DNA of 64,000 nt from Siphonobacter aquaeclarae (GTDB taxonomy: Bacteria > Bacteroidota > Bacteroidia > Cytophagales > Spirosomataceae): NCBI RefSeq assembly GCF_900103285.1, contig NZ_FNGS01000005.1, forward strand, positions 554,579 to 618,578. Reading direction: 5' to 3'. The notes below the pieces were generated by a model that ran no database searches, was not told where the DNA came from, and saw nothing but the letters and a program-made list of their open reading frames with translations. How positions within the stretch are numbered: the stretch's first letter is position 1; the number at the start of each line of letters is the position of its first letter. This document shows positions 1 to 64,000 of this stretch, piece by piece. A program made the translations under genes and the position numbers.

Positions 1-929
1 TCGAACCCACCCTGAAAGATATAGGCTTGATACGCTGCCGGATTGTAGATTTCGGCGATGAAAACAACGTCAGCTGCTGCCTTTATTTGCGGAATACACC
101 AGCCCCAGAATTCAACGGGTACCATTTCCGCCATGTCACACCGGAAGCCGTCGACGCCTTTTCCGGCCCAGAACAGGAGAATATCCCGCATTTTCAGCCA
201 GGTAGACGGAATGGTATCAAAATGCCCTGCGCGACCGCCCAGGTAATCTACCCCATAATTGAGTTTAACGGTCTCGTACCAGTCGTTGATACCGGGATGC
301 GCCGTAAATACATCGTTTCCGGTCGCCCGGGCCGGATATTCGTGGTATGGCTGGGTGGACTCCATCGGCAGGCGGATACCCTCGGGTACAGTAAAGTCCT
401 GGCCGGGCAAATAGTAAAAGTTATTCTGCGGGGAAAAGGCTATCGTCGCGTCGTCTCCCTCACCCAGGTCCTGAATGCCTGCCGGTCTGGCATCGGAATG
501 ATAGGTCCTGGAAACGTGATTGGGAATAAAATCGATGATGATTTTCAGGCCATTGGCATGAATACGCTCAACCATCGCTTCAAATTCGTTCATGCGTTTC
601 GACGGATCGGACGCGAGATAAGGATTGACGTCGTAATAATCCTTGATTGCATAGGGAGAACCGGCACGGCCTTTGATCACGGCCGGGTGGTCTTTCTGAA
701 TACCCTCTGCCGAAAAATCCTCCATCGTCGCATGCTCGATAATCCCCATCGGCCAGAGATGTGTAACGCCAAAGGATGTCAGGTGACGCAATGCCGCGTC
801 GTCGAGGTCGTTAAAGGTACCGGTGCCGTTCTCCGCCAATGAGCCCCAGGGGACTACTTTTGTATTTTTATTTCCGGATAGCCGGAGAGTAAGCTCATAA
901 ACCAGTAGTTTGTGGTGTGCTTTCGCCAT
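1..929 (-). CDS. alpha-amylase family glycoside hydrolase (GH13), C-terminus cut by window edge
   Basis: The minus strand is open from an ATG at 929 to the window edge, giving about 309 N-terminal residues. Three of the four GH13 signature regions are readable: DFIPNH (region I), GFRCDMAE with the nucleophile Asp (region II) and FIAEIY with the acid/base Glu (region III). The fourth should lie beyond base 1. No signal peptide is visible (start MAKAHHKLLVYELTL), so it is probably cytoplasmic or periplasmic by another route, acting on malto-oligosaccharides. It is transcribed divergently from the GH13/pgmB/GH65 cluster on the plus strand. The exact specificity (amylase, glucosidase or transferase) cannot be told from the visible part. 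Confidence 0.88.
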   Translation of the reverse strand, partial: MAKAHHKLLVYELTLRLSGNKNTKVVPWGSLAENGTGTFNDLDDAALRHLTSFGVTHLWPMGIIEHATMEDFSAEGIQKDHPAVIKGRAGSPYAIKDYYDVNPYLASDPSKRMNEFEAMVERIHANGLKIIIDFIPNHVSRTYHSDARPAGIQDLGEGDDATIAFSPQNNFYYLPGQDFTVPEGIRLPMESTQPYHEYPARATGNDVFTAHPGINDWYETVKLNYGVDYLGGRAGHFDTIPSTWLKMRDILLFWAGKGVDGFRCDMAEMVPVEFWGWCIPQIKAAADVVFIAEIYNPAAYQAYIFQGGF

Positions 930-1086
930 GAGAAACAGACAGGAATAAAACGGAATGAGTCAGTGAATCCGGCCCCGTGAACATTTCGCAAAACCGGGAT
1001 CGATCAAAAATAAGTACATTTTCCTATTTGGTAGTCCATCATTTACGCCGATTTCGGAAATTGCCTGCGCCATTGTTATGTCTTTC

Positions 1087-3048
1087 ATGACGCGTTGTTA
1101 CTTTCTTCCCGGACGCCTGCAAAATCTTCGGTACACGCCGATTGCAGGTTTTTTGTATCTGCTCCTGATGTTTCCGACAGACGTACTCTCCCAGACCATT
1201 CAGATTCAGCGTGTTAGTCCCGCTCACTGGTTTACCGGCTTCCAGCGCCAGTCGCTGCAGCTCCTGCTCTATGGCCCCGGTATCAAAGGCACGAAAGTCC
1301 GGACAACGTATCCGGGCGTGACAGTCGACCGCGTTCAGTACACCGACAATCCGAACTACATTTTCGCAGACCTTACCATCAGCCCGGCGGCAAAGCCCGG
1401 TATGGTAACGTTTCAGTTGTCCCGGATTTTTCCGTTAACCGAAAAACGCGCGAACGGCAGTACCGTCGTCAACGGTGGAAAAGAAGTAACCATCACCCTG
1501 CCGTATGAACTGAAAGCCCGGACGGCAAAGCCGAAGCCGGTCACCTCCGCCGATTTTATCTACCTGATTATGCCCGACCGGTTTGCAGACGGCGATCCGT
1601 CGCTTGACCGTGTCACCGGCATGGCAGACAACGAGACTGACCGGTCCAACCCCTTTCGCCGGCACGGCGGCGACCTCCGGGGCGTTACCCGGCACCTCGA
1701 CTACCTGGCAGACCTCGGCGTAACGACCCTATGGCTCACGCCGGTACTCGAAAACGACCAGCCTTTGACCGATGAAAACGGCACTCAGCGCTCTTCGTAT
1801 CACGGCTATGGCATTACGGACCATGATCACGTCGACAAACGCCTGGGAGGCGACGACGCCTATAAAAGACTCGTCGACGCCGCTCACGGAAAGGGTTTGA
1901 AAATTATTCACGACGTCGTGTACAACCACATGGGGCTGTACCACTGGCTGATGAAGGACCTTCCGTCTAAAGACTGGCTGCATGCCTGGCCTTCGTACCA
2001 GAACACGAGCTACCGGGACCAGCCGCTGGTAGACCCGTACGGCGCGGAAATTGACCGGAAAATAAGTCGGGAAGGCTGGTTTGTACCGTTCATGCCCGAC
2101 CTCAACCAGCAACAGCCACAGGTTGTTAACTACCTGATTCAACAGGCGTTGTATGCGATTGAGACGTTTGGCGTCGATGGTTTCCGCGTCGATTCGTACT
2201 TCTACAACGATCCGGATTTTCTGAACCGCCTCAACGAGGCCTTGTTCCGGGAATTTCCGGGCTTTTTTATCTGCGGGGAAAACTGGGTCAACAGCGTCAC
2301 GAATCAGGCGTATTTTGTACGGAACCGCATTCAGACATCCTGGAAAAGTAACCTCCCCTCCGCGATTGATTTTCAGCTGTATTTTGCAACCAACGACGCC
2401 CTGAACCAGGCATTCGGCTGGAACGAGGGCGTTCAGCGCTGGTACCAGGTACTTGCCCAGGATTTACTTTACGAAGACGCCTTCCGGAACGTGGTTTTCC
2501 TGGACAATCACGACCAGAACCGGTTCTTTTCGGTCGTTGGAGAAGACCTGCGGAAATACAAAATGGGTATCGCTTTTTTGTTGACGACCCGGGGTATTCC
2601 CCAACTCTACTACGGCACAGAAATCCTGATGAAGAACTTCAAAAATCCCTCGGACGCCGAAGTACGGCAGGATTTTCCGGGGGGATTTCCCGGAGACCCG
2701 GCCGACAAGTTTACCGAGGCGGGCCGGAGCACCGTGGAGAACGAAGCCTTCCGCTATGTCCGGACACTGGCCCGTTACCGCCGGGAAACGCCCGCGCTTC
2801 AGACCGGAAAACTCATGCAGTTCGTCCCGCAGGACGGTATTTATGTCTATTTTCGGTACGATTCCGCCAAAACGATTCTGGTGGCTATCAATTCCAACCG
2901 GGAAGAAAAGGGACTGGCTACAGACCGCTTCGCCGAGCGTATGCAGGGCAAAACCAGCGGTCGCGATGTGCTGTCGGGATCTATCGTTTCCGATCTTTCC
3001 CACCTGAAACTACCGCCGCTGTCTGCCACGATACTGGAACTCAACTGA
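1087..3048 (+). CDS. secreted GH13 alpha-amylase/neopullulanase (SusA- or cyclomaltodextrinase-like)
   Basis: About 653 residues. A signal peptide (FLYLLLMFPTDVLSQ) is followed by an Ig-like N-terminal domain as in cyclomaltodextrinases, the GH13 barrel and a small C-terminal beta domain. Catalytic regions are complete: DVVYNH near residue 276, GFRVDSYF with nucleophile Asp near 369, CGENW with acid Glu near 398, and FLDNHD with Asp near 476. It should hydrolyse starch, pullulan or cyclodextrins to maltose in the periplasm or at the outer membrane. It stands 24 bases upstream of pgmB and the GH65 phosphorylase, which would consume its maltose. ATG 1087 was chosen; an in-frame ATG at 1078 is also possible. 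Confidence 0.93.
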   Translation: MTRCYFLPGRLQNLRYTPIAGFLYLLLMFPTDVLSQTIQIQRVSPAHWFTGFQRQSLQLLLYGPGIKGTKVRTTYPGVTVDRVQYTDNPNYIFADLTISPAAKPGMVTFQLSRIFPLTEKRANGSTVVNGGKEVTITLPYELKARTAKPKPVTSADFIYLIMPDRFADGDPSLDRVTGMADNETDRSNPFRRHGGDLRGVTRHLDYLADLGVTTLWLTPVLENDQPLTDENGTQRSSYHGYGITDHDHVDKRLGGDDAYKRLVDAAHGKGLKIIHDVVYNHMGLYHWLMKDLPSKDWLHAWPSYQNTSYRDQPLVDPYGAEIDRKISREGWFVPFMPDLNQQQPQVVNYLIQQALYAIETFGVDGFRVDSYFYNDPDFLNRLNEALFREFPGFFICGENWVNSVTNQAYFVRNRIQTSWKSNLPSAIDFQLYFATNDALNQAFGWNEGVQRWYQVLAQDLLYEDAFRNVVFLDNHDQNRFFSVVGEDLRKYKMGIAFLLTTRGIPQLYYGTEILMKNFKNPSDAEVRQDFPGGFPGDPADKFTEAGRSTVENEAFRYVRTLARYRRETPALQTGKLMQFVPQDGIYVYFRYDSAKTILVAINSNREEKGLATDRFAERMQGKTSGRDVLSGSIVSDLSHLKLPPLSATILELN

Positions 3049-3071
3049 ACACAACCTAACTGAAAACCAAT

Positions 3072-3713
3072 TTGAAAGCGTGTCTTTTCGACCTTGACGG
3101 CGTGATCGTCGACACAGCCGTCTATCACTTCAAAGCCTGGCGCCGGCTGGCCAATGAACTGGGTTTTGATTTCACCGAGCACCAGAACGAGCAATTGAAG
3201 GGTATTTCCCGGATGGAGTCCCTGGAGCGGATACTCAGCTGGGGGGATGTTAGCCTTTCTCCCGAAGAAAAAGAAACCTGGGCCGCCCGGAAAAACGAAT
3301 GGTACCTCGCATATGTCCGGCAGATGACGCCGGCTGAAGTACTGCCGGGCGTAAAGGATTTCCTGACAACCTTACACAAAAACGGTATTAAAATCGCCCT
3401 TGGATCAGCCAGTAAAAACGCCCCGCTCATTCTCGAACGGATCGAAATGGCTTCCTATTTTGACGCCGTCATCGATGGTACCCATACTACCCGCAGCAAA
3501 CCCGATCCGGAAGTATTCCTCCTCGGGGCTCAGGCGCTGGGCTTCCCTCCTTCTGACTGCATCGTCTTCGAAGACGCGGTAGCCGGAATTGAAGCGGCGC
3601 ACCGCGGCGGTATGAAGGCCGTCGGCATCGGCTCGCCGGAGGTACTCACCGAAGCCGACCTGGTAGTACCCGGTTTCACCCAACTGACTCTTGACCAATT
3701 GTTTGCCCTTTGA
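3072..3713 (+). CDS. pgmB: beta-phosphoglucomutase (HAD superfamily)
   Basis: 213 residues, normal for PgmB. The HAD motif I is FDLDG with the two aspartates at residues 7 and 9, followed by the cap domain, the GSASKN segment (motif II region), SKPDP (motif III Lys) and FEDAVAGIEA (motif IV). It interconverts beta-D-glucose 1-phosphate and glucose 6-phosphate. The only upstream candidates in frame are TTG (3072) and CTG (3060), so a TTG start is likely. The stop codon lies one base before the ATG of the GH65 phosphorylase, whose product is its substrate; this is the standard maltose phosphorylase pair. Confidence 0.93.
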   Translation: MKACLFDLDGVIVDTAVYHFKAWRRLANELGFDFTEHQNEQLKGISRMESLERILSWGDVSLSPEEKETWAARKNEWYLAYVRQMTPAEVLPGVKDFLTTLHKNGIKIALGSASKNAPLILERIEMASYFDAVIDGTHTTRSKPDPEVFLLGAQALGFPPSDCIVFEDAVAGIEAAHRGGMKAVGIGSPEVLTEADLVVPGFTQLTLDQLFAL

Positions 3714-3714
3714 T

Positions 3715-6018
3715 ATGAAGAATTACCTGATACACGAGAACTGGACGATTAAGGAAGAAGGCTTTCATCCCGAATGGAACGAGATTACGGAGTCCATTAT
3801 GTCACTCGGCAACGGCCGTATGGGCCAGCGGGGCAATTTTGAGGAAGGATATTCCGGAAAAACCCTTCCCGGCAACTATGTAGCCGGCGTCTATTTTCCG
3901 GATAAGACACGCGTTGGCTGGTGGAAAAACGGCTATCCGAATTATTTCGCCAAGGTTATCAATGCCGCCAACTGGATCGGCATCGGCATTACGGTTGGCG
4001 ACGAGGTATTGGACCTCGCAGGCTGTCAGATTCTTGCGTTTGAGCGTACCCTGAACATGAAGGAAGGCTGGCTCAGCCGTTCCTGCGAAGCGATTCTGCC
4101 TTCGGGCCGGCGTATCCATATTCACTCACAACGGTTCTGCTCGCTGACGCATGACGAAGGCGGCGCCATTCGCTTCTCGGTTACGCCGCTCGATTTCAGC
4201 GATAAAATTACCTTCTTTCCCTATATCGACGGCACCATCTCGAACCGGGATGCCAACTACGATCAGAAATTCTGGGAAGAAACCGACCGGGAAACAAGCT
4301 TTGCCGAAGGATGCCTGCAGCTCCGAACCATTCCGAACCCGTATGGCGTTCCACAGTTTGAAGTGGCGACAGCGCAGCATTTCGAACTTCTGAGAGACGG
4401 AAAGTCTATTGAATTTCAGGCACTTCCTGTCAAACAGGAAAAATTCGTCGGTAGCAAAATTGTACTCGAAGCGACGGAAGGTACCGAACTTACCCTCATC
4501 AAGTATGCCTGTAACCTGAGCGATCTCAATCACCCGAAAGAAGAGCTGAGCGACCGCGCCAAAGCGTATGTCCGGCAGCTGGCCGCCATCGGATATGACG
4601 ACCTGCTCGACGGGCAAATCGCTGCCTGGGAAGCCAAATGGGCGCAAATGGATATCGCGATTGAAGGAGATATCGCTGCCCAGCAGGGTATTCGCTTCAA
4701 CCTGTTTCAGCTCAGTCAGACCTATACCGGTGAGGACGACCGCCTGAATATTGGTCCGAAAGGCTTTACCGGAGAAAAATATGGCGGCGTAACCTATTGG
4801 GATACAGAAGCTTACTGTATTCCTTTCTATCTATCGACCGCCGATCGGCACGTCGCCCGCAACCTCCTCGTATACCGTTGGAAGCAACTGGGCAAGGCCA
4901 TCGAAAACGCCGGTAAGCTCGGGTTTACGGGCGGGGCAGCGCTCTATCCGATGGTCACGATGAACGGAGAAGAGTGCCACAATGAATGGGAAATTACGTT
5001 TGAAGAGATTCACCGCAACGGCGCAATCGCCTATGCCATTTACGATTACGTCCGCTATACCGGTGACACCTCGTATCTCGGCGAACACGGTTTTGAGGTA
5101 CTGCTGGCTATTTCCCGGTTCTGGTCGCAGCGCATTACCTGGTCCGGCGAGCGGAAAAAGTACGTCATGCTTGGCGTAACCGGCCCGAACGAGTACGAAA
5201 ACAACGTAAACAACAACTGGTATACCAGCTACATTGCCTGCTGGTGCCTGCGGTATACGCTGGAGGTCGCGGAGTACCTCAAATCCGTCGAACCCGGAAG
5301 GTATGACAGCCTCAGGGAGCAACTGCTGCTGGCTGAAGACGCGGAATTTGCCCGGTTCAAAGACATATTGGACAACATGTTTCTGCCTTATTCGGAGGAG
5401 CTGGGGGTTATTCTGCAGCAGGATGGGTACCTCGACAAAGAGCAGATACTCGTGCAGGAACTTCCGGCGGTAGACCGGCCGCTGAACCAGAAATGGTCGT
5501 GGGACCGGATTCTCCGCTCCTGCTTCATCAAGCAGGCGGATGTATTACAAGGTCTTTATTTCTTCGAAGACGAGTTTGACGAAGAGACCATCCGGAAGAA
5601 TTTTGAGTTTTACGAACCACGGACGGTGCACGAATCGTCTCTGTCGCCCTGCGTGCATGCGATCCTGGCGTCGCGGCTGGGTCTGCACGAAAAGGCGTAT
5701 GAAATGTACCTGAGAACCAGCCGATTGGACCTCGACGATTACAACAACGACACGGAAGACGGCCTTCACATTACCTCGATGGCCGGTACCTGGATGTCGG
5801 TCGTAAAGGGCTTTGGCGGGTTGCGGGTGAAAAACCATCAACTACATCTGTCGCCGACCTGCCCGGTGCAATGGAGCGCCTATTCGTTCAACGTTCGCTT
5901 CCGGGAAAACCTGCTGAAGGTACGCGTTACGGCTGAGGGTACTGTTGTAGACAACCACCAGGGACCTGAATTTACGGTCTGGGTTGACGGACAGCCACGC
6001 CTGATCCCGGCTGCTTAA
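3715..6018 (+). CDS. mapA: GH65 family phosphorylase, probably maltose phosphorylase
   Basis: 767 residues, the usual GH65 length. An N-terminal beta-sandwich is followed by an (alpha/alpha)6 barrel. The catalytic segment HNEWEITFEEIHRNG lies at about residues 422-436 and carries the general acid Glu; TGPNEYENNVNNNWY is also typical of maltose phosphorylases. The enzyme would cleave maltose with phosphate into glucose and beta-glucose 1-phosphate, feeding PgmB. ATG 3715 was chosen because pgmB ends at 3713. Trehalose or kojibiose phosphorylase is the alternative, but the amylases next door favour maltose. A terminator follows at 6037-6063. Confidence 0.9.
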   Translation: MKNYLIHENWTIKEEGFHPEWNEITESIMSLGNGRMGQRGNFEEGYSGKTLPGNYVAGVYFPDKTRVGWWKNGYPNYFAKVINAANWIGIGITVGDEVLDLAGCQILAFERTLNMKEGWLSRSCEAILPSGRRIHIHSQRFCSLTHDEGGAIRFSVTPLDFSDKITFFPYIDGTISNRDANYDQKFWEETDRETSFAEGCLQLRTIPNPYGVPQFEVATAQHFELLRDGKSIEFQALPVKQEKFVGSKIVLEATEGTELTLIKYACNLSDLNHPKEELSDRAKAYVRQLAAIGYDDLLDGQIAAWEAKWAQMDIAIEGDIAAQQGIRFNLFQLSQTYTGEDDRLNIGPKGFTGEKYGGVTYWDTEAYCIPFYLSTADRHVARNLLVYRWKQLGKAIENAGKLGFTGGAALYPMVTMNGEECHNEWEITFEEIHRNGAIAYAIYDYVRYTGDTSYLGEHGFEVLLAISRFWSQRITWSGERKKYVMLGVTGPNEYENNVNNNWYTSYIACWCLRYTLEVAEYLKSVEPGRYDSLREQLLLAEDAEFARFKDILDNMFLPYSEELGVILQQDGYLDKEQILVQELPAVDRPLNQKWSWDRILRSCFIKQADVLQGLYFFEDEFDEETIRKNFEFYEPRTVHESSLSPCVHAILASRLGLHEKAYEMYLRTSRLDLDDYNNDTEDGLHITSMAGTWMSVVKGFGGLRVKNHQLHLSPTCPVQWSAYSFNVRFRENLLKVRVTAEGTVVDNHQGPEFTVWVDGQPRLIPAA

Positions 6019-6036
6019 TTGCTCATTCTCAATAAG

Positions 6037-6063
6037 ATGGCGGGAGTAATTCCCGCCATTTTT
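6037..6063 (+). terminator. intrinsic terminator after the maltose operon
   Basis: Perfect 9-bp stem ATGGCGGGA / TCCCGCCAT with a 5-nt loop (GTAAT), followed by TTTTT. It lies 18 bases after the GH65 stop codon and closes the GH13-pgmB-GH65 unit. Confidence 0.85.
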
Positions 6064-6076
6064 CCCGCCTATTGCT

Positions 6077-6625
6077 ATGCTTGATCTTCATTTCGACCCG
6101 TTTCCGACGCTGAAGACAGAGCGGCTGATACTCCGCCGCCCTGTCGATTCCGACGTTCCCGATCTCTTCCGGATACGTTCCGATGCAGATGTCATGCGGT
6201 ACATTCCCCGGACACTGGCACAAACGCACGATGACGTCCGGACATACCTGGCGAAACTGGATGAAATGACCAGCCGCGCGGATGGCCTGACATGGGCGAT
6301 CGCAACGGCAGACGAGCCGGAGCGGCTGATGGGAACAATCGGCTTCGTTAACATCTACAAAGAGCACCACCGCTCGGAAGTCGGCTATGCCTTACATCCT
6401 GACTATCAGCGGAAAGGTTATGTACAGGAGGCGCTTGTGCGTGTGTTGGATTATGGTTTCGGGGAACTGGGTTTCCATACGGTTGAAGCGATTGTGGACC
6501 CGGCCAATGAAGCGTCTTCTTCTTTGCTGGAGAAAAACGGGTTCATCCAGGAGGCCCATTTCCGGGAGAACCGGATTTTCGAGGGACGTTTCCTCGATTG
6601 CCTGGTGTATACGCGATGGAAATAA
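6077..6625 (+). CDS. GNAT family N-acetyltransferase (RimJ/RimL type)
   Basis: 182 residues. It starts with the RimL-like motif TERLILRRPVDSD and has the GNAT fold hallmarks: IGFVNIYKEHHRSEVGYALH (beta strands 4 and 5), YQRKGYVQEAL (acetyl-CoA pyrophosphate loop, Q/RxxGxG/Y type) and NEASSSLLEKNGF near the C-terminus. It probably acetylates an alpha-amino group of a protein or a small molecule; the substrate cannot be predicted. Its last 10 bases overlap the ATG of the sigma factor gene (ATGGAAATAA), suggesting translational coupling. Confidence 0.9.
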   Translation: MLDLHFDPFPTLKTERLILRRPVDSDVPDLFRIRSDADVMRYIPRTLAQTHDDVRTYLAKLDEMTSRADGLTWAIATADEPERLMGTIGFVNIYKEHHRSEVGYALHPDYQRKGYVQEALVRVLDYGFGELGFHTVEAIVDPANEASSSLLEKNGFIQEAHFRENRIFEGRFLDCLVYTRWK

Positions 6626-7509
6626 CGGCCGTCAGGGATGGGATTGAACAATTCGCCGGTTCGCTCAGACCCGTTCTGGTCCACTATGCCTATGCCATCA
6701 CCGGTTCGCGCGAGACAGCCCGCGATCTCGTTCAGGATGCCTTTTTGCGGTTACTGGAGCAGCCCGACCGGCCTGTGCGGGATATCTGGAATTACCTCAT
6801 ACGAACGGTCATTCACCTGTCTGTCAACGAAGTAAAGCGATCAAACAGGGTATCCGGATACCCGGGTATCTGGCTACCGGAACCGGTTGCGACCGAGTCC
6901 GCAGACGGCGCCCTGAAACAAAGTGACATTCTGTCCTACTCCCTGCTCGCGTTGCTGGAAAAGCTCGATCCGCGGCAGCGGGCTGTATTTGTACTTCGGG
7001 AAGCGTTTGATTTTGAACATGCGGAAATCGCAGACATCCTTGGCTTTTCCGCTGCCAATAGCCGCCAATTAGTAAGCCGGGCTAAGAAGCGGCTCACTAC
7101 TCCCTATCTTCCTGACAGTAAGCATATTACTATTCCCGAGGGGTATCTCGAAGCACTCCGGTCCGGCGATATCGAACGGCTCAAAGGTTTCTTTCACGAA
7201 GATATCCGGTCAGTTTCAGACGGCGGCGGGAAGGTTCCGGCGGCCCGGCGGCCGGTGGTTGGTCGTGACGACGTCGCGGCTTTTGTTTCCGGGATTTTTC
7301 ACAAATTCCGCCGCAGACTGGTCGCTGCGACTGTCAATCATCAACCGGCTCTGCTGTTTTTCAACGACGATAAACTGGTAACCTGCCAGGTTTTTCAAAT
7401 TTATAACAACCTGATTATCAATACATACTTTCTCCGTAATCCGGAAAAACTACGGGAATTGGAATACGCCGTTGTCACATCCGGAAGGGTTGAATTGTCT
7501 TCCTGTTAA
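6616..7509 (+). CDS. ECF41-type RNA polymerase sigma factor with SnoaL-like C-terminal extension
   Basis: 297 residues: sigma-70 region 2 (DLVQDAFLRLLEQ), region 4 (QRAVFVLREAFDFEHAEIA) and a roughly 100-residue SnoaL-like domain. The three signature motifs of group ECF41 are present: WLPEP at residues 86-90, DGGGK at 202-206 and NPEKL (consensus NPDKL) at 275-279. In this group no anti-sigma factor is encoded; the C-terminal extension itself both inhibits and is needed for full activity. The start ATG 6616 overlaps the preceding GNAT gene. The next gene encodes the AhpD/carboxymuconolactone-decarboxylase-like partner expected for ECF41. The inducing signal is unknown. Confidence 0.93.
   Translation: MEITAVRDGIEQFAGSLRPVLVHYAYAITGSRETARDLVQDAFLRLLEQPDRPVRDIWNYLIRTVIHLSVNEVKRSNRVSGYPGIWLPEPVATESADGALKQSDILSYSLLALLEKLDPRQRAVFVLREAFDFEHAEIADILGFSAANSRQLVSRAKKRLTTPYLPDSKHITIPEGYLEALRSGDIERLKGFFHEDIRSVSDGGGKVPAARRPVVGRDDVAAFVSGIFHKFRRRLVAATVNHQPALLFFNDDKLVTCQVFQIYNNLIINTYFLRNPEKLRELEYAVVTSGRVELSSC
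7473..7499 (+). promoter_or_regulatory. predicted ECF41 promoter before the AhpD-like gene
   Basis: TGTCACA at 7473-7479, a 16-base spacer and TGTC at 7496-7499. The target motif described for ECF41 factors is TGTCACA at -35 and CGTC at -10, so only one base differs. It lies in the last codons of the sigma gene, 29 bases before the ATG at 7529, which is where the ECF41 target promoter is expected. Confidence 0.65.
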
Positions 7510-7528
7510 ATCAATCTCTATTCTTTTG

Positions 7529-7981
7529 ATGGAACGTATTCCTTCCTCCGAATTACCCCAAGGCCTGATGGCGGCCATGCGCCATGTACAGGCATATGTT
7601 GACCGCTCCGGCCTTGACCGCAAGCTTCTCGAACTCATGCGGACCCGCGTTTCCCAACTCAACGGCTGCGCCTATTGCCTCGACATGCACTACAAGGAGG
7701 CTATTGACGCCGGTGAGACGCCTCTGCGGTTGATTTCCGTATCCGTTTGGCGGGAAGCACCCTACTACAGCGATGCCGAGCGTGCCGTGTTCGCCTACGC
7801 CGAATTTCTGACGCGTATGCCCGAAGCCGAAGAAGCAGACCCGCATTATGCTGCACTGGGCAACCATTTCACCCGCGACGAAATCGCCTTCCTAACGCTG
7901 GCTGTCACCCAGATCAACGGCTGGAACCGGCTGGTACGGTCGTTCGGGTTTGTGGCGGGAAATTATGAGGTGAGGAAGTAG
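7529..7981 (+). CDS. AhpD-like alkylhydroperoxidase / carboxymuconolactone decarboxylase family protein
   Basis: 150 residues of all-helical AhpD fold. The redox motif is CAYCLDMH, with cysteines at about residues 47 and 50 and the proton-relay His at 54. Such proteins reduce peroxides or have related redox roles; the physiological substrate is unknown. It is the 'COE' partner (carboxymuconolactone decarboxylase, oxidoreductase or epimerase) found next to ECF41 sigma factors, and a matching promoter precedes it. ATG 7529 was chosen over a GTG-type start inside the sigma gene because it follows the promoter. The stop codon abuts a TTTAGGG repeat tract. Confidence 0.9.
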   Translation: MERIPSSELPQGLMAAMRHVQAYVDRSGLDRKLLELMRTRVSQLNGCAYCLDMHYKEAIDAGETPLRLISVSVWREAPYYSDAERAVFAYAEFLTRMPEAEEADPHYAALGNHFTRDEIAFLTLAVTQINGWNRLVRSFGFVAGNYEVRK

Positions 7982-8181
7982 GGAGGGTTGGGGGTTTAGG
8001 GTTTAGGGTTTAGGGTTTAGGGTTTAGGGTTTAGAGTTTAGAGTTTAGGGTTTAGAGTTTAGGGTTGGGGGTTGAGAGTTTAGAGTTGGGGGCGGGCGAC
8101 TGTATTCGCCAACCCCCAACTCTAAACCCTAAACTTTAAACTCTAAACCCAAAACTCCCAACCCAAAACTCCCTAAACCCC
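7982..8181. repeat. telomere-like TTTAGGG heptamer tract forming an inverted repeat
   Basis: Starting at 7988 the left arm is a run of heptamers in perfect 7-base phase: five TTTAGGG copies at 7995-8029, then TTTAGAG, TTTAGGG, TTGGGGG and TTGAGAG variants to about 8092. The right arm (8107-8180) is built of the complementary words CCCTAAA, CTCTAAA and CCCCCAA. The centre is a short GC-rich hairpin around TTCGCC (8105-8110). The tract fills the gap between the AhpD-like stop codon and menE. Function is unknown; terminator or mRNA-stabilising roles are possible. Confidence 0.9.
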
Positions 8182-8194
8182 GTATTTTCGCCCC

Positions 8195-9232
8195 ATGATC
8201 CGACTTACCACACCCCTGCCAAATCCCGGAACCGAATACGAACGGGAGGCAGTGGCATTTTGCCGGGAATGGCTCGAGGGGCAGCCGGCATTTCAGTTGC
8301 AGACCTCCGGGTCGACGGGTACTCCCAAGCCCATTGTTCTCACCCGGTACCAGATGGAGGCATCTGCGCGGCTCACCGGCGATACCTTCGGGCTGGAGCC
8401 GGGCGACAAGGCTCTCTGCTGCCTTAACATCCGGTACATTGGCGGAAGGATGATGCTGGTACGCACACTCGAGCTGGGCCTCGACACCTGGCTGGTAGAG
8501 CCTGACGCTGAGCCGCTCCGCGGTTTGGAGGAGATTCCGTTCGCCTTTGCCGCCTTTGTACCCCTTCAGCTGCAAACGTTGCTGGGTCACACAGACCGGT
8601 ACCTGCCCGCATTAAGCCGGATGAAGGCCATCATCATTGGCGGAGCGGCGGTATCCGGTGCCTTGCTGGAGCAATTGCAGGTTATTCAGGCGCCGGTTTA
8701 TTCAACCTACGGCATGACCGAAACCGTCTCCCACATTGCTATTCAGCGGCTGAACGGCCCGGATGCAGACGGACTTTTTCATGCCCTCAAAGGCGTCGAT
8801 CTTTCCCTCGACGGTCGACAGTGTCTTGCTATCACAGCCGCCGCTTCCAACCACGAACGCATTCAAACCAACGATGTCGCTGAGTTATTTCCGGATGGAT
8901 CCTTCCGCCTGCTGGGTCGCTTCGACAACATCATCAACTCAGGCGGTATCAAAATTCAGCTCGAAAAAACGGAGCAACTGGCAGAAACACGTCTGGCCCG
9001 CTTCTTCCCCGATTCCCGGTTCTTTGCCTGGGGTTTTCCGGACGAGCGGCTCGGGCAGAAACTGGGCCTTGTCGTCGAAACGACGCAGATTCCGGATGCG
9101 GAAGAAATCCTCACCGAATTACGCGGCCTCTTTCCGCCTTATCAGCACCCGCAATTAATCCGGTCGATTTCCGCTTTTTCGGAGACGCCGTCGGGCAAAA
9201 TCGACAAGCGACAAACCGTCGCCCGCCTCTGA
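8195..9232 (+). CDS. menE: AMP-dependent synthetase/ligase, o-succinylbenzoate-CoA ligase of the short Bacteroidota type
   Basis: 345 residues, short for the ANL superfamily but normal for Bacteroidota MenE. Visible core motifs: TSGSTGTPKPIVLT (P-loop, about residue 45), YGMTETVSHIA (about 172), LGRFDNIINSGGIKI (hinge region, about 240) and SGKIDKR with the catalytic Lys near the end. It would activate o-succinylbenzoate to its CoA ester for menaquinone synthesis; menB lies at 24093 in the same window but in a separate unit. A TATTTTCG box resembling the -7 element (one mismatch) lies just before the ATG. Confidence 0.88.
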   Translation: MIRLTTPLPNPGTEYEREAVAFCREWLEGQPAFQLQTSGSTGTPKPIVLTRYQMEASARLTGDTFGLEPGDKALCCLNIRYIGGRMMLVRTLELGLDTWLVEPDAEPLRGLEEIPFAFAAFVPLQLQTLLGHTDRYLPALSRMKAIIIGGAAVSGALLEQLQVIQAPVYSTYGMTETVSHIAIQRLNGPDADGLFHALKGVDLSLDGRQCLAITAAASNHERIQTNDVAELFPDGSFRLLGRFDNIINSGGIKIQLEKTEQLAETRLARFFPDSRFFAWGFPDERLGQKLGLVVETTQIPDAEEILTELRGLFPPYQHPQLIRSISAFSETPSGKIDKRQTVARL

Positions 9233-9285
9233 GCGTCGGGTAAATTCGCCCCGAAGCGTTACTTTCGCACCCGAGACAGTTAATT

Positions 9286-10062
9286 ATGGAACACGCGATC
9301 CGATCAGTTACGATCCATTACCAGACCGCCGATATTATTCCGGCGCCTTACTCCCATCATATTTCGTTTACAGCGACCGTCAACAGCAAACAGGAGTTAC
9401 AAACTTCTTTCAGGATTGAATACCTGGACCGGGAGGAACTGACAGAAGAAGAAATCGAAAGTGAAGGATTTACCGGCGACGACGATTTCGCCTGGGAAGG
9501 TACCCTCGCACCGGCCTGGACAGCCCAGATTACCCGGCTTCTTAGCCGTACCGACTACCACCGGGCAGGGCGGCAACCCGCCGAATCAGAAAACTGGATT
9601 ACGGTAGAAGGAGAAGCAGACAGTGTTTTCAGCGGAAGTCCCCGCAACCATGAAGAGTGGGAATACCTCTCCCAGGAGCTGATGCAGGCCGTTTATGAGA
9701 CGGCGCGCCTGGAAGCCCCCCTTCGCATTACCTACCTGAAACTGGAAAAGGACGGCTCCGACCGCCTGGATATCAGCGTATTATTTGCAACAAGAAGCAT
9801 TGAGACACTGCTCAGCCGGCCGGCCGGCAAGAAAAACGGTACGCTGAACTGGGATACCCTCAACCCCGTACTAAAACTCATTTATACCGGGGATTTCCTT
9901 CCTGAAAAAGCCATTCAGCGCGAACCCCGCCAACCCGGTCGCTACCTCGAAATCGGCGACGGCCTCTGGTATGAACTCGGGGTATCGCTCGTGAACCCGC
10001 CGGGAAATCACCGTTTCCTGAGTCATATTGAAAAGACCCTCGACGGTTTGCTAAATAACTAA
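9286..10062 (+). CDS. conserved hypothetical protein
   Basis: 258 residues, no signal peptide and no transmembrane segment. I do not recognise a family. It is rich in acidic residues early on (DREELTEEEIESEGFTGDD, residues about 44-62), with a mixed alpha/beta look afterwards and no obvious catalytic motif. It is transcribed alone between menE and the convergent XRE regulator; its stop codon overlaps that of the regulator by three bases (10060-10062 against 10059-10061). A TACTTTCG box, one base off the TAnnTTTG -7 element, lies about 20 bases upstream. Confidence 0.75.
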   Translation: MEHAIRSVTIHYQTADIIPAPYSHHISFTATVNSKQELQTSFRIEYLDREELTEEEIESEGFTGDDDFAWEGTLAPAWTAQITRLLSRTDYHRAGRQPAESENWITVEGEADSVFSGSPRNHEEWEYLSQELMQAVYETARLEAPLRITYLKLEKDGSDRLDISVLFATRSIETLLSRPAGKKNGTLNWDTLNPVLKLIYTGDFLPEKAIQREPRQPGRYLEIGDGLWYELGVSLVNPPGNHRFLSHIEKTLDGLLNN

Positions 10063-11012
10063 CGCTTCACGCGCTCCAGTTCGAGACGAAGTTCGTCCAC
10101 CAGCGAACGTACGCGATCGATCGAAAGCGCCGGTTCCGGCAGCTGCTGGCTGAAAAAGCCCTTCACAGCCCAGATTTCGAGGATATCCTTAACGGGAAGC
10201 TCCATCGAACGTACGCCGGGGCTGTCGGAACTCAATAGCAACGTATTCTTGATTTTTAGTTCGTTGTAGATCCGGCGGTACAGAAAACCGTGGTGATTGG
10301 CTACAATGAGGTAGTGCTTGCCGTCCTCGGCCGTAAACCAGTCTTCTACTTTTTCTCCGACGACTATCGCGCCCGGAAAGACAAAATCATCTCCCGCTTC
10401 GAACGCCCGTAACGTTCCTCTTCCGGCAAATGGCCACTGAAAATCAGGCAATTCCCGAATAAACTCCGGATGACGGAATTTATGCAGGTAATCGTCCAGC
10501 AAGGCACGGCGCACCAGCCGGATACCCGCGGCCTCCCGTACTTCCCTGACGGGTTCGGATAGTACGACCGGGTCCTTCCTCCGTTCTACTATTGGCGGCA
10601 CTACCGGAAGCGGCCCATAGTCCAGCCGGTTGAGTTTGCGGAGGGTTACCCGCTGCGCCACCAGTTGCACCTGTGACTTTTCCCGCAGATAGGTGTCTAC
10701 TACTTTCTGAATAGGTTGCGGCGGCCGGGGCGTCTCCGGCTTGAACACCGGCGGTGGTGGCGGCGAGGCGGCCGGACCAAGATCCAGGCTGGGTGTATCC
10801 CTGATCCGGCGGAGATCGGTCGTAAGCAGCTGATCGATCGAAACGCCAAACAGCTGAGACAGCTTAATCAACGCTTCCCGCGGTGGATTGGCCCTTGCTT
10901 CCTCATAGGCACCGATATTCGGCCGCTTGGTCCCGATGCGCCGGGCCAGTTGCTCCTGCGTCAGGTCGTTCCGGCTCCGCAGGTACCGTATGTTTTCACT
11001 GATGATACTCAT
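10059..11012 (-). CDS. XRE family transcriptional regulator with a degenerate S24/LexA-like C-terminal domain
   Basis: 317 residues. The N-terminus is a canonical Cro/CI helix-turn-helix (ENIRYLRSRNDLTQEQLARR ... IGAYEEARANPP, residues 5-60). A Pro-rich linker (about 88-103) leads to a C-terminal region resembling peptidase S24 (FPGAIVVGEKVEDWF, then GKHYLIVANHHGFLYRRIY). The expected Ser nucleophile motif (G-[D/N]-S-M) is absent and the usual catalytic Lys position reads Arg, so self-cleavage is unlikely. ATG 11012 was chosen over an upstream in-frame extension because it starts right at the HTH. It is divergent from the gene at 11203. Confidence 0.85.
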   Translation of the reverse strand: MSIISENIRYLRSRNDLTQEQLARRIGTKRPNIGAYEEARANPPREALIKLSQLFGVSIDQLLTTDLRRIRDTPSLDLGPAASPPPPPVFKPETPRPPQPIQKVVDTYLREKSQVQLVAQRVTLRKLNRLDYGPLPVVPPIVERRKDPVVLSEPVREVREAAGIRLVRRALLDDYLHKFRHPEFIRELPDFQWPFAGRGTLRAFEAGDDFVFPGAIVVGEKVEDWFTAEDGKHYLIVANHHGFLYRRIYNELKIKNTLLLSSDSPGVRSMELPVKDILEIWAVKGFFSQQLPEPALSIDRVRSLVDELRLELERVKR

Positions 11013-11170
11013 GTTCCCCGTGAATGACAAAACTTTTAGCAAAACTAGAGAAAAACCGTGCGGAGTCAAGTTTTTCAGCCTTTTCCCGCAAATCAGGGGA
11101 TTTTTTCCGGAGACAGGCCCTGCGAACAGTATTCTCTTCCTCATCCCAATGGGTTATGACGAACTCCTTC

Positions 11171-11178
11171 TACTTTTG
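11171..11178 (+). promoter_or_regulatory. candidate -7 box (TAnnTTTG)
   Basis: TACTTTTG matches the Bacteroidota -7 consensus TAnnTTTG exactly, 25 bases upstream of the ATG at 11203. No TTTG at the expected -33 spacing was seen, so this is tentative. Confidence 0.35.
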
Positions 11179-11202
11179 CGGGCATACGTCCCCCAGCTAC
11201 CC

Positions 11203-14049
11203 ATGAAATTACCGGTCTGTCTGCTTGCCTTTATGCTGCCGTTCGGAGCGTTTGCTCAACTCGGCAGTACGGTTCAAAATCCATCATCCGTCAAATGGTC
11301 CCAGATCAAAACACCGCACTTCCGGGTGATTTTTCCCAGGGGACAGGATTCGGTCGGTACGCGGCTCGCGCATACCCTCGAAACGGTCTATGAACCGGTA
11401 TCGAAGACGCTGGGGAAGAAACCACGCCCGATTTCCCTCGTTCTGCAAAATCAGACGACGGTCTCGAATGGGTTCGTCACCCTATTGCCCCGGCATTCGG
11501 AGTTTTACATTACGTCTCCGCAGGACGCCAACTTTGTCGGACTGAACCGCTGGCTCGACCTGCTGTCGGTACACGAGTTCCGGCATGTCGTTCAAAATGA
11601 CAAGGCACTGACCGGTTTCAGCAAGATTCTTTATTACGGATTCGGATACAATGCACTCAGTTTCATCAACATAGGTATCCCGGACTGGTTTACGGAAGGC
11701 GACGCCGTCTGTACCGAAACGGCGCTCACGCCCGGCGGCCGCGGTCGGATTCCGGAATTCAACCTCCTCTTCCGTACGCAACTCACCAGTCGCAAGACGC
11801 CTTTTTCCTATTCGAAAGCCGTAGCAGGATCTTACCGCGATAACATTCCGGACTGGTATGTCCTTGGCTACCACCTGGCAAACTACGCCCGCCGTACCTA
11901 TGGCCCGGATATCTGGGACAAGACGCTGCAGAGGTACTATTCCTTTCCGCTCTATCCCTTTTCGTTTTCGAATAGTCTCAGAAAAAGTACCGGGCATAAA
12001 ATCGAGCAACTCTATACCGACGCGCTCGCCGATTTCCGCCGTGAATGGACCACGGAAGACGCGCAGTATACACCCGTGCAGGACGTACCGGCGTCTCCGG
12101 CAAAAGTATATACCGACTATGTTACACCACAGTACCTCGCCGACGGTCGGCTGGTCGCGCTGCGATCAGGCCTCGCGGATATTCCGGCTTTTGTGACACT
12201 CGATGGAAAAACCGAGCGTCAGGTACATCAAACCGGCTTCGTCAATAATTCAGCGACACTTTCCACAGGCGGGAAAATAATAGTCTGGGCCGAACAGCAT
12301 TTCGATCCCCGCTGGGGTATGCGGGACTATACCGTGATTAAATCGATGGACGTCGACTTCCGGAACCTGAACCAGCTCACGTTCAAAAGCCGGTATTTCG
12401 CGCCGACGCTCTCGCCCGATGCCTCCCGCCTGGTAGTAGTGGAAACGGAAACTTCCGGAAACAGCCGCCTGGTATTGCTGAATGGCTACGACGGCTCGCT
12501 GCGGCGGGTATTTAACAACCCGGACGGGGCGTTTTTGCAGCAACCGCGCTTTTTGGAGGACGGAAAACACGTCGTCTTCATCGCCCAACAGGCCGCCCGC
12601 AAGTACCTCCGCGTCCTCGATACGGATTCCGGTAGTCAGGAAACGCTTTTCGAAACCGGGAATGAAAACATTGCCCAGCCGGTCGTGTCCGGCAAATGGG
12701 TTTTCTATAATTCTCCCCTGTCGGGTATTGACAATATCTATGCGTTCGATACTGAAACGAAGATTCACTATCAGGTAACGAACCGGCCCTTCGGCGCCTA
12801 CCACGTCACGGTATCTCCCGACGGTAAAACACTGGCGTTTCAGGACTTCCGGAGCGAAGGATTCCGGATTGCGACAATACCGTTTGAACCGGGTACCTGG
12901 AAGAAAAAAGAGGAAGTACGTCCCGCAGCGACGCGCGCTTTCGGCCCGCTGGTCCAGCAGGAAAACCAGGGAAATATCCTGAAGCAGGTACCGTCGGGGC
13001 CGCTTGCGGTCAAGCCGTATTCCAAAGCCAATTTGTTTAATATCTATGGATGGGGGCCGGTGTTTGAGTCAACCGGTACGGGACTTACCCTCGGCTTGCA
13101 GTCGCAGAACCTGCTTTCCACCACATTTGCCTCCGCCGGATACGGATATGACGCCGGCGAGCGCCGCGGCCGCTGGTTCGGCAACTTCAGTTACCTGGGC
13201 TGGTTTCCGGTGATTGACGTCGGTGTAGTCAGTGCCGAGCGCAGTACTACCCTGCCGATCGACCGCGCCCAGCCAATCGACAGCATGCGGACGGATCGCT
13301 GGCGGCAAAACGAACTGAATATCGGCCTGCGCCTACCCCTCATTCTGACCCATTCGAAATACCGGGAAGGGCTTAACCTGTCCGTTCAGGCAAATTTTAT
13401 CCAGACAAAAGGGTATGACCTGCCCCGGCGCTACCTCGATGAACCGGGAACGAATAACCTCGCCGCTACTACCCTGGCCTTCGCCTATTCCCGCCTCCTG
13501 CGGCAGGCCAAACGGGATGTACAGCCCCGGCTCGGGCAGGTCCTTTCGCTGTATGCCCGGAATACACCTTTCGGCGGGGTACTGAGCGGAAACCTGTTTG
13601 CCGCCCAGGCACGGCTCTTTTTCCCCGGATTGGCGAAGCATCATTCCCTGCGGCTGTTCGGCGGCATGCAGTTTCAGGGCAGCGGGGATTCGTATTCTTT
13701 CGGTAGCCCCATGTTCTTCCCGCGCGGCTATTCGTATGTGAGTACAGATCAATTGTATACCGGTACGATTCAGTATCAGCTGCCACTGGCTTATCCGGAC
13801 TGGAACCTGGGCCGGTTGTTGTACATCCAGCGTATCAAACTAAATGCTTTCGGCGATTTCGGGCAGGGGATTTCGGGGGAAAACGACCGCAGCCGCTTCG
13901 TGCAGCAGTACCGGTCGGCGGGTCTCGACCTGAGCTTTGAATTTAACGTGCTGCGCCTCCGCCAGCCGTTCGAAGCCGGCCTCCGCGCCGTGTGGACAGA
14001 GCAGAAAGGCATGTTGATTCAGCCGCTGGTAGTGGACATCGGATTTTAG
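11203..14049 (+). CDS. secreted zinc-peptidase-like, beta-propeller and outer-membrane beta-barrel protein
   Basis: 948 residues. A signal peptide (MKLPVCLLAFMLPFGAFAQ) precedes a gluzincin-like domain with HEFRH at residues 124-128 and a downstream Glu near 165 (WFTEGDAV), the HExxH plus Glu arrangement of peptidase MA-like proteins. Residues about 330-600 look like TolB-type beta-propeller blades (TLSPDASRLVVVET, TVSPDGKTLAFQD). The last 300 residues alternate as in an outer membrane beta-barrel and end in VVDIGF, a typical terminal aromatic sorting signal. The substrate is unknown. The reading frame continues upstream to 10927 but the signal peptide fixes ATG 11203. Confidence 0.82.
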   Translation: MKLPVCLLAFMLPFGAFAQLGSTVQNPSSVKWSQIKTPHFRVIFPRGQDSVGTRLAHTLETVYEPVSKTLGKKPRPISLVLQNQTTVSNGFVTLLPRHSEFYITSPQDANFVGLNRWLDLLSVHEFRHVVQNDKALTGFSKILYYGFGYNALSFINIGIPDWFTEGDAVCTETALTPGGRGRIPEFNLLFRTQLTSRKTPFSYSKAVAGSYRDNIPDWYVLGYHLANYARRTYGPDIWDKTLQRYYSFPLYPFSFSNSLRKSTGHKIEQLYTDALADFRREWTTEDAQYTPVQDVPASPAKVYTDYVTPQYLADGRLVALRSGLADIPAFVTLDGKTERQVHQTGFVNNSATLSTGGKIIVWAEQHFDPRWGMRDYTVIKSMDVDFRNLNQLTFKSRYFAPTLSPDASRLVVVETETSGNSRLVLLNGYDGSLRRVFNNPDGAFLQQPRFLEDGKHVVFIAQQAARKYLRVLDTDSGSQETLFETGNENIAQPVVSGKWVFYNSPLSGIDNIYAFDTETKIHYQVTNRPFGAYHVTVSPDGKTLAFQDFRSEGFRIATIPFEPGTWKKKEEVRPAATRAFGPLVQQENQGNILKQVPSGPLAVKPYSKANLFNIYGWGPVFESTGTGLTLGLQSQNLLSTTFASAGYGYDAGERRGRWFGNFSYLGWFPVIDVGVVSAERSTTLPIDRAQPIDSMRTDRWRQNELNIGLRLPLILTHSKYREGLNLSVQANFIQTKGYDLPRRYLDEPGTNNLAATTLAFAYSRLLRQAKRDVQPRLGQVLSLYARNTPFGGVLSGNLFAAQARLFFPGLAKHHSLRLFGGMQFQGSGDSYSFGSPMFFPRGYSYVSTDQLYTGTIQYQLPLAYPDWNLGRLLYIQRIKLNAFGDFGQGISGENDRSRFVQQYRSAGLDLSFEFNVLRLRQPFEAGLRAVWTEQKGMLIQPLVVDIGF

Positions 14050-14150
14050 GTGGCAATCGGCTTTCGGCAATCGGCTTTCGGCTTTCAGCGAATTTCCCCC
14101 CATACCCATGCCCTATGCTCCATGCCCCCTGCCCTTTCCGTCGCCCCCAA
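14050..14150. repeat. intergenic short-word repeats (GGCAATCGGCTTTC and CATGCCC words)
   Basis: Directly after the stop codon, the words GGCAATC and GGCTTTC alternate (14053-14092). They are followed by CATGCCC-type words (14103-14138). The second word type also builds the perfect hairpin at 63794-63844. No convincing complementary right arm is present here, so this looks like a partial or decayed member of the intergenic word-repeat family. The rest of the gap to 14221 shows nothing else. Confidence 0.55.
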
Positions 14151-14221
14151 CCGCCCGTCTGTCGACCAAATTGCTTTTCACCAGCGAAACAGCGTACTTG
14201 ACAACTGGTAATTCGTTTGTC

Positions 14222-15367
14222 ATGCGTTTTTTGTGTTGTATGCTGCTGCTCGGGGCGATGTCCGCCGGGGCACAAACCGGGCCGAAGCCCTTTCTGATTT
14301 ATTACGGCTGGCCATCACTGATTAATAATTCCGGGGGAACGGTCGTCACAGCCGCCAGCCAGTTTGCCCAATACCGCTATGTAGTCCTTGGAAACGGCCT
14401 GGAGGACGCCACTCACGGCGACCATGCGAAAACCACGCAAATTATCCAGCATCCGATCACAGCAAACGTCACGTTTTTCGGCTACATCGATCTTGGAGTT
14501 ACGACGCAGAATCTGACCATCGCCGATATACAGAACCGTGTGCAACTATGGAAGGCGATGGGTATCGACGGCATTTTTCTGGACGACTATGGCTATGACT
14601 ACGGTGTTAGCCGCCAGCGTCAGAACGACGTCGTCCAATACATTCATAATCAGGGCCTGCCGGTCGTCGCAAACGCCTGGAACGCCGATCATGCCTTCGG
14701 CTCCTTTCCCGATCCGACCTATAATCCGTCCGGCATATCTACTGTCCTGAATGCCGGAGATTATTACCTGTCGGAAAGCTTTGCCGTTTCCAGCTGGAAC
14801 TACGATCCCAACTGGGTCAACAAAGCAGCCTGGCTGGAGGGATACCGCAATGCAAGACATTTTAAGATACTGGCCACGACAACTACCGATCTGGCCAACC
14901 GCAGCAATTTCGACCAGAACCGGATGAACTACGCCTGGTTTTGCGCCGCCGTTTATGGCTATGAAGGTCTCGCCTGGGGAGAATACTCCTACTCGGCCAG
15001 TGGCAGTAATAATACCGTTGCTCCCTTCCGCCCCAGGCCCGGGTCAGGCTTTGGGACCCGGTACGTCGATCCGCCGGGACAAGCAGGCACACGTGTTTTC
15101 CGGAATACTGACAGCGGGCAGCTATGGGTCAATACCGCGTCTAATCTGTATGGATTTACCGGCTGCGGTACCTGTCAAACCCTCTCGGCGGGCAATTGGC
15201 ACGCTCCGGCTACCTGGAGCTGCGGGCGGGTCCCTCTTCCCTGTGACGATGTCACTGTCTCACACGCGGTAACCCTCTCTACCGCCGACGGACAAGCCAA
15301 AACCCTGCAACTGAATAGCCAGCTGATTTATGCGGCGGCGTTTAAAATCCGTGTGGGAATTCCTTGA
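14222..15367 (+). CDS. secreted GH114/spherulin-4-like TIM-barrel protein with a C-terminal adhesion-type segment
   Basis: 381 residues. Signal peptide (MRFLCCMLLLGAMSAGAQ), then a barrel domain beginning FLIYYGWPS and containing VTFFGYIDLGV and GIDGIFLDDYGYDYG, the Asp-Asp motif typical of GH114 (endo-alpha-1,4-polygalactosaminidase) and spherulin-4-like families. Residues about 315-381 carry a Cys-containing module (GNWHAPATWSCGRVPLPCDD) common at the end of secreted Bacteroidota proteins. It probably acts on an extracellular polysaccharide, but the substrate is a guess. ATG 14222 is set by the signal peptide. The gene ends at a GGTTTTCGG-type hairpin. Confidence 0.72.
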   Translation: MRFLCCMLLLGAMSAGAQTGPKPFLIYYGWPSLINNSGGTVVTAASQFAQYRYVVLGNGLEDATHGDHAKTTQIIQHPITANVTFFGYIDLGVTTQNLTIADIQNRVQLWKAMGIDGIFLDDYGYDYGVSRQRQNDVVQYIHNQGLPVVANAWNADHAFGSFPDPTYNPSGISTVLNAGDYYLSESFAVSSWNYDPNWVNKAAWLEGYRNARHFKILATTTTDLANRSNFDQNRMNYAWFCAAVYGYEGLAWGEYSYSASGSNNTVAPFRPRPGSGFGTRYVDPPGQAGTRVFRNTDSGQLWVNTASNLYGFTGCGTCQTLSAGNWHAPATWSCGRVPLPCDDVTVSHAVTLSTADGQAKTLQLNSQLIYAAAFKIRVGIP

Positions 15368-15368
15368 G

Positions 15369-15446
15369 GGTTTTCGGTTTGCAGTTTTCGGTTTTCAGTT
15401 GGATTGGCGAATGCGGCTGCAGGTCAGAACTGCAAACCGAAAACTT
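15369..15446. repeat. intergenic inverted repeat of GGTTTTCGG/GTTTTCAGTT words
   Basis: The left arm GTTTTCGGTTTGCAGTT (15370-15386) is perfectly complementary over 17 bases to 15428-15444. The 41-base loop contains further GTTTTCGG/GTTTTCAG words on the left and a GC-rich core (GGATTGGCGAATGCGGCTGCAGG). It begins right after the stop codon of the GH114-like gene. The same words form the hairpin at 48753-48789. Confidence 0.8.
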
Positions 15447-15530
15447 CTCACCGCCGGCTTTCGTCTCTTTTCTGCCACGCGTAATCACCGGGATGTTATA
15501 TTGCCTCTGAACGCATCAACATCCCGTTTC

Positions 15531-17039
15531 ATGAAGCTTGTACCTCTACTTGCCTGTTTGTTGTTTACCTCCGGCGTCATCGCACAAGGCGCCAAACCGG
15601 AAGAAAAAAGTGCTGCCCCTGCCCCCTCCCCCGGAGCGCCGGTTGAAACCAAAGGAACCGTTACCATCAAGGGCCAGACCATTTCTTACACCGCCCGCAC
15701 CGGCTACCTGACCATCAAAGACGAAGCCGGAAAGCCCAAAGCCAATATTTTCTTTACGGCATATACCAAAGACGGCGTTTCAGATCTGTCGAAACGGCCG
15801 GTGACGTATACCTTCAACGGTGGTCCCGGTTCGGCATCGCTCTGGCTGCACCTTGGCTGCATCGGTCCGAAGCGCATTCCGATGACTGAAAAGGGAGAGG
15901 CGCTTTCGCCTCCCTACTCCCTCGTCAATAACGAATACAGCTGGCTGGATAAAACCGACCTGGTCTTCATCGATCCGGTAAATACGGGTTACAGCCGTGC
16001 GGTGACCGGCGAAAACGAGAAGCAGTTTCTGGGCTATGTGGAAGATATCGAGTCGGTAGGAGAATTCATCCGCCTCTATACGACCCGCTATGGGCGGTGG
16101 GGCTCCCCGAAATTTCTTGCCGGGGAAAGTTACGGCACTACGCGCGCCGCCGGGCTTTCGGGATACCTGCAGGACAAATACAACCTCTATATCAACGGAG
16201 TAGCGTTAATTTCCTCCATTCTCAACTTTCAGACGGCCCGTTTTGACCGGGGTAATGACCTGCCTTACGCGCTCTTTCTGCCTACTTATGCAGCAATGGC
16301 CTGGTACCACAAGAAAATTGGTGCGGAATACCAGGGCGACCTCGCCAAAACCATGCTGGCCGTCCGGGAATTTGCCCGCAACGAATACAATACAGCCCTT
16401 ATGAAAGGGGACTTGCTGACGGAAGCGGAAGAAAATCAGGTGATTGAGAAACTCTCCCGGTTTACCGGTCTTTCGAAAGAATACCTGAAGAATACCCGTA
16501 TGCGGATCGAAATCGGTCGTTTTGTGAAGGAACTGCTTCGCGACGAAGGAAAGACCGCCGGTCGTCTCGACGGCCGCATCACCGGAACCGACTTCGACAA
16601 TGCCGGGGATCGGTACGAATTCGATCCAAGCCTCGATGCGACCATCTCCGGACCGTATTCTACGGCGATGAACCAGTATGTCCGTCAGGATCTGAAGTAT
16701 GAAAACGACCTGCCGTATCTCGTCCTGACCAGCCGCGTCTATCCCTGGAATTACAATAACGTGCAGAATCAGTACCTCAACGTCGCCGAAACCTTGCGCC
16801 AGGCGATGAGCAAAAACCCCTACCTGAAGGTCTGGGTGGGCGCGGGTTATTACGACCTGGCTACTCCCTTTTTCGCGGCGGAGTATACCTTCCAGCACAT
16901 GGGTCTAAAGCCGGAACAGCGAAAAAACGTCTCCTTTACCTATTACGAGGCCGGGCACATGATGTACATCCACAAACCCTCGCTGATTCAGCTCAAAAAA
17001 GACGCCGATACCTTTTTTGACAACGCGCTGAAACCCTGA
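15531..17039 (+). CDS. serine carboxypeptidase, peptidase family S10
   Basis: 502 residues with an N-terminal signal peptide (MKLVPLLACLLFTSGVIAQ). S10 hallmarks are present: FNGGPGSASLWLH (oxyanion/substrate loop), GESYG with the nucleophile Ser near residue 200, YYDLATP with Asp near 442 and EAGHMMY with His near 476, completing the Ser-Asp-His triad. It should remove C-terminal residues from peptides outside the cytoplasm. It is preceded by a repeat hairpin and followed by a short AT-rich gap, so it is probably transcribed alone. ATG 15531 is fixed by the signal peptide; the frame is open further upstream across the hairpin. Confidence 0.93.
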   Translation: MKLVPLLACLLFTSGVIAQGAKPEEKSAAPAPSPGAPVETKGTVTIKGQTISYTARTGYLTIKDEAGKPKANIFFTAYTKDGVSDLSKRPVTYTFNGGPGSASLWLHLGCIGPKRIPMTEKGEALSPPYSLVNNEYSWLDKTDLVFIDPVNTGYSRAVTGENEKQFLGYVEDIESVGEFIRLYTTRYGRWGSPKFLAGESYGTTRAAGLSGYLQDKYNLYINGVALISSILNFQTARFDRGNDLPYALFLPTYAAMAWYHKKIGAEYQGDLAKTMLAVREFARNEYNTALMKGDLLTEAEENQVIEKLSRFTGLSKEYLKNTRMRIEIGRFVKELLRDEGKTAGRLDGRITGTDFDNAGDRYEFDPSLDATISGPYSTAMNQYVRQDLKYENDLPYLVLTSRVYPWNYNNVQNQYLNVAETLRQAMSKNPYLKVWVGAGYYDLATPFFAAEYTFQHMGLKPEQRKNVSFTYYEAGHMMYIHKPSLIQLKKDADTFFDNALKP

Positions 17040-17154
17040 TACTCCGGTCGGTTTTCACTCTTTTTAACGGTGGGAATTCCGCGGAATTACTCGGATTTGT
17101 GACGGGATAATCTACATTTCCATCGTAATAATGTTACGCCAATCCTTTAATCTC

Positions 17155-17805
17155 ATGAAAAAGCTCCTTTTCCTCCTCGCTTTGCTGACCACTACGGTCT
17201 TTGGACAAAACCGGCCGGAACGTCATCGGCCGGGAGACGATCGTTTCGCTGAAGTATCGGTTTTCCCTTCTCCCAATTTTCAAGGTCGTCCGGAAACCTA
17301 CCGGGAAGGAAATTATGCCAGTATCAATCTCCGCGGCGGCTTCGGCTCGCTACGCGTACCCCGGGGATTTGTGGTTGAAGCGTTCGCTCAGCCGAATTTC
17401 CGAGGCCCGTCGACCCGCTTCAGCCAGGACGTAGCACGTCTGGAGGGCTGGTCGGGCCGGATTCGCTCCTTCCGTGTCGTTCGCGAGAACGACCGCCCCG
17501 GATTCCCGGACCGTCCCGGCCAGGGCAATCCCGGCCGACCGGGCGACGACGTAGTGGTACTCTTTGAGGATGATAATTTCCGGGGAAGTACTGCCTCGCT
17601 GACCGTCGGCCGTCATACCTCCGTGTCACTCGGCGCGCTGCGCGGCCAGGCTTCGTCGATCCGCGTTCCGAGAGGCTATACGGTACAGGTGTTTGGAAAT
17701 GACCGGTTCTCAGGACCCTCCTACACGTTTACCGAATCATCCGACCGACTGCGCAACCAGAACTGGAACGATCGGATTTTCTCGGTGATTGTGAAGCGGC
17801 GATAG
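17155..17805 (+). CDS. secreted protein with two beta/gamma-crystallin domains
   Basis: 216 residues. Signal peptide MKKLLFLLALLTTTVFGQ, then two repeats of about 85 residues separated by a Pro/Gly/Asp-rich linker (about residues 113-132). Each repeat shows paired Greek-key motifs: VSVFPSPNFQGRPETYREG with GSLRVPRGFVVEAFAQPNFRG in the first, and VVLFEDDNFRGSTASL with SSIRVPRGYTVQVFGNDRFSG in the second, each closing with a W-x-x-R-I-x-S-like calcium-loop segment (GWSGRIRSF, NWNDRIFSV). The fold is that of microbial beta/gamma-crystallins, often calcium-binding; the role is unknown. ATG 17131 is an alternative start. Confidence 0.85.
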   Translation: MKKLLFLLALLTTTVFGQNRPERHRPGDDRFAEVSVFPSPNFQGRPETYREGNYASINLRGGFGSLRVPRGFVVEAFAQPNFRGPSTRFSQDVARLEGWSGRIRSFRVVRENDRPGFPDRPGQGNPGRPGDDVVVLFEDDNFRGSTASLTVGRHTSVSLGALRGQASSIRVPRGYTVQVFGNDRFSGPSYTFTESSDRLRNQNWNDRIFSVIVKRR

Positions 17806-17818
17806 GTTTATAATGCGG

Positions 17819-17996
17819 TAGGCTGTAAGCTTTAAGCTTTAAGCTATAGGCGGGTGGCAAGTCTCCACGAATATCTCCAGAGATTTCGAATCCAGGCAAT
17901 GCACAAAGAGGCACGCTCTGAATGGAGCGTGCCTCTTTGTGTTTACTCGCTGATGCAGCGTACCGTCTATAGCTTAAAGCATACAGCCTATAGCCC
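17819..17996. repeat. GCTGTAAGC/GCTTTAAGC word-repeat inverted repeat around a terminator
   Basis: The left arm (17819-17851) reads TAGGCTGTAAGC followed by TTTAAGC words. The right arm (17967-17995) is its complement with changes; the innermost 12 bases (17838-17849 with 17967-17978) pair perfectly. It spans the gap between two convergent genes and encloses the terminator stem at 17903-17940. The same words occur at 27476-27595, 57210-57330 and 62915-63128. Confidence 0.85.
17903..17940. terminator. bidirectional terminator between convergent genes
   Basis: Perfect 16-bp stem ACAAAGAGGCACGCTC / GAGCGTGCCTCTTTGT with a 6-nt loop. It separates the crystallin gene (plus) from the MBOAT operon (minus) and lies inside the larger word-repeat hairpin. 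Confidence 0.8.
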
Positions 17997-18001
17997 CCGA
18001 C

Positions 18002-19471
18002 CTAAAACTGAAAATAAATAAACGGCTGTACCTCAGCCGATTGAATCTGCGTCATTAGCAAAATGACGGCCAGCAGCCATGCCAGCTTACCCGCCAGCGG
18101 CATTCGCGCCATGACCGCTTCTGACCAGTTTTCGACCGATTTCGGGAGGAAATGGAGGGCATAGCCGAGTACCATCAGTGCCAGTACGTACCGATAGCCA
18201 CTGACAAATTCGGGCAGAATGGAAATGTCGAACTGCGTCGCGATCTGATTAAGGACTTCGGTAGCTGTCTGCACGTTATCCGCCCGGAAGAATATCCAGC
18301 AAAAACAGACAAAGTGAAATGTCAACAGCTGCGCAATGAACCTGGGCATCGGATAGGCTCCCGGAGCGAAGTACTCCCGGAAAAACCGGTGTACGCCCAG
18401 CGCCAGGCCGTGCAATGCCCCCCAGATCACAAACCGCCAGGCTGCGCCGTGCCAGAGGCCGCCCAGCAGCATGGTCAGGAAGAGATTGAGGTACGTCCGG
18501 AACCTGCCTTTTCGGTTACCGCCCAGGGAGATATACAGGTAGTCGCGCAGCCAGCTGGAAAGCGAAATATGCCAGCGGCGCCAGAATTCGGCCACATTGC
18601 GGGACTGATACGGGGAATCGAAGTTCAACGGGTACTGGAACCCGAGGAGCAGCGCGATACCAATCGCCATGTCCGAGTATCCGGAGAAATCGCAGTAAAT
18701 CTGAAGCGCATACCCATACACACCTACCAGGTTTTCCAGACCGGAATACAGCGTCGGATTGTCAAATACCCGGTCAACAAAGTTGATACTGATGTAATCC
18801 GAAATGACGACCTTCTTGAACAGACCGGCTCCGATGAGAAAGACGGCACGTCCGAATTGCTCGCGGGTTACTACCGCCGGGCGGTAGAGCTGCGGGATAA
18901 AATCCTTTGCCCGGACAATCGGCCCGGCTACCAGCTGCGGGAAAAACGACACGAAAAAGGCATAGTCAAGAATGCTCTTGACCGGCTTGATTTCATTACG
19001 GTAAATATCAAGGGTATAGCTCAGGGATTGAAACGTGTAAAACGACACCCCGACCGGCAGGAATATCGGCAGCGGATCAAAGGGTTGCCGGGCGATTTCC
19101 GTCCAGACTTCGTAAAAAAAATTCGTGTACTTGAAGTAGGCCAGCAGTCCCAGGTTCAGGATCAGGTTGAGTATCAACCAGAAACGTTTTACCCAGGTAC
19201 GTTGCGCATCGTAAATCATCCAGCCTAGTACATAGTCAACTACAGTCGCCAGCACCAGCAGCAGAAAGTACCACCCTGAGGATTTGTAATAGAAGTATAG
19301 AGAAAACGCCGTTACGAAGATGACCTTCGCACGGTGGTATGGCTGAATCAGTACATAAATTGTAGAAAATCCGAGAAATAGCCACAGGAACAGCCCGCTG
19401 TTGAACAGCATCGGCGCATTCGGTTGGTAGCGGAGTACCTCCGCCAGTTTATCGAGGTCGATTGGCAACAT
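18002..19471 (-). CDS. membrane-bound O-acyltransferase (MBOAT, AlgI/DltB family)
   Basis: 489 residues with about ten hydrophobic segments. MBOAT hallmarks: the central FFPQLVAGPI segment, ADIYCDFSGYSDMAIG-like stretch (here QIYCDFSGYSDMAIG), FWRRWHISLSSWLRDYLYI, and the putative catalytic His in LWHGAAW followed by WGALHG. It would pass an acyl (usually acetyl) group across the inner membrane onto a polysaccharide or lipid. It overlaps the preceding SGNH hydrolase gene by 23 bases; the MBOAT plus SGNH pairing is typical of alginate-type or teichoic-acid-type O-acylation machines. Confidence 0.93.
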   Translation of the reverse strand: MLPIDLDKLAEVLRYQPNAPMLFNSGLFLWLFLGFSTIYVLIQPYHRAKVIFVTAFSLYFYYKSSGWYFLLLVLATVVDYVLGWMIYDAQRTWVKRFWLILNLILNLGLLAYFKYTNFFYEVWTEIARQPFDPLPIFLPVGVSFYTFQSLSYTLDIYRNEIKPVKSILDYAFFVSFFPQLVAGPIVRAKDFIPQLYRPAVVTREQFGRAVFLIGAGLFKKVVISDYISINFVDRVFDNPTLYSGLENLVGVYGYALQIYCDFSGYSDMAIGIALLLGFQYPLNFDSPYQSRNVAEFWRRWHISLSSWLRDYLYISLGGNRKGRFRTYLNLFLTMLLGGLWHGAAWRFVIWGALHGLALGVHRFFREYFAPGAYPMPRFIAQLLTFHFVCFCWIFFRADNVQTATEVLNQIATQFDISILPEFVSGYRYVLALMVLGYALHFLPKSVENWSEAVMARMPLAGKLAWLLAVILLMTQIQSAEVQPFIYFQF

Positions 19472-20699
19472 ACTGGTTGAAAGAATTCATCAGGGCATCG
19501 TACAGCAGCCGGCCCTGAAGCTCGTACCCCTGGCGGGTATAGTGGACGCCGTCGCGTTGGATCAGGTGTTTTTTTTGCCAATAGGTCGCCGGACCGGTAA
19601 TACCATACAAATCCCAGCAGGGAAGCTGGTGGTCGGTCGCATACCGCAGGATCGTTTCGCGGACTTCGGCCATTTTCGGGTTCGGAACGCGGCGCCGGCG
19701 ATAGCTTTTAAAGGAATCTGCCGGTGTCGTCAGTAAAATAGACGCTTCCGGATTTGCCTTCCGGAGAGATTGTACCAGGCCGGCGATCTGGCTGTAAAAC
19801 TCGTCGCCGGTCAGCCTCGGTGCGAACGCCTCGTTTGTACCCAGCGAAATCACGATCAGGTTAGGCGCAAGGCCTTTCGTCTGCTCGGCGAAATAGGTCG
19901 CCGCCTTGTAATGACTGTATTGCGCACCGTTGACGCCAACAGTATGATACAATACGCCCGGCTGCCCGTTTTCAAGGCTGAAACCAAACAGCGTCGCGTG
20001 GTTCTGCTGATCGGCGGTACGCACCGGTTCCAGCGTAAACTGGTCGTTCAGTTCAGGCAGTTGAACGGTAATGGGTGATTGGCTGTCGGAGATACCCGAC
20101 GCCTGCGCAGTTCCCAGTACAGCACCGGAGTCATCCAGAATGCGGTAATCAAAACTATGCTCGTCGCGCAGGCAGAACAACCGGACACGGTCGAACTGAT
20201 ACCCCAGCGACGAATCCGACCGGATCTGCACCGTAATTTTCCGACCCGGATGTGCATTGCGGACCGTCACCCCGCCGATACCGATGGGCAGCGGCTGATC
20301 GGGAAACGTACACCGCTTGGATTCCCAAACGGTATCGCAAATCGTTTTGAACGTATGGGGCTCGTTGGTTCGGGCAACGTGCAGCGGAACCACGAGACCG
20401 CGGCCGGCATTTCCGAACTCGTATTGAAAATTCTTCCGCAGGACATTCGTCAGAAAATCAGCCTGCAGGTGGGAATCGCCGATATGCAGGATATTCACGA
20501 CACCTGTGTGGTGCGTGCGCAGCCCGTCGAGCTGACTGAAAAACTGCTCCAGGCCGCTCTCCTGCCCGATCATGTTACCGACAGGGCGGGCGGTCCGGTG
20601 GCTGACCACCTGTTCAGAAATGACGGATGCTGTCTGCGCCTGTATCCGTCCTGCCAGCAGGCAGCTCAGCAGCAGCCCGGGAAGAATTCTTCTGATCAT
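19449..20699 (-). CDS. secreted SGNH/GDSL hydrolase-like protein (second copy)
   Basis: 416 residues with a clear signal peptide (MIRRILPGLLLSCLLAGRIQAQ). SGNH blocks are visible: ILHIGDSHLQAD (block I Ser), SLGTNEAF (block III-like Asn) and RDGVHYTRQGY (block V Asp-x-x-His). Between them is an inserted beta-rich domain. It probably transfers or removes acyl groups on a periplasmic polysaccharide together with the MBOAT protein. The start at 20699 lies 86 bases inside the preceding SGNH gene, in another frame, and the 3' end overlaps the MBOAT gene, so the three proteins are probably translationally coupled. Confidence 0.88.
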   Translation of the reverse strand: MIRRILPGLLLSCLLAGRIQAQTASVISEQVVSHRTARPVGNMIGQESGLEQFFSQLDGLRTHHTGVVNILHIGDSHLQADFLTNVLRKNFQYEFGNAGRGLVVPLHVARTNEPHTFKTICDTVWESKRCTFPDQPLPIGIGGVTVRNAHPGRKITVQIRSDSSLGYQFDRVRLFCLRDEHSFDYRILDDSGAVLGTAQASGISDSQSPITVQLPELNDQFTLEPVRTADQQNHATLFGFSLENGQPGVLYHTVGVNGAQYSHYKAATYFAEQTKGLAPNLIVISLGTNEAFAPRLTGDEFYSQIAGLVQSLRKANPEASILLTTPADSFKSYRRRRVPNPKMAEVRETILRYATDHQLPCWDLYGITGPATYWQKKHLIQRDGVHYTRQGYELQGRLLYDALMNSFNQYVANRPR

Positions 20700-22029
20700 A
20701 TCTCTTCTTTTCAAACAGCAGCGCGCCCGCAAGCAGGTTCGCTATTTTCCGTCCACCCGCATACTTGAGGTGGGTATAATCCTTGTTTGCCAGACCGGCG
20801 TTGACCATGCGGACCATGGATCCGGGTCCGCCCATCGCCTCCCAGAGGTTCCAGAACGTGACGCCCGTTTTCCGGGACATCTCCCGCTGCGCTTCGATCA
20901 GCCGCGGAATACTCGGGAAAGAAACGTAGGAACCGTCCTTTCTCGTACTTCTGTCCGACACGCCGACGACGAGAATACTTGCCTCCGGGAATCCCTTTTT
21001 GATCCGTTCGATCGCGGACATCATCTTCGGGACATACCAGCCCAGTTGCTGGGTATTCGGCTGAATAACGTTCAAGCCATACTGAAGAATAACGAGCTTA
21101 TAATGCTGTAAATCATTAAACTGCCGGTACATATCTTCCGACACTCCGAGCAATCCCCAGCCGGAATTACCGCGGATGCTGAAGTTGTCGACATATACGC
21201 CGTTGTTATTCTCGAAACTCACGCCATACATATTCAGCCCTTTCGGGAAGGAAAACTGGATTTTGCCGGCTCCGGCCGTCAGCGTCTGCGCGGCGAGGCG
21301 TCCATGCCCCTCCAGCACCGCTGGCTGGCTGCCTGCGCCTTTCCCGAGGGAATAATACAGTTCACTTGTCTGGCTGGATTTATAAAAGACGCGTACACGG
21401 TCAAAACGACTGGCGCCGTAGGGCTGGGACGTACTGTACGTCACCTGGTTATCCCCTTCCGGCACAAAACTGAAACCCGAAACACCGAGCGCAGGTCCGG
21501 ATGGATCGCGCTGCAGCACCGAATAGGTTTTGATATTCCGGAACTGGTGCCGGATTGTCACCCGGAAATTGGCTACCGGAGACGTCAGCGGCACAAACCC
21601 GACGCCACGGCCTCCGAATGCTGCCTGCAGCGTATCCCGGAAGTAGCCGCACAGCATGTCTCCTTCGATAAAGGAATCCCCGAAAAACGCCACCCGTACC
21701 GGTTCATTGGGCGCCTGTTCTTCCAGCGCCTTCATAAACCGGGTCAGGCCTTCCCCTTTCGCGTCAAAATCCTCGACGCAGGTCCGGCCTTTCGGGCAGG
21801 GAAGCTCCTTTTCGGGCTTCGGCGCTTCCGCTGGCGGTTTTACCTTCGCCACCGGGGGCGCAGGCGGCAAAACCGCCAGCGTATCCTGCTGGATATCGGA
21901 CAAAATATTAACCGGTTTCAGGGCATATTCCTGCCACTGAAGGTCCGCAGGCATAAACGAAAACGCTACCAGACAAATCACCACGAGGAGAGTCAGCAGC
22001 GGTACTTGACGCAAGGCATTGGAGGCCAT
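20614..22029 (-). CDS. SGNH/GDSL hydrolase-like protein with N-terminal membrane anchor (first copy)
   Basis: 471 residues. An N-terminal hydrophobic segment (VPLLTLLVVICLVAFSFM) without a clear cleavage site suggests a membrane anchor, followed by a Pro/Lys-rich spacer. SGNH blocks: VAFFGDSFIEGD (block I), ILQYGLNVIQ (block III region) and KDYTHLKYAGGR (block V Asp-x-x-His). It resembles AlgX/DltD-type partners of MBOAT proteins. It follows folD by about 15 bases. The TTG at 22035 is an alternative start; ATG 22029 was preferred. Confidence 0.85.
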   Translation of the reverse strand: MASNALRQVPLLTLLVVICLVAFSFMPADLQWQEYALKPVNILSDIQQDTLAVLPPAPPVAKVKPPAEAPKPEKELPCPKGRTCVEDFDAKGEGLTRFMKALEEQAPNEPVRVAFFGDSFIEGDMLCGYFRDTLQAAFGGRGVGFVPLTSPVANFRVTIRHQFRNIKTYSVLQRDPSGPALGVSGFSFVPEGDNQVTYSTSQPYGASRFDRVRVFYKSSQTSELYYSLGKGAGSQPAVLEGHGRLAAQTLTAGAGKIQFSFPKGLNMYGVSFENNNGVYVDNFSIRGNSGWGLLGVSEDMYRQFNDLQHYKLVILQYGLNVIQPNTQQLGWYVPKMMSAIERIKKGFPEASILVVGVSDRSTRKDGSYVSFPSIPRLIEAQREMSRKTGVTFWNLWEAMGGPGSMVRMVNAGLANKDYTHLKYAGGRKIANLLAGALLFEKKRYDQKNSSRAAAELPAGRTDTGADSIRHF

Positions 22030-22044
22030 CAACAAGCTTCCTTT

Positions 22045-22929
22045 TTATTTGGCATAAATGGCGCCTTTGGCAGCCAGAAGGGTGTTCTGCATGAGGGAGA
22101 TGATCGTCATCTGCCCGACGCCGCCGGGTACCGGCGTGATGTAGCTGGTTTTGGGAGCTACTTCGTCGAATTTCACGTCACCTTTCAGGGAGAAGCCGGA
22201 TTTTTTGGACGGATCGGCAACGCGCTCCAGTCCGACGTCCAGAACCACAGCTCCTTCCTTCACCATATCAGCGGTAATGAACTCGGGGCGTCCGAGTGCG
22301 CCGACCAGGATATCCGCCTGCCGGCAGATTTCGGCCAGGTTAGCGGTTTTGGAGTGCGTAATCGTGACAGTGCAGTTGCCGGGATAGGTATTGCGCTGCA
22401 TGAGAATGCTCATCGGCAGGCCGACAATCTGGCTCCGGCCCACGACCACGCAATGCTTACCCGCCGTTTCAATGCCATAATGCTCAATCAGCATCAGGCA
22501 GCCCTGGGGCGTGGCCGAAACGTAAGCAGGAAGACCCTTGGCCATGCGACCGATATTGATCGGGTGAAAACCGTCCACATCCTTAGCCGGCGCGATGGTT
22601 TCCATGATCCGGTCGGGATTGATGTGTTTCGGAAGCGGCAATTGAACGATCAGGCCATCCATATCGGGATTGGCATTGATTTCCTCCACTTTACGGAGCA
22701 GTTCTTCTTCGGAAACCGTATCCGGAAAACGCACGAGCGTCGACTCGAAACCCAGCTCAGCGCAGGCCTTTACCTTGTGGGCGACATACGTTTCCGACGC
22801 CCCGTTATTCCCCACGAGGATAGCGACGAGGTGGGGAGTCTTGCCCGACTCCGCTTTAAGCTGTGTAACTTCTTCTGCGATCCGGGCCTTAAAATGGGCG
22901 GCAACGGCCTTGCCGTCAATCAATTGCAT
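22045..22929 (-). CDS. folD: bifunctional methylenetetrahydrofolate dehydrogenase/methenyltetrahydrofolate cyclohydrolase
   Basis: 294 residues, normal for FolD. Motifs: [17 protein letters not shown] with the catalytic Lys, [13 protein letters not shown], the Rossmann segment [12 protein letters not shown] and the C-terminal [12 protein letters not shown]. The last motif normally reads GGVGPMT; here Pro is replaced by Gln. It makes 10-formyl-THF for purine and initiator-tRNA formylation. ATG 22929 was chosen; the frame is open to 23388 but the added residues have no FolD similarity. It is the first gene of the run leading into the O-acylation genes. Confidence 0.95.
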
Positions 22930-22982
22930 AACCTTGTCCTGTAACGATGAATGGAAAATCAGAATCCAAAGATACAGATTCC

Positions 22983-23029
22983 CCTGCGCTTCGCCTCGCG
23001 CAGGCCGGATATTCGCCCCGCCTGCGGGG
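22983..23029. repeat. two small GC-rich hairpins in the folD upstream region
   Basis: CCTGCG (22983-22988) pairs with CGCAGG (22999-23004) and CCCCGC (23016-23021) pairs with GCGGGG (23024-23029). They lie between the divergent folD and the 118-residue ORF, so would be in the folD leader. Function is unclear; the compact paired layout resembles small REP-like sequences, but only this copy was seen. Confidence 0.4.
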
Positions 23030-23103
23030 CCTGCCGGAGGCAATGACTTGATTTCAGGCGCCTTATCTATTAGTTTCGCAGTTCCATTCCGGAGGTATAC
23101 CGC

Positions 23104-23460
23104 ATGCAACTTTCCCTCATTCCCGAAGACGAGCCTCGTTTTTTTCTGGATCTCTACGCCCGCGTCGTATTCGATTCGCGCCGCAACCGATTTCGCCTGA
23201 GGACGATCGATAACCAGCGGGTGCCGGGTAATATCGCCGTTCGGTGTCCTTCCCGGATTTTCTGTCATTTCCCGGAAGGGACGATCTATAAACTCGACGC
23301 CCGCCTGGTACAGACGACAGGCAAGCAGCCGTACCTTGTTGCAGTACGCCAGCGGAATATTCAGCGCGCCCTCGAGTTTTTCGATCATAACGTGCAGTTG
23401 CAGAAAGCGCCAATCCTCGAGATCCGGAAGGCGAAAAGCCGCCGGAAAGTCAAGGCCTGA
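23104..23460 (+). CDS. small hypothetical protein
   Basis: 118 residues, soluble, with no family I recognise. It has beta-rich character ([40 protein letters not shown]) and a strongly basic tail ([11 protein letters not shown]) that could touch nucleic acid. It is divergent from folD. The competing minus-strand frames across this stretch look like shadows because they have no plausible start or composition. A TAGTTTCG box (23071-23078), one base off the -7 consensus, precedes it. Confidence 0.65.
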
Positions 23461-23541
23461 TCGTCAGGTTCTTGTTTCGTTTCTGTCAATACGCGGGCGA
23501 ATCCGGGGGCTTTCCCTGACCATTTCCTGATAAACAATCCG

Positions 23542-23549
23542 TATTTTTG
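23542..23549 (+). promoter_or_regulatory. candidate -7 box (TAnnTTTG)
   Basis: TATTTTTG matches the Bacteroidota -7 consensus exactly, 30 bases upstream of the ATG at 23579. No TTTG was found at the expected -33 spacing. Confidence 0.4.
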
Positions 23550-23578
23550 GGCGTTTTAACACAAAACCAGCGGTTCTT

Positions 23579-24067
23579 ATGCCGGAAAACACGGAAGCCG
23601 GGGCGTTCGAAAACCCCATCAACCCAGATCATGTGGCCGAAAATCCCGGCCTGTTACCCTATGCCCATCATGCGGGGAGTGCCGTCATCCGCCCGGAAGA
23701 CGAAGGCCGTATCAAAGCCAAGGCCCTGACCGCCATGCGGCAGCAGACCGGCAAGCAGTACGACCAGCTCGCCGGCCAGATGCAAACCCTGATCGAGCAG
23801 GCGAAAGTGATTCAGCGGCGCGTCGAAATTTCCGAACGGGTCTATCAGGCCACGGTGAATTTCGAGCCGTTTATCGGTCAGACGATGTACCTCTACGAAC
23901 GGACCGACGGCTCTGACCTGCTCTCGCTCGTGGCGCCGGAAGAATGGGGCCGCTCGTTTCGCTACAACCGTTTCGTCGCGAAGGTGACGATGCTCTACGA
24001 TCATACCTGGGACGTATTATTTTACAACGAAGACGGCGACCGGCTTGAAGTCGACCCCGCCCGATAA
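23579..24067 (+). CDS. DUF2452 family protein
   Basis: 162 residues. It contains the DUF2452-type sequence [18 protein letters not shown] near the N-terminus, a helical middle ([20 protein letters not shown]) and a C-terminal stretch with [20 protein letters not shown]. The family is found mainly in Bacteroidota and has no known function. The gene lies 25 bases before menB, which starts at 24093, so the two are probably cotranscribed. ATG 23579 sits just after a good -7 box. Confidence 0.78.
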
Positions 24068-24092
24068 ACCCGCTGCCAAGCAGGCCAAACAC

Positions 24093-24950
24093 ATGAGTAA
24101 CCGAAATCCGAAAACAGCGCCGATTCTTACCTGGCAGTTTCCCTGGGAAACCATCCGGGAATACAAGGAAATCCGCTTTCTGTATTACGACGGTATCGCG
24201 ATGATCTCCATCAATCGTCCGGAAGTACACAATGCCTTTACGCCCTTGACCGTCAAGGAAATGAGCGAAGCCATGGAGCTCGCCCGCCAGGACGAGCGCG
24301 TGGGCGTCGTCATCCTCACCGGCGAAGGCGGCCGGGCGTTCTGCTCGGGCGGCGACCAGTCGGTACGCGGCCATGGCGGATACATCGGAGATGACCATGT
24401 ACCCCGTCTCAACGTCCTCGACCTTCAGAAACAGATCCGTTCCATTCCGAAGCCCGTGGTGGCGATGGTAGCCGGGTGGGCTGTCGGCGGAGGGCACGTG
24501 CTTCACGTGATCTGCGACCTCAGCATTGCTGCTGAAAATGCCCGTTTCGGTCAGACCGGCCCGAAAGTAGGCAGCTTCGACGGCGGCTTCGGCGCGAGCT
24601 ACCTTGCCCGCGTGGTGGGTCAGAAAAAGGCCCGCGAAATCTGGTTCCTCTGCGATCAATACGATGCACAGGACGCCCTGAGCATGGGCCTGGTCAACAA
24701 GGTCGTACCGATCGAAAAACTCGAGGAAACGACAGTGGAATGGTGCCGCAAAATGCTGGCAAACAGCCCGATTGCCCTTCGCATGCTCAAGTCAGCCTTT
24801 AATGCCGAACTCGACGGGCAGGCGGGTATTCAGGAACTGGCCGGAAACGCCACGCTCCTCTATTACCTCAGCGATGAAGCGAAAGAAGGACAGCGGTCAT
24901 TCCTCGAAAAGCGAAAACCCGACTTCCGGAAATTCCCGAAATTTCCCTGA
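24093..24950 (+). CDS. menB: 1,4-dihydroxy-2-naphthoyl-CoA synthase
   Basis: 285 residues, crotonase superfamily. MenB features: [17 protein letters not shown] (oxyanion and substrate loop), [20 protein letters not shown] and [19 protein letters not shown]. It closes the second ring of the menaquinone head group. ATG 24093 was chosen because the upstream extension overlaps the DUF2452 gene and has low complexity. It is followed by a strong terminator. menE is about 15 kb away, so the pathway genes are dispersed here. Confidence 0.96.
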
Positions 24951-24955
24951 TACGG

Positions 24956-24987
24956 GCAGGTGGGCTTTCGGGCTCACCTGCTTTTTT
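24956..24987 (+). terminator. intrinsic terminator after menB
   Basis: GCAGGTGGGC (24956-24965) pairs with GCTCACCTGC (24972-24981) with one mismatch and a short TTTCGG loop, followed by six T. It lies six bases after the menB stop. Confidence 0.85.
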
Positions 24988-25018
24988 GTTATTTTTCCGT
25001 CTCTCACTCCAGCCGACG

Positions 25019-25417
25019 ATGCAACGACTTCTGTTCTTCTGCCTCCTCTTGCTGACGGGCTGTCGCCAGAGTGGCGCGCTCGAAGAGGAAGACGTCCTCG
25101 CCTACCTCTATCAGACCTGGGAAAATTCGCTGTCTGAAAGCCAGCAGGACCGGTTTGTCTTTCGCACTGCCAACTACAACTTTACGGAAACGGGCTATCG
25201 CCAGAAATTCATCTTCACACCTGCAGATGTGCAGGTAAGCGTAAGCCAATCCAACAAAGTAACGCTGACAAGGGGCACGTATTCCGTCATCAAAGACGGG
25301 AATCAGGTAAAGGAACTGACCATTACCTACACGGCGCCGGGTCAGAAGCAGCCGACCGTCATCCATTATCAGGTATTGATTCTCTCGAAAGACCTGCTGC
25401 TTGTCAGGCCGATTTAA
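25019..25417 (+). CDS. small lipoprotein, hypothetical
   Basis: 132 residues. A lipoprotein signal (MQRLLFFCLLLLTGC, lipidated Cys at residue 15) is followed by a beta-rich domain of about 110 residues with no family I recognise. Sequence such as NYNFTETGYRQKFIFT and LTRGTYSVIKDGNQVKELTITYT suggests a small lipocalin-like or META-like barrel. It is probably anchored in the outer membrane facing the periplasm. It lies between the menB terminator and the EVE-domain gene. Confidence 0.75.
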   Translation: MQRLLFFCLLLLTGCRQSGALEEEDVLAYLYQTWENSLSESQQDRFVFRTANYNFTETGYRQKFIFTPADVQVSVSQSNKVTLTRGTYSVIKDGNQVKELTITYTAPGQKQPTVIHYQVLILSKDLLLVRPI

Positions 25418-25506
25418 GGATTATTAACATCTCTTTAATCTGCCAGACAACCAACTCATAATCAGCCTTTTTACCTTTACCAAACCCTGAAACCTCTTTC
25501 CGCATC

Positions 25507-25920
25507 ATGAACCACTGGCTAGTCAAGTCCGAACCGTTTAAATATTCCTGGGACACTTTCGTTAAAGAAAAACGCGGCATGTGGGACGGAGTACGCAATT
25601 TTCAGGCCCGTAACAACCTGAAAGCGATGGCCGTCGGAGACCTGGTGCTGTTTTACCATTCCAACGAAGGAAAAGAAGTGGTAGGCATCGCAAAGGTCGT
25701 CCGGGAAGCTTATCCAGACCCCACAACGGACGACGATCGCTGGGTTGTGGTGGACCTCGAGCCGGTCAAAAAGCTGGAGAAACCCGTCACACTGGCAACG
25801 ATCAAGGCCGATCCCCGTCTTCAGGACCTGGCACTGGTGAAACTGTCCCGCTTATCGGTCTCTCCCGTCCGCCCCGAAGAATTCGATATCATCCTTGGAT
25901 TAGGACATGAACATGCGTAA
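25507..25920 (+). CDS. EVE domain-containing protein
   Basis: 137 residues, all of it one EVE (PUA/YTH-like) domain: NHWLVKSEPFKYSWD at the start, WDGVRNFQARNNLKAMAVGD and VLFYHSN in the middle, and GIAKVVREAYPDP. EVE domains bind modified nucleobases in DNA or RNA through an aromatic cage; the short stand-alone form is widespread and its target unknown. The last 14 bases overlap the next gene, which suggests coupling although the two functions have no obvious link. Confidence 0.93.
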   Translation: MNHWLVKSEPFKYSWDTFVKEKRGMWDGVRNFQARNNLKAMAVGDLVLFYHSNEGKEVVGIAKVVREAYPDPTTDDDRWVVVDLEPVKKLEKPVTLATIKADPRLQDLALVKLSRLSVSPVRPEEFDIILGLGHEHA

Positions 25921-27475
25921 CCCCCTCCTTGTATTCGCCCTCGCCTGGGGCCTTACTTTATCCGTCGCCGCGCAGCAACGGCGGCTGGAAATTCCCATTC
26001 CGTCAACTTCCGCCAGTATTTTCACCATTCCTGTCGGAAAGGAAGGCGTTATGCTGCTGACCCAGACGGGCAAAAACTCCTACCATGTCGACCGGTTCGA
26101 CACCAACATGGACCGCAGCTGGTCGGTAGACGGTACGATTACCGAAGGCCTCGAATACGTCACGTACTCGTACGATGGCCGGAATGTCTATCTCCTCTTC
26201 AGTCGCTCGAAAAGCAATGTATACGAAGTTATCAAAGTCTACGTAGGACCCGGTTTTACGGAGAAATTTGAGATTCATTCGGTCGACAAAATGGAGATCT
26301 CCCAGTTCAAAGCCTTCAATGACGGCATTTACATCGCCGGTATTGTGCGGGAGCAGCCGATTTTGTCGTATACCAACCTGCAGACGCGACAGAACCGCCT
26401 GCTGAACGCCACGTTCAAAGGCCAGGCCGAAGTGCAGGCGATTGACGTGGATTCGGTGACCAACCGCGTCAACGTAACCTACTGCGTCCGGAAAAGCCGG
26501 GATTACTCCATCGTCGTCAAGTCCTTCGACGACGTGGGCAAGCAGCTTTCTGAGATCGTCGTCACGCCGGACGAGGACTATGCGCTGCTCGACGGACGCC
26601 TCAGCGTCCTCCCGGATGGTACCCAGCTGATGGTTGGCACCTATGGTTTCCGCAACATGCAATCGCCGACGAAAGGACGTATCGTACAAGGGTTGTATAT
26701 CTGCAAAGTAACTGAAAATGAAGTACTTCCACTGAAGTACTATAGCTTCACGGACTTCAAGAACTTCTATTCCTACCTGAGCCCGCGCGACCTGGAGCGC
26801 CGCGAACGTCAGATCGCCCGCAAGAAGGAAAAAGGCAGTGACTACAAAGTCAATACGCAACTACTGCTCCATGATGTCATTCAGAAAGACGGGCAGCTGA
26901 TCATCGTCGCCGAAGCCTTCCAGGCTACGTTCCGGAACCAGAGCAATCCGTGGGGATATGGCGGCGGTCCGTGGGGTTACGGTCCCGGTGGCGGCGGCTT
27001 CTATCCCGGCTGGGGCTGGGGTATGTACAGCCTGAACCCCTGGTACTTCGGAAACCGGGGTCTGTACAACAACGGCTCGCAGATATTCGACGGCTGGCAG
27101 TATACCCACGCCATAGTCGCAGGTATCAACCAGCAGGGTGCTATCGTCTGGGATAACAGTTTTGAAATTGACCAGACGAAGTCCATGACTTTGAAAGAAA
27201 AGGTCAAGGTAAATCTGCAGAACGACCAGCTGACGATGGTATACAGTGACCGGGGACGGCTCCTGTCCAAATCCATCAAAGGCGATATGGTCCTTGAAAA
27301 CGGTACTGCGCAGGCCATTGCGACCGGCAGCGCGGGCGACAAAATCCGCCGCCAGGGTACCGACAACCTGGACTACTGGTATGATAACTACTTCCTCGCC
27401 TGGGGCTTCCAGCGCATCACAAACGATGCAGACGGGAGGAGAACGGTGTTTTATCTGAATAAAGTAGCGTATTAA
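25907..27475 (+). CDS. secreted hypothetical protein with a Gly/Tyr/Trp-rich insertion
   Basis: 522 residues with a signal peptide (LLVFALAWGLTLSVAAQ). Most of the protein looks like a beta-propeller or beta-solenoid without catalytic signature. Around residues 348-390 is an unusual low-complexity stretch of Trp, Gly, Tyr and Pro (for example GYGPGGGGFYPGWGWGMY), framed by ordinary sequence. Only 14 bases overlap the EVE gene upstream; an ATG at 25913 is an alternative start. It is followed by a word-repeat hairpin with an internal terminator. Function unknown. Confidence 0.75.
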   Translation: MNMRNPLLVFALAWGLTLSVAAQQRRLEIPIPSTSASIFTIPVGKEGVMLLTQTGKNSYHVDRFDTNMDRSWSVDGTITEGLEYVTYSYDGRNVYLLFSRSKSNVYEVIKVYVGPGFTEKFEIHSVDKMEISQFKAFNDGIYIAGIVREQPILSYTNLQTRQNRLLNATFKGQAEVQAIDVDSVTNRVNVTYCVRKSRDYSIVVKSFDDVGKQLSEIVVTPDEDYALLDGRLSVLPDGTQLMVGTYGFRNMQSPTKGRIVQGLYICKVTENEVLPLKYYSFTDFKNFYSYLSPRDLERRERQIARKKEKGSDYKVNTQLLLHDVIQKDGQLIIVAEAFQATFRNQSNPWGYGGGPWGYGPGGGGFYPGWGWGMYSLNPWYFGNRGLYNNGSQIFDGWQYTHAIVAGINQQGAIVWDNSFEIDQTKSMTLKEKVKVNLQNDQLTMVYSDRGRLLSKSIKGDMVLENGTAQAIATGSAGDKIRRQGTDNLDYWYDNYFLAWGFQRITNDADGRRTVFYLNKVAY

Positions 27476-27595
27476 GGCTGTAAGCGATAGGCTTTAAGCT
27501 TTAAGCAGGCGGCGGTGGGTCGGAAGGCTTGCCGCCTTTTGCTTTTATATAGCAGAGCCATCGCAGCTTGCTGCTTAAAGCTTACAGCCTAAAGC
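27476..27595. repeat. GCTGTAAGC/GCTTTAAGC word-repeat inverted repeat with internal terminator
   Basis: Begins immediately after the stop codon at 27475. Arm 27488-27508 (TAGGCTTTAAGC and following) pairs with 27571-27591 over 21 bases with one mismatch. Inside is a smaller stem AGGCGGC (27507-27513) / GCCGCCT (27531-27537) followed by TTTTGCTTTT, a likely intrinsic terminator. Same family as 17819-17996, 57210-57330 and 62915-63128. Confidence 0.85.
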
Positions 27596-27641
27596 ACTCC
27601 CCCTATTGCCTACCGCCCCATGCGATTCGTACCTTAGCGCC

Positions 27642-28523
27642 ATGAAACTCCTCACCCCTGCTCCCTGGTCGGACTACGAACTGATTGACTGCGGCAATTT
27701 TGAGAAACTGGAGCGCTTTGGCTCCTATGTGCTGGCCCGGCCCGAGCCTCAGGCTATCTGGGATAAGACTCTTTCACAGGAAGAGTGGGAAAAACAGGCG
27801 CAGGCCTATTTCCGGAAAGAAAAAGGAAACTCTGAACGCGGTGAATGGGTGGTAAAGAAAGGTATGCCTGACAGATGGGTTGGCACCTGCCCGATCGGCG
27901 GACAAAAGCTGAGCTACAAGCTCGCGCTGTCGTCTTTCAAGCACGTCGGGTTATTTCCCGAGCAGGCGGCGAACTGGGAATACATCCACCGGAAATCGAA
28001 GGCGCTGCAGACGCCGAAGGTACTTAATCTCTTTGCCTACACCGGGGTTGCGTCGCTCGCGGCACGCGCTGCCGGCGCCGATGTCACGCATGTGGACTCG
28101 GTGAAGCAGGTCATCAGCTGGTCCCGGGAGAACATGGAACTGAGCGGACTGGACAACATTCGCTGGGTGGTAGAAGACGCCATGAAGTTTGTCCGCCGGG
28201 AAGTACGCCGCGGCAACAGGTACCAGGGTATTATCCTCGACCCGCCGGCTTATGGGCGCGGTCCGGATGGTGAAAAGTGGGTGCTGGAAGAACAGATCAA
28301 TGAACTGCTAAAGCTTTGCAAGGAGTTGCTCGACCCCGAAAACCATTTTTTCCTCATCAACCTGTACTCCCTTAGTTTTTCCGCGCTGATTGCGGAGAGT
28401 TTGATTCTCCGTATTTTTGGACAGACGCGACACACGGAGTTCGGCGAACTCTACCTGCCGGATTCGTTCGACAAGAAGCTTCCGCTGGGTGTGTTCTACC
28501 GCTTTTCAACGGTAGCCGACTAA
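27642..28523 (+). CDS. class I SAM-dependent methyltransferase, RlmI-like RNA methyltransferase
   Basis: 293 residues. The Rossmann motif I is LNLFAYTGVASLAA, followed by VTHVDSVKQVISW (motif II acidic residue), and the catalytic-site motif ILDPPAYGRG (DPPxY type used for nucleobase methylation). The N-terminal part contains WVVKKGMPDRW. It probably methylates rRNA; the exact site is not predictable. ATG 27642 was chosen over 27606, which would begin inside the repeat region. A two-component response regulator starts 12 bases later, so the three genes may be cotranscribed. Confidence 0.88.
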   Translation: MKLLTPAPWSDYELIDCGNFEKLERFGSYVLARPEPQAIWDKTLSQEEWEKQAQAYFRKEKGNSERGEWVVKKGMPDRWVGTCPIGGQKLSYKLALSSFKHVGLFPEQAANWEYIHRKSKALQTPKVLNLFAYTGVASLAARAAGADVTHVDSVKQVISWSRENMELSGLDNIRWVVEDAMKFVRREVRRGNRYQGIILDPPAYGRGPDGEKWVLEEQINELLKLCKELLDPENHFFLINLYSLSFSALIAESLILRIFGQTRHTEFGELYLPDSFDKKLPLGVFYRFSTVAD

Positions 28524-28535
28524 AACCCGAACGAC

Positions 28536-29219
28536 ATGAGACTATTGATCATCGAAGACGAACCCAAGACCGTTCAGTCGGTAAGACAGGGGCTGGAAGA
28601 AAACGGATACGAAGTGGATATCGCCTACGATGGTCTCATCGGCAAGCATCTGGCCAAGAAGAATCCCTATGACCTGATCGTTTCCGATATCATCATGCCC
28701 GGCCTGAACGGCGTAGAGCTGACCCGTGAGCTGCGGAGCGAAGGGGTCGAAACGCCGGTATTGCTGCTCACCGCGCTCGGAAGTATCGATGAAAAGCTCA
28801 TGGGCTTCGACGCGGGTGCGGATGACTACCTCGTCAAACCCTTCGAATTTGCCGAGCTGCTCGCCCGTATCCGGGTACTCACCCGTCGCTGGAACGGCTC
28901 CATTCCGATTGCTTCGAATATCCTGCGGTATGCCGACCTGGAAATGAACCTGGATTCGAAGACTGTCACCCGCAATGAAAAGAAAATCGATCTCACCGCG
29001 CGGGAATTTGCCCTTCTTGAGTACATGCTGCGCAACCAGGGAAAGGTACTCTCCAAATCCGAAATCTCCGAAAAGGTATGGGATGTCAACTTCGATACCG
29101 GCACTAACGTTATCGAGGTGTATATCAACCTGTTACGCAAGAAGGTGGACAAGGACTTTTCCGCCCGGCTGATCCATACCCAGTACGGAATGGGCTATGT
29201 GCTGAAACTGGAGGATTGA
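28536..29219 (+). CDS. OmpR/PhoB family response regulator
   Basis: 227 residues. The receiver domain has the acidic pair near residues 8-9 (IIEDEPKT), the phosphoacceptor Asp51 (VSDIIMPG), the Thr/Ser switch (LLLTALG) and the Lys (DDYLVKPFEF). The C-terminal winged helix shows LTAREFALLEYMLRNQG and IEVYINLLRKKVD. It is partnered with the histidine kinase that starts 30 bases downstream. Sequence style is close to CusR/CopR-like regulators, but no metal genes are adjacent, so the signal is open. Confidence 0.95.
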   Translation: MRLLIIEDEPKTVQSVRQGLEENGYEVDIAYDGLIGKHLAKKNPYDLIVSDIIMPGLNGVELTRELRSEGVETPVLLLTALGSIDEKLMGFDAGADDYLVKPFEFAELLARIRVLTRRWNGSIPIASNILRYADLEMNLDSKTVTRNEKKIDLTAREFALLEYMLRNQGKVLSKSEISEKVWDVNFDTGTNVIEVYINLLRKKVDKDFSARLIHTQYGMGYVLKLED

Positions 29220-29249
29220 TTTCTGTATTTTGCCGTTTTTCCGTTTCTC

Positions 29250-30611
29250 ATGCAGATTCGTACCCGTCTGACTATCCAGTTTAGCCTGCTCGTCTCGGTC
29301 ATCGTGCTGTTGGCCTTTGCGGCCATTTACTGGTTTCGGCAGTACTACCTGGAAGAGCAGTTTTATAACCGGCTGAAACAGAAGGCTTTGACTACGGCTG
29401 AGCTATTGGTCAATGTCGAAGAGGTCAATTCCGAGATCCTGAAACTGGTGGATCAGTCCAACCGGGACCTGCTCTACAAGGAAAACGTCATCATCTACAA
29501 TTACCGGAACGAGGAGATCCACACCAACAACGATACCATCCGGTTCGATCTCGATCAGAATATCCTGAATAAAATCCGCCTCAACCGGGAGCTGCGCATT
29601 GACAAGGGCGAGTATAAGATCTTCGGGTTGTATTATTCTTCGGGTGAAGACCGGGTTGTCAGTGTAGCGGGCGCTTCGGATGTGGCCGATCAGGTGAACA
29701 TGCGTTCCCTCCTCAAAATCATGGTCTATGCCTATATCGCGGCGATTCTCGTGGTAGCCGTGGTAGGTTGGCTGTTTGCCGGGAGGGCGCTTGTGCCGAT
29801 ATCTTCCGTTATCAACGAAGTCCAGCGTATCTATCCCCAGAACCTGAGCAGGCGGGTTCATACCGAGAATGAAAAAGATGAAATAGGCCGGTTGACGGCC
29901 ACCTTCAACGCCTTGCTGGATCGGGTCGAACAAGCCTTCAAGCTTCAGAACATGTTCATTTCCAATGTTTCCCATGAACTGAAGAACCCGCTGACCAAGA
30001 TTATTTCCCAGCTGGAAGTTGTGCTCCTGCGGGAGCGGACGGGCGACGAATACCGGCAGACGTTAGGGTCTGTACTATCTGATACCCGCGAACTGAGTCA
30101 CCTTTCGAATACGTTGCTGGAGCTGGCAAAAGTGACCGACCAGAGTCATTCCTTCCTGACGGCTTCCGTCCGCATCGACGAAATCGTCTGGGATGCCCGG
30201 GATCTGCTGCGCTCCACGCACCCGGACTATTCCATCAAGGTCGAGTTTCCGGCCGACCTGGAAGAAGACGCGCTGCTGACCGTCTCTGGAAATGCCTACC
30301 TGCTGAAGATCGCGGCGGTAAACCTGATGGAGAACGGATGCAAATTTTCGGACGACCACGCCGTCGAAGTAAAAGTGGTACCGTCCGACAAACAAATCGT
30401 CCTCCTGTTTACCAATCATTCCGATATTCAGGAAGACGAAATCAGCCTGATTTTTGAACCGTTTTACAGAAGCCAGAAACGGGTCAGAACAGCCGGTTAC
30501 GGCATCGGGTTATCGCTGGTGGAACGCATTGTCAAGTTGCACGGCGGGCAGATTGCGGTTCGCTCGGGAGACGGAACGGTCATCTTTACCGTGACCATTC
30601 CCTGTCGGTAA
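29250..30611 (+). CDS. sensor histidine kinase with HAMP domain
   Basis: 453 residues. Two transmembrane segments (about residues 10-28 and 153-175) frame a periplasmic sensor of roughly 125 residues, followed by HAMP, the HisKA dimerisation helix with phosphoacceptor His242 (NVSHELKNPLTK) and the HATPase domain (N-box LMENGCKFS, G-box GYGIGLSLVERI). It should phosphorylate the response regulator at 28536. The topology is like CusS/CopS-type kinases. No terminator is evident after it; the following 200 bases hold no gene or clear structure. Confidence 0.95.
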   Translation: MQIRTRLTIQFSLLVSVIVLLAFAAIYWFRQYYLEEQFYNRLKQKALTTAELLVNVEEVNSEILKLVDQSNRDLLYKENVIIYNYRNEEIHTNNDTIRFDLDQNILNKIRLNRELRIDKGEYKIFGLYYSSGEDRVVSVAGASDVADQVNMRSLLKIMVYAYIAAILVVAVVGWLFAGRALVPISSVINEVQRIYPQNLSRRVHTENEKDEIGRLTATFNALLDRVEQAFKLQNMFISNVSHELKNPLTKIISQLEVVLLRERTGDEYRQTLGSVLSDTRELSHLSNTLLELAKVTDQSHSFLTASVRIDEIVWDARDLLRSTHPDYSIKVEFPADLEEDALLTVSGNAYLLKIAAVNLMENGCKFSDDHAVEVKVVPSDKQIVLLFTNHSDIQEDEISLIFEPFYRSQKRVRTAGYGIGLSLVERIVKLHGGQIAVRSGDGTVIFTVTIPCR

Positions 30612-30812
30612 GGGCGAATTTCAGCAGTTTTTAAGGATTACTTCACACGTGGTTAAGTATTGACCCCTTGTTTTGCCAATGCAAAGCAAACCAGTTTTCT
30701 CATCCGGTTAGATGGTTTGTAATGGGGGAAATACAGACACGCTGGGGTCCTTAACGTCGGCCCCGGCGTAGTCTTTTTAAGGAAGTACCCATCAAGATCT
30801 GTTGTCCGCTGC

Positions 30813-31058
30813 ATGAAATTTATTCCCTGTCTGTTGTCGGTCCTGGCGGGGCTCGCCCTCGGCACGATCGTCCGGCTGATCAGTCCGCCCTGGGCCGACC
30901 TGGCCTCGGTAGCCCGCATGATCCTGATCGGATTTGTGCTGGGCGTTCCTTCGGGAATTATGCTGGAGCTGGTTTCCCGTCAATTTCCCCCTGTCAATCC
31001 ATCGCTGGACATCCGGCTGTTTGCCTGCCTCGGAATTCTGCTGTCCTTACTTTGGTGA
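30813..31058 (+). CDS. small membrane protein, hypothetical
   Basis: 81 residues with three hydrophobic segments: FIPCLLSVLAGLALGTIV, ARMILIGFVLGVPSGIML and LFACLGILLSLLW at the very C-terminus. I do not recognise a family. It is followed after four bases by another tiny membrane protein, so the two probably form a small operon. The gene-free 200 bases before it contain no obvious structure. Confidence 0.6.
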   Translation: MKFIPCLLSVLAGLALGTIVRLISPPWADLASVARMILIGFVLGVPSGIMLELVSRQFPPVNPSLDIRLFACLGILLSLLW

Positions 31059-31062
31059 TTGC

Positions 31063-31293
31063 ATGACAAAATTGTTTTTCCCGGGTTCCTACCGGCGCTA
31101 TCGCCGGCTGCGGGGAGGCGCGCTGGCGGGGCTGCTGCTGCTTTCCCTCGTGTGCAATGGTTTCCAGTGGTTTTCGGGCCGGAATACCGGCAACCGCCTG
31201 AGTACGGCCTTGCTGAAAAGCGACTCGACCGTCGCCGCCCAGCGCGAAACCATACTCCATCTTCAGAGCGAGCGGCGGGGCCTGCGCCCCTGA
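31063..31293 (+). CDS. small single-pass membrane protein, hypothetical
   Basis: 76 residues: a basic N-terminus (YRRYRRLRGG), one transmembrane helix (ALAGLLLLSLVCNGFQWF) and a helical tail (LLKSDSTVAAQRETILHLQ) that may form a short coiled coil. No family recognised. The layout is like a small membrane-anchored accessory subunit. It starts four bases after the 81-residue protein, and its 3' end overlaps the convergent histone-deacetylase-like gene by 31 bases. Confidence 0.55.
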   Translation: MTKLFFPGSYRRYRRLRGGALAGLLLLSLVCNGFQWFSGRNTGNRLSTALLKSDSTVAAQRETILHLQSERRGLRP

Positions 31294-32198
31294 CCGTCGC
31301 CGTACAGCGCCTCCGCCAGGCGAAAGGTATTGCAGTGGGCTTCCACGATGTCTTTCAGGCGCGGGGAGTACCCGCCTCCCATCGTGACGACCAGTGGCAG
31401 GCCCGATTCCAGCGCCGCCGAGAATACCAGTCGGTCCCGCTCGCGACACCCTTCCGGGCTCATTCCCAGCTTGCCGAGTTTATCCGACGCCAGTACGTCC
31501 ACCCCCGATACGAAAAACAGGAAGTCCGGCTGTTCTTTCCGGATCAATGCCGGCAATAACTCCCGCAGGCGGGTGAGGTAAGGTTCGTCGCCGGTACCCG
31601 TCGGCCATTCCACATCCAGATCCGACAGCTCCTTATGCAGCGGATAGTTCTCCTTCCCGTGCATGGAGAAGGTAAAAACGCGGGGATCATCCCGGAAGAT
31701 AGCGGCGGTGCCGTTGCCTTGGTGTACATCGAGGTCGATAACCAGTATTTTCCGGCTTTGATCCGTCGCCAGAAGATACCGTGCCGCCACAGCTACATCG
31801 TTCAGCAGACAAAAGCCTTCCCCCCGGTCAGCATAAGCATGATGGGTACCTCCGGCGACATTCAGCGCCACGCCGTTTTCCAGGGCGTACCGGGTACAGT
31901 CAATCGTCCCCTGCGTGATCACGCGCTCCCGGTAAACCAGCTCTGCAGACAAGGGAAGCCCGATTTTCCGGATCATTTTCGGAGAAAGGCGAAGGTGAAG
32001 CAAGTCCTCCCAATAGGCTTCCGTATGTGCCTGAAGGACCCATTGCGCCTCAACCGGCGCGGGGTGGAATAGCTGCGATTCCGTGATGGTACCCTCCCAG
32101 AGCAACTGTGCGAGAATCAGCTCATACTTCTCCATCGGGAACCGGTGGCCTTCCGGAAGCGGGTGACAGAAAACGGGATCGAACGCGATACGGACCAT
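31263..32198 (-). CDS. histone deacetylase family protein (zinc-dependent deacetylase)
   Basis: 311 residues, typical for bacterial class of the arginase/deacetylase fold. Zinc and catalytic motifs: GGTHHAYADRGEGFCLLND (tandem His), VIDLDVHQGNGTA (Asp and His zinc ligands), SGVDVLASD (second Asp ligand region) and MGGGYS. Bacterial members remove acetyl groups from lysines, polyamines or acetoin-pathway enzymes; the substrate here is unknown. ATG 32198 was chosen because the upstream extension lacks family similarity. The C-terminus overlaps the small membrane gene tail to tail. Confidence 0.92.
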   Translation of the reverse strand: MVRIAFDPVFCHPLPEGHRFPMEKYELILAQLLWEGTITESQLFHPAPVEAQWVLQAHTEAYWEDLLHLRLSPKMIRKIGLPLSAELVYRERVITQGTIDCTRYALENGVALNVAGGTHHAYADRGEGFCLLNDVAVAARYLLATDQSRKILVIDLDVHQGNGTAAIFRDDPRVFTFSMHGKENYPLHKELSDLDVEWPTGTGDEPYLTRLRELLPALIRKEQPDFLFFVSGVDVLASDKLGKLGMSPEGCRERDRLVFSAALESGLPLVVTMGGGYSPRLKDIVEAHCNTFRLAEALYGDGQGRRPRRSL

Positions 32199-32320
32199 GA
32201 AAGCAAAAAAAACGAAGCAAAAATAAGGGTCAGCTAAGGAAAAAGGCGCTTCGCCGCGTCTTAGTTCCGAATCTGCCACAACTGGTTAATAAAGCATCAC
32301 TCAGCGGGTTCCGGATTGCC

Positions 32321-32328
32321 TAGTTTTG
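32321..32328 (+). promoter_or_regulatory. candidate -7 box (TAnnTTTG)
   Basis: TAGTTTTG matches the Bacteroidota -7 consensus exactly, about 100 bases before the ATG of the DUF1553 lipoprotein gene. No clear -33 TTTG was seen. Confidence 0.35.
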
Positions 32329-32424
32329 TATTTTAGAATGACGCTTAACGTATTTTATCAAGTCAGACTGATACGATTTCATCCCTTCACCCCGCCGCTG
32401 TATTGTGTCGTGACGCGCTTTCAT

Positions 32425-35400
32425 ATGACTCACCTGAAACGGCTACTTTGCCTCTCCGGAACCGCCCTCGCAGGCATGTTGATCTCGTCCTGCGGCAGCA
32501 GCAGCATCGATGTCCCTTCCGATGTGAAGGTGGCGATGGAAAAGCTGCCGGAAAAGCTTGACTACACCTACGACGTAAAACCTATCCTGTCTGACCGCTG
32601 CTTTGCCTGCCATGGTCCTGACAAGAACAAGCAGCAGGCAGGTTTGCGTCTGGATCTGTCGGAGTCAGCCCTGGCTCACGTCAGCGAAGAAAATGGCCGC
32701 AATGCCATTGATCCCGGGAATCCCGGCGGCAGTGATCTCGTTCACCGGATACTTTCAGCCGATCCGGAGCTGGTCATGCCAACGCCTTCATCCCATTTAA
32801 CCCTCTCTACCGAAGAAAAGGCGGTGCTCATCAAGTGGATTGAAGACGGCGCCACCTACAAACCCCACTGGGCCTTCACCAAACCGGAAAAAGCAACTCC
32901 GCCCGAGGTGAAAGACGCCCGGTGGGTGCGAAATGATGTTGATCGTTTTGTCCTGAAAAAACTCGAAGACAAGGGGCTTAAGCCTTCTCCTGAAGCCGAT
33001 AAAACGACCTTGCTCCGCCGCGTTACCTTCGACCTGACGGGTCTGCCGCCCACGGTTTCGGAAGTAGATGCCTTTCTGGCGGATCAGTCGCCGAATGCCT
33101 ATGAAAAAGTGGTGGACCGGTTGCTCAAATCAAAGCACTTTGGCGAGAACATGGCCGTCAGCTGGCTCGATATGGCCCGCTACGCCGATACACACGGGTA
33201 TCAGGACGATGGGCTGCGGACGATGTGGCCCTATCGTGACTGGGTCATCTCCGCCTTCAACCGGAACATGCCGTATGATAAATTCGTAACCTGGCAGCTC
33301 GCGGGCGATCTACTGCCTAACCCGAACCGCGAAATGCTGCTGGCCACGGCCTTTAACCGAAACCACCAGCAAAGTCAGGAAGGCGGTATTGTACCGAAAG
33401 AATACCATACCGAATATGTCATCGACCGGGTCAATACCTTTGGCAAGACGTTCCTCGCGCATACAGTCGAATGCGCGCGCTGCCACGACCACAAGTATGA
33501 TCCGATTTCCCAAAAAGACTTCTATTCGCTCTATGCGTTCTTCAATACGGTGAATGAGTATGGGCAGATTCCGTATAACGGTGAGCCTTCTCCGCATATC
33601 ACGCTGCCTAAGCCCGAAACGGAAAAGCGGCTGAAGGAGATTCACAAACGACTGAAAGAGCTGGAGGTAACCTACGACCAGCAACTGAAACTGGCAGATA
33701 CCCGCTACGAAAGCTGGAAGGCACTGGGTGGCGAGCGGAAGCTGCCGCGCATTTCGGGTCGGAAAGGGCTCATTTTTGACGTTCGCTTTGATACGCTGAA
33801 GATCCGTCCGTGGACGAAAGAAGTCGAAATCAAGCCTTCTCCGGAAGAGCTCGCCAAAAACCCGAAGGCGCAGCCGCGCAAGGAAATACGTACGGGTATC
33901 GAATATAAGTTCACCAATTTTGTCAATGATACCATGCCGATGCAGATCCGCGGCGACATGGATCACCTGCCGAAAATGGTCCGGAACAAGGACCGGTCGG
34001 GCGTCTTTCTGCCGGGGGAAACCTACCTGGAAATGCGGGGTTTCAATCGCGGCGACCGCGCGCGCATGCCCGACAATACCGCCTGGTTTAACCGGGAAGA
34101 CCCGTTTGCCATCGGGTTGTGGGTAAATATCCGGGATCCGAAGCTGGACGGCCCGCTGTTCAACCGCCACCTGGGGCCGATGAACGGCTTCCGCGGATAT
34201 GAATGTGTCCGGCTTCCGGACGGCCGTCTGGCATTCCGAATGAGTTACGTATGGCCGGACGACGCGATGGATGTGGAAACGTTCCAGCAAGTTCCGCTCA
34301 AACACTGGACCCATATCGCCGTCAGCTACGACGGCTCAGGCAGCGCCAAGGGCATCCGGATCTACCTGAACGGTAAGCCTGCACCGGTACGGATCATGAC
34401 TGATAATCTGACGCAGGGCGTTATCTGGGGAAAAGACAAATCAAACTGGGGCGCCGGAACGAATAACCTGTCCATCGGACAGAGTCAGGATCATAATTAC
34501 AGAGGTTTTGCTGTCAGTGAACTGAAGGTATACAACCGGCCCGTCAGCGGATGGGAGATTGCCAAGTGGGTAAAGGGGCCGCGCGCCGCGCCCGCTACCC
34601 GGCAACAGGTATTTGAGCACTATACCTTTCACTACGACGAGCCGCTTCGGCGCATCCGGGAAGAGCGCAGCGCCCTTCTGACGGAAGAAAATGAACTGAT
34701 GAACCATGAAATCGATGTCATGGTCATGCGGGAGCAAAAGTACCCGCGCCCGACCTATCTCCTCAAGCGGGGCGCATACGACGCTCCGGGACAAGAAGTG
34801 AAAGCGATGACGCCGGAGATTCTCGGTCAGTTCCCGCAAAATCTTCCTAAAAACCGGCTTGGACTCGCGCAGTGGCTCCTGAGCGCCGATAATCCGTTGT
34901 TTGCCCGGGTAGTCGTCAACCGCTTCTGGCAGCAGCTGTTTGGAAATGGTATTGTCAAAACGAGCGACGACTTCGGCAATCAGGGAGAACTTCCCTCCCA
35001 TCCCGAACTACTGGATTACCTGGCCGTCGATTTCCGTGAATCCGGCTGGAACGTCAAACGGCTGTTCCGGGAGATCGCTTTGTCAGCAACCTATCGCCAG
35101 CGGTCTTCTGCCTCTGAACAGCTTCGTGAGGCAGACCCGGACAACCGACTGCTGGCTCGCGGACCGAGCTACCGGTACTCGGCAGAGCAGGTACGCGACA
35201 ATGCCCTTGCCTCGTCCGGTTTGCTCACCCAGAAGATCGGCGGCCCCAGCGTGAAACCGTACCAGCCGGCAGGTATCTGGGAAGCACTTGCTACCCGTAA
35301 CGCCGTCAACTACGTGCAGGATCATGGAGACAGTCTTTACCGCAGAAGTATGTATACCATCTGGAAACGGAGCTCTCCGCCGCCGATGATGCTCAATTTT

Positions 35401-35796
35401 GATGCCGCGGAGCGCCATTTCTGCGTGGTGAGACGACAAAAAACCAGTACGCCGCTTCAGGCGCTGGTGGTGATGAACGATCCGCAGTTTGTGGAAGCCT
35501 CCCGGGTACTGGCCCAGCGGATGATGAAGCAGGGCGGCACGTCGATCGACGACCAGATCCGGTATGCCTACAAAGCACTGACGAGCCGGCTGCCCCGCCA
35601 GACGGAAATGGATATCCTCAAAAACTATTTTTCCGAGGAAAAAGCGGAACTCAGCCGGAATCCCAGGCGGGTACAGGAGTTGCTGACCGTAGGTGAATTT
35701 CCCAACGATCCGGCGCTTGACAAAACTGAACTGGCCGCCCGGATGATGCTGGCCACTACCCTCATGAATGCAGACGAATTCGTCATCAAACGATAG
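32425..35796 (+). CDS. Planctomycetes-type cytochrome c (PSCyt1), DUF1549, LamG-like, DUF1553 lipoprotein
   Basis: 1123 residues. A lipoprotein signal ends at LISSC. Then PSCyt1 with haem motif CFACH (residues 59-63), DUF1549 with a second motif CARCH (350-354), a beta-sandwich LamG/concanavalin-like insertion about 560-720 ([12 protein letters not shown] ... [14 protein letters not shown]), and DUF1553 to the C-terminus ([40 protein letters not shown]). Such proteins come paired with DUF1501 proteins and are thought to act in surface polysaccharide use or extracellular electron transfer, without firm proof. The start is set by the lipobox; the DUF1501 gene follows after three bases. Confidence 0.92.
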
Positions 35797-35799
35797 CGC

Positions 35800-37245
35800 A
35801 TGAAAAAGACCGAATGGATGGAACTCGAGCAGGCTCATCACGACCAGATGAGCCGTCGTAACTTCCTCAGCCGAAGCAGCCTCGGGCTCGGCGCAGCCGC
35901 CCTGTCTTCGCTGCTGCCGGGTACCGCCGAAGCGTCGTCCGGCCATATGCCTCACTTTGCTCCCAAAGCGAAACGGGTTATTTACCTGTTCCAGAGCGGG
36001 GCGCCGTCGCACCTCGAATTGTACGACTACAAGCCGAAACTCGAGCAAATGTGGGGGCAGAACCTGCCCGAATCCGTCAGAAAAGGGCAACGCCTGACCG
36101 GTATGACAGCCGGACAGAGCGTCTTTCCGCTTGCCGCGTCGGCTTTCAAATTTCAGCAATACGGCCCGGGCCGCATGTGGATTTCTGAGTTACTGCCCCA
36201 TATCGCGAAAGTAGCCGGGGAGGCCACTTTCATCCGGAGTCTCCACACAGAAGCCATCAACCATGACCCGGCTGTGACGTTTTTTCAGACCGGCAGTCAG
36301 CAGGGAGGTCGTCCAAGCTTCGGGTCCTGGGTGAGCTGGGGTCTCGGCTCTGACAATCAGAATATGCCGGCCTTTGTGGTACTGTTGTCAAAAGGACGCG
36401 GCGGCGACCAGCCCTTGTATGCGAAACTATGGAGCAACGGATTTCTGCCTTCTGTACACCAGGGCGTTGTTTTTAGGTCAGGCCCGGACCCGGTATTCTA
36501 CCTGTCTAACCCGCAGGGCATTGACAAAACCTCCCGGCGACGTATGCTCGACGCCCTGGCCCGCCTCAACGCGGATCAGTTCAAGCAGGTACTCGACCCG
36601 GAAATCAACTCCCGCGTGGCCCAGTACGAGATGGCTTACCGGATGCAGACTGCTGTTCCGGAGACCCTCGACATCTCGAAAGAACCCGACTACATCTTCG
36701 ATATGTACGGTCCGGAATCCCGGGTACCGGGTACGTTTGCGGCGAACTGCCTCCTGGCGCGAAAGCTCATCGAAAAGGATGTGAAGTTTGTGCAACTCTA
36801 TCACCAGGGCTGGGATCAGCACGGCAACCTGCCGAACGATATCAAGGTGATGACGAAATCGGTGGACCAACCCTCCTCCGCCCTGATCTGGGACCTGAAG
36901 CAGCGCGGCCTGCTCGACGATACCCTCGTCATCTGGGGCGGGGAATTCGGCCGGACCAACTATTCCCAGGGTAAACTGACCAAAGAAAATTACGGGCGCG
37001 ATCACCATCCCCGCTGCTTTACCGTCTGGATGGCCGGCGCCGGGGTGAAGAAAGGCTTTGTTTTCGGAGAAACCGACGAGTTCGGCTACAACATTGCCCG
37101 TGACCCGGTACACGTGCACGACTTCCAGGCTACGATCATGCACCTTCTCGGCGTCGATCACGAGCGCATGACCTTCAAGTTTCAGGGAAGAAGATACCGG
37201 CTTACGGACGTGGCGGGTAAGGTTGTCAAACCGATACTTACCTGA
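35800..37245 (+). CDS. DUF1501 family protein with twin-arginine signal
   Basis: 481 residues. The N-terminus has the twin-arginine motif SRRNFL (Arg19-Arg20) and a hydrophobic stretch (SLGLGAAALSSLLPGTAEA), so it is exported folded by Tat. The body is the sulfatase/alkaline-phosphatase-like DUF1501 domain (VIYLFQSGAPSHLELYDYKP, LVIWGGEFGRTNYSQG, GRDHHPRCFTVWMAG). Metal-binding Asp and His residues of the fold appear retained, so a hydrolase role is plausible. It is cotranscribed with the cytochrome/DUF1553 gene and ends at a strong terminator. Confidence 0.93.
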   Translation: MKKTEWMELEQAHHDQMSRRNFLSRSSLGLGAAALSSLLPGTAEASSGHMPHFAPKAKRVIYLFQSGAPSHLELYDYKPKLEQMWGQNLPESVRKGQRLTGMTAGQSVFPLAASAFKFQQYGPGRMWISELLPHIAKVAGEATFIRSLHTEAINHDPAVTFFQTGSQQGGRPSFGSWVSWGLGSDNQNMPAFVVLLSKGRGGDQPLYAKLWSNGFLPSVHQGVVFRSGPDPVFYLSNPQGIDKTSRRRMLDALARLNADQFKQVLDPEINSRVAQYEMAYRMQTAVPETLDISKEPDYIFDMYGPESRVPGTFAANCLLARKLIEKDVKFVQLYHQGWDQHGNLPNDIKVMTKSVDQPSSALIWDLKQRGLLDDTLVIWGGEFGRTNYSQGKLTKENYGRDHHPRCFTVWMAGAGVKKGFVFGETDEFGYNIARDPVHVHDFQATIMHLLGVDHERMTFKFQGRRYRLTDVAGKVVKPILT

Positions 37246-37272
37246 TTCTGATACAGATACTGCTGATTTTAC

Positions 37273-37302
37273 GAACGCATCGATACGATGCGTTCTTTTT
37301 TT
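37273..37302 (+). terminator. intrinsic terminator after the DUF1553-DUF1501 operon
   Basis: Perfect 10-bp stem GAACGCATCG / CGATGCGTTC with a 3-nt ATA loop, then seven T. Confidence 0.93.
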
Positions 37303-37438
37303 GACCGGAAACGGAACATCCGCGACTCACCGGAGCCCGTAGATACGGAAACTGGCATTCTTTTTTCCGGGATAGTCCGGAAGTTCGGGGAAAAAGCGGT
37401 ACTTCGACCAACCGCCACCCAAAAACGCATCGAAACCT

Positions 37439-37954
37439 ATGAAAAAGCTCATAGTTCTGTTATTGCTCGGCGCTTCGCCGGCGATGGCACAGGACGCTAC
37501 CAAAAACCTGATCGGTAATCTGAGCAGCACAGCCGATTACTCGATCTTTGTCAACGCCCTGAACCTCAGCGGCGTATCCCAGACGCTCCGCACCGGAGGC
37601 CCGTATACCGTTTTCGCGCCAAACGATTTCTCCTACTATAAGCTGGCCGCCGGTTCGCTCGATAAGCTGTTGAAAGCAGAAAACCGGGATCTGCTGGCGA
37701 AGGTGATGTCGTATCACGTCGTGGCCGGTAAGTATACCGTCGCCAACCTGAAGGAAGCCATAGCAGCAGGTAACGGTAAGACAACGCTGAAAACCCTGGG
37801 CGGCAGCACCCTTCTTGCGACACAGATCGAGGGAGGTATTCTGCTGACGGACGAAAATGGCAATTCGGCGAAGATCGTCGTCGCCGACCAGGTAGCTGAA
37901 AACGGTATCTTTCACGGAGTAGATACGGTAATAACACCGAAGACAAGTCTTTGA
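37439..37954 (+). CDS. secreted fasciclin domain protein (copy 1)
   Basis: 171 residues: signal peptide MKKLIVLLLLGASPAMAQ and one FAS1 domain with H1 motif (GPYTVFAPNDFSYYKL) and H2 region (KVMSYHVVAGKYTVANL), ending GIFHGVDTVITPK. FAS1 domains mediate cell-surface or matrix adhesion. It is the first of three such genes within 2.5 kb. The gap upstream contains only the DUF1501 terminator. Confidence 0.93.
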   Translation: MKKLIVLLLLGASPAMAQDATKNLIGNLSSTADYSIFVNALNLSGVSQTLRTGGPYTVFAPNDFSYYKLAAGSLDKLLKAENRDLLAKVMSYHVVAGKYTVANLKEAIAAGNGKTTLKTLGGSTLLATQIEGGILLTDENGNSAKIVVADQVAENGIFHGVDTVITPKTSL

Positions 37955-38064
37955 CACTGGTTTTCAGGTACCCGTTTACACGGAAGCTATATTTTTTCGG
38001 TCCGGAAGCAGGGAGCTCGCCGGACGCCTGTTAACTTGCCGGTTTACTGTTTTACCCATTGTTT

Positions 38065-38712
38065 ATGGCAACCTGGTTTTTAGGCAAAATACGATACACC
38101 AAAGAAATCGAACCCGGCAAGTTCCAGACGATCACCGAAGCATACCTGCTCGACGCCGTTTCCTTTACCGATTCTGAAGCGCGGCTTTATGATCTGTTGG
38201 GAGACAACGCGCCGGATTTCCGCGTGACGAGCCTCGCTCCGATGAAAGTTCAGGAGGTCTTTCACGTAGAAGGCCCGGAGTTGAAGTGGTTCAAAGTGAA
38301 GATCGTCATCACGACCTTCGATGAAAAGACGAAGAAAGAGAAGAAATCCTCTTCCCTTTTTCTGGTCAACGCAGATTCTGTCAAGCAGGCCTATGACCGC
38401 GTCGAAGACCTGCTCGGACGCGTGGAGGATTATGAAATTACGGACGTCGGGCTGACGCCGATTCTGGAAGTAGTTCCTTATGAAGTAGATAATCAGCGGC
38501 TGGACACGCTTCGCCCGCTCGACGAGGCTGTTAATGCTTTCGAACGGGAAGAAAAAGATCCGTTCGCGCACTTCGAACAGAAGGAAACGGCATTTGAACG
38601 CTTACCGGAGCCTCCTTCTCCGGAAGCAGAAGGATCATTGCTGGCCGAAGAGAGCGATGACGAGCCGGAAGCCGAAGAAGAATCTTCGGATGAAGAAGAA
38701 ACAATCGGATAA
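38065..38712 (+). CDS. DUF4494 family protein with acidic tail
   Basis: 215 residues. The N-terminal about 150 residues are the Bacteroidota-specific DUF4494 (WFLGKIRYTKEIEPGKFQ, EAYLLDAVSFTDSEARLYD, VKIVITTFDEKTKKEKKSS). The last 55 residues are extremely acidic with Pro and Ser (for example EESDDEPEAEEESSDEEE), likely disordered. No function is known. It interrupts the fasciclin gene series but is cytoplasmic by sequence. ATG 38065 was preferred to the TTG at 38059. Confidence 0.9.
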   Translation: MATWFLGKIRYTKEIEPGKFQTITEAYLLDAVSFTDSEARLYDLLGDNAPDFRVTSLAPMKVQEVFHVEGPELKWFKVKIVITTFDEKTKKEKKSSSLFLVNADSVKQAYDRVEDLLGRVEDYEITDVGLTPILEVVPYEVDNQRLDTLRPLDEAVNAFEREEKDPFAHFEQKETAFERLPEPPSPEAEGSLLAEESDDEPEAEEESSDEEETIG

Positions 38713-38720
38713 TGACGACA

Positions 38721-38747
38721 GGAGTAGCCTCAGGCTGCTCCTTTTTT
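38721..38747 (+). terminator. intrinsic terminator after the DUF4494 gene
   Basis: GGAGTAGCC (38721-38729) pairs with GGCTGCTCC (38733-38741) through one T-G wobble and a 3-nt loop, followed by six T. It ends only 14 bases before the next ATG. Confidence 0.85.
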
Positions 38748-38760
38748 CCTCAACCTGATC

Positions 38761-39318
38761 ATGAAAAAGACCTTTGCTCCCCTCTGCCTGCTGGTCGTGA
38801 TGGCAGCCTGCATGCAAACTCCAACACGTTCGACGTCTACGCCGTCAACTGGCGGCGGTACTACTGCTACGCCCGGCGGACGGGAAAGCATCGTACAGGG
38901 AACGTCTGCTTCCCGGCAGCATACCCGGTTCTATCAGGCATTGCAGTCCTCGGGATTCATCAATACCCTGCAGGGTGCGGGGCCGTTTACGGTCTTCGCT
39001 CCAACGGATTCGGCTTTCGTGAAGTCCGGCGACCCCGGTCTGCTCGACCCTTCTCAGGTAACCCGGCTCCGCAAGGTTATGGCCTATCAGATCGTCACAG
39101 GCGTCTGGTATACGCGTAATATGCAGGAAGCGATTGACCGGGGTAACGGACGGGCGGAGCTCCAGACGCTGGCGGGGGAATCGCTCACGGTCACAAAAGA
39201 AGGAGACCGTTTTGCCGTTTCAGATAAGAAAGGACACAAAGGGTATATCGAGGCGCCGGATCTGGTGCGGAGCAACGGCGTGGTTCATGTAACCAGCGCG
39301 CTGTTTTTCCCGAACTGA
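38761..39318 (+). CDS. fasciclin domain lipoprotein (copy 2)
   Basis: 185 residues. Lipoprotein signal (LLVVMAAC, Cys at about residue 19), a Thr/Ser/Gly-rich linker (about 22-45) and one FAS1 domain (GPFTVFAPTDSAFVK; VMAYQIVTGVWYTRNM; GVVHVTSALFFP). Lipid anchoring and linker suggest display from the outer membrane. It is separated from the other two fasciclin genes by terminators or promoters, so the three are probably expressed separately. Confidence 0.92.
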   Translation: MKKTFAPLCLLVVMAACMQTPTRSTSTPSTGGGTTATPGGRESIVQGTSASRQHTRFYQALQSSGFINTLQGAGPFTVFAPTDSAFVKSGDPGLLDPSQVTRLRKVMAYQIVTGVWYTRNMQEAIDRGNGRAELQTLAGESLTVTKEGDRFAVSDKKGHKGYIEAPDLVRSNGVVHVTSALFFPN

Positions 39319-39339
39319 CGAATCGGTACCTGACTGTCG

Positions 39340-39347
39340 TATTTTTG
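39340..39347 (+). promoter_or_regulatory. candidate -7 box (TAnnTTTG)
   Basis: TATTTTTG matches the -7 consensus, 70 bases before the third fasciclin ATG. A second near match, TACCTTTC (39406-39413), lies only four bases before the ATG. Confidence 0.35.
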
Positions 39348-39383
39348 GTTTTTTTAAGAATTACATCCCAATTTTTTCACCTA

Positions 39384-39401
39384 AACTTGACCCGTCAAGT
39401 T
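39384..39401. promoter_or_regulatory. 18-bp palindrome, candidate operator of the third fasciclin gene
   Basis: AACTTGAC (39384-39391), two C, then GTCAAGTT (39394-39401): perfect 8-base arms. It sits between the two possible -7 boxes and 17 bases before the ATG at 39418, an arrangement typical of a dimeric repressor or activator site. No regulator gene is adjacent. Confidence 0.5.
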
Positions 39402-39417
39402 CTTATACCTTTCCTTC

Positions 39418-39945
39418 ATGAAAACGATCCAAACTGCTGCCCTGCTGCTGATCGCCGGCGCTTCCTTTGCTCAGGTCAAGCCGGCTGCCATTTCGATGAA
39501 CGCAAGCCGTGCCATTGTCGATAACGTAGTGCAGTCTCCTGCCCTTTCTGATTTTCTGGGCGCTATCAAGCAAACGGGCGTCAGCAATACGCTTACCGCT
39601 GCCGGTCCGTTTACGGTATTCGCACCGGTAGATTCTGCTTTCAATGCTCTTCCGGACGCTGAGAAGTTCCTCTCGAAAGACAATACGACAGCACTCCGCA
39701 AAGTAATGTTTCACCACGTCGTAACCGGCAAATGGCTGGCTTCGAACCTGGATGAAGCCATCAGGAAAAACGGTGGTAAAACGCAGCTGCGTACCCTCAC
39801 CGGTCAGGCATTGTACGTCACCAAAAAAGGAACGCAATTTGTGGTATCCGATGAAAAAGGAAATTCAGGTGTGATTCAGTATGCTGATCAGCCGCAGAAG
39901 AATGGGGTGGTTCACGTAATCAATACCGTCCTTTTCCCGAAATAA
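39418..39945 (+). CDS. secreted fasciclin domain protein (copy 3)
   Basis: 175 residues. Signal peptide MKTIQTAALLLIAGASFAQ and one FAS1 domain (GPFTVFAPVDSAFNALP; KVMFHHVVTGKWLASNLDEAI; NGVVHVINTVLFPK). It is more like copy 2 than copy 1 in the C-terminal half, pointing to local duplication. A palindrome precedes it and a 25-bp perfect hairpin follows its stop codon. Confidence 0.93.
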   Translation: MKTIQTAALLLIAGASFAQVKPAAISMNASRAIVDNVVQSPALSDFLGAIKQTGVSNTLTAAGPFTVFAPVDSAFNALPDAEKFLSKDNTTALRKVMFHHVVTGKWLASNLDEAIRKNGGKTQLRTLTGQALYVTKKGTQFVVSDEKGNSGVIQYADQPQKNGVVHVINTVLFPK

Positions 39946-39946
39946 A

Positions 39947-40020
39947 AGTCTGTGTATTCTGTGAAGTCTGTGAGAAAAATAAAATTCAAATTCTCACAGA
40001 CTTCACAGAATACACGGACT
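39947..40020. repeat. CTGTGAAGTCTGTGAG inverted repeat, copy 1
   Basis: A perfect 25-bp stem, 39952-39976 with 39991-40015 (arm starts GTGTATTCTGTGAAG and ends TCTGTGAGAA), with a 14-nt AT-rich loop; one mismatch away the pairing extends to 30 bases. It starts right after the fasciclin stop codon. The same arm sequence recurs at 56170-56194. Confidence 0.92.
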
Positions 40021-40023
40021 AAA

Positions 40024-40060
40024 AAGAAAAAGGGGCTGTCTCGGTATGAGACAGCCCCTT
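40024..40060 (-). terminator. intrinsic terminator of dnaK
   Basis: 13-bp stem AAGGGGCTGTCTC (40030-40042) / GAGACAGCCCCTT (40048-40060) with a 5-nt loop; on the minus strand it is followed by TTTTTCTTTTT. Confidence 0.93.
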
Positions 40061-40080
40061 CGCATTATTATCCGGTCGTA

Positions 40081-42009
40081 TTACTTCACTTCTTCGAAGT
40101 TTACGTCCTGTACGTCCTTGTCAGACGCGCCGGCATTCCCGCCGTCGGATTGGCCGTTGGTAGCTTCGCCACCCGGGTAGCCTGTCGGCTCGCCGCCGGC
40201 ATTGGCTGCGTTGTACATCTCAGTCGAAGCGGCAGCCCAGGCGTTGTTGAGGGCTTCGGAGGCGCTGTCGATCGCCGCAACGTCACCGGACTGGTGAGCC
40301 GTTTTCAGCGTTGTCAGAGCGCCTTCGATGGCTGATTTATTGCCTTCAGACAGCTTATCGCCATATTCTTTCAGTTGACGCTCTGTCTGGAAGATCAGGG
40401 AATCAGCCTGGTTGAGTTTCTCGATACGCTCACGTTCCGCTTTGTCGGCTTCTTCGTTGGCTTTCGCTTCATCCCGCATGCGCTGGATTTCGGCATCGCT
40501 CAGGCCGCTGGAAGCTTCGATCCGGATCTTTTGCTCCTTGCCCGTTGCCTTGTCTTTGGCAGAAACGTGCAGGATACCGTTGGCGTCAACGTCGAACGTT
40601 ACTTCGATCTGGGGTACGCCACGCGGGGCCGGAGGAATATCGCTCAGGTGGAAACGGCCGAGGGTCCGGTTCTGACTGGCCATGGGGCGCTCACCCTGGA
40701 GAACGTGGATCTCAACAGAAGGCTGGTTGTCAGACGCCGTTGAGAATGTTTCCGATTTCTTGGTCGGAATCGTCGTATTGGCCTCGATCAGTTTCGTAAA
40801 CACGCTGCCCATCGTTTCGATACCGAGTGACAGGGGGATTACATCGAGGAGGAGGACATCCTTCACTTCTCCGGTCAATACACCACCCTGAACCGCAGCG
40901 CCAATGGCTACCGCTTCATCCGGGTTGATGTTTTTCGAAGGCTTCTTACCGAAGAACTTCTCTACTTCTTCCTGTACTTTCGGAATCCGGGTAGAACCGC
41001 CGACGAGGATTACTTCATCGATTTCAGACGTATTCAGACCGGCATTTTTCATCGCCTTGCGAACCGGCTCCATCATGCGGGTGAAGAGTCCGTCTGCGAG
41101 TTGCTCAAACTTCGCACGGCTCAGCGTCCGCACCAGGTGCTTCGGAATGCCGTTTACCGGGAAGATATAGGGCAGGTTGATTTCCGTCTGTGAAGAAGAT
41201 GAAAGTTCAACCTTTGCTTTTTCTGCTGCTTCCTTCAGGCGTTGCAGGGCCATCGGGTCCTGACGAAGGTCTACGCCTTCATCTGCCTTGAATTCGCCTG
41301 CCAGCCAGTCGATAATGACCTGGTCGAAGTCGTCACCGCCGAGGTGAGTATCCCCGTCGGTTGATTTTACTTCGAATACACCGTCACCGAGTTCGAGGAT
41401 GGAGATATCGAACGTACCGCCACCGAGGTCAAACACGGCGATCTTCATGTCGGCGTGCTTCTTGTCGAGACCGAAGGCCAGTGCAGCGGCGGTCGGCTCG
41501 TTGATGATCCGCTTCACGTCCAGACCGGCGATCTGACCGGCTTCTTTCGTAGCCTGACGCTCGGCGTCGTTGAAGTATGCCGGAACCGTAATAACAGCTT
41601 CCGTAACGGTCTGGCCGAGGTAATCTTCGGCCGTCTGCTTCATTTTCGTGAGAATCTGCGCGGAAATTTCCTGCGGCGTGTACAGGCGGTCACCGATCCG
41701 TACGCGGGGCGTGTTGTTGGGGCCCTGTTCGACGACGTACGAAATGGAACGCATCTCATTTTGTACTTCGGAGAACTTTTTCCCCATAAACCGCTTGATA
41801 GAACTAATGGTGTTTACGGGGTTGGTGATGGCCTGACGCTTAGCGGGATCTCCTACCTTGCGCTCGCCGTTTCCGTTATCCATAAAGGCAACGACGGACG
41901 GTGTCGTGCGACGGCCTTCGCTGTTCGGAATAACAACGGGCTCGTTACCTTCCATCACCGCTACGCAGGAGTTCGTCGTACCTAAGTCAATGCCAATGAT
42001 TTTTCCCAT
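40081..42009 (-). CDS. dnaK: Hsp70 chaperone DnaK
   Basis: 642 residues, full length. It starts [21 protein letters not shown] with the phosphate-1 loop, carries the Hsp70 signatures [16 protein letters not shown] and [13 protein letters not shown], a substrate-binding domain ([15 protein letters not shown]) and a C-terminal helical lid with a Gly/Asn-rich end and DVNFEEVK tail. It is an ATP-driven protein-folding chaperone in the cytoplasm. dnaJ and grpE are not adjacent. No CIRCE element was found upstream. Confidence 0.98.
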
Positions 42010-42123
42010 AATACTGTATTGTGTGTTAAGATTTTTCGTTTCAACAGATGCCTCTATCTCCTAAATCCCCGTGCCTGCTTCCGGCAAGACCGTCCTGTTC
42101 TGACACATTGACAGGCAAAAAAA

Positions 42124-42150
42124 GAACCTGCGGGGGTTTCCCGCAGGTTC
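42124..42150 (-). terminator. intrinsic terminator of the DUF937 gene
   Basis: Perfect 11-bp stem GAACCTGCGGG (42124-42134) / CCCGCAGGTTC (42140-42150), 5-nt loop; on the minus strand it runs into a seven-T tract. Confidence 0.9.
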
Positions 42151-42181
42151 GGTACCGATACCGGAAGTAGAAAAAGGCCGG

Positions 42182-42766
42182 TTATTTGTTACCGCCGAAG
42201 AGACCTCCGAGCAGTCCGCCAAGGCCGCCGCCGGAATTACCGCCAAGCAGGCTTCCGCCAATGTTCATGACGTCGTTCATATCGATTTTTCCGTCAGACA
42301 ACGCCGCTCCGATCTGGTTGAAATCAAAGCCCTGCGTTTGCTGCGGCGTCTGGGTGTTCGACAGGATCGAACCCATCGCTGAATTGAGGTCAATGGAGCT
42401 GTCGCCGTTATCGCCGATTTTGGAGATCAGCCCGCCGATAACCGAAGGAAGGACTGACGCGACGATTCCCTTTGCTGCCTGATTTTCAATGCCGAATTTC
42501 TCCATCAGTCCTTCGATCGCGTTTTGAGCGATTCCGGAAACGACCGGGTTACCCATCACCCCTGCTGCGCCCTGAGCCTGTTTGCCTGTCAGCAGACCGA
42601 TCAGCCCGCCGAGATTACCTCCTTCTGCTTCGTTCTTCAATCCATTGGCGATGGAGGAAAGGATTGTAGCCTGGGCAGAATCGTTGTATTGGTTCGGAAT
42701 GGCGGGGTTGTTGACGATGGCCTCCTGTGAATTATCCTTGATGAGGCCGAGCAGTTGTTCCAGCAT
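42182..42766 (-). CDS. DUF937 family protein
   Basis: 195 residues, small and rich in Gly, Asn, Ile and Leu. It begins MLEQLLGLIKDNSQEAI and contains repeated short helices (GLIGLLTGKQAQGAAGVMGN, SVLPSVIGGLISKIGDNGD) and a Gly-rich tail (GGGLGGLLGGLFGG). This matches DUF937/YidB-like proteins of unknown function. No signal peptide. ATG 42766 was chosen because the upstream extension is low-quality sequence across an A-rich leader. It is upstream of dnaK on the same strand, separated by its own terminator. Confidence 0.85.
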   Translation of the reverse strand: MLEQLLGLIKDNSQEAIVNNPAIPNQYNDSAQATILSSIANGLKNEAEGGNLGGLIGLLTGKQAQGAAGVMGNPVVSGIAQNAIEGLMEKFGIENQAAKGIVASVLPSVIGGLISKIGDNGDSSIDLNSAMGSILSNTQTPQQTQGFDFNQIGAALSDGKIDMNDVMNIGGSLLGGNSGGGLGGLLGGLFGGNK

Positions 42767-42949
42767 GATTGAAGTAGTTAGATTGGTTATTTGCCGAAGG
42801 GCAGGCAATGATAGGGGGATTTTTGGAAAAGAAAAAAAAACCTTTTTCCTTTCCTTCCTGCCGGAAACTACCTGCCTGGAAATCTGGCAGGCACCCGGTT
42901 TTTCCTCCGGCACAATTAAGCAGTTTCCTTTACACCATTACCCGATTCC

Positions 42950-43369
42950 ATGAACCGATCTGCCCTTTCCGACCTGCAACAGGACCTTACTACCCGGCTC
43001 CAGGGCCTTGTTTACCTCAGCGAATCCAACGCGCCGTTCTCCTTTCGCGCTCTTCCCGAATGGCAGGGTACCGGCGCGCCTGCGGTCGACGAACTGCGCC
43101 CTCTCCTCGATATCCCCGAAAAAACTCCGGTCAAATCCCTGAAAATCAATGCCTTTTTCAAGCCGCTAACCGCCCGCTTTGACTGGTTCGGGAAGGAAGA
43201 AGAAGCGATGGCTGTAAAGTTCGACTCACTGAAGGAATGGCTCTCCGGTCAACTCTCCGACTTGACCGTATTCAAGGCCGGCAAACGGGAAATAGATTAC
43301 TTTTTACTTGGAAAAACCATTGACAATCAATGGGTTTGCATCTCTACCCACGCAACGGAAACGGAGTAA
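42950..43369 (+). CDS. nuclease A inhibitor (NuiA)-like protein
   Basis: 139 residues. It resembles the NuiA family: LTTRLQGLVYLSESNAPFSF at the start, FFKPLTARFDWFGKEEEAM in the middle and DLTVFKAGKREIDYFLLGKT near the end. In Anabaena NuiA inhibits the sugar-non-specific nuclease NucA; in Bacteroidota the stand-alone homologues have no proven target. No nuclease gene is adjacent. Its 3' end overlaps the convergent 452-residue gene by 26 bases. Confidence 0.82.
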   Translation: MNRSALSDLQQDLTTRLQGLVYLSESNAPFSFRALPEWQGTGAPAVDELRPLLDIPEKTPVKSLKINAFFKPLTARFDWFGKEEEAMAVKFDSLKEWLSGQLSDLTVFKAGKREIDYFLLGKTIDNQWVCISTHATETE

Positions 43370-44702
43370 ACCGGTCTTCAAGCCGCAGCGCGCGTATCAG
43401 CCGGGCCTCATAGGGTATCTGCCGGAGCTGGGCCAGTTCCCGGCGAAGTATTGCTTCATCATACCCTGATAACCAATGTATTACCCAGCCAACTACGCCT
43501 TCCTTACCATACCTTCTGATGGCCGAGCGCAATTCTGAACGGAGCAGGTCCTCGTTTCTCCGCTGTTTCTGAATCAGCCAAAACAGCATCCGGCATCGAA
43601 TCACCTGGTCATTTTCACGGGAAGAGCGGCAGTTAAGTACCTCGTTGACCTCTCTAAGGGCCTGACTCAGCGCGCCTTCGTCGAACCATGCCTCGGCTGA
43701 TTCGAAAAGAAAGGTAAAGCGAATCCGGTCCTCCATCCCTTCCAGGCCCTTTCCATAGCGTTGCACAGTATCCTGCCGCAGGGTATTCAGCGGTTTTTTC
43801 AGCCCCTTGGCCTGTGTGAACGTATGGAGCAAAAACACCTGACGGGATGACGCATTTTTGCCTAAGTCCTCTAAAAAAGGTGTCATTTCGTCATATCTCC
43901 CCCACTCATACAATTCGGACAATACTTCATGCAGGAGGCGGTAATACCGGTCGGTCTCCTCTCCAGACAGCGTACGGCCCCGATAAGAGGCCGCGAGATC
44001 GAGTAAAACGCCGAGGCTGGCGGCCGAATCGCCGGTAATCCGTAGATACAGTGCCTGAAAATGCCGATGCAGACGGTCGTCAGCCCGACGGCTTTGCCGG
44101 ACCATCTGGCTTTCCTGCAAAACGAGGTCATGCAATTGCCGGATTTCCGCGTCCGTTCGTACGGTGCCCGCCTGCCGGTATCGGAAGGACAGTATTTCGA
44201 AGAGCTCGGCCTGGCGGCGAACATCGCGGCGGTTCTCCAGCAAAGTGGCCAGGCGCTCCTGCTTCCGGATCAATTCTTCCTCAGCCGCATTGCCAAATCC
44301 GGATTCCAACCAGACGTGCAGTTCTCCCTGTAATGCTTCGGCTTCGAGTATGGGTAGTGCCGCTTCCCGCGCCAGGTCGCCGGCCTTCCGCCAGGTTGCC
44401 AGACTTTGTGCCAGAAAACCCTTCCGGTGCCAGGTATCCGCATCGAGGAGCATATTCCGGACGACGCCCGTCCGGTCACGCAGGCTTTCCAGAATCAGGA
44501 CCTGCAGGTACTTCCGGGTAGGCTCCAGCTGCGGGAATTCCTTTTGCAGGGCCGCGTCGGAAGCCGGAGTCCAGGCAGGCAGTTCTTCCAGGCGCGTATA
44601 GAGTCGCAGGTACTGTCCCTCGGCAGCTTGCTGGCGGAAACGGCGGCGTTCTGCCTTGTCCATCCGCAGAATCAGGCGGTGGAGTTGTTCGGTTCCGGTC
44701 AT
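43344..44702 (-). CDS. helical repeat (TPR-like) hypothetical protein
   Basis: 452 residues, almost entirely alpha-helical and rich in Arg, Leu, Glu and Ala, without signal peptide or membrane segment. Paired helices of 30-40 residues suggest TPR/HAT-like repeats (for example AQSLATWRKAGDLAREAAL). No catalytic motif was recognised. It is divergent from ribokinase across a 160-base AT-rich region with a long palindrome close to its own start. Function unknown; a scaffold or regulator is possible. Confidence 0.75.
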   Translation of the reverse strand: MTGTEQLHRLILRMDKAERRRFRQQAAEGQYLRLYTRLEELPAWTPASDAALQKEFPQLEPTRKYLQVLILESLRDRTGVVRNMLLDADTWHRKGFLAQSLATWRKAGDLAREAALPILEAEALQGELHVWLESGFGNAAEEELIRKQERLATLLENRRDVRRQAELFEILSFRYRQAGTVRTDAEIRQLHDLVLQESQMVRQSRRADDRLHRHFQALYLRITGDSAASLGVLLDLAASYRGRTLSGEETDRYYRLLHEVLSELYEWGRYDEMTPFLEDLGKNASSRQVFLLHTFTQAKGLKKPLNTLRQDTVQRYGKGLEGMEDRIRFTFLFESAEAWFDEGALSQALREVNEVLNCRSSRENDQVIRCRMLFWLIQKQRRNEDLLRSELRSAIRRYGKEGVVGWVIHWLSGYDEAILRRELAQLRQIPYEARLIRALRLEDRFTPFPLRG

Positions 44703-44720
44703 CTATTCTCTTAAATTATC

Positions 44721-44753
44721 CTGTTAATACATTCATATTCAATATATTAACAG
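44721..44753. promoter_or_regulatory. 33-bp interrupted palindrome in the ribokinase divergent region
   Basis: CTGTTAATA (44721-44729) and TATTAACAG (44745-44753) are perfect 9-base arms; ATT and AAT inside also pair, all symmetric around 44737. It lies 18 bases before the start of the minus-strand gene and 109 bases before rbsK, in markedly AT-rich DNA. It looks like a dimeric regulator operator. Confidence 0.5.
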
Positions 44754-44861
44754 TCATTTCATAACATTTTCATTCTCTAAGATACGCATTTAAATATTTC
44801 GGCGTATTGCCTGGTTTCTGTTTCATATATCCTATTGTTGCATAGAAAAATTCTATTTGAG

Positions 44862-45758
44862 ATGGGAAAGATTATTGTCATCGGCTCGTCCAATACGGAT
44901 ATGGTCGTCAAAACGGGTAGGTTACCGGCCCCGGGCGAGACCGTCATCGGCGGCGAGTTTCTGATGAATCCGGGTGGAAAAGGCGCCAATCAGGCGGTAG
45001 CGGCAGCCCGGCTGGGCGGAGATGTGCGTTTTGTCGCGAAGGTCGGCAACGACCTCTTCGGCAAACAGGCTGTACAGGGCTTCCGGCGCGACGGCATCGA
45101 CACCTCCCCGATTTTTACCGATCCGCAGGCGGCGTCCGGGGTTGCGCTGATTTCGGTAGACGAAAAAGGCGAAAACTGTATCGTCGTCGCGCCCGGCGCT
45201 AACGCCCGCCTGACAGCGGAAGAAGTATCACAGGCGCTGGAAAATGCCGGGGCCGGCGATACCGTTCTGATCCAATTGGAAATTCCGCTCGGGACGGTCG
45301 AAGCCGCTGTTCGTCTTTGTGCAAAGAAGGGCATCGGCGTCATCCTGAATCCGGCTCCCGCGCAGCCGCTGCCGGATGATTTGTTTCCCCGGCTCGCGAT
45401 CCTCGTACCCAATGAAACGGAAGCAGGGCTGCTCACCGGCATTCCCGTGACGGACGCCGCAACGGCTGAAGCGGCAGCCCGGCAGCTCGCCGCGAAAGGT
45501 GTCGGACACGTCGTCATTACCCTCGGCGCGAAAGGCGCGTATTCTTTTGATGGTCAGCAGGGACAGTTGATTGAAGCTCCGCATGTCCATGCCGTTGATA
45601 CTACAGCCGCCGGCGATTGTTTCAGCGGAGCCCTGGCCGTTGCCGTCAGCGAAGGACAAGACCTGCCCGCTGCCATTGATTTTGCCTGCCGCGCTGCCGC
45701 GCTATCCGTCACGCGGATGGGTGCGCAGGCCTCACTCCCCTATCGCAAAGAACTCTGA
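44862..45758 (+). CDS. rbsK: ribokinase, PfkB family
   Basis: 298 residues. N-terminal signature IVIGSSNTDMVVKTGRLPAPG with GGEFLMNPGGKGANQAVAAA, and the C-terminal PfkB signature DTTAAGDCFSGALAVAV with the catalytic Asp. It phosphorylates D-ribose to ribose 5-phosphate. ATG 44862 matches the family N-terminus. It is the first gene of a unit with an exported ADP-ribosylglycohydrolase (24 bases later) and a sugar permease, which suggests it handles ribose released outside the cytoplasm. Confidence 0.93.
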   Translation: MGKIIVIGSSNTDMVVKTGRLPAPGETVIGGEFLMNPGGKGANQAVAAARLGGDVRFVAKVGNDLFGKQAVQGFRRDGIDTSPIFTDPQAASGVALISVDEKGENCIVVAPGANARLTAEEVSQALENAGAGDTVLIQLEIPLGTVEAAVRLCAKKGIGVILNPAPAQPLPDDLFPRLAILVPNETEAGLLTGIPVTDAATAEAAARQLAAKGVGHVVITLGAKGAYSFDGQQGQLIEAPHVHAVDTTAAGDCFSGALAVAVSEGQDLPAAIDFACRAAALSVTRMGAQASLPYRKEL

Positions 45759-45782
45759 ACCAATACCTTAGTCTCTAACCCT

Positions 45783-47312
45783 ATGAAAAAATCGCTTACC
45801 TGCCTGCTTCTCGGTATCAGCCTGACCGGCTGGAGCCAGCAAACCGTACGGATGACAAAGGAAAGTCTCCAGAACAAACTCAAGGGCGGCTGGGCCGGCC
45901 AGGTTATTGGTTGCACGTTTGGCGGCCCGACCGAATTCCGCTACAACGGTACCTATATTCAGGACTACCAGGCTATTCCGTGGCCGGAGGGGTATATCCG
46001 CCAGTCGATGCTCGGCAGTCCGAGCCTGTATGACGACCTGTACATGGACCTGACTTTCGTGGATGTCTTTGAGAAAAAAGGTATCGACGCACCGGTGGCA
46101 GAGCATGCCAAAGCATACGCCAATGCCGACTACCGGCTCTGGCACGCCAATCAGGTTGGCCGGTACAATATCCTCAACGGCCTGATGCCGCCGGAATCCG
46201 GGCATTGGAAAAACAACCCGCAGGCCGATGCGATTGATTTTCAAATCGAAGCCGATTTCGCCGGCCTGATGTCTCCCGGTATGCCCAAAACGGCCACCGA
46301 TATCTGCGACGGTATCGGGCATATCATGAATTACGGAGATGGGTGGTATGGTGGGGTTTACATGGCGGCGATGTACTCGCTGGCCTATGTATCGAGCGAC
46401 GTTAACTACGTTGTGTCGGAAGCGTTGAAGACTATTCCGGAGAAATCGACCTTTCACCGCTGCATCGCTGACGTCATCCGCTGGCATAAGCAGTATCCGG
46501 ACGACTGGAAACAGACGTGGTTTGAGGTGCAGAAAAAATGGTCGTCCGACCGTACCGTACCCGAAGGGATTTTCCTTCCTTTCAATATCGACGCAACTGT
46601 CAACGCCGCCTACGTCGTCATTGGCCTGCTTTACGGTAAAGGTGACTTTGGAAAGACACTGGAAATCAGCACGCGCTGCGGGCAGGATTCGGATTGCAAC
46701 CCGGCCTCGGCAGGAGGCGTTCTCGGTGCGATTATCGGATACGACAAGATTCCCGATTTCTGGAAACGTGGTCTGAAAGAAGCGGAGGACATTGACTTCC
46801 GGTTTACGACCATGTCACTCAACGACGTCTATAGTATTGGTTTAAAGCACGCCCTTCAGGTTATTGAAAAACAGGGAGGAAAAGTTTCCGGAAATACGGT
46901 GGAAATCCGTACGCAGCGAGCCGTTCCGGTTCGGTTTGAAGAGAGTTTTCCCGGCCATTACCCGAAAGAAAAACAGTTGATCGACAAAAACCTGGAACAG
47001 GACTATGTCCTGGACTTTGAAGGTATCGGCTATGTCATCAACGGAGAAGCAAAGAAGAAGAAAGAAAGCGAATACGTCTTCCGGGCAGAAGTTTACCTCG
47101 ATGGCCGGAAAGTGGAAGAAGTATCCCTTCCGACGCTCTTCCGCGAACGTCGGTTCAACTTCTTCTATGGCTACGACCTCAAACCGGGCAAGCATCAACT
47201 GCGGTTGAAGGTATTGAATCCATCGCCCGACCACGACCTGCGGCTGAGCTATGTCATTACGTTCGACAATCAACCCAATACCAAAACCTGGAAAACCGAT
47301 GTGGGTCGTTGA
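45783..47312 (+). CDS. exported ADP-ribosylglycohydrolase family protein
   Basis: 509 residues with a signal peptide (MKKSLTCLLLGISLTGWSQ). The DraG-type all-helical domain shows the first metal motif as YDDLYMDLTF and the second as GQDSDCNPASAGG, the positions that bind the two Mg/Mn ions. About 120 C-terminal residues form an extra beta domain. Family members split ADP-ribose or related N- and O-glycosidic bonds. Export plus a downstream sugar permease and upstream ribokinase point to release of ribose from an ADP-ribose-like or nucleoside compound. The last 14 bases overlap the permease gene. Confidence 0.88.
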   Translation: MKKSLTCLLLGISLTGWSQQTVRMTKESLQNKLKGGWAGQVIGCTFGGPTEFRYNGTYIQDYQAIPWPEGYIRQSMLGSPSLYDDLYMDLTFVDVFEKKGIDAPVAEHAKAYANADYRLWHANQVGRYNILNGLMPPESGHWKNNPQADAIDFQIEADFAGLMSPGMPKTATDICDGIGHIMNYGDGWYGGVYMAAMYSLAYVSSDVNYVVSEALKTIPEKSTFHRCIADVIRWHKQYPDDWKQTWFEVQKKWSSDRTVPEGIFLPFNIDATVNAAYVVIGLLYGKGDFGKTLEISTRCGQDSDCNPASAGGVLGAIIGYDKIPDFWKRGLKEAEDIDFRFTTMSLNDVYSIGLKHALQVIEKQGGKVSGNTVEIRTQRAVPVRFEESFPGHYPKEKQLIDKNLEQDYVLDFEGIGYVINGEAKKKKESEYVFRAEVYLDGRKVEEVSLPTLFRERRFNFFYGYDLKPGKHQLRLKVLNPSPDHDLRLSYVITFDNQPNTKTWKTDVGR

Positions 47313-48297
47313 TACATATGCTATGGCCGTAGCCGGCTGTCTTGTCACGATGCTCTGCTGGGGTTCCTGGGCCAATACCCAAAAGCTGGCGAGTACTTCC
47401 TGGCGGTTTGAACTCTTTTACTGGGACTATGTCTGGGGAATCCTCCTGTTCTCGCTGCTGCTGGCTTTTACGGCGGGAAGCAATGGCACGGAGGGGCGTT
47501 CCTTTACCGACGATCTCGCTCAGGCCACGCGGCCAAACCTGCTCTCGGCCTTTTGGGGCGGGATCGTGTTCAATGTCGCGAATATTGTCCTGGTAGCTGC
47601 GATCGCGATTGCGGGTATGTCTGTCGCCTTTCCGGTCGGAATTGGTATTGCGCTGGTACTTGGCGTAATCGTCAACTACCTCGACCGGCCTGAGGGCCAG
47701 CCCGGGTTGCTTTTCGGCGGGGTAGCGCTGGTTTCTATGGCTATCTGGCTGAATGCTCGGGCATACCGGTCGCTGGCCGGTCGAACGGGTGGCGTTTCGG
47801 CCCGGGGTCTGTTGCTTTCTGTCGTGGCCGGCGTCGCGATGGGCTTCTTTTACAAATATGTCGCCGCAGCCATGGCGACCGACTTCGCCCACCCGGAGGC
47901 TGGCAAGCTGACACCCTATACTGCGCTGGTATTGTTTGCGCTGGGTATCGCGGCGTCGAATATGCTTATTAATACCTACCTGATTTACAAGCCGGTAACC
48001 GGAGCTCCCTCTTCCTACGCTGCGTACTTCCGCGGATCGGGGCGGGATCACCTCATGGGTATTTTTGGGGGAATGATCTGGACACTGGGTATGGCGCTGA
48101 GCATACTGGCATCGGATAAGGCCGGGCCGGCGATTTCGTATGGGCTCGGGCAGGGCGCCACAATTGTCGCAGCCATCTGGGGTATTTATATCTGGAAGGA
48201 GTTCCGGGAAGCGCCACCGTCAACAGGGCGCCTGCTCAAGGTAATGCTGTTGCTGTATGCTGTCGGCCTTGGATTACTGATCGCAGCCAGGCTGTAA
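47299..48297 (+). CDS. GRP/DMT-type sugar permease (probable ribose uptake)
   Basis: 332 residues with ten hydrophobic segments, for example AVAGCLVTMLCWGSWANTQK at the start and LLKVMLLLYAVGLGLLIAAR at the end. The WGSWANT and AFPVGIGIALVLG segments fit the glucose/ribose porter branch of the drug/metabolite transporter superfamily. Its gene overlaps the ADP-ribosylglycohydrolase gene by 14 bases and follows ribokinase, so ribose import is the best guess. ATG 47299 was chosen; ATG 47251 would give a longer overlap and a poor N-terminus. Confidence 0.85.
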   Translation: MWVVDTYAMAVAGCLVTMLCWGSWANTQKLASTSWRFELFYWDYVWGILLFSLLLAFTAGSNGTEGRSFTDDLAQATRPNLLSAFWGGIVFNVANIVLVAAIAIAGMSVAFPVGIGIALVLGVIVNYLDRPEGQPGLLFGGVALVSMAIWLNARAYRSLAGRTGGVSARGLLLSVVAGVAMGFFYKYVAAAMATDFAHPEAGKLTPYTALVLFALGIAASNMLINTYLIYKPVTGAPSSYAAYFRGSGRDHLMGIFGGMIWTLGMALSILASDKAGPAISYGLGQGATIVAAIWGIYIWKEFREAPPSTGRLLKVMLLLYAVGLGLLIAARL

Positions 48298-48302
48298 AAC
48301 AG

Positions 48303-48331
48303 AAAACCCTCCGGAAGTCCGGAGGGTTTTT
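48303..48331. terminator. bidirectional terminator between the permease gene and rplT
   Basis: 13-bp stem AAAACCCTCCGGA / TCCGGAGGGTTTT with a 2-nt loop and T/A flanks on both sides, placed between convergent stop codons. Confidence 0.9.
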
Positions 48332-48357
48332 CGTGACAGGCGCTAGCGTCTATCGGT

Positions 48358-48702
48358 TCATTTCACATGGTCGACAACGGCCTTGAACGCCTCAGGGTGG
48401 TTCATGGCGAGGTCGGCGAGTACTTTCCGGTTCAGTTCAACACCGGAGTTATGAAGCTTGCCGATGAATTGCGAGTAGCTGAGGCCGTGAATACGGGCGC
48501 CAGCGTTGATACGTGCAATCCAGAGGGCACGGAAATTCCGCTTCTTTTGCTTACGGTCGCGGTAAGCATAGTTAAGACCGCGTTCGACGGCGTTTTTCGC
48601 TACCGTCCAAACGTTTTTACGACGGCCAAAGTAACCTTTAGCCAGTTTGAGCACCTTTTTGCGGCGGGCCCGTGACGCTACGTGATTGACACTACGTGGC
48701 AT
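48358..48702 (-). CDS. rplT: 50S ribosomal protein L20
   Basis: 114 residues, normal length. Typical L20 sequence: [54 protein letters not shown] and [20 protein letters not shown]. It binds 23S rRNA early in large-subunit assembly. It follows rpmI in the conserved infC-rpmI-rplT order, with a short word-repeat hairpin between the two genes. Confidence 0.98.
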
Positions 48703-48752
48703 GTTGTGTTAGTTTTTTGACGTTGGCGGAGCAAAGCCGGTTTACTGTCTTC

Positions 48753-48789
48753 GGTTTTCCGTTGTCAGTTAAACTGAAAACCGAAAACC
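48753..48789. repeat. GGTTTTCGG/GTTTTCAGTT word inverted repeat between rpmI and rplT
   Basis: 48753-48770 pairs with 48772-48789 (GGTTTTCC... against AACTGAAAACCGAAAACC), 16 of 18 bases, with a single-base loop; more TAAACTGAAAAC words follow to 48803. The words match the hairpin at 15369-15446. It lies inside the ribosomal protein operon, so it would be transcribed between rpmI and rplT. Confidence 0.8.
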
Positions 48790-48864
48790 ATAAACTGAAA
48801 ACTGCCCTGTTACTGCTCTCTTTCAGCCAGTTGTCGGGTGAAACAAAAACCGTAACCGAAGTTA

Positions 48865-49056
48865 CTATTGCAGGAGGGCGATAACGCGGGCGTGATCGGA
48901 CTCGTGCACGAGGGTCGTCTTGACGAGGTTAGCCTTACGTTTGTTAGACTTCTTCGTCAGGATGTGGCTGTGGAAGGCATGCTTCCGCTTGATTTTCCCG
49001 GTACCGGTCAGCTTGAACCGCTTCTTGGCACCTGAGTTTGACTTTTGCTTAGGCAT
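48865..49056 (-). CDS. rpmI: 50S ribosomal protein L35
   Basis: 63 residues, with the typical L35 start [21 protein letters not shown] and [17 protein letters not shown] in the middle. It is part of the large ribosomal subunit. It sits between infC and rplT as in most bacteria, 162 bases before rplT. Confidence 0.97.
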
Positions 49057-49175
49057 AAACTGAACCTGTTAAAAAATGAAAAAAGTACGCGTGTGTGAAA
49101 TGAGTCGCGAAGATACGAAAATAACTGTCCGGTTGTATGAAAGAATTTGATATTTATTCCCCTGACAGTCAGACA

Positions 49176-49217
49176 GAAAAACGGCCGCTGCTCATCCGTC
49201 GGAGAGCAGCGGCCGTT
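49176..49217 (-). terminator. intrinsic terminator/attenuator between infC and rpmI
   Basis: Perfect 12-bp stem ACGGCCGCTGCT (49182-49193) / AGCAGCGGCCGT (49206-49217) with a 12-nt loop; on the minus strand it is followed by TTTTTCTG. It lies 20 bases after the infC stop, so infC may be terminated here or rpmI-rplT expressed by read-through or from their own promoter. Confidence 0.88.
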
Positions 49218-49236
49218 GCATCCGGAGCGTCCGGAC

Positions 49237-49797
49237 TTATTTCTTCACTTTCGGAGCGATGATGATATTCATCCGCCGGCCTTCGAGGCGTGCTTCGGAT
49301 TCCAGTTTTCCCCACTCTTCGAGGTCCGACATGAACCGCTTGAGCAGGTTAAATCCCTGGTCTTTGAAGACAATTTCCCGACCGGAGAACTGTACATACG
49401 CTTTTACCTTGGAACCTTCCTTGAGGAAGTTGGTGGCGTGCTTGAGTTTGAAGTCGTAATCGTGGTCGTCAGTCGTCGGGCTGAAGCGGATTTCCTTGAG
49501 CACGACCTTGACCTGCTTCGCCTTCAGTTCTTTCTGCTTTTTCTTCTGTTCGTACTTGAACTTGGAATAATCGACAACCCGACAAACCGGAGGATCGGCA
49601 TTCGGAGAGATCTCCACCAGATCCAACGCCTGCTGCTGGGCGAGCTCAAGGGCTACCTTGATGTCCACAATTCCCTGTTCGACGTTCTCTCCGACCAGAC
49701 GTACCTGCTGTACGCCGCGGATAAGCTGATTGATACGGTAGGGTTCTTCTTTCCTGACGGGAAGTCTGCGGTTATAACCGCCGGGGCGTAATGCCAT
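49237..49797 (-). CDS. infC: translation initiation factor IF-3
   Basis: 186 residues. N-domain [22 protein letters not shown], linker helix and C-domain ([38 protein letters not shown]), with a KVKK end. It prevents premature subunit joining and checks the start codon. The start is ATG in [11 protein letters not shown], not the rare AUU used for autoregulation in enterobacteria. A long A-rich run precedes the ATG, a common initiation feature in this phylum. Confidence 0.96.
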
Positions 49798-49895
49798 ACT
49801 AGCGAATTTGGTGTTTTTTTTTGGGTTTCAGTTAGCGAGTGTTTTCAGCAGAAACAAAAGCGGAAAATTCGTTGTCCTGAACTGAAAACCGAGAA

Positions 49896-49931
49896 GAAGC
49901 CGTTGAATCGGGTTCCCTCTTCAACGGCTTC
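49896..49931 (-). terminator. stem-loop between thrS and infC (terminator or attenuator)
   Basis: Perfect 12-bp stem GAAGCCGTTGAA / TTCAACGGCTTC with a 12-nt loop, 27 bases after the thrS stop. The minus-strand tail (TTCTCGGTTTTC) is only weakly T-rich, so termination may be partial. Confidence 0.7.
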
Positions 49932-49958
49932 AAATGTTGTGCCTAAGATGGAAACTTT

Positions 49959-51908
49959 TTAGAATTTGAGCAAATTTTTATTGATTTCCTCCTTGGCAAG
50001 GGCAATAAACTGACCAATTGGCATGCTGCCCAGGTCACCTTCCCCTTTTTTCCGGACTGACACAGTGCCATCTGCCTGTTCCTTGTCACCCACGATGAGC
50101 ATGAACGGCGTTTTGGCTACTTCGGCGTCACGGATTTTCTTTCCGATCTTTTCATCCCGGTGATCGACATAGCCGCGGAGATCATCTTCCTGCAAAAGGA
50201 GGAAAATCTCATTGGCGTAGTCGGTGTATTTTTCCGAGATGGGTAATACTGCGAGTTGTTCGGGCGACAGCCACAGCGGGAAATTCCCGGCGGTGCTTTC
50301 GATCAGAATCGCGATGAAACGCTCCAGCGAGCCAAACGGCGCGCGGTGGATCATCACCGGACGGTACTTTTTGTTATCCGCTCCGGTATATTCCAGCTCG
50401 AAGCGCTCGGGCAGGTTGTAGTCTACCTGAATCGTTCCCAGCTGCCATTTCCGGCCGAGGGCATCTTTCACCATGAAATCCAGCTTCGGACCATAGAAGG
50501 CTGCTTCTCCGTACTCGATGACGGTCGGCAGGCCTTTTTCCTTTGCAGAATTGATGATGGCCTGCTCGGCTTTGTCCCAGTTTTCTTCGGTTCCGATGTA
50601 CTTGGAGCGGTCTTCCTTTGAACGGAGCGATACCTGCGCCATGTAGTCATTGAAGCCCAGTACTTTAAATACATAAAGAACGAGATCAATTACCTTCATG
50701 AACTCTTCTTCCACCTGATCGGGGCGGCAGAAAATATGGGCGTCGTCCTGGGTAAAGCCACGTACCCGGGTCAGACCGTGCAACTCGCCCGATTGCTCAT
50801 AGCGGTACACGGTTCCGAACTCAGCGAAACGTACCGGCAGATCCCGGTAACTCCGGGGTTTGGAACGGTAGATTTCGCAGTGGTGCGGGCAGTTCATCGG
50901 TTTGAGGAGGAATTCTTCATCCTCATCCGGAGTATGAATCGGCTGGAACGAATCCTTGCCATACTTTTCATAGTGCCCGGAGGTTACATAGAGTTGCTTC
51001 GAGCCGATGTGCGGGGTAACCACAGGCGAGTACCCGGCCCGGATCTGCGCGCGGCGGAGGAAATTCTCCAGGCGCTCGCGGAGGGCGGTACCTTTCGGCA
51101 GCCACAGCGGCAACCCCTGACCTACCCGTTCGGAGAAGGTAAACAACTCCAGCTCGCGACCGAGCTTGCGGTGATCCCGCTTTTTGGCCTCTTCGAGCAG
51201 GTGAACGTATTCGTCGAGTTCCTTTTGCTTCGGAAATGTCACCGCATAAATACGGGTGAGCATTTTATTGTTCTCGTTCCCGCGCCAGTAGGCCCCGGCG
51301 ACGTTCATGATCTTGGCTGCCTTGATAAAACCGGTATCCGGAATGTGCGGTCCGCGGCAGAGGTCGGTAAAGTCGCCCTGGGTGTAGAACGTAATCTTTC
51401 CGTCTTCCAGGTCCTTGATCAGGTCGAGCTTGTACTCGTCACCTTTTTTCTCGAAGTATTCGATCGCTTCCTGTTTCGGAACAGGCGTGCGGGTGAATAC
51501 TTCCTTCTTCCGGGCGAGTTCCAGCATCTTGTCCTCGACTTTCTTGAAGTCTTCCTGCGAAAACTTGTGGTCTCCGAGGTCTACATCGTAGTAAAAGCCG
51601 GTTTCGATAGCAGGTCCGATCCCGAATTTCACACCCGGATACAGCGCCTCAAGGGCTTCTGCCAGCAAGTGAGCGGACGAGTGCCAGAAAGTCGCTTTGC
51701 CGCTGGTATCGTTCCAGGTGAGGAGTTTGACGGACGAATCCGCTTCGATGGGGCGGCTGGCGTCCCATACTTCGCCGTTGACTTCGGCGGCTAATACGTT
51801 ACGGGCAAGGCCCTCGCTGATGCTGCGGGCGATGTCCAGGCCGGAAGCACCCTTCGGGAACGTACGAATGCTCCCGTCCGGCAGGGTAATCTGGATTTGG
51901 TTTTCCAT
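49959..51908 (-). CDS. thrS: threonine-tRNA ligase
   Basis: 649 residues, full length: TGS domain ([14 protein letters not shown]), editing domain with [11 protein letters not shown], class II catalytic core with motif 2 ([12 protein letters not shown]), CPHHCEIY zinc region, and the anticodon-binding domain ([16 protein letters not shown]). It charges tRNA-Thr in the cytoplasm. It heads the thrS-infC-rpmI-rplT unit, separated from infC by a stem-loop. Start ATG 51908 matches the TGS domain. Confidence 0.98.
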
Positions 51909-51975
51909 AAATGGTTAAACGGTTATAAATCACGGAGATACAAAGTCCGTGAGCTCTTTCCGGCTCAGCCGGTTA

Positions 51976-53106
51976 TCACTGGAGCGAGTCTCCCGCGGCA
52001 CCGGACTTATCCGGGATGGCCAACTGGGGCCGGTACCGGTCCAGTTGCCGCAGCGTGGGATCGCTGGTGAGAATACGTTTACGCGTGCGCCAGTAGCCGC
52101 CTACAGCCCGGCGGTTGGCCGGGTTCTGCTGGGCTTCCAGCAGGTAATAATCCATTGCCTTGTCGTCATTACCTGTCTGTTCAAGGCATTGGGCCATCAG
52201 AAAGTTCAATCCGGGATACTGCGGGTTTACTTTTTCGACGACTTCGAGGTGTTTCAGCGCTTCAGCAGGTTTGTTCACCTCAAACAACACCGCGGCGGCC
52301 TGAAAACGGGCGCCGGGATGTTCCGGCTCGGTTTTCAGCGCATGAGCAAACTCCCGGTAAGCGCTGTCCGGCTGCGAAATACGTAAAAAAGTAAGACCCC
52401 GCCGAAAATGCAGGTCCGCATTCCTCGGAAAAAACTTCAGCCCCTCCCCCACAAACACCAGGCTCTGGGGGTATTGCTTCAGCTGGTAGTGGACGGTCGA
52501 TAGTTGTTTATAGGTATCCAGGAAGCCGGGAGACAGCGCACGGCTGTGCATGTACAAGGCCAGCGCGCGAACGGTATCGCCCAGTTTGGCGGCGATTACG
52601 CCGCGGTAAAAATAGGCTTCCCCATAAAAAGGATTAATCTGCAGGGTACGGGCGATGTACTGCCGCGCCAGGCCGAGCTGATTGACCTGCTGGTACAGGT
52701 CGGCGAGCAGGATATACAGCTCCGGCGTCCGGACGTTGAGGATTTCGGCGCGCTGCGCAGCCACGAGGGCATCCTCGGTTTTGCGCTTGGCCCGAAGAAT
52801 CTTCGCTTTGGTGACGTAAAAAGAGCCGGTATTCCGCTTGAGGTCGATGGCGTCGTTGATATCCTGCAGGGCGGCATCGTACTCCTCGCGCTGGAAGTAG
52901 ATCTCGGCGCGTTTCCGGTAGTTGTCGGCCGCGCCGGGGTACTGTCGGATGACACGGGTGAGCAGTTCCAGCGCCTGCTGGGTTGAAAAACCCTGGTTCA
53001 GGTCCGGCACCGGCGGAATTTTCTGTCCGCCCTGCTCTTCCGAATGACAAGCCGCCATCGTCAGCAGAACTACCCAGCCCAAAAGAATCGAAGAAATCGT
53101 ACGCAT
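51976..53106 (-). CDS. TPR-repeat lipoprotein
   Basis: 376 residues. Lipoprotein signal ending TMAAC (Cys about residue 20). The rest is a chain of about eight 34-residue TPR units (for example DAALQDINDAIDLKRNTGSF, LGLARQYIARTLQINPFYGE, AYREFAHALKTEPEHPGARF). It is a periplasmic or outer-membrane protein-interaction scaffold of unknown partners. It is transcribed divergently from the beta-barrel receptor gene; the shared 39-bp operator lies between them. Confidence 0.9.
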   Translation of the reverse strand: MRTISSILLGWVVLLTMAACHSEEQGGQKIPPVPDLNQGFSTQQALELLTRVIRQYPGAADNYRKRAEIYFQREEYDAALQDINDAIDLKRNTGSFYVTKAKILRAKRKTEDALVAAQRAEILNVRTPELYILLADLYQQVNQLGLARQYIARTLQINPFYGEAYFYRGVIAAKLGDTVRALALYMHSRALSPGFLDTYKQLSTVHYQLKQYPQSLVFVGEGLKFFPRNADLHFRRGLTFLRISQPDSAYREFAHALKTEPEHPGARFQAAAVLFEVNKPAEALKHLEVVEKVNPQYPGLNFLMAQCLEQTGNDDKAMDYYLLEAQQNPANRRAVGGYWRTRKRILTSDPTLRQLDRYRPQLAIPDKSGAAGDSLQ

Positions 53107-53193
53107 CCGTGGTGACTAAAACGCCGCAAAAATAGAGAAGATACGGGGATCGCCGCCGAATCGGCAGGAAAGAATTGACCGGCCGTTTTCTGC

Positions 53194-53232
53194 CATTAAC
53201 CTTGTTTAACCTTAAAGCAAGGTTCGTTAACC
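53194..53232 (+). promoter_or_regulatory. 39-bp shared operator, copy at the receptor gene
   Basis: Begins CATTAACCTTGTTTAACC and ends GCAAGGTTCGTTAACC. It contains two direct TTAACCTT repeats 10 bases apart, an inverted AAGGTT and a closing GTTAACC. It is 37/39 identical to the complement of 58161-58199. The 10-base repeat spacing fits an OmpR/PhoB-type regulator. It ends 58 bases before the receptor ATG. Confidence 0.82.
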
Positions 53233-53290
53233 GCCTTTGGAAGAGGAAAGGAATAGTTTCGGCCCAGATCTCCGACAACATATTTCTTCC

Positions 53291-56116
53291 ATGAAAAAAC
53301 AATACCTTCTTCCGGTATTCTTCCTGCTGCTCAGTCTGGCCGCCACCGCACAGACAGGCCGGTGGACCCTCAAAGGTACCCTGGCCGATTCCACCGGCGG
53401 TATCCTTCAGAGCGCGTCTGTCACATTACTTGATACCAAAGACTCTACATTGCTTGATTTTCAGCTATCTGACAGCAAGGGCGCATTTGCCTTTCCGAAC
53501 CTCGCTCAGCGAAACTACCTGCTGCGCATCACGCATGTCGGATACCGCGACTGGTTTGAAAAAGTCGGAAGCGATGTCCCCGATCTCGGTAAAATTACCC
53601 TGACACCTCGTGGCAAAAACCTGAATGAAGTAGTCGTCAAAGGTGAAAGAGCGCCGGTCACGATGCGGCACGATACAGTCGAATTCAATGCCGACGCCTT
53701 CAAAACCCGGCCGAATGCCACCGTTGAAGACCTCCTCAAACGCCTGCCCGGCGTGGAAGTGGAAAGCGACGGTACCGTCAAAGCACACGGCAAAAGCGTG
53801 CAGCGGGTACTGGTAGATGGCAAGGAGTTTTTCGGCACCGACCCGAAAATGGCGACCCGGAACCTGGCGGCGGAGGCCGTCAAGGCGGTTCAGGTATTCG
53901 ACCGGAAATCGGAGCAGTCGCGCTTTTCGGGAGTAGACGACGGTACCCGGGAAAAGACCATCAACCTCGAACTGAAGGAAGACTTCAAGAAAGGCATTTT
54001 CGGGACGGCTGTCGCCGGCGCAGGAGATCAGGGCCGCTATACCGGACGTCTGAACCTCAACCGCTTCGCAAAAAACGAGCAGTATTCCCTCATCGGCACG
54101 CTGAATAACATCAACCAGCAGGGTTTTACGCTCAACGATTACTTTAACTTTTCGTCGGTGGGAAGCGGCAGTTCCGGCGGGGGCGGCCCGACGATGGTCA
54201 ACGTCACCCGTGGCAGCAGCGGAGGCGGCGCGACGGTCAACGGCGTGGCGGTGAATATTCCCGGCCAGACGTCCTCCGGATTTGTCAATTCCGGTTCCGG
54301 AGGCCTTAATTTCTTCAACCAGATTAACAAAAAGACGAAAATCGACGGTAACTATCTCCTCAATTCTGTCAAAAGCACGATTGACCGGACCGTTGACAAA
54401 GAGAATTTTCTCGAAAACGGCAGTTACAAAAGCAAACAGAGCGGCAATACCGTCAGCCGGACGACCAACCACCGCCTCAACCTGAACCTCGAAACCCAGC
54501 TGGACTCGCTCAGTACCCTGCGGTGGACGAATACCGGCTCCATCACCGGGAGCGACTACCGGACCTCCACCCTCACCCAGACCTATGGAACAGACGGGGC
54601 ACTTCAGAACGACGGAACACGCGCCAACTACTATGAAGGCACAGCCTACTCGCTGAATTCCAACCTCGCCTACCGCCGCCGGTTCAGCAAAAAGGGTCGT
54701 TCGCTGACAGCGAACCTGGTTTTCGGGCTTAACAACGACAAAAAGACCGGGAACATCAACGCAGTCAACAACTACTTCGGCACGAATGCGTCGTCGGATA
54801 CCACGCGGCAGGACGACCGCCAGAAAAACGGACGGCTCAACTACGGCATCACGGCTTTTTACATCGAACCGCTCAGCAAGCGTACTTTCCTGGAATTCAA
54901 CTATACCTACCAGCGGAATCTCAACGATTCGCGGAGAGACGTCGACGATATCAAGGGCGAAACCCGCACGCCGAATACCCAGCTCACCAACCGGTATGAC
55001 AACCAGTACAACTACCACCGCGGCGGTCTGAGCTACCGGTACGCCGGGCGGGCGCTCAACCTGTCGACGGGTCTGAATATCCAGCAGGCAAGCCTGATCG
55101 GGGAGTTTCCGCTGAAGGATATGAGCATCACGCGGCACTATACCAACCTGCTGCCTAACCTGCGGATGATGTACAACCTGGCTTCGAGCAAAAACCTGAA
55201 TTTCACCTATGAAACCAGCGTGCAGCAGCCCAGCCTGACGCAGCTTCAGCCGATCGTCGACAATACCGATCCTCTTAACATCAGTACCGGTAATCCGGAC
55301 CTGAAGCCGGAGTACAACCATCAGTTTTCGCTCAACTACTTCTCGTTTAACCCATCCCGGTTCCGGAATTTCTTCGGAAACGCGTTTCTGACCTATACCA
55401 CGAATAAAATAGCCAACTCCCAAACCGTAAGTGATCAATTGGTTACAACGACGAAGCCGGTCAACGTACCGGATAATCTCCAGGGGAACGGATTTGTTGG
55501 CTTTGGCCTGCCTATTCAGAAGGTAAAGGGCCTGCGGGTCAATGCGAACGTCGGCGTGACCTATGCCCGCAGCCAGAGTATCATCAACGCCGGGAACAAC
55601 GTCACCAAAACGCTGGGAACAAACCTGGGAACGCGGATCGACTACCGTCCGGGCGATGTATTTGACATTAACCTGGCAGCGAATCTATCGCTCAACAACG
55701 CCACCTACTCCCTTCAGGCAGCGCAGAATCAGCAGTACTCCACCCAGCGCTATACTGTCGACGCCAACTGGAATATCACGCCGAAATGGGCCATTTCCAG
55801 TTCGATGAATTATCAGGTACTCGCCGGGAAAGGCTACAACCAGGAAATTCCGATCTGGAATGCTTCATTGACGCGGTATATTTTGAAGAACAACGCCGGA
55901 GAGATCAAGTTTATCGCGACGGATATGCTCAACCGGAACGTGGTTATCAACCGGTCGGTCGATGTGAACTATTTCCAGGAAGAGCGGGTGCGGTCGCTGG
56001 CGCGGTACTTCCTGGTCACCTTCACATACACGCTCCGGAACAAGGCAGGCGCAGGCGGGCGGGGACCGGTGCGGGGCGGACCGGGAGGGCGGCCGCCGAT
56101 TATGATCGGGGGATAA
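53291..56116 (+). CDS. outer membrane beta-barrel (TonB-dependent receptor-like) protein
   Basis: 941 residues. Signal peptide (MKKQYLLPVFFLLLSLAATAQ), a carboxypeptidase-regulatory-like domain (about residues 24-105), a plug domain (TVEDLLKRLPGVEVESDGTV ... VLVDGKEFFGTDP) and a large barrel of the OMP_b-brl_3 type. Gly/Ser-rich stretches lie near residues 295-345 and the C-terminus is Gly/Arg/Pro-rich (GGRGPVRGGPGGRPP). It is probably an importer or surface receptor of unknown ligand. The shared 39-bp element upstream links it to the GLPGLI gene and the second two-component system. Confidence 0.9.
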   Translation: MKKQYLLPVFFLLLSLAATAQTGRWTLKGTLADSTGGILQSASVTLLDTKDSTLLDFQLSDSKGAFAFPNLAQRNYLLRITHVGYRDWFEKVGSDVPDLGKITLTPRGKNLNEVVVKGERAPVTMRHDTVEFNADAFKTRPNATVEDLLKRLPGVEVESDGTVKAHGKSVQRVLVDGKEFFGTDPKMATRNLAAEAVKAVQVFDRKSEQSRFSGVDDGTREKTINLELKEDFKKGIFGTAVAGAGDQGRYTGRLNLNRFAKNEQYSLIGTLNNINQQGFTLNDYFNFSSVGSGSSGGGGPTMVNVTRGSSGGGATVNGVAVNIPGQTSSGFVNSGSGGLNFFNQINKKTKIDGNYLLNSVKSTIDRTVDKENFLENGSYKSKQSGNTVSRTTNHRLNLNLETQLDSLSTLRWTNTGSITGSDYRTSTLTQTYGTDGALQNDGTRANYYEGTAYSLNSNLAYRRRFSKKGRSLTANLVFGLNNDKKTGNINAVNNYFGTNASSDTTRQDDRQKNGRLNYGITAFYIEPLSKRTFLEFNYTYQRNLNDSRRDVDDIKGETRTPNTQLTNRYDNQYNYHRGGLSYRYAGRALNLSTGLNIQQASLIGEFPLKDMSITRHYTNLLPNLRMMYNLASSKNLNFTYETSVQQPSLTQLQPIVDNTDPLNISTGNPDLKPEYNHQFSLNYFSFNPSRFRNFFGNAFLTYTTNKIANSQTVSDQLVTTTKPVNVPDNLQGNGFVGFGLPIQKVKGLRVNANVGVTYARSQSIINAGNNVTKTLGTNLGTRIDYRPGDVFDINLAANLSLNNATYSLQAAQNQQYSTQRYTVDANWNITPKWAISSSMNYQVLAGKGYNQEIPIWNASLTRYILKNNAGEIKFIATDMLNRNVVINRSVDVNYFQEERVRSLARYFLVTFTYTLRNKAGAGGRGPVRGGPGGRPPIMIGG

Positions 56117-56120
56117 ATGC

Positions 56121-56154
56121 GAAAAGCGGCTGCAAGGACAGCCGCTTTTCTTTT
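56121..56154 (+). terminator. intrinsic terminator after the receptor gene
   Basis: Perfect 12-bp stem GAAAAGCGGCTG (56121-56132) / CAGCCGCTTTTC (56139-56150) with a 6-nt loop, then TTTTATC. Confidence 0.88.
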
Positions 56155-56165
56155 ATCAGGATCTT

Positions 56166-56236
56166 GTCTGTGTATTCTGTGAAGTCTGTGAGAAAAAAGA
56201 AATAGATGTTCTCACAGACTTCACAGCATACACATA
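56166..56236. repeat. CTGTGAAGTCTGTGAG inverted repeat, copy 2
   Basis: 56170-56194 pairs with 56209-56233 over 25 bases with one mismatch. The left arm is identical base for base to 39952-39976, about 16 kb away; the loops differ (AAAAGAAATAGATG here). It lies between the receptor terminator and the convergent permease stop codon. Confidence 0.92.
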
Positions 56237-56241
56237 CATTT

Positions 56242-57120
56242 TTAGAGTATCAGGTTGCGCAGGCTGAGGCCGATGATCACCAGTCCAACCACGATCATCA
56301 ATGCCTTCGGGTTAATCTTCCCGCAGATAAAGGCCGCAAATGGAGAGGCAAGTACGCCGCCCAGCAGCAAACCGGCCGTGATGCTCCAATGCTGAACACC
56401 AATCATCAGAATAAACGTCAGCGATCCTGCGGCCGCGATGAAAAACTCGGCCAGGTTAACCGATCCGATGGTATAACGCGGCGAGCGGCCCTGTCCGAGA
56501 AGAGACGTCGTAACAACCGGCCCCCATCCGCCCCCGCCGACGGCATCGATGAAACCACCCAGCAATGCCAGCGCTCCTACGTAGCGGGTCTTTTTCTTGG
56601 TTTTTCGTCCGATGATCGCCTTGCGGATAATCACACCGCCCATACAAAGCAGGTAAACAGAGATATAGGGCTTCAGGAAGCTACCGTCGAACGAGCTGAG
56701 CAGGTACGCGCCGGTCACCGCGCCGATGACGCCGGGAATGATCAGTACCTTGAGCAGTTTCTTGTTGACATTCCCGAATTTCCAGTGTGAAAGACCGGAA
56801 GCGCCGGTGGTGAATACTTCGGCAATGTGTACGCTGCCGCTCGCTGCCGCCGGACTAACGCCCAGGCTGAGCAAAAGCGATGTAGAGCTGATGCCATAGG
56901 CCATTCCCAGCGCGCCGTCTATCGTCTGCGCAAGGAAACCGGCTCCGACAAACAGCCAGAACTCCCCTTTCGTGAGTTCAGATACGACCACCGTAACGGC
57001 CGGTCCGGCGAAAGCGAGTGCTGCCGCCAATCCTCCCGCCAACAAAACGCTGACAGCTAAAATAAGCCAGAATGTATTGGGCGCCGGCAATGCCCGGGCA
57101 GTAGTTGTCGTAGTAGCCAT
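56242..57120 (-). CDS. TSUP family (TauE/SafE-like) permease
   Basis: 292 residues with about eight hydrophobic segments. Family features: FLAQTIDGALGMAYGISSTSLLLSLGVSPAAASGSVHIAE is compressed into the first repeat (quoted in parts: GALGMAYGISST, LGVSPAAASGSVH) and the second repeat has GFIDAVGGGGWGPVVTTSL. TSUP proteins export or import sulfur-containing organic anions such as sulfite or sulfoacetate; the substrate here is unknown. It stands between the receptor and the GLPGLI gene on the minus strand, separated from the latter by a word-repeat hairpin. Confidence 0.88.
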   Translation of the reverse strand: MATTTTTARALPAPNTFWLILAVSVLLAGGLAAALAFAGPAVTVVVSELTKGEFWLFVGAGFLAQTIDGALGMAYGISSTSLLLSLGVSPAAASGSVHIAEVFTTGASGLSHWKFGNVNKKLLKVLIIPGVIGAVTGAYLLSSFDGSFLKPYISVYLLCMGGVIIRKAIIGRKTKKKTRYVGALALLGGFIDAVGGGGWGPVVTTSLLGQGRSPRYTIGSVNLAEFFIAAAGSLTFILMIGVQHWSITAGLLLGGVLASPFAAFICGKINPKALMIVVGLVIIGLSLRNLIL

Positions 57121-57209
57121 ACACAAAAGAAAAAGCCGGACCCTCGCCGGCTGGACAAAGAAACGTACTTTTTATATAAACTCTATATGTTTAATAGATT
57201 TTTAAGGAA

Positions 57210-57330
57210 GCAATAAGCCGTAGGCTGTAAGCAATAGGCTGTAAGCTATAGGCTGCCGGCAAACTACCCCGGCGCGGCCTATAGCTTACAGCCTACAGCT
57301 TATTGCTTACAGCTCAAAAACCTATTGCCT
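57210..57330. repeat. GCTGTAAGC word-repeat inverted repeat
   Basis: A perfect 19-bp stem, 57235-57253 with 57277-57295 (TAGGCTGTAAGCTATAGGC and complement), surrounded by more TAGGCTGTAAGCAA and TTGCTTACAGC words. The 23-nt loop holds a small GCCGG/CCGGC stem. It lies between the GLPGLI stop codon and the permease ATG. Confidence 0.88.
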
Positions 57331-57332
57331 AA

Positions 57333-58115
57333 TTACCCCCCGATCCGCACCCGGCGTTCGCCGTTCATCTGCTGCATTTTCTGGCGCATGATGTCCTGGA
57401 ATTCGGTTTGGGTGACGGCCTTGCCGCCTTTCGGTTGTTTGAGTTCGGAAGACTTCGGCTTCTTCCAGTCAATTTCCGTGACCGTTGTAACCATTTCCCC
57501 TTCGTTCACGTCTACTTCCAGAATCAGGCCGGGAAGGCCTGCGTAGCGATCCGGACCGATGGACACGGGGATTTCCGGGGCATACCAGGCCACCACCGTA
57601 CGCGATCGTTTCGCCTGGGCCGGTTGCTGCCCCTGAGGGGCTGGCATCGGTCCGCCGAACGTCAGCATCTGGGCTGAAGAGGAGTCGCTGAAAGTCGCCT
57701 TCCGGCATTCGATCCCCTTGATGGTTTTGGTTTCCGAGCCGATCTTCCAGCGCTGGCTGCGCAGGGTATCTTCGATCCGGTAGAGGTCGCCGAATACGTC
57801 GCGGAGTTCCACCCGTTTCCGTTCCCGGATTTTCGAGTAGATCTCGGTACGCGGACGGTTGAAGCGGAACGCCGGACCGCCGCCGGGGCCTGCCGGCTCG
57901 TCGTCAACAGTCGGTTCATACAGCGCTTCGTCCGCTGTAAACATCAGCTGATACCCCGTCGTAACGGACTCGGGCATACGGGCCTGCATGGCGGGGTCGG
58001 CGATCTGAACCCGGCCGCGCATCGCTGTTTTCTGACTATAGGTAATGGTCCCTTCGGTATGCTGGGCGATGGCCGCAGAACCGGTGAAGCAGAGGAGTAA
58101 CAGGGCTTTTTTCAT
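57333..58115 (-). CDS. GLPGLI family protein
   Basis: 260 residues. Signal peptide (MKKALLLLCFTGSAAIAQ), beta-rich body and the family-naming motif in PDRYAGLPGLILEV near residue 180. GLPGLI proteins are exported Bacteroidota proteins of unknown function, often encoded near outer-membrane beta-barrel receptors. A -7 box TAGCTTTG (58149-58142) and the 39-bp shared operator lie upstream. The divergent histidine kinase gene begins 123 bases away. Confidence 0.9.
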   Translation of the reverse strand: MKKALLLLCFTGSAAIAQHTEGTITYSQKTAMRGRVQIADPAMQARMPESVTTGYQLMFTADEALYEPTVDDEPAGPGGGPAFRFNRPRTEIYSKIRERKRVELRDVFGDLYRIEDTLRSQRWKIGSETKTIKGIECRKATFSDSSSAQMLTFGGPMPAPQGQQPAQAKRSRTVVAWYAPEIPVSIGPDRYAGLPGLILEVDVNEGEMVTTVTEIDWKKPKSSELKQPKGGKAVTQTEFQDIMRQKMQQMNGERRVRIGG

Positions 58116-58141
58116 GAAATTGGAAGGAAAATACGGATAGA

Positions 58142-58149
58142 CAAAGCTA
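58142..58149 (-). promoter_or_regulatory. candidate -7 box of the GLPGLI gene
   Basis: TAGCTTTG on the minus strand matches TAnnTTTG. A TTTG inside the operator (58170-58167) lies 17 bases upstream, slightly closer than the usual 19-21. Confidence 0.5.
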
Positions 58150-58160
58150 CCTTCCGCCGA

Positions 58161-58199
58161 GGTTAACAAACCTTGCTATAAGGTTAAACAAGGTTAATG
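58161..58199 (-). promoter_or_regulatory. 39-bp shared operator, copy in the GLPGLI/kinase divergent region
   Basis: Read on the minus strand it begins CATTAACCTTGTTTAACC and ends GCAAGGTTTGTTAACC, differing from 53194-53232 at two positions only. It lies 45 bases before the GLPGLI ATG in the same orientation as at the receptor gene, and directly upstream of the kinase promoter on the other strand. Confidence 0.82.
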
Positions 58200-58202
58200 C
58201 CG

Positions 58203-58233
58203 TTTCGGCCGTGACTTCCTGCCGTTATCTTTG
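58203..58233 (+). promoter_or_regulatory. Bacteroidota-type promoter of the histidine kinase gene
   Basis: TTTC (58203-58206, consensus TTTG), a 19-base spacer and TATCTTTG (58226-58233, exact TAnnTTTG). The -7 box ends four bases before the ATG at 58238, so transcription would start at or next to the start codon, giving a leaderless or nearly leaderless mRNA. The shared operator ends three bases upstream of the -33 box. Confidence 0.65.
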
Positions 58234-58237
58234 AATC

Positions 58238-59647
58238 ATGTGGTATCCGAAGCCTTTTTCCCGCAACCAGCTGCTGATTGCTCTCATGGTGAGCAGTCTG
58301 CTGCTGCTGAGCGGATTTATGGCGTGGTGGCTGCGGCGGAGCTTCCGCGAGCAGAAGCAATTGCTCGTTGCCGAGGCCAGTCAGCCCTTTTTCCGGTCGG
58401 TTATGGGTTTGCAGGATTCCCTGATTACGCAAAAAGTACTTCGGCCCATGCAGGCAAAAGGCCTGGGCGGCAGTATCCGTATCATGACCATGCAGCCGCG
58501 CCGGGACAGCCTGTTTCATCCGCCTCAGCAAGCGTTTTTCCGTCACATAGAGCGGCGAACGGGAACGCCGCCTCCGGTGGGTCGCCGGCCCGTGTTTTTT
58601 GGCCGGGGTATTCCGGCTTCACTGGCCAGAATCGGACCGGATTCCCTGCGCGATTCCCTCAAAATCAAAGAATTATCAATTCGGTATCAACTGGAGCTGG
58701 ATACGTCGGCGCTACGCATCCGCTATTCCGTCTTCCGGATGACGGCGCCTCCTCCGCGGCACTCCGACACGCTGTTTACCAACGCCTTTCAGGCCGGTCT
58801 GCCGCCCGACCATTTTTATGTCGCGCGGATCGAAGACTATGTACCGCTCGTCCTGAAACGGATGGTGCCGCAGATCCTGTTTTCCGTTTTTTTACTTGGA
58901 TTGACAACGGTAGCCTTCGTGCTGGTATTCAGAAGTCTGCGGGCACAGCAAAAGCTCACGGCGATGAAAAACGATTTCATCAGTAACATCACGCATGAGC
59001 TGAAAACGCCGATTTCGACCGTCAGCGTAGCGATCGAGGCCCTCAGTCATTTTGACGCCCTGAAAGATCCGGAACGTACGCGGGAGTACCTCGCGATTTC
59101 GAAAACAGAGCTCAACCGGTTGAACCTGCTGGTGGATAAAGTCCTGAAAACGGCGCTGTTCGACCAGCAGCGGATCGCCTATCATTTCGAGACGCTCCCG
59201 CTTGTACCCCTTATTCAGGAAGTACTGGACTCGCTGCGGGTTCAGTTTGAGAAGACCGAGGCAGATGTCCGGTTTCAACACGGCACCGGAGCATTTTCTG
59301 TGTCGGGAGACCGGGTTCACCTGATGAACGTCCTCTACAACCTCCTCGATAATGCTTTGAAATACAGCCGTAGCAGGCCCAACATCTGCCTTTCGCTGAC
59401 CGATATGCCCCACGGGATACGCCTGCAGGTACAGGATCAGGGAATTGGTATTGAGCCGGAGTATCAGCTGCAGGTTTTTGAGAAATTTTTCCGTGTGCCT
59501 ACCGGCGACGTCCACAATGTCAAAGGGTATGGCCTCGGCCTGAGCTATGTCCATCAGATTATCACCGGCCACGGCGGTACCATACGCCTGGACAGCGAAC
59601 CCGGCCGAGGCAGTACCTTTGAAATTACCTTTCCGTATCATGGCTAA
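58238..59647 (+). CDS. sensor histidine kinase
   Basis: 469 residues. Transmembrane segments at about 12-32 and 212-233 frame a periplasmic sensor of about 180 residues, rich in Arg and Pro, with no known domain recognised. There is no clear HAMP domain. HisKA has phosphoacceptor His253 (NITHELKTPIST); the ATPase domain shows NLLDNALKYS and GYGLGLSYVHQII. It pairs with the response regulator that overlaps its last 8 bases. The shared 39-bp element upstream suggests the pair controls itself, the GLPGLI gene and the receptor. Confidence 0.95.
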   Translation: MWYPKPFSRNQLLIALMVSSLLLLSGFMAWWLRRSFREQKQLLVAEASQPFFRSVMGLQDSLITQKVLRPMQAKGLGGSIRIMTMQPRRDSLFHPPQQAFFRHIERRTGTPPPVGRRPVFFGRGIPASLARIGPDSLRDSLKIKELSIRYQLELDTSALRIRYSVFRMTAPPPRHSDTLFTNAFQAGLPPDHFYVARIEDYVPLVLKRMVPQILFSVFLLGLTTVAFVLVFRSLRAQQKLTAMKNDFISNITHELKTPISTVSVAIEALSHFDALKDPERTREYLAISKTELNRLNLLVDKVLKTALFDQQRIAYHFETLPLVPLIQEVLDSLRVQFEKTEADVRFQHGTGAFSVSGDRVHLMNVLYNLLDNALKYSRSRPNICLSLTDMPHGIRLQVQDQGIGIEPEYQLQVFEKFFRVPTGDVHNVKGYGLGLSYVHQIITGHGGTIRLDSEPGRGSTFEITFPYHG

Positions 59648-60314
59648 ACTACTGTATGTCGAAGACGAACCCTTTCTGGGGCGTATTGTGAAAGAAAGCC
59701 TCGAGAGCCGGCAGTACGAGGTGGTAATGGTCGCGGATGGCGACGAAGTATCCGGCACGCTCGAAGCGGCCAACCCGGACTTATGCCTGCTGGATGTCAT
59801 GCTGCCCAACCGGGACGGTTTCTCCCTCGCCCGCGAGATCCGGGCCCGCTACCCCGACCTGCCGATTCTGTTTCTGACGGCCAAAACCCAGGTAGAAGAC
59901 GTGATAACTGGCTTTGAATCAGGCGGTAACGACTACCTCCGCAAGCCTTTCAGCCTGGAGGAGCTCATCGTCCGGATCGAAAACCTGCTTCGGCTATCCG
60001 TCCGGCCGGCGCAGAAAGCGGCGCTGTCGGTCGGGAGCTACGATTTCCTTCCTCAGAAATTTGAACTCCGGAAAGGAGAGCGTATACGCAAGCTTTCGCA
60101 CCGGGAAAATGAACTGCTGCGGATTTTCGCTGAAAACCAGAATCAGACCGTCGCCCGCAAGGACATATTGATGAAGGTTTGGGGCGACGACTCCTTCTTC
60201 AACTCCCGGAACCTGGACGTATACATCACCCGGTTAAGGGAATATCTCCGGGAAGACGAAAAGCTTCAGATCGTTACGATCAAGGGCGTCGGGTACCATT
60301 TCATCACCGGATAG
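59640..60314 (+). CDS. OmpR/PhoB family response regulator
   Basis: 224 residues. Receiver domain with acidic pair (YVEDEP), phosphoacceptor Asp52 (LLDVMLPNRDG), FLTAKTQ and NDYLRKPFSLEE; C-terminal winged helix with LSHRENELLRIFAENQ and SRNLDVYITRLREYL. ATG 59640 overlaps the kinase gene by 8 bases. As an OmpR-type protein it should bind tandem direct repeats with 10-11 base spacing, which is the layout of the shared 39-bp element nearby. Confidence 0.95.
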   Translation: MAKLLYVEDEPFLGRIVKESLESRQYEVVMVADGDEVSGTLEAANPDLCLLDVMLPNRDGFSLAREIRARYPDLPILFLTAKTQVEDVITGFESGGNDYLRKPFSLEELIVRIENLLRLSVRPAQKAALSVGSYDFLPQKFELRKGERIRKLSHRENELLRIFAENQNQTVARKDILMKVWGDDSFFNSRNLDVYITRLREYLREDEKLQIVTIKGVGYHFITG

Positions 60315-60379
60315 TGGGGTTTGATCGCCGGGGTGATGATCTTTTGGAAAAGCAGGCTACAGGAAGAAGCAAATTCGGC

Positions 60380-60387
60380 TATTTTTG
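60380..60387 (+). promoter_or_regulatory. candidate -7 box (TAnnTTTG)
   Basis: TATTTTTG matches the -7 consensus exactly, 28 bases before the M14 peptidase ATG at 60416. No -33 TTTG at correct spacing. Confidence 0.4.
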
Positions 60388-60415
60388 GCTTTTCCGAAAA
60401 ATACACGACATCGGC

Positions 60416-62914
60416 ATGAAAAAAATTTCCCTGCTTGCGCTCTTAACCCTCTTCACGTATCAGGCTTATTCTCAGCAATCTCCCACGGAATTTCTCGGAT
60501 ACGAACCCGGCACCGTCCGCTGCACACCGCACTACCGCGTAATCGCCTATTACGAGTACCTCGCTCAACAGTTTCCCCGTCAGGTCAAGCTGATTCAATA
60601 CGGCAAAACCTATGAAAACCGGCCGCTGATGGCTGCGGTGGTCGCTTCTGAGGAGAACTTTCCGAAACTCGAAGAACTTCGCACCAACCACCTCAAGTCT
60701 ATCGGCCTGCAGGATGGCGCCGGATCAGGCAAGGATATTGCCATTTCCTGGATGAGCTACAACATCCACGGAAACGAAAACGTATCGTCTGAAGCGGCGA
60801 TGATCGTGCTGTACGATCTGCTGAAAGGCGATGCGAAAGACGTCCTCAAAAATACGATCGTGGTACTCGACCCCTGCGTCAACCCGGACGGGTACGACCG
60901 CTATGTCAACGGCTACAACCAGCGCATGGGGTCTACGCCGAACGCCTATGCCGGCGCCTGGGAGCATACTGAACCCTGGCCGGGCGGTCGGGTCAACCAC
61001 TATTTGTTTGACCTCAACCGCGACTGGGCCTGGATGGTCCAGCAGGAAAGCCAGGCCCGCAATGCGCTGTACCAGCAATGGATGCCGCACGTATTCGCCG
61101 ATTTCCACGAACAGGGCATCAACTCTCCGTATTTCTTTACGCCGCCGGCAAAGCCTGTCCACCAGGATGTTACGGGCTGGCAGCGCGAGTTTCAGACCAT
61201 CATCGGGGATTTCAACCGCAAAGCTTTTGACAAAAATGGCTGGCTGTATTTCACCCGTGAAAACTTTGACCTTTTCTATCCGAGCTACGGCGATACCTAT
61301 CCCACCTTCAACGGCGCCATCGGCATGACCTTTGAGCAAGCCGGAAACGGACGCGCCGGACTCGCTATCCAGAAAGCCGACGGCGACACGCTGACGCTGA
61401 AGGAGCGTATTCTCCACCACGTCACGGCGAGCAAGGCCACGATGGCGGCGCTTTCAGCCAATGCCGACAAGGCGGCTTCGGAGTTTATCAAGTTCTTCTC
61501 GAACGCGAAAAGCGCGCCGGGAGGTACTTACAAGACGTTTGTGGTGAAGACGAAAGGCGAAGACGGAAAGATTAAGTCTTTTACGAACTACCTCACGAAG
61601 ATGGGCTTTCAGTTCGGGTACGCCGACAAGACCGCTTCTTTCCCCGGTTCATACAGCTATGTGGATGACAAAACCGCTACGGCGGCTGTCGAAGCCGGAG
61701 ATATCCTCATCAGCACCAGCCAGCCGCGGTCGGTTTTCCTCAAAATCCTGATGGAGCCGAAAACTGTACTCGAAGATTCGGTGACGTATGACATTACTTC
61801 CTGGTCGCTCCCGTATGCCTATGGCCTGAAAGCCTACGCGCTGAAGGAAAAACTGACGCCGTCGGCTACCAAGCCGGCTACCGCGACAACGCTCCCGGCG
61901 ATCATCAAACCCTACGCCTACCTCCTGCGCTGGAGCTCACAGGAAGACGCGCACCTGCTGGCACACCTGTACCGGAAAAACCTCCGCGCACGGGTAGCGA
62001 CGAAGGAATTTGAGCTGGAAGGAAAGAAATATGGTATCGGCACGGTAATCTTTACCCGGGGGGAAAACGCCCGCCTCGGCGACAAATTCGATACTATCCT
62101 GGCGGAAGAAGCGCATGAAAACGGCCTTTCACTCACGCCGGTGACCTCCGGCTATGTAACCAGCGGCCCTGACCTCGGCTCCAACTATGTATCACAATTG
62201 AAAGCGCCGAAAGTAGCGATTCTGACCGGAGAAGGTACTTCTTCTTACTCGGTTGGAGAGGTGTGGCATTATTTCGACAAGCAGCTCCACTATCCGGCGA
62301 CGATGGTACTGACGGGCGATTTCCCGAACTTCAAACTAAACGATTTCAGCGTACTGGTGCTGGCGAACGGCAACTACGGTCGCCTGCTCAACGACGCCAC
62401 CATCGCCCGGATCAAAGCCTGGGTACAGGACGGCGGAAAGCTCATCCTGATGGAAGGCGCCGTCGGTGCGTTTGCCGGAAAGGAAGGCTTCGATATCGCA
62501 AAGAAGGAGGAAAAGAAAGACGACAAAAAGGACGACGATCTGAAGATCTATGGCAATCAGGAGCGTGAAGCTGTCTCCGGAGATACGCCGGGCGCTATTT
62601 ACAAGTTTGCGGTCGACAATACCCATCCCCTCGCCTATGGTCTGCCCGGCTATTACCACGGCCTGGTACTGTCTACGTCTGAATACGGCTTCCTGAAAAA
62701 TGGCTGGAACGTCGGATACATCAAAAAAGGCGACGCGCCGGTGTCTGGCTTTGTCGGCAAGGACGCCCGCAAGAAGATCGAAAACACGCTGATGTTCGGC
62801 GTACAGGATCTCGGTCGCGGTCAGGTTGTGTACTTCGTTAACAATCCGCTGTTCCGCGGTTTCTGGTACCAGGGCAAGCTGGTATTCGCGAATGCGGTAT
62901 TTATGGTGAATTAA
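60416..62914 (+). CDS. secreted M14 family zinc carboxypeptidase-like protein
   Basis: 832 residues. Signal peptide (MKKISLLALLTLFTYQAYSQ). The M14 zinc site is readable: NIHGNE with His118 and Glu121, then His231 in FADFHEQG, and a candidate catalytic Glu307 in MTFEQAGN. A long C-terminal half (about 420-832) has a glutamine-amidotransferase-like fold in style (FSVLVLANGNYGRLLND, GKLILMEGAVGAFAG) and one Lys/Asp-rich insertion near residues 698-716. It should cleave peptides or peptide cross-links in the periplasm or outside. The last stretch is followed by a word-repeat region. Confidence 0.9.
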   Translation: MKKISLLALLTLFTYQAYSQQSPTEFLGYEPGTVRCTPHYRVIAYYEYLAQQFPRQVKLIQYGKTYENRPLMAAVVASEENFPKLEELRTNHLKSIGLQDGAGSGKDIAISWMSYNIHGNENVSSEAAMIVLYDLLKGDAKDVLKNTIVVLDPCVNPDGYDRYVNGYNQRMGSTPNAYAGAWEHTEPWPGGRVNHYLFDLNRDWAWMVQQESQARNALYQQWMPHVFADFHEQGINSPYFFTPPAKPVHQDVTGWQREFQTIIGDFNRKAFDKNGWLYFTRENFDLFYPSYGDTYPTFNGAIGMTFEQAGNGRAGLAIQKADGDTLTLKERILHHVTASKATMAALSANADKAASEFIKFFSNAKSAPGGTYKTFVVKTKGEDGKIKSFTNYLTKMGFQFGYADKTASFPGSYSYVDDKTATAAVEAGDILISTSQPRSVFLKILMEPKTVLEDSVTYDITSWSLPYAYGLKAYALKEKLTPSATKPATATTLPAIIKPYAYLLRWSSQEDAHLLAHLYRKNLRARVATKEFELEGKKYGIGTVIFTRGENARLGDKFDTILAEEAHENGLSLTPVTSGYVTSGPDLGSNYVSQLKAPKVAILTGEGTSSYSVGEVWHYFDKQLHYPATMVLTGDFPNFKLNDFSVLVLANGNYGRLLNDATIARIKAWVQDGGKLILMEGAVGAFAGKEGFDIAKKEEKKDDKKDDDLKIYGNQEREAVSGDTPGAIYKFAVDNTHPLAYGLPGYYHGLVLSTSEYGFLKNGWNVGYIKKGDAPVSGFVGKDARKKIENTLMFGVQDLGRGQVVYFVNNPLFRGFWYQGKLVFANAVFMVN

Positions 62915-63128
62915 TAGCAATAGGCTTTAGGCGATAAGCTGTAGGCAGTAGGCTGCAGGGGTTGAAGCTCCGGGGTACTGTTTACAGCTTATTTTTTAAG
63001 AGGCTGTGAGCTTTAGGCTAAAGCTGTGGGCAGCGGGCTTTCCTATTGAAATACAATTAGTTACAGTTTACCGGTTTACGCGGCTTTTTGCCAACTGCTT
63101 AACGCCTATAGCCTACGGCTTAAAGCCA
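62915..63128. repeat. GCTGTAGGC/GCTTTAGGC word-repeat region with terminator-like stem
   Basis: Starts right after the stop codon. The left part (62917-62960) has AGGCTTTAGGC and AAGCTGTAGGC words and the right part (63097-63127) their complements (GCCTATAGCCTACGGC). Inside, ATAAGCTGTA (62934-62943) pairs perfectly with TACAGCTTAT (62983-62992), followed by TTTTTT, a likely terminator. The arms are more diverged than in the sister copies. Confidence 0.75.
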
Positions 63129-63155
63129 ACCTTCCCCCTTCCTAACCCCTCTCCC

Positions 63156-63794
63156 ATGAAAACATCCCGGACACTGCTGGCTATTTTGATTGCGCTGCTT
63201 CCACTCTTGTACCTGAATTTTATCTGGGCGGAGCTGCCTGAGCGGGTGGCGACGCATTTCAACCTGGCGGGTACGCCTGACAGGTATTCGACGCGGTATG
63301 GGCTGTATGGCTTGTTGTTTGGACTTGCGGGGTTTTCCATCGCCTTGTTCTGGGGATTGAAAAATGCCTGGAAACTCGATCCGAAAGGCGGAGAAGCGAA
63401 CCGGGATATCCTCGAGAAGGCGGCCCTCGGCGCTACGTTGCTGATTTCCTTTGTCAGCCTGCTGATCATCGAGTCGTCGCGGCGCGATAACGGCGACCTC
63501 ATCGACTACCTTTTCGTGGCGATTCCGCTGTTGTTTGTCTACCTCGGAAACCTGATGATCCATTCCACTCCGAATGCCCTCATCGGTTTCCGGATACCGG
63601 CGACGCTCAACGACCCGAAGGTCTGGGAAGAAACGCACCGCGTCGGCGGTCGGCTGATGATGTTCGCGGGGTTGCTTTGTATACTTCCGATGCTGTATCT
63701 GCCTTCCTGGGGAAAGATGACGCTGCTTGTCGCAATGGTACTCGTCACAACCATCTACACGGTGATCTATGCGACCCGCAGGGGGAGGAAATAG
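63156..63794 (+). CDS. DUF1648/SdpI family membrane protein
   Basis: 212 residues with six hydrophobic segments. The N-terminal DUF1648 part has LLYLNFIWAELPERVATHFN with the typical GTPDRY loop, and the C-terminal SdpI-like part has LIGFRIPATLNDPKVWEETH. The best known member, Bacillus SdpI, gives immunity to the SdpC toxin; most homologues have unknown roles. ATG 63156 follows the repeat region. The stop codon is followed within a base by a perfect hairpin. Confidence 0.9.
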   Translation: MKTSRTLLAILIALLPLLYLNFIWAELPERVATHFNLAGTPDRYSTRYGLYGLLFGLAGFSIALFWGLKNAWKLDPKGGEANRDILEKAALGATLLISFVSLLIIESSRRDNGDLIDYLFVAIPLLFVYLGNLMIHSTPNALIGFRIPATLNDPKVWEETHRVGGRLMMFAGLLCILPMLYLPSWGKMTLLVAMVLVTTIYTVIYATRRGRK

Positions 63795-63844
63795 CATGGG
63801 GCAGAGGGCATGGGGTCGCTTGCCCCATGCCCTCTGCCCCATGC
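63794..63844. repeat. GCATGGGGCAGAGG word inverted repeat
   Basis: A perfect 22-bp stem, 63794-63815 with 63823-63844 (arm starts GCATGGGGCAGAGGGC), with a 7-nt loop TCGCTTG. It overlaps the last base of the SdpI-like stop codon. Related CATGCCC words occur at 14103-14138. Confidence 0.92.
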
Positions 63845-63847
63845 AAC

Positions 63848-63881
63848 AAAAAGACCGCCCGGAATTCCGGGCGGTCTTTTT
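63848..63881. terminator. bidirectional terminator
   Basis: A 34-bp perfect palindrome: AAAAAGACCGCCCGGAA (63848-63864) followed by its exact complement (63865-63881), with A/T tails on both sides, between convergent genes. Confidence 0.92.
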
Positions 63882-63882
63882 G

Positions 63883-64000
63883 TCACTGTCCCCGATACCG
63901 GATCGCGATGCCTTCCATCGTGAATCCGTTTGCCGTAGCGGAGGTGTAGTACTGGTATTTGACTTTGATGACGGCGTCGGCGCCTATGTCCTTCGCTTCT
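63883..64000 (-). CDS. YbjQ/UPF0145 family protein, C-terminal end only
   Basis: The minus strand is open from the window edge to a TGA at 63883-63885, giving the last 38 residues. The segment EAKDIGADAVIKVKYQYY followed by ANGFTMEGIAIRY matches the C-terminus of the YbjQ (DUF74, heavy-metal-binding-like pentameric) family. The start and the remaining two thirds lie outside the window. Function of the family is not established. Confidence 0.75.
   Translation of the reverse strand, partial: EAKDIGADAVIKVKYQYYTSATANGFTMEGIAIRYRGQ

What the first reader, a model, noticed from the sequence alone, without database searches (positions are those of the whole stretch)
53194..58199. A 39-bp operator shared by a receptor gene, a GLPGLI gene and a two-component system
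Bases 53194-53232 and the complement of 58161-58199 differ at only 2 of 39 positions, although the flanking sequence is unrelated. Each copy has direct TTAACCTT repeats 10 bases apart plus an inverted AAGGTT, the kind of array OmpR/PhoB-type regulators bind. One copy is 58 bases before the beta-barrel receptor ATG, the other 45 bases before the GLPGLI ATG in the same orientation, and directly upstream of the kinase promoter. The regulator at 59640 is the obvious binder. This defines a candidate autoregulated regulon (receptor, GLPGLI protein, kinase/regulator) not described to my knowledge.
Basis: partly seen in the sequence, partly recalled or inferred. Interest (0 to 1): 0.8.

Follow-up and report, generated by a model that had tools for sequence, protein, structure and literature searches.

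The report
Shared operator of a receptor–GLPGLI–kinase regulon
Two almost identical control sequences in this genome very probably switch a surface receptor, a secreted protein of unknown role and their own sensor-regulator pair together, and the same arrangement is kept in distant relatives.

Summary
In detail: two 39-bp copies, 2 differences, nowhere else in the 6.19-Mb genome. The element is an array of TTAAC half-sites at 0, 10, a degenerate ~21, and 31. It recurs before the same receptor (OMR) and/or GLPGLI genes in other families of the order and class. A profile scan of 150 family genomes gave 47 hits ≥22 bits (next 18.8); 46 lie before OMR or GLPGLI. All 31 genomes with a kinase match ≥252 bits have the array; that cut-off was set afterwards, and the next genome, at 250.8 bits, lacks it. 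In three genomes of one genus of another family the receptor is unlinked from the kinase and still carries the array, with weak scores. A −7 box sits 21 nt from the array in 69 of 83 sites, and 28/29 nt on the divergent kinase side (32 of 40 perfect, 8 with one mismatch). So a small OmpR/PhoB-type regulon, probably activated and autoregulated, is well supported comparatively; binding, direction and signal are untested. The "inverted AAGGTT" is not conserved (exact in 9 of 80).

The parts
53196..53232 (+). Operator copy 1 (receptor): TTAAC units at 0, 10, degenerate ~21, 31
   Evidence: conserved in relatives
53254..53261 (+). Predicted -7 box of the receptor promoter (TAGTTTCG, one mismatch), 21 nt after the array
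53291..56116 (+). OMR: receptor-like outer-membrane protein (CarboxypepD_reg + OMP_b-brl_3)
57333..58115 (-). GLPGLI family protein (TIGR01200 / Porph_ging); signal peptide judged by eye
58142..58149 (-). Predicted -7 box of the GLPGLI promoter (TAGCTTTG), 11 nt after the array
58161..58197 (-). Operator copy 2, between the divergent GLPGLI and kinase promoters
58226..58233 (+). Predicted -7 box of the kinase promoter (TATCTTTG), 28 nt from the array's outer edge; predicted start of transcription falls on the ATG
58238..59647 (+). Histidine kinase (HisKA + HATPase_c)
   Evidence: alignment
59640..60314 (+). OmpR/PhoB-type response regulator, candidate binder of both copies

Best explanation
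The 39-bp element is the operator of the OmpR/PhoB-type response regulator encoded at 59640, whose partner kinase starts at 58238. It holds four half-sites of the TTAAC type at about 0, 10, 21 and 31 (the third degenerate), which would seat two head-to-tail regulator dimers. Copy 1 drives the receptor. Copy 2 lies between two divergent promoters and serves GLPGLI on one side and the kinase-regulator genes on the other, so the circuit controls itself. Because the array sits at a fixed distance from the -7 box (array edge at about -34, or one turn closer at -24; about -41/-42 on the kinase side), activation is more likely than repression. Shown here: the element, its near restriction to these genes, its tracking of the kinase and of the unlinked receptor, and the fixed promoter spacing. 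Inferred: that this regulator binds it, that it activates, and that the kinase senses an envelope or receptor-linked signal (signal unknown). The confidence is for the operator-and-regulon claim; given that claim I put activation at about 0.8.
For: Only 2 copies in the genome. Profile R1 in 150 family genomes: 47 places of 22 bits or more in 37 genomes, next 18.8 bits; 46 of 47 before OMR or GLPGLI. All 31 genomes with a kinase match of 252 bits or more have the array; 6 of the other 119 do: G024, G122 and G130 beside a weaker kinase-regulator pair, G166 beside a kinase cut by the contig end, G160 before GLPGLI and OMR at a contig end, G158 elsewhere. Two sites where OMR and GLPGLI are separate units (10 genomes, G029 judged from two contigs), one where they are neighbours on one strand (25 of 26 one-site genomes; the 26th, G156, has no detectable GLPGLI). 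In G063, G082 and G097 (one genus of family f4) OMR is unlinked and still carries the array with the -7 box at 21 nt. Spacing: 69 of 83 unique sites at 21 nt; kinase side 32 of 40 perfect at 28/29 nt, the other 8 with one mismatch; shuffles give a mean of 0.054 perfect, maximum 2. Array 75% identical between 12 chosen representatives, spacer and upstream flank 28%. In the genus, two genomes without the kinase (G001, G004) also lack close OMR and GLPGLI orthologues and the array. The 18 aligned regulators from array-bearing loci carry NSRNLDVYITRLR or close variants in the DNA-binding domain, four sister regulators without the array NGRSLDVFITRLR or close variants.
Against: No binding or expression data. 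Sites are related by descent and some genomes are near-duplicates, so counts are not independent events. The kinase cut-off of 252 bits was chosen after seeing the lists: G141, at 250.8 bits, has no array, and of the 29 genomes with best kinase matches between 213 and 251 bits only G158 and G166 have one; I read most of these as sister kinases, untested by a tree. The three unlinked receptor sites score only 21.8, 21.8 and 22.2 bits. Of 86 distinct profile hits in three scans 9 are not placed before OMR or GLPGLI; three of the 9 lie beside a kinase gene, one beside a different kinase-regulator pair, five near neither. Cnuella takakiae has the genes but no recognisable array. TTAAC-type repeats may be bound by other regulators of this family. 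The GLPGLI promoter of the own genus has the array one helical turn closer, which could mean a different output there.
Confidence: 0.87

Rival explanations
1. The element is a repressor site of the same regulator: bound regulator covers the -33 region and shuts the promoters off until the signal comes. (Confidence given that the operator claim is right.)
For: The array edge falls at about -34 on the receptor/GLPGLI side in most sites and at about -24 in the own genus's GLPGLI promoter, where bound protein could block polymerase (-7 element at -12 to -5 and start 4-5 nt later, PMC6847099 passages).
Against: Spacing at 21 nt in 69 of 83 sites, most others shifted by about a full turn, and a second fixed spacing of 28/29 nt to the divergent promoter fit contact with polymerase better than blocking.
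Confidence: 0.2
2. The operator is read by another regulator of the same family (for example an RprY-like global regulator), and the adjacent pair is only a further target.
For: The closest NCBIfam model of the adjacent regulator is RprY, below its cut-off. Riemerella PhoP recognises a TTTAACA-containing motif and has GLPGLI and beta-barrel genes among its targets (PMC9603813, abstract and passages).
Against: The array occurs at most twice per genome at targets, unlike the 583 peaks of that regulator, and is present in 31 of 31 genomes with a kinase match of 252 bits or more but found in only 6 of the other 119.
Confidence: 0.1
3. A dispersed repeat or recent duplication (gene conversion) without regulatory role.
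For: The two window copies are nearly identical.
Against: No other copies; conserved between families with unrelated flanks; copies differ more within other genomes, e.g. L070.
Confidence: 0.01

Closest known systems
Riemerella anatipestifer PhoPR regulon (PMC9603813; abstract and passages seen)
   Same: Two-component regulator of a Bacteroidota member; TTTAACA-containing motif; targets include GLPGLI proteins, an outer-membrane beta-barrel protein and its own operon
   Different: Global there (583 DAP-seq peaks, 764 genes); here one or two operators per genome, a four-unit array, tied to neighbouring or cognate genes. Orthology of the regulators was not tested
Porphyromonas gingivalis HaeSR, PG0719-0720 (PMC3764172, passages; PMC8757827, one passage of a table)
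   Same: Two-component system binding its own promoter and sites before transport genes including TonB-dependent receptors; two GLPGLI genes appear in the PG0720 table
   Different: 57 genes with sites in front, hemin acquisition; no TTAAC array seen in the passages read; relation of the regulators not tested
PhoB and the pho box of Escherichia coli (recalled, no call)
   Same: Direct-repeat half-sites bound head to tail, at a fixed place upstream of the promoter core, replacing the upstream promoter element
   Different: 11-bp repeat spacing and sigma-70 promoters; here 10-bp spacing within pairs and TANNTTTG -7 boxes

Membership tests
OmpR/PhoB-type response regulator | Receiver domain plus Trans_reg_C winged helix | tested here: met
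   PF00072 96.6 bits, PF00486 69.4 bits
OmpR/PhoB-type operator | Direct repeats of half-sites about one helical turn apart | tested here: met
   TTAAC at 0, 10 and 31 exact in 76 of 80 sites; degenerate unit at 21
OmpR/PhoB-type operator | Bound by the cognate regulator | not testable with these tools
   Needs EMSA or DAP-seq
RprY | NCBIfam equivalog cut-off (370 bits) | tested here: not met
   215.8 bits
PhoB of Bacteroidota | NCBIfam NF053854 cut-off (270 bits) | tested here: not met
   153.3 bits
GLPGLI family TIGR01200 | Score above cut-off 50 | tested here: met
   140.2 bits
OMP_b-brl_3 receptor family | Pfam PF14905 above 27 bits | tested here: met
   152.9 bits; no plug model was matched at 0.001
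Riemerella PhoP-type global regulon | Hundreds of sites genome-wide | tested here: not met
   2 sites in the genome for this array; sites of another form would not be seen

The most novel reading that the evidence does not exclude
Receptor, GLPGLI protein and kinase-regulator form one ancient envelope-sensing module of Bacteroidota: the receptor takes up or senses a ligand, the secreted GLPGLI protein passes the state of the outer membrane or ligand to the kinase in the periplasm, and the regulator reinforces all parts through one shared four-unit operator. This would give the GLPGLI family a role as a signalling partner.
Probability: 0.2. Interest if true: 0.75.

Novelty: new member of a known kind. 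Interest (0 to 1): 0.55.

Why it matters
The term GLPGLI occurs in 3 papers of the searchable library; passages of two give no role for these proteins, the third was seen only as a listing. A conserved operator that ties one GLPGLI lineage to one receptor and one two-component system gives a concrete, testable context, a promoter pair with defined boxes, and a way to find the signal by reporter fusion. The fixed spacing of one array to two divergent promoters of the TANNTTTG type is also a useful comparative model of how regulators work with this unusual sigma factor.

Tried and rejected
Dispersed repeat: the genome scans speak against it. Inverted-repeat reading of AAGGTT: not conserved (the AAGGTT count used a position one base off and is superseded). 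A loose pattern (TTAACCTTN2TTAACCTTN6AAGGTT, 3 mismatches) is not specific: of 17 places in 99 genomes 8 are at the loci described here, and the backwards control gives about as many hits; only the profile separates. TPR gene divergent from the receptor as a further target: its nearest perfect -7-like box lies at 61 to 93 nt in the four genomes of the genus, not at a fixed place, so left out. TauE and the M14 peptidase were found next to the array loci only in part of the lineages, so not counted as part of the regulon. Profile hits not before OMR/GLPGLI: G158 (another kinase-regulator pair); G222:C1:309978, G251:C86 (beside a kinase), G063:C5, G216; G585 (beside a kinase; downstream ORF looks DoxX-like by eye), G678 (beside a kinase and an OMR-like ORF by eye), G684 and G497. 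Sister kinase loci L084-L086 and L088-L091 show no comparable array; L088 has one half-array with 3 mismatches. Named loci: of L200-L249, nine have a site of 25 PWM bits or more (L200-L203, L206-L209, L218), L204, L210 and L214 one of 20-23, the other 38 none of 17 or more, among them Cnuella takakiae (L205), which has kinase, regulator, GLPGLI and receptor, a result against universality. Structure prediction of GLPGLI could not be run.

Limits of the counts: L083 (3 mismatches) was dropped from the profile (22 sites, 21 in A1). Cut-offs differ: 22 bits, E up to 0.001 (lowest 19.9 bits), E up to 0.0005 (lowest 22.7 bits); scans of over 40 genomes use stricter filters that lose weak matches, so an absence is not proof. 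The samples are both '150 of the family' with the same handles where listed; unlisted genomes are presumed the same. The 127 regional loci used for spacing (L068-L092, L123-L150, L176-L249) were chosen by kinase or by array, so 82 of 84 sites with OMR/GLPGLI within 1200 nt downstream is not unbiased; the location-free figure is that of the profile scans. In G132 (L141) the array is about 610 nt before OMR; in G156 (L125) the OMR match covers residues 24-414 only. In one search offset 21 was preferred where several boxes fit, and L081, L082 and L194, with boxes at both 11 (one mismatch) and 22 (perfect), were counted as 11.
Full report
Observation. The two 39-mers exist as described, with 2 differences. 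The 37-bp core with up to 3 mismatches is found twice in the 6.19-Mb assembly and not in the backwards control; the perfect half-array also only twice.

Genes. Copy 1 precedes a receptor-like gene (CarboxypepD_reg + OMP_b-brl_3), copy 2 lies between a GLPGLI gene and a divergent kinase-regulator pair. The regulator is of the OmpR/PhoB type, closest to RprY among NCBIfam models but well under that model's cut-off.

Conservation. Relatives of the kinase were sought in 59 genomes, the own one included, and 25 regions fetched. The array recurs before OMR and/or GLPGLI. A sequence profile of 21 sites (one weak site, L083, dropped) was scanned through 150 genomes of the family: 47 places at 22 bits or more in 37 genomes, then a gap to 18.8 bits. 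All 47 were fetched; 46 lie before OMR or GLPGLI. The exception, G158, lies beside another kinase-regulator pair and reads as a four-unit array of 10-bp period. In the same draw of 150 genomes 31 have a kinase match of at least 252 bits and all 31 have the array; 6 of the other 119 do (Fisher p about 2e-26, which ignores relatedness and uses a cut-off chosen afterwards). G141, at 250.8 bits, has no array; of the 29 genomes with best matches between 213 and 251 bits two have one.

Wider scans. 291 genomes of the order gave 29 further places at E up to 0.001, 25 of them before OMR or GLPGLI. 395 genomes of the class gave 10 further places at E up to 0.0005, 6 before OMR or GLPGLI. Over the three scans that is 77 of 86. 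Named loci with kinase and array (incomplete list) include Chryseolinea serpens and metagenome genomes of Saprospiraceae, Chitinophagaceae and Bacteroidales; Cnuella takakiae has the genes but no recognisable array.

Gene order as a natural experiment. In 10 of the 36 target-bearing family genomes OMR and GLPGLI are separate units and there are two arrays (in G029 judged from two contigs); in 26 there is one array, and in 25 of these the genes are neighbours on one strand, the 26th having no detectable GLPGLI. In family f4 (G063, G082, G097, one genus) the receptor lies 151 kb away or on another contig and still has the array with the -7 box at 21 nt. These three sites score only 21.8, 21.8 and 22.2 bits; the profile had been built without them, though it held the GLPGLI sites of G063 and G082. 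That all three stand before the receptor with the usual spacing is the strongest sign of control in trans.

Promoter geometry. In Flavobacterium johnsoniae the -7 element TANNTTTG occupies -12 to -5 and probable promoters have the start 4-5 nt later (PMC6847099, passages); F. psychrophilum has the same box (PMC9723704, passages). Of 83 unique sites 69 have such a box (up to 1 mismatch) 21 nt after the array, 8 at 11, 2 at 22, 2 at 10, 2 none. For the first 22 sites, 15 share offset 21, against at most 4 for any offset in 2000 shuffles. On the other side of the array, in 40 loci with a divergent kinase, the kinase's box is at 28/29 nt, 32 perfect and 8 with one mismatch; shuffles give at most 2 perfect. 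Array identity across 12 chosen representatives is 75% against 28% for spacer and flank. The fixed phase points to activation and makes control of the kinase by the same array likely, that is, autoregulation. In loci where kinase and regulator follow OMR and GLPGLI in one direction, co-transcription would give the same result (inference).

Half-sites. Over 80 unique target-linked sites TTAAC at 0, 10 and 31 is exact in 76. Positions 21-25 match TTAAC at 3 or more of 5 in 54 of 80, about 12 expected from shuffling the interval, so a degenerate third unit is a better reading than an inverted AAGGTT (exact in 9 of 80, within one mismatch in 27). Controls: the reversed and ten column-permuted matrices gave 0 hits at 25 bits in 1.98 Mb against 84 for the real one; the best permuted score was 21.8.

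Whole-module loss. Of six genomes of the genus four have kinase, close receptor and GLPGLI orthologues and array; two (G001, G004) lack all of them.

Literature. GLPGLI occurs in three papers of the library; 'GLPGLI family protein' with 'two-component system' in two. TTAACCTT with Bacteroidetes gave three papers, unrelated by their listings. The nearest published systems are Riemerella PhoPR and P. gingivalis HaeSR (abstract and passages only). I found no description of this regulon in searches; most subscription papers and all preprints are outside the library.

Verdict. A conserved, dedicated regulon of a known kind, well supported by comparison. Binding, direction and signal remain for the bench.

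Noticed in passing
window 57209-57330: Palindromic cluster of 7-bp-periodic repeats (GCCTATAGCTTACAGCCTA type) between TauE and GLPGLI; the 19-mer with up to 3 mismatches occurs 359 times in the genome against 2 for the backwards control. In the capped list of places many look like opposed pairs (by eye): a dispersed hairpin-forming REP-like element. Other window copies near 17819-17851 and 27474-27591.
   Followed up: partly
window 58226-58240: The kinase -7 box ends 4 nt before its ATG, so its mRNA is predicted leaderless; 17 of 40 divergent loci have an ATG (any frame, not checked to be the start in each) 4-5 nt after the box, against 5.5% leaderless mRNAs reported in F. psychrophilum (PMC9723704, passage).
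   Followed up: partly
L092 12739-12778, L068, L070, L071, L188, L203, L209: GLPGLI promoters where the -7 box is 10 or 11 nt from the array, one helical turn closer than usual, in the own genus and in distant loci.
   Followed up: partly
L148 9883-9922, L150 9834-9873, L288 near 1498: TTAAC arrays of 10-bp period, perfect or longer, near other genes or other kinase-regulator pairs: the same half-site seems used by related regulators.
   Followed up: no
L075, L125-L127, L129, L131-L133, L140-L143: In one genus (g31) a perfect opposite-strand TATCTTTG sits 11-13 nt outside the array upstream of the receptor operon; the divergent gene was not identified.
   Followed up: no
L283 1669-2124: In G585 the array beside a kinase precedes a small ORF that looks DoxX-like by eye instead of GLPGLI.
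   Followed up: no
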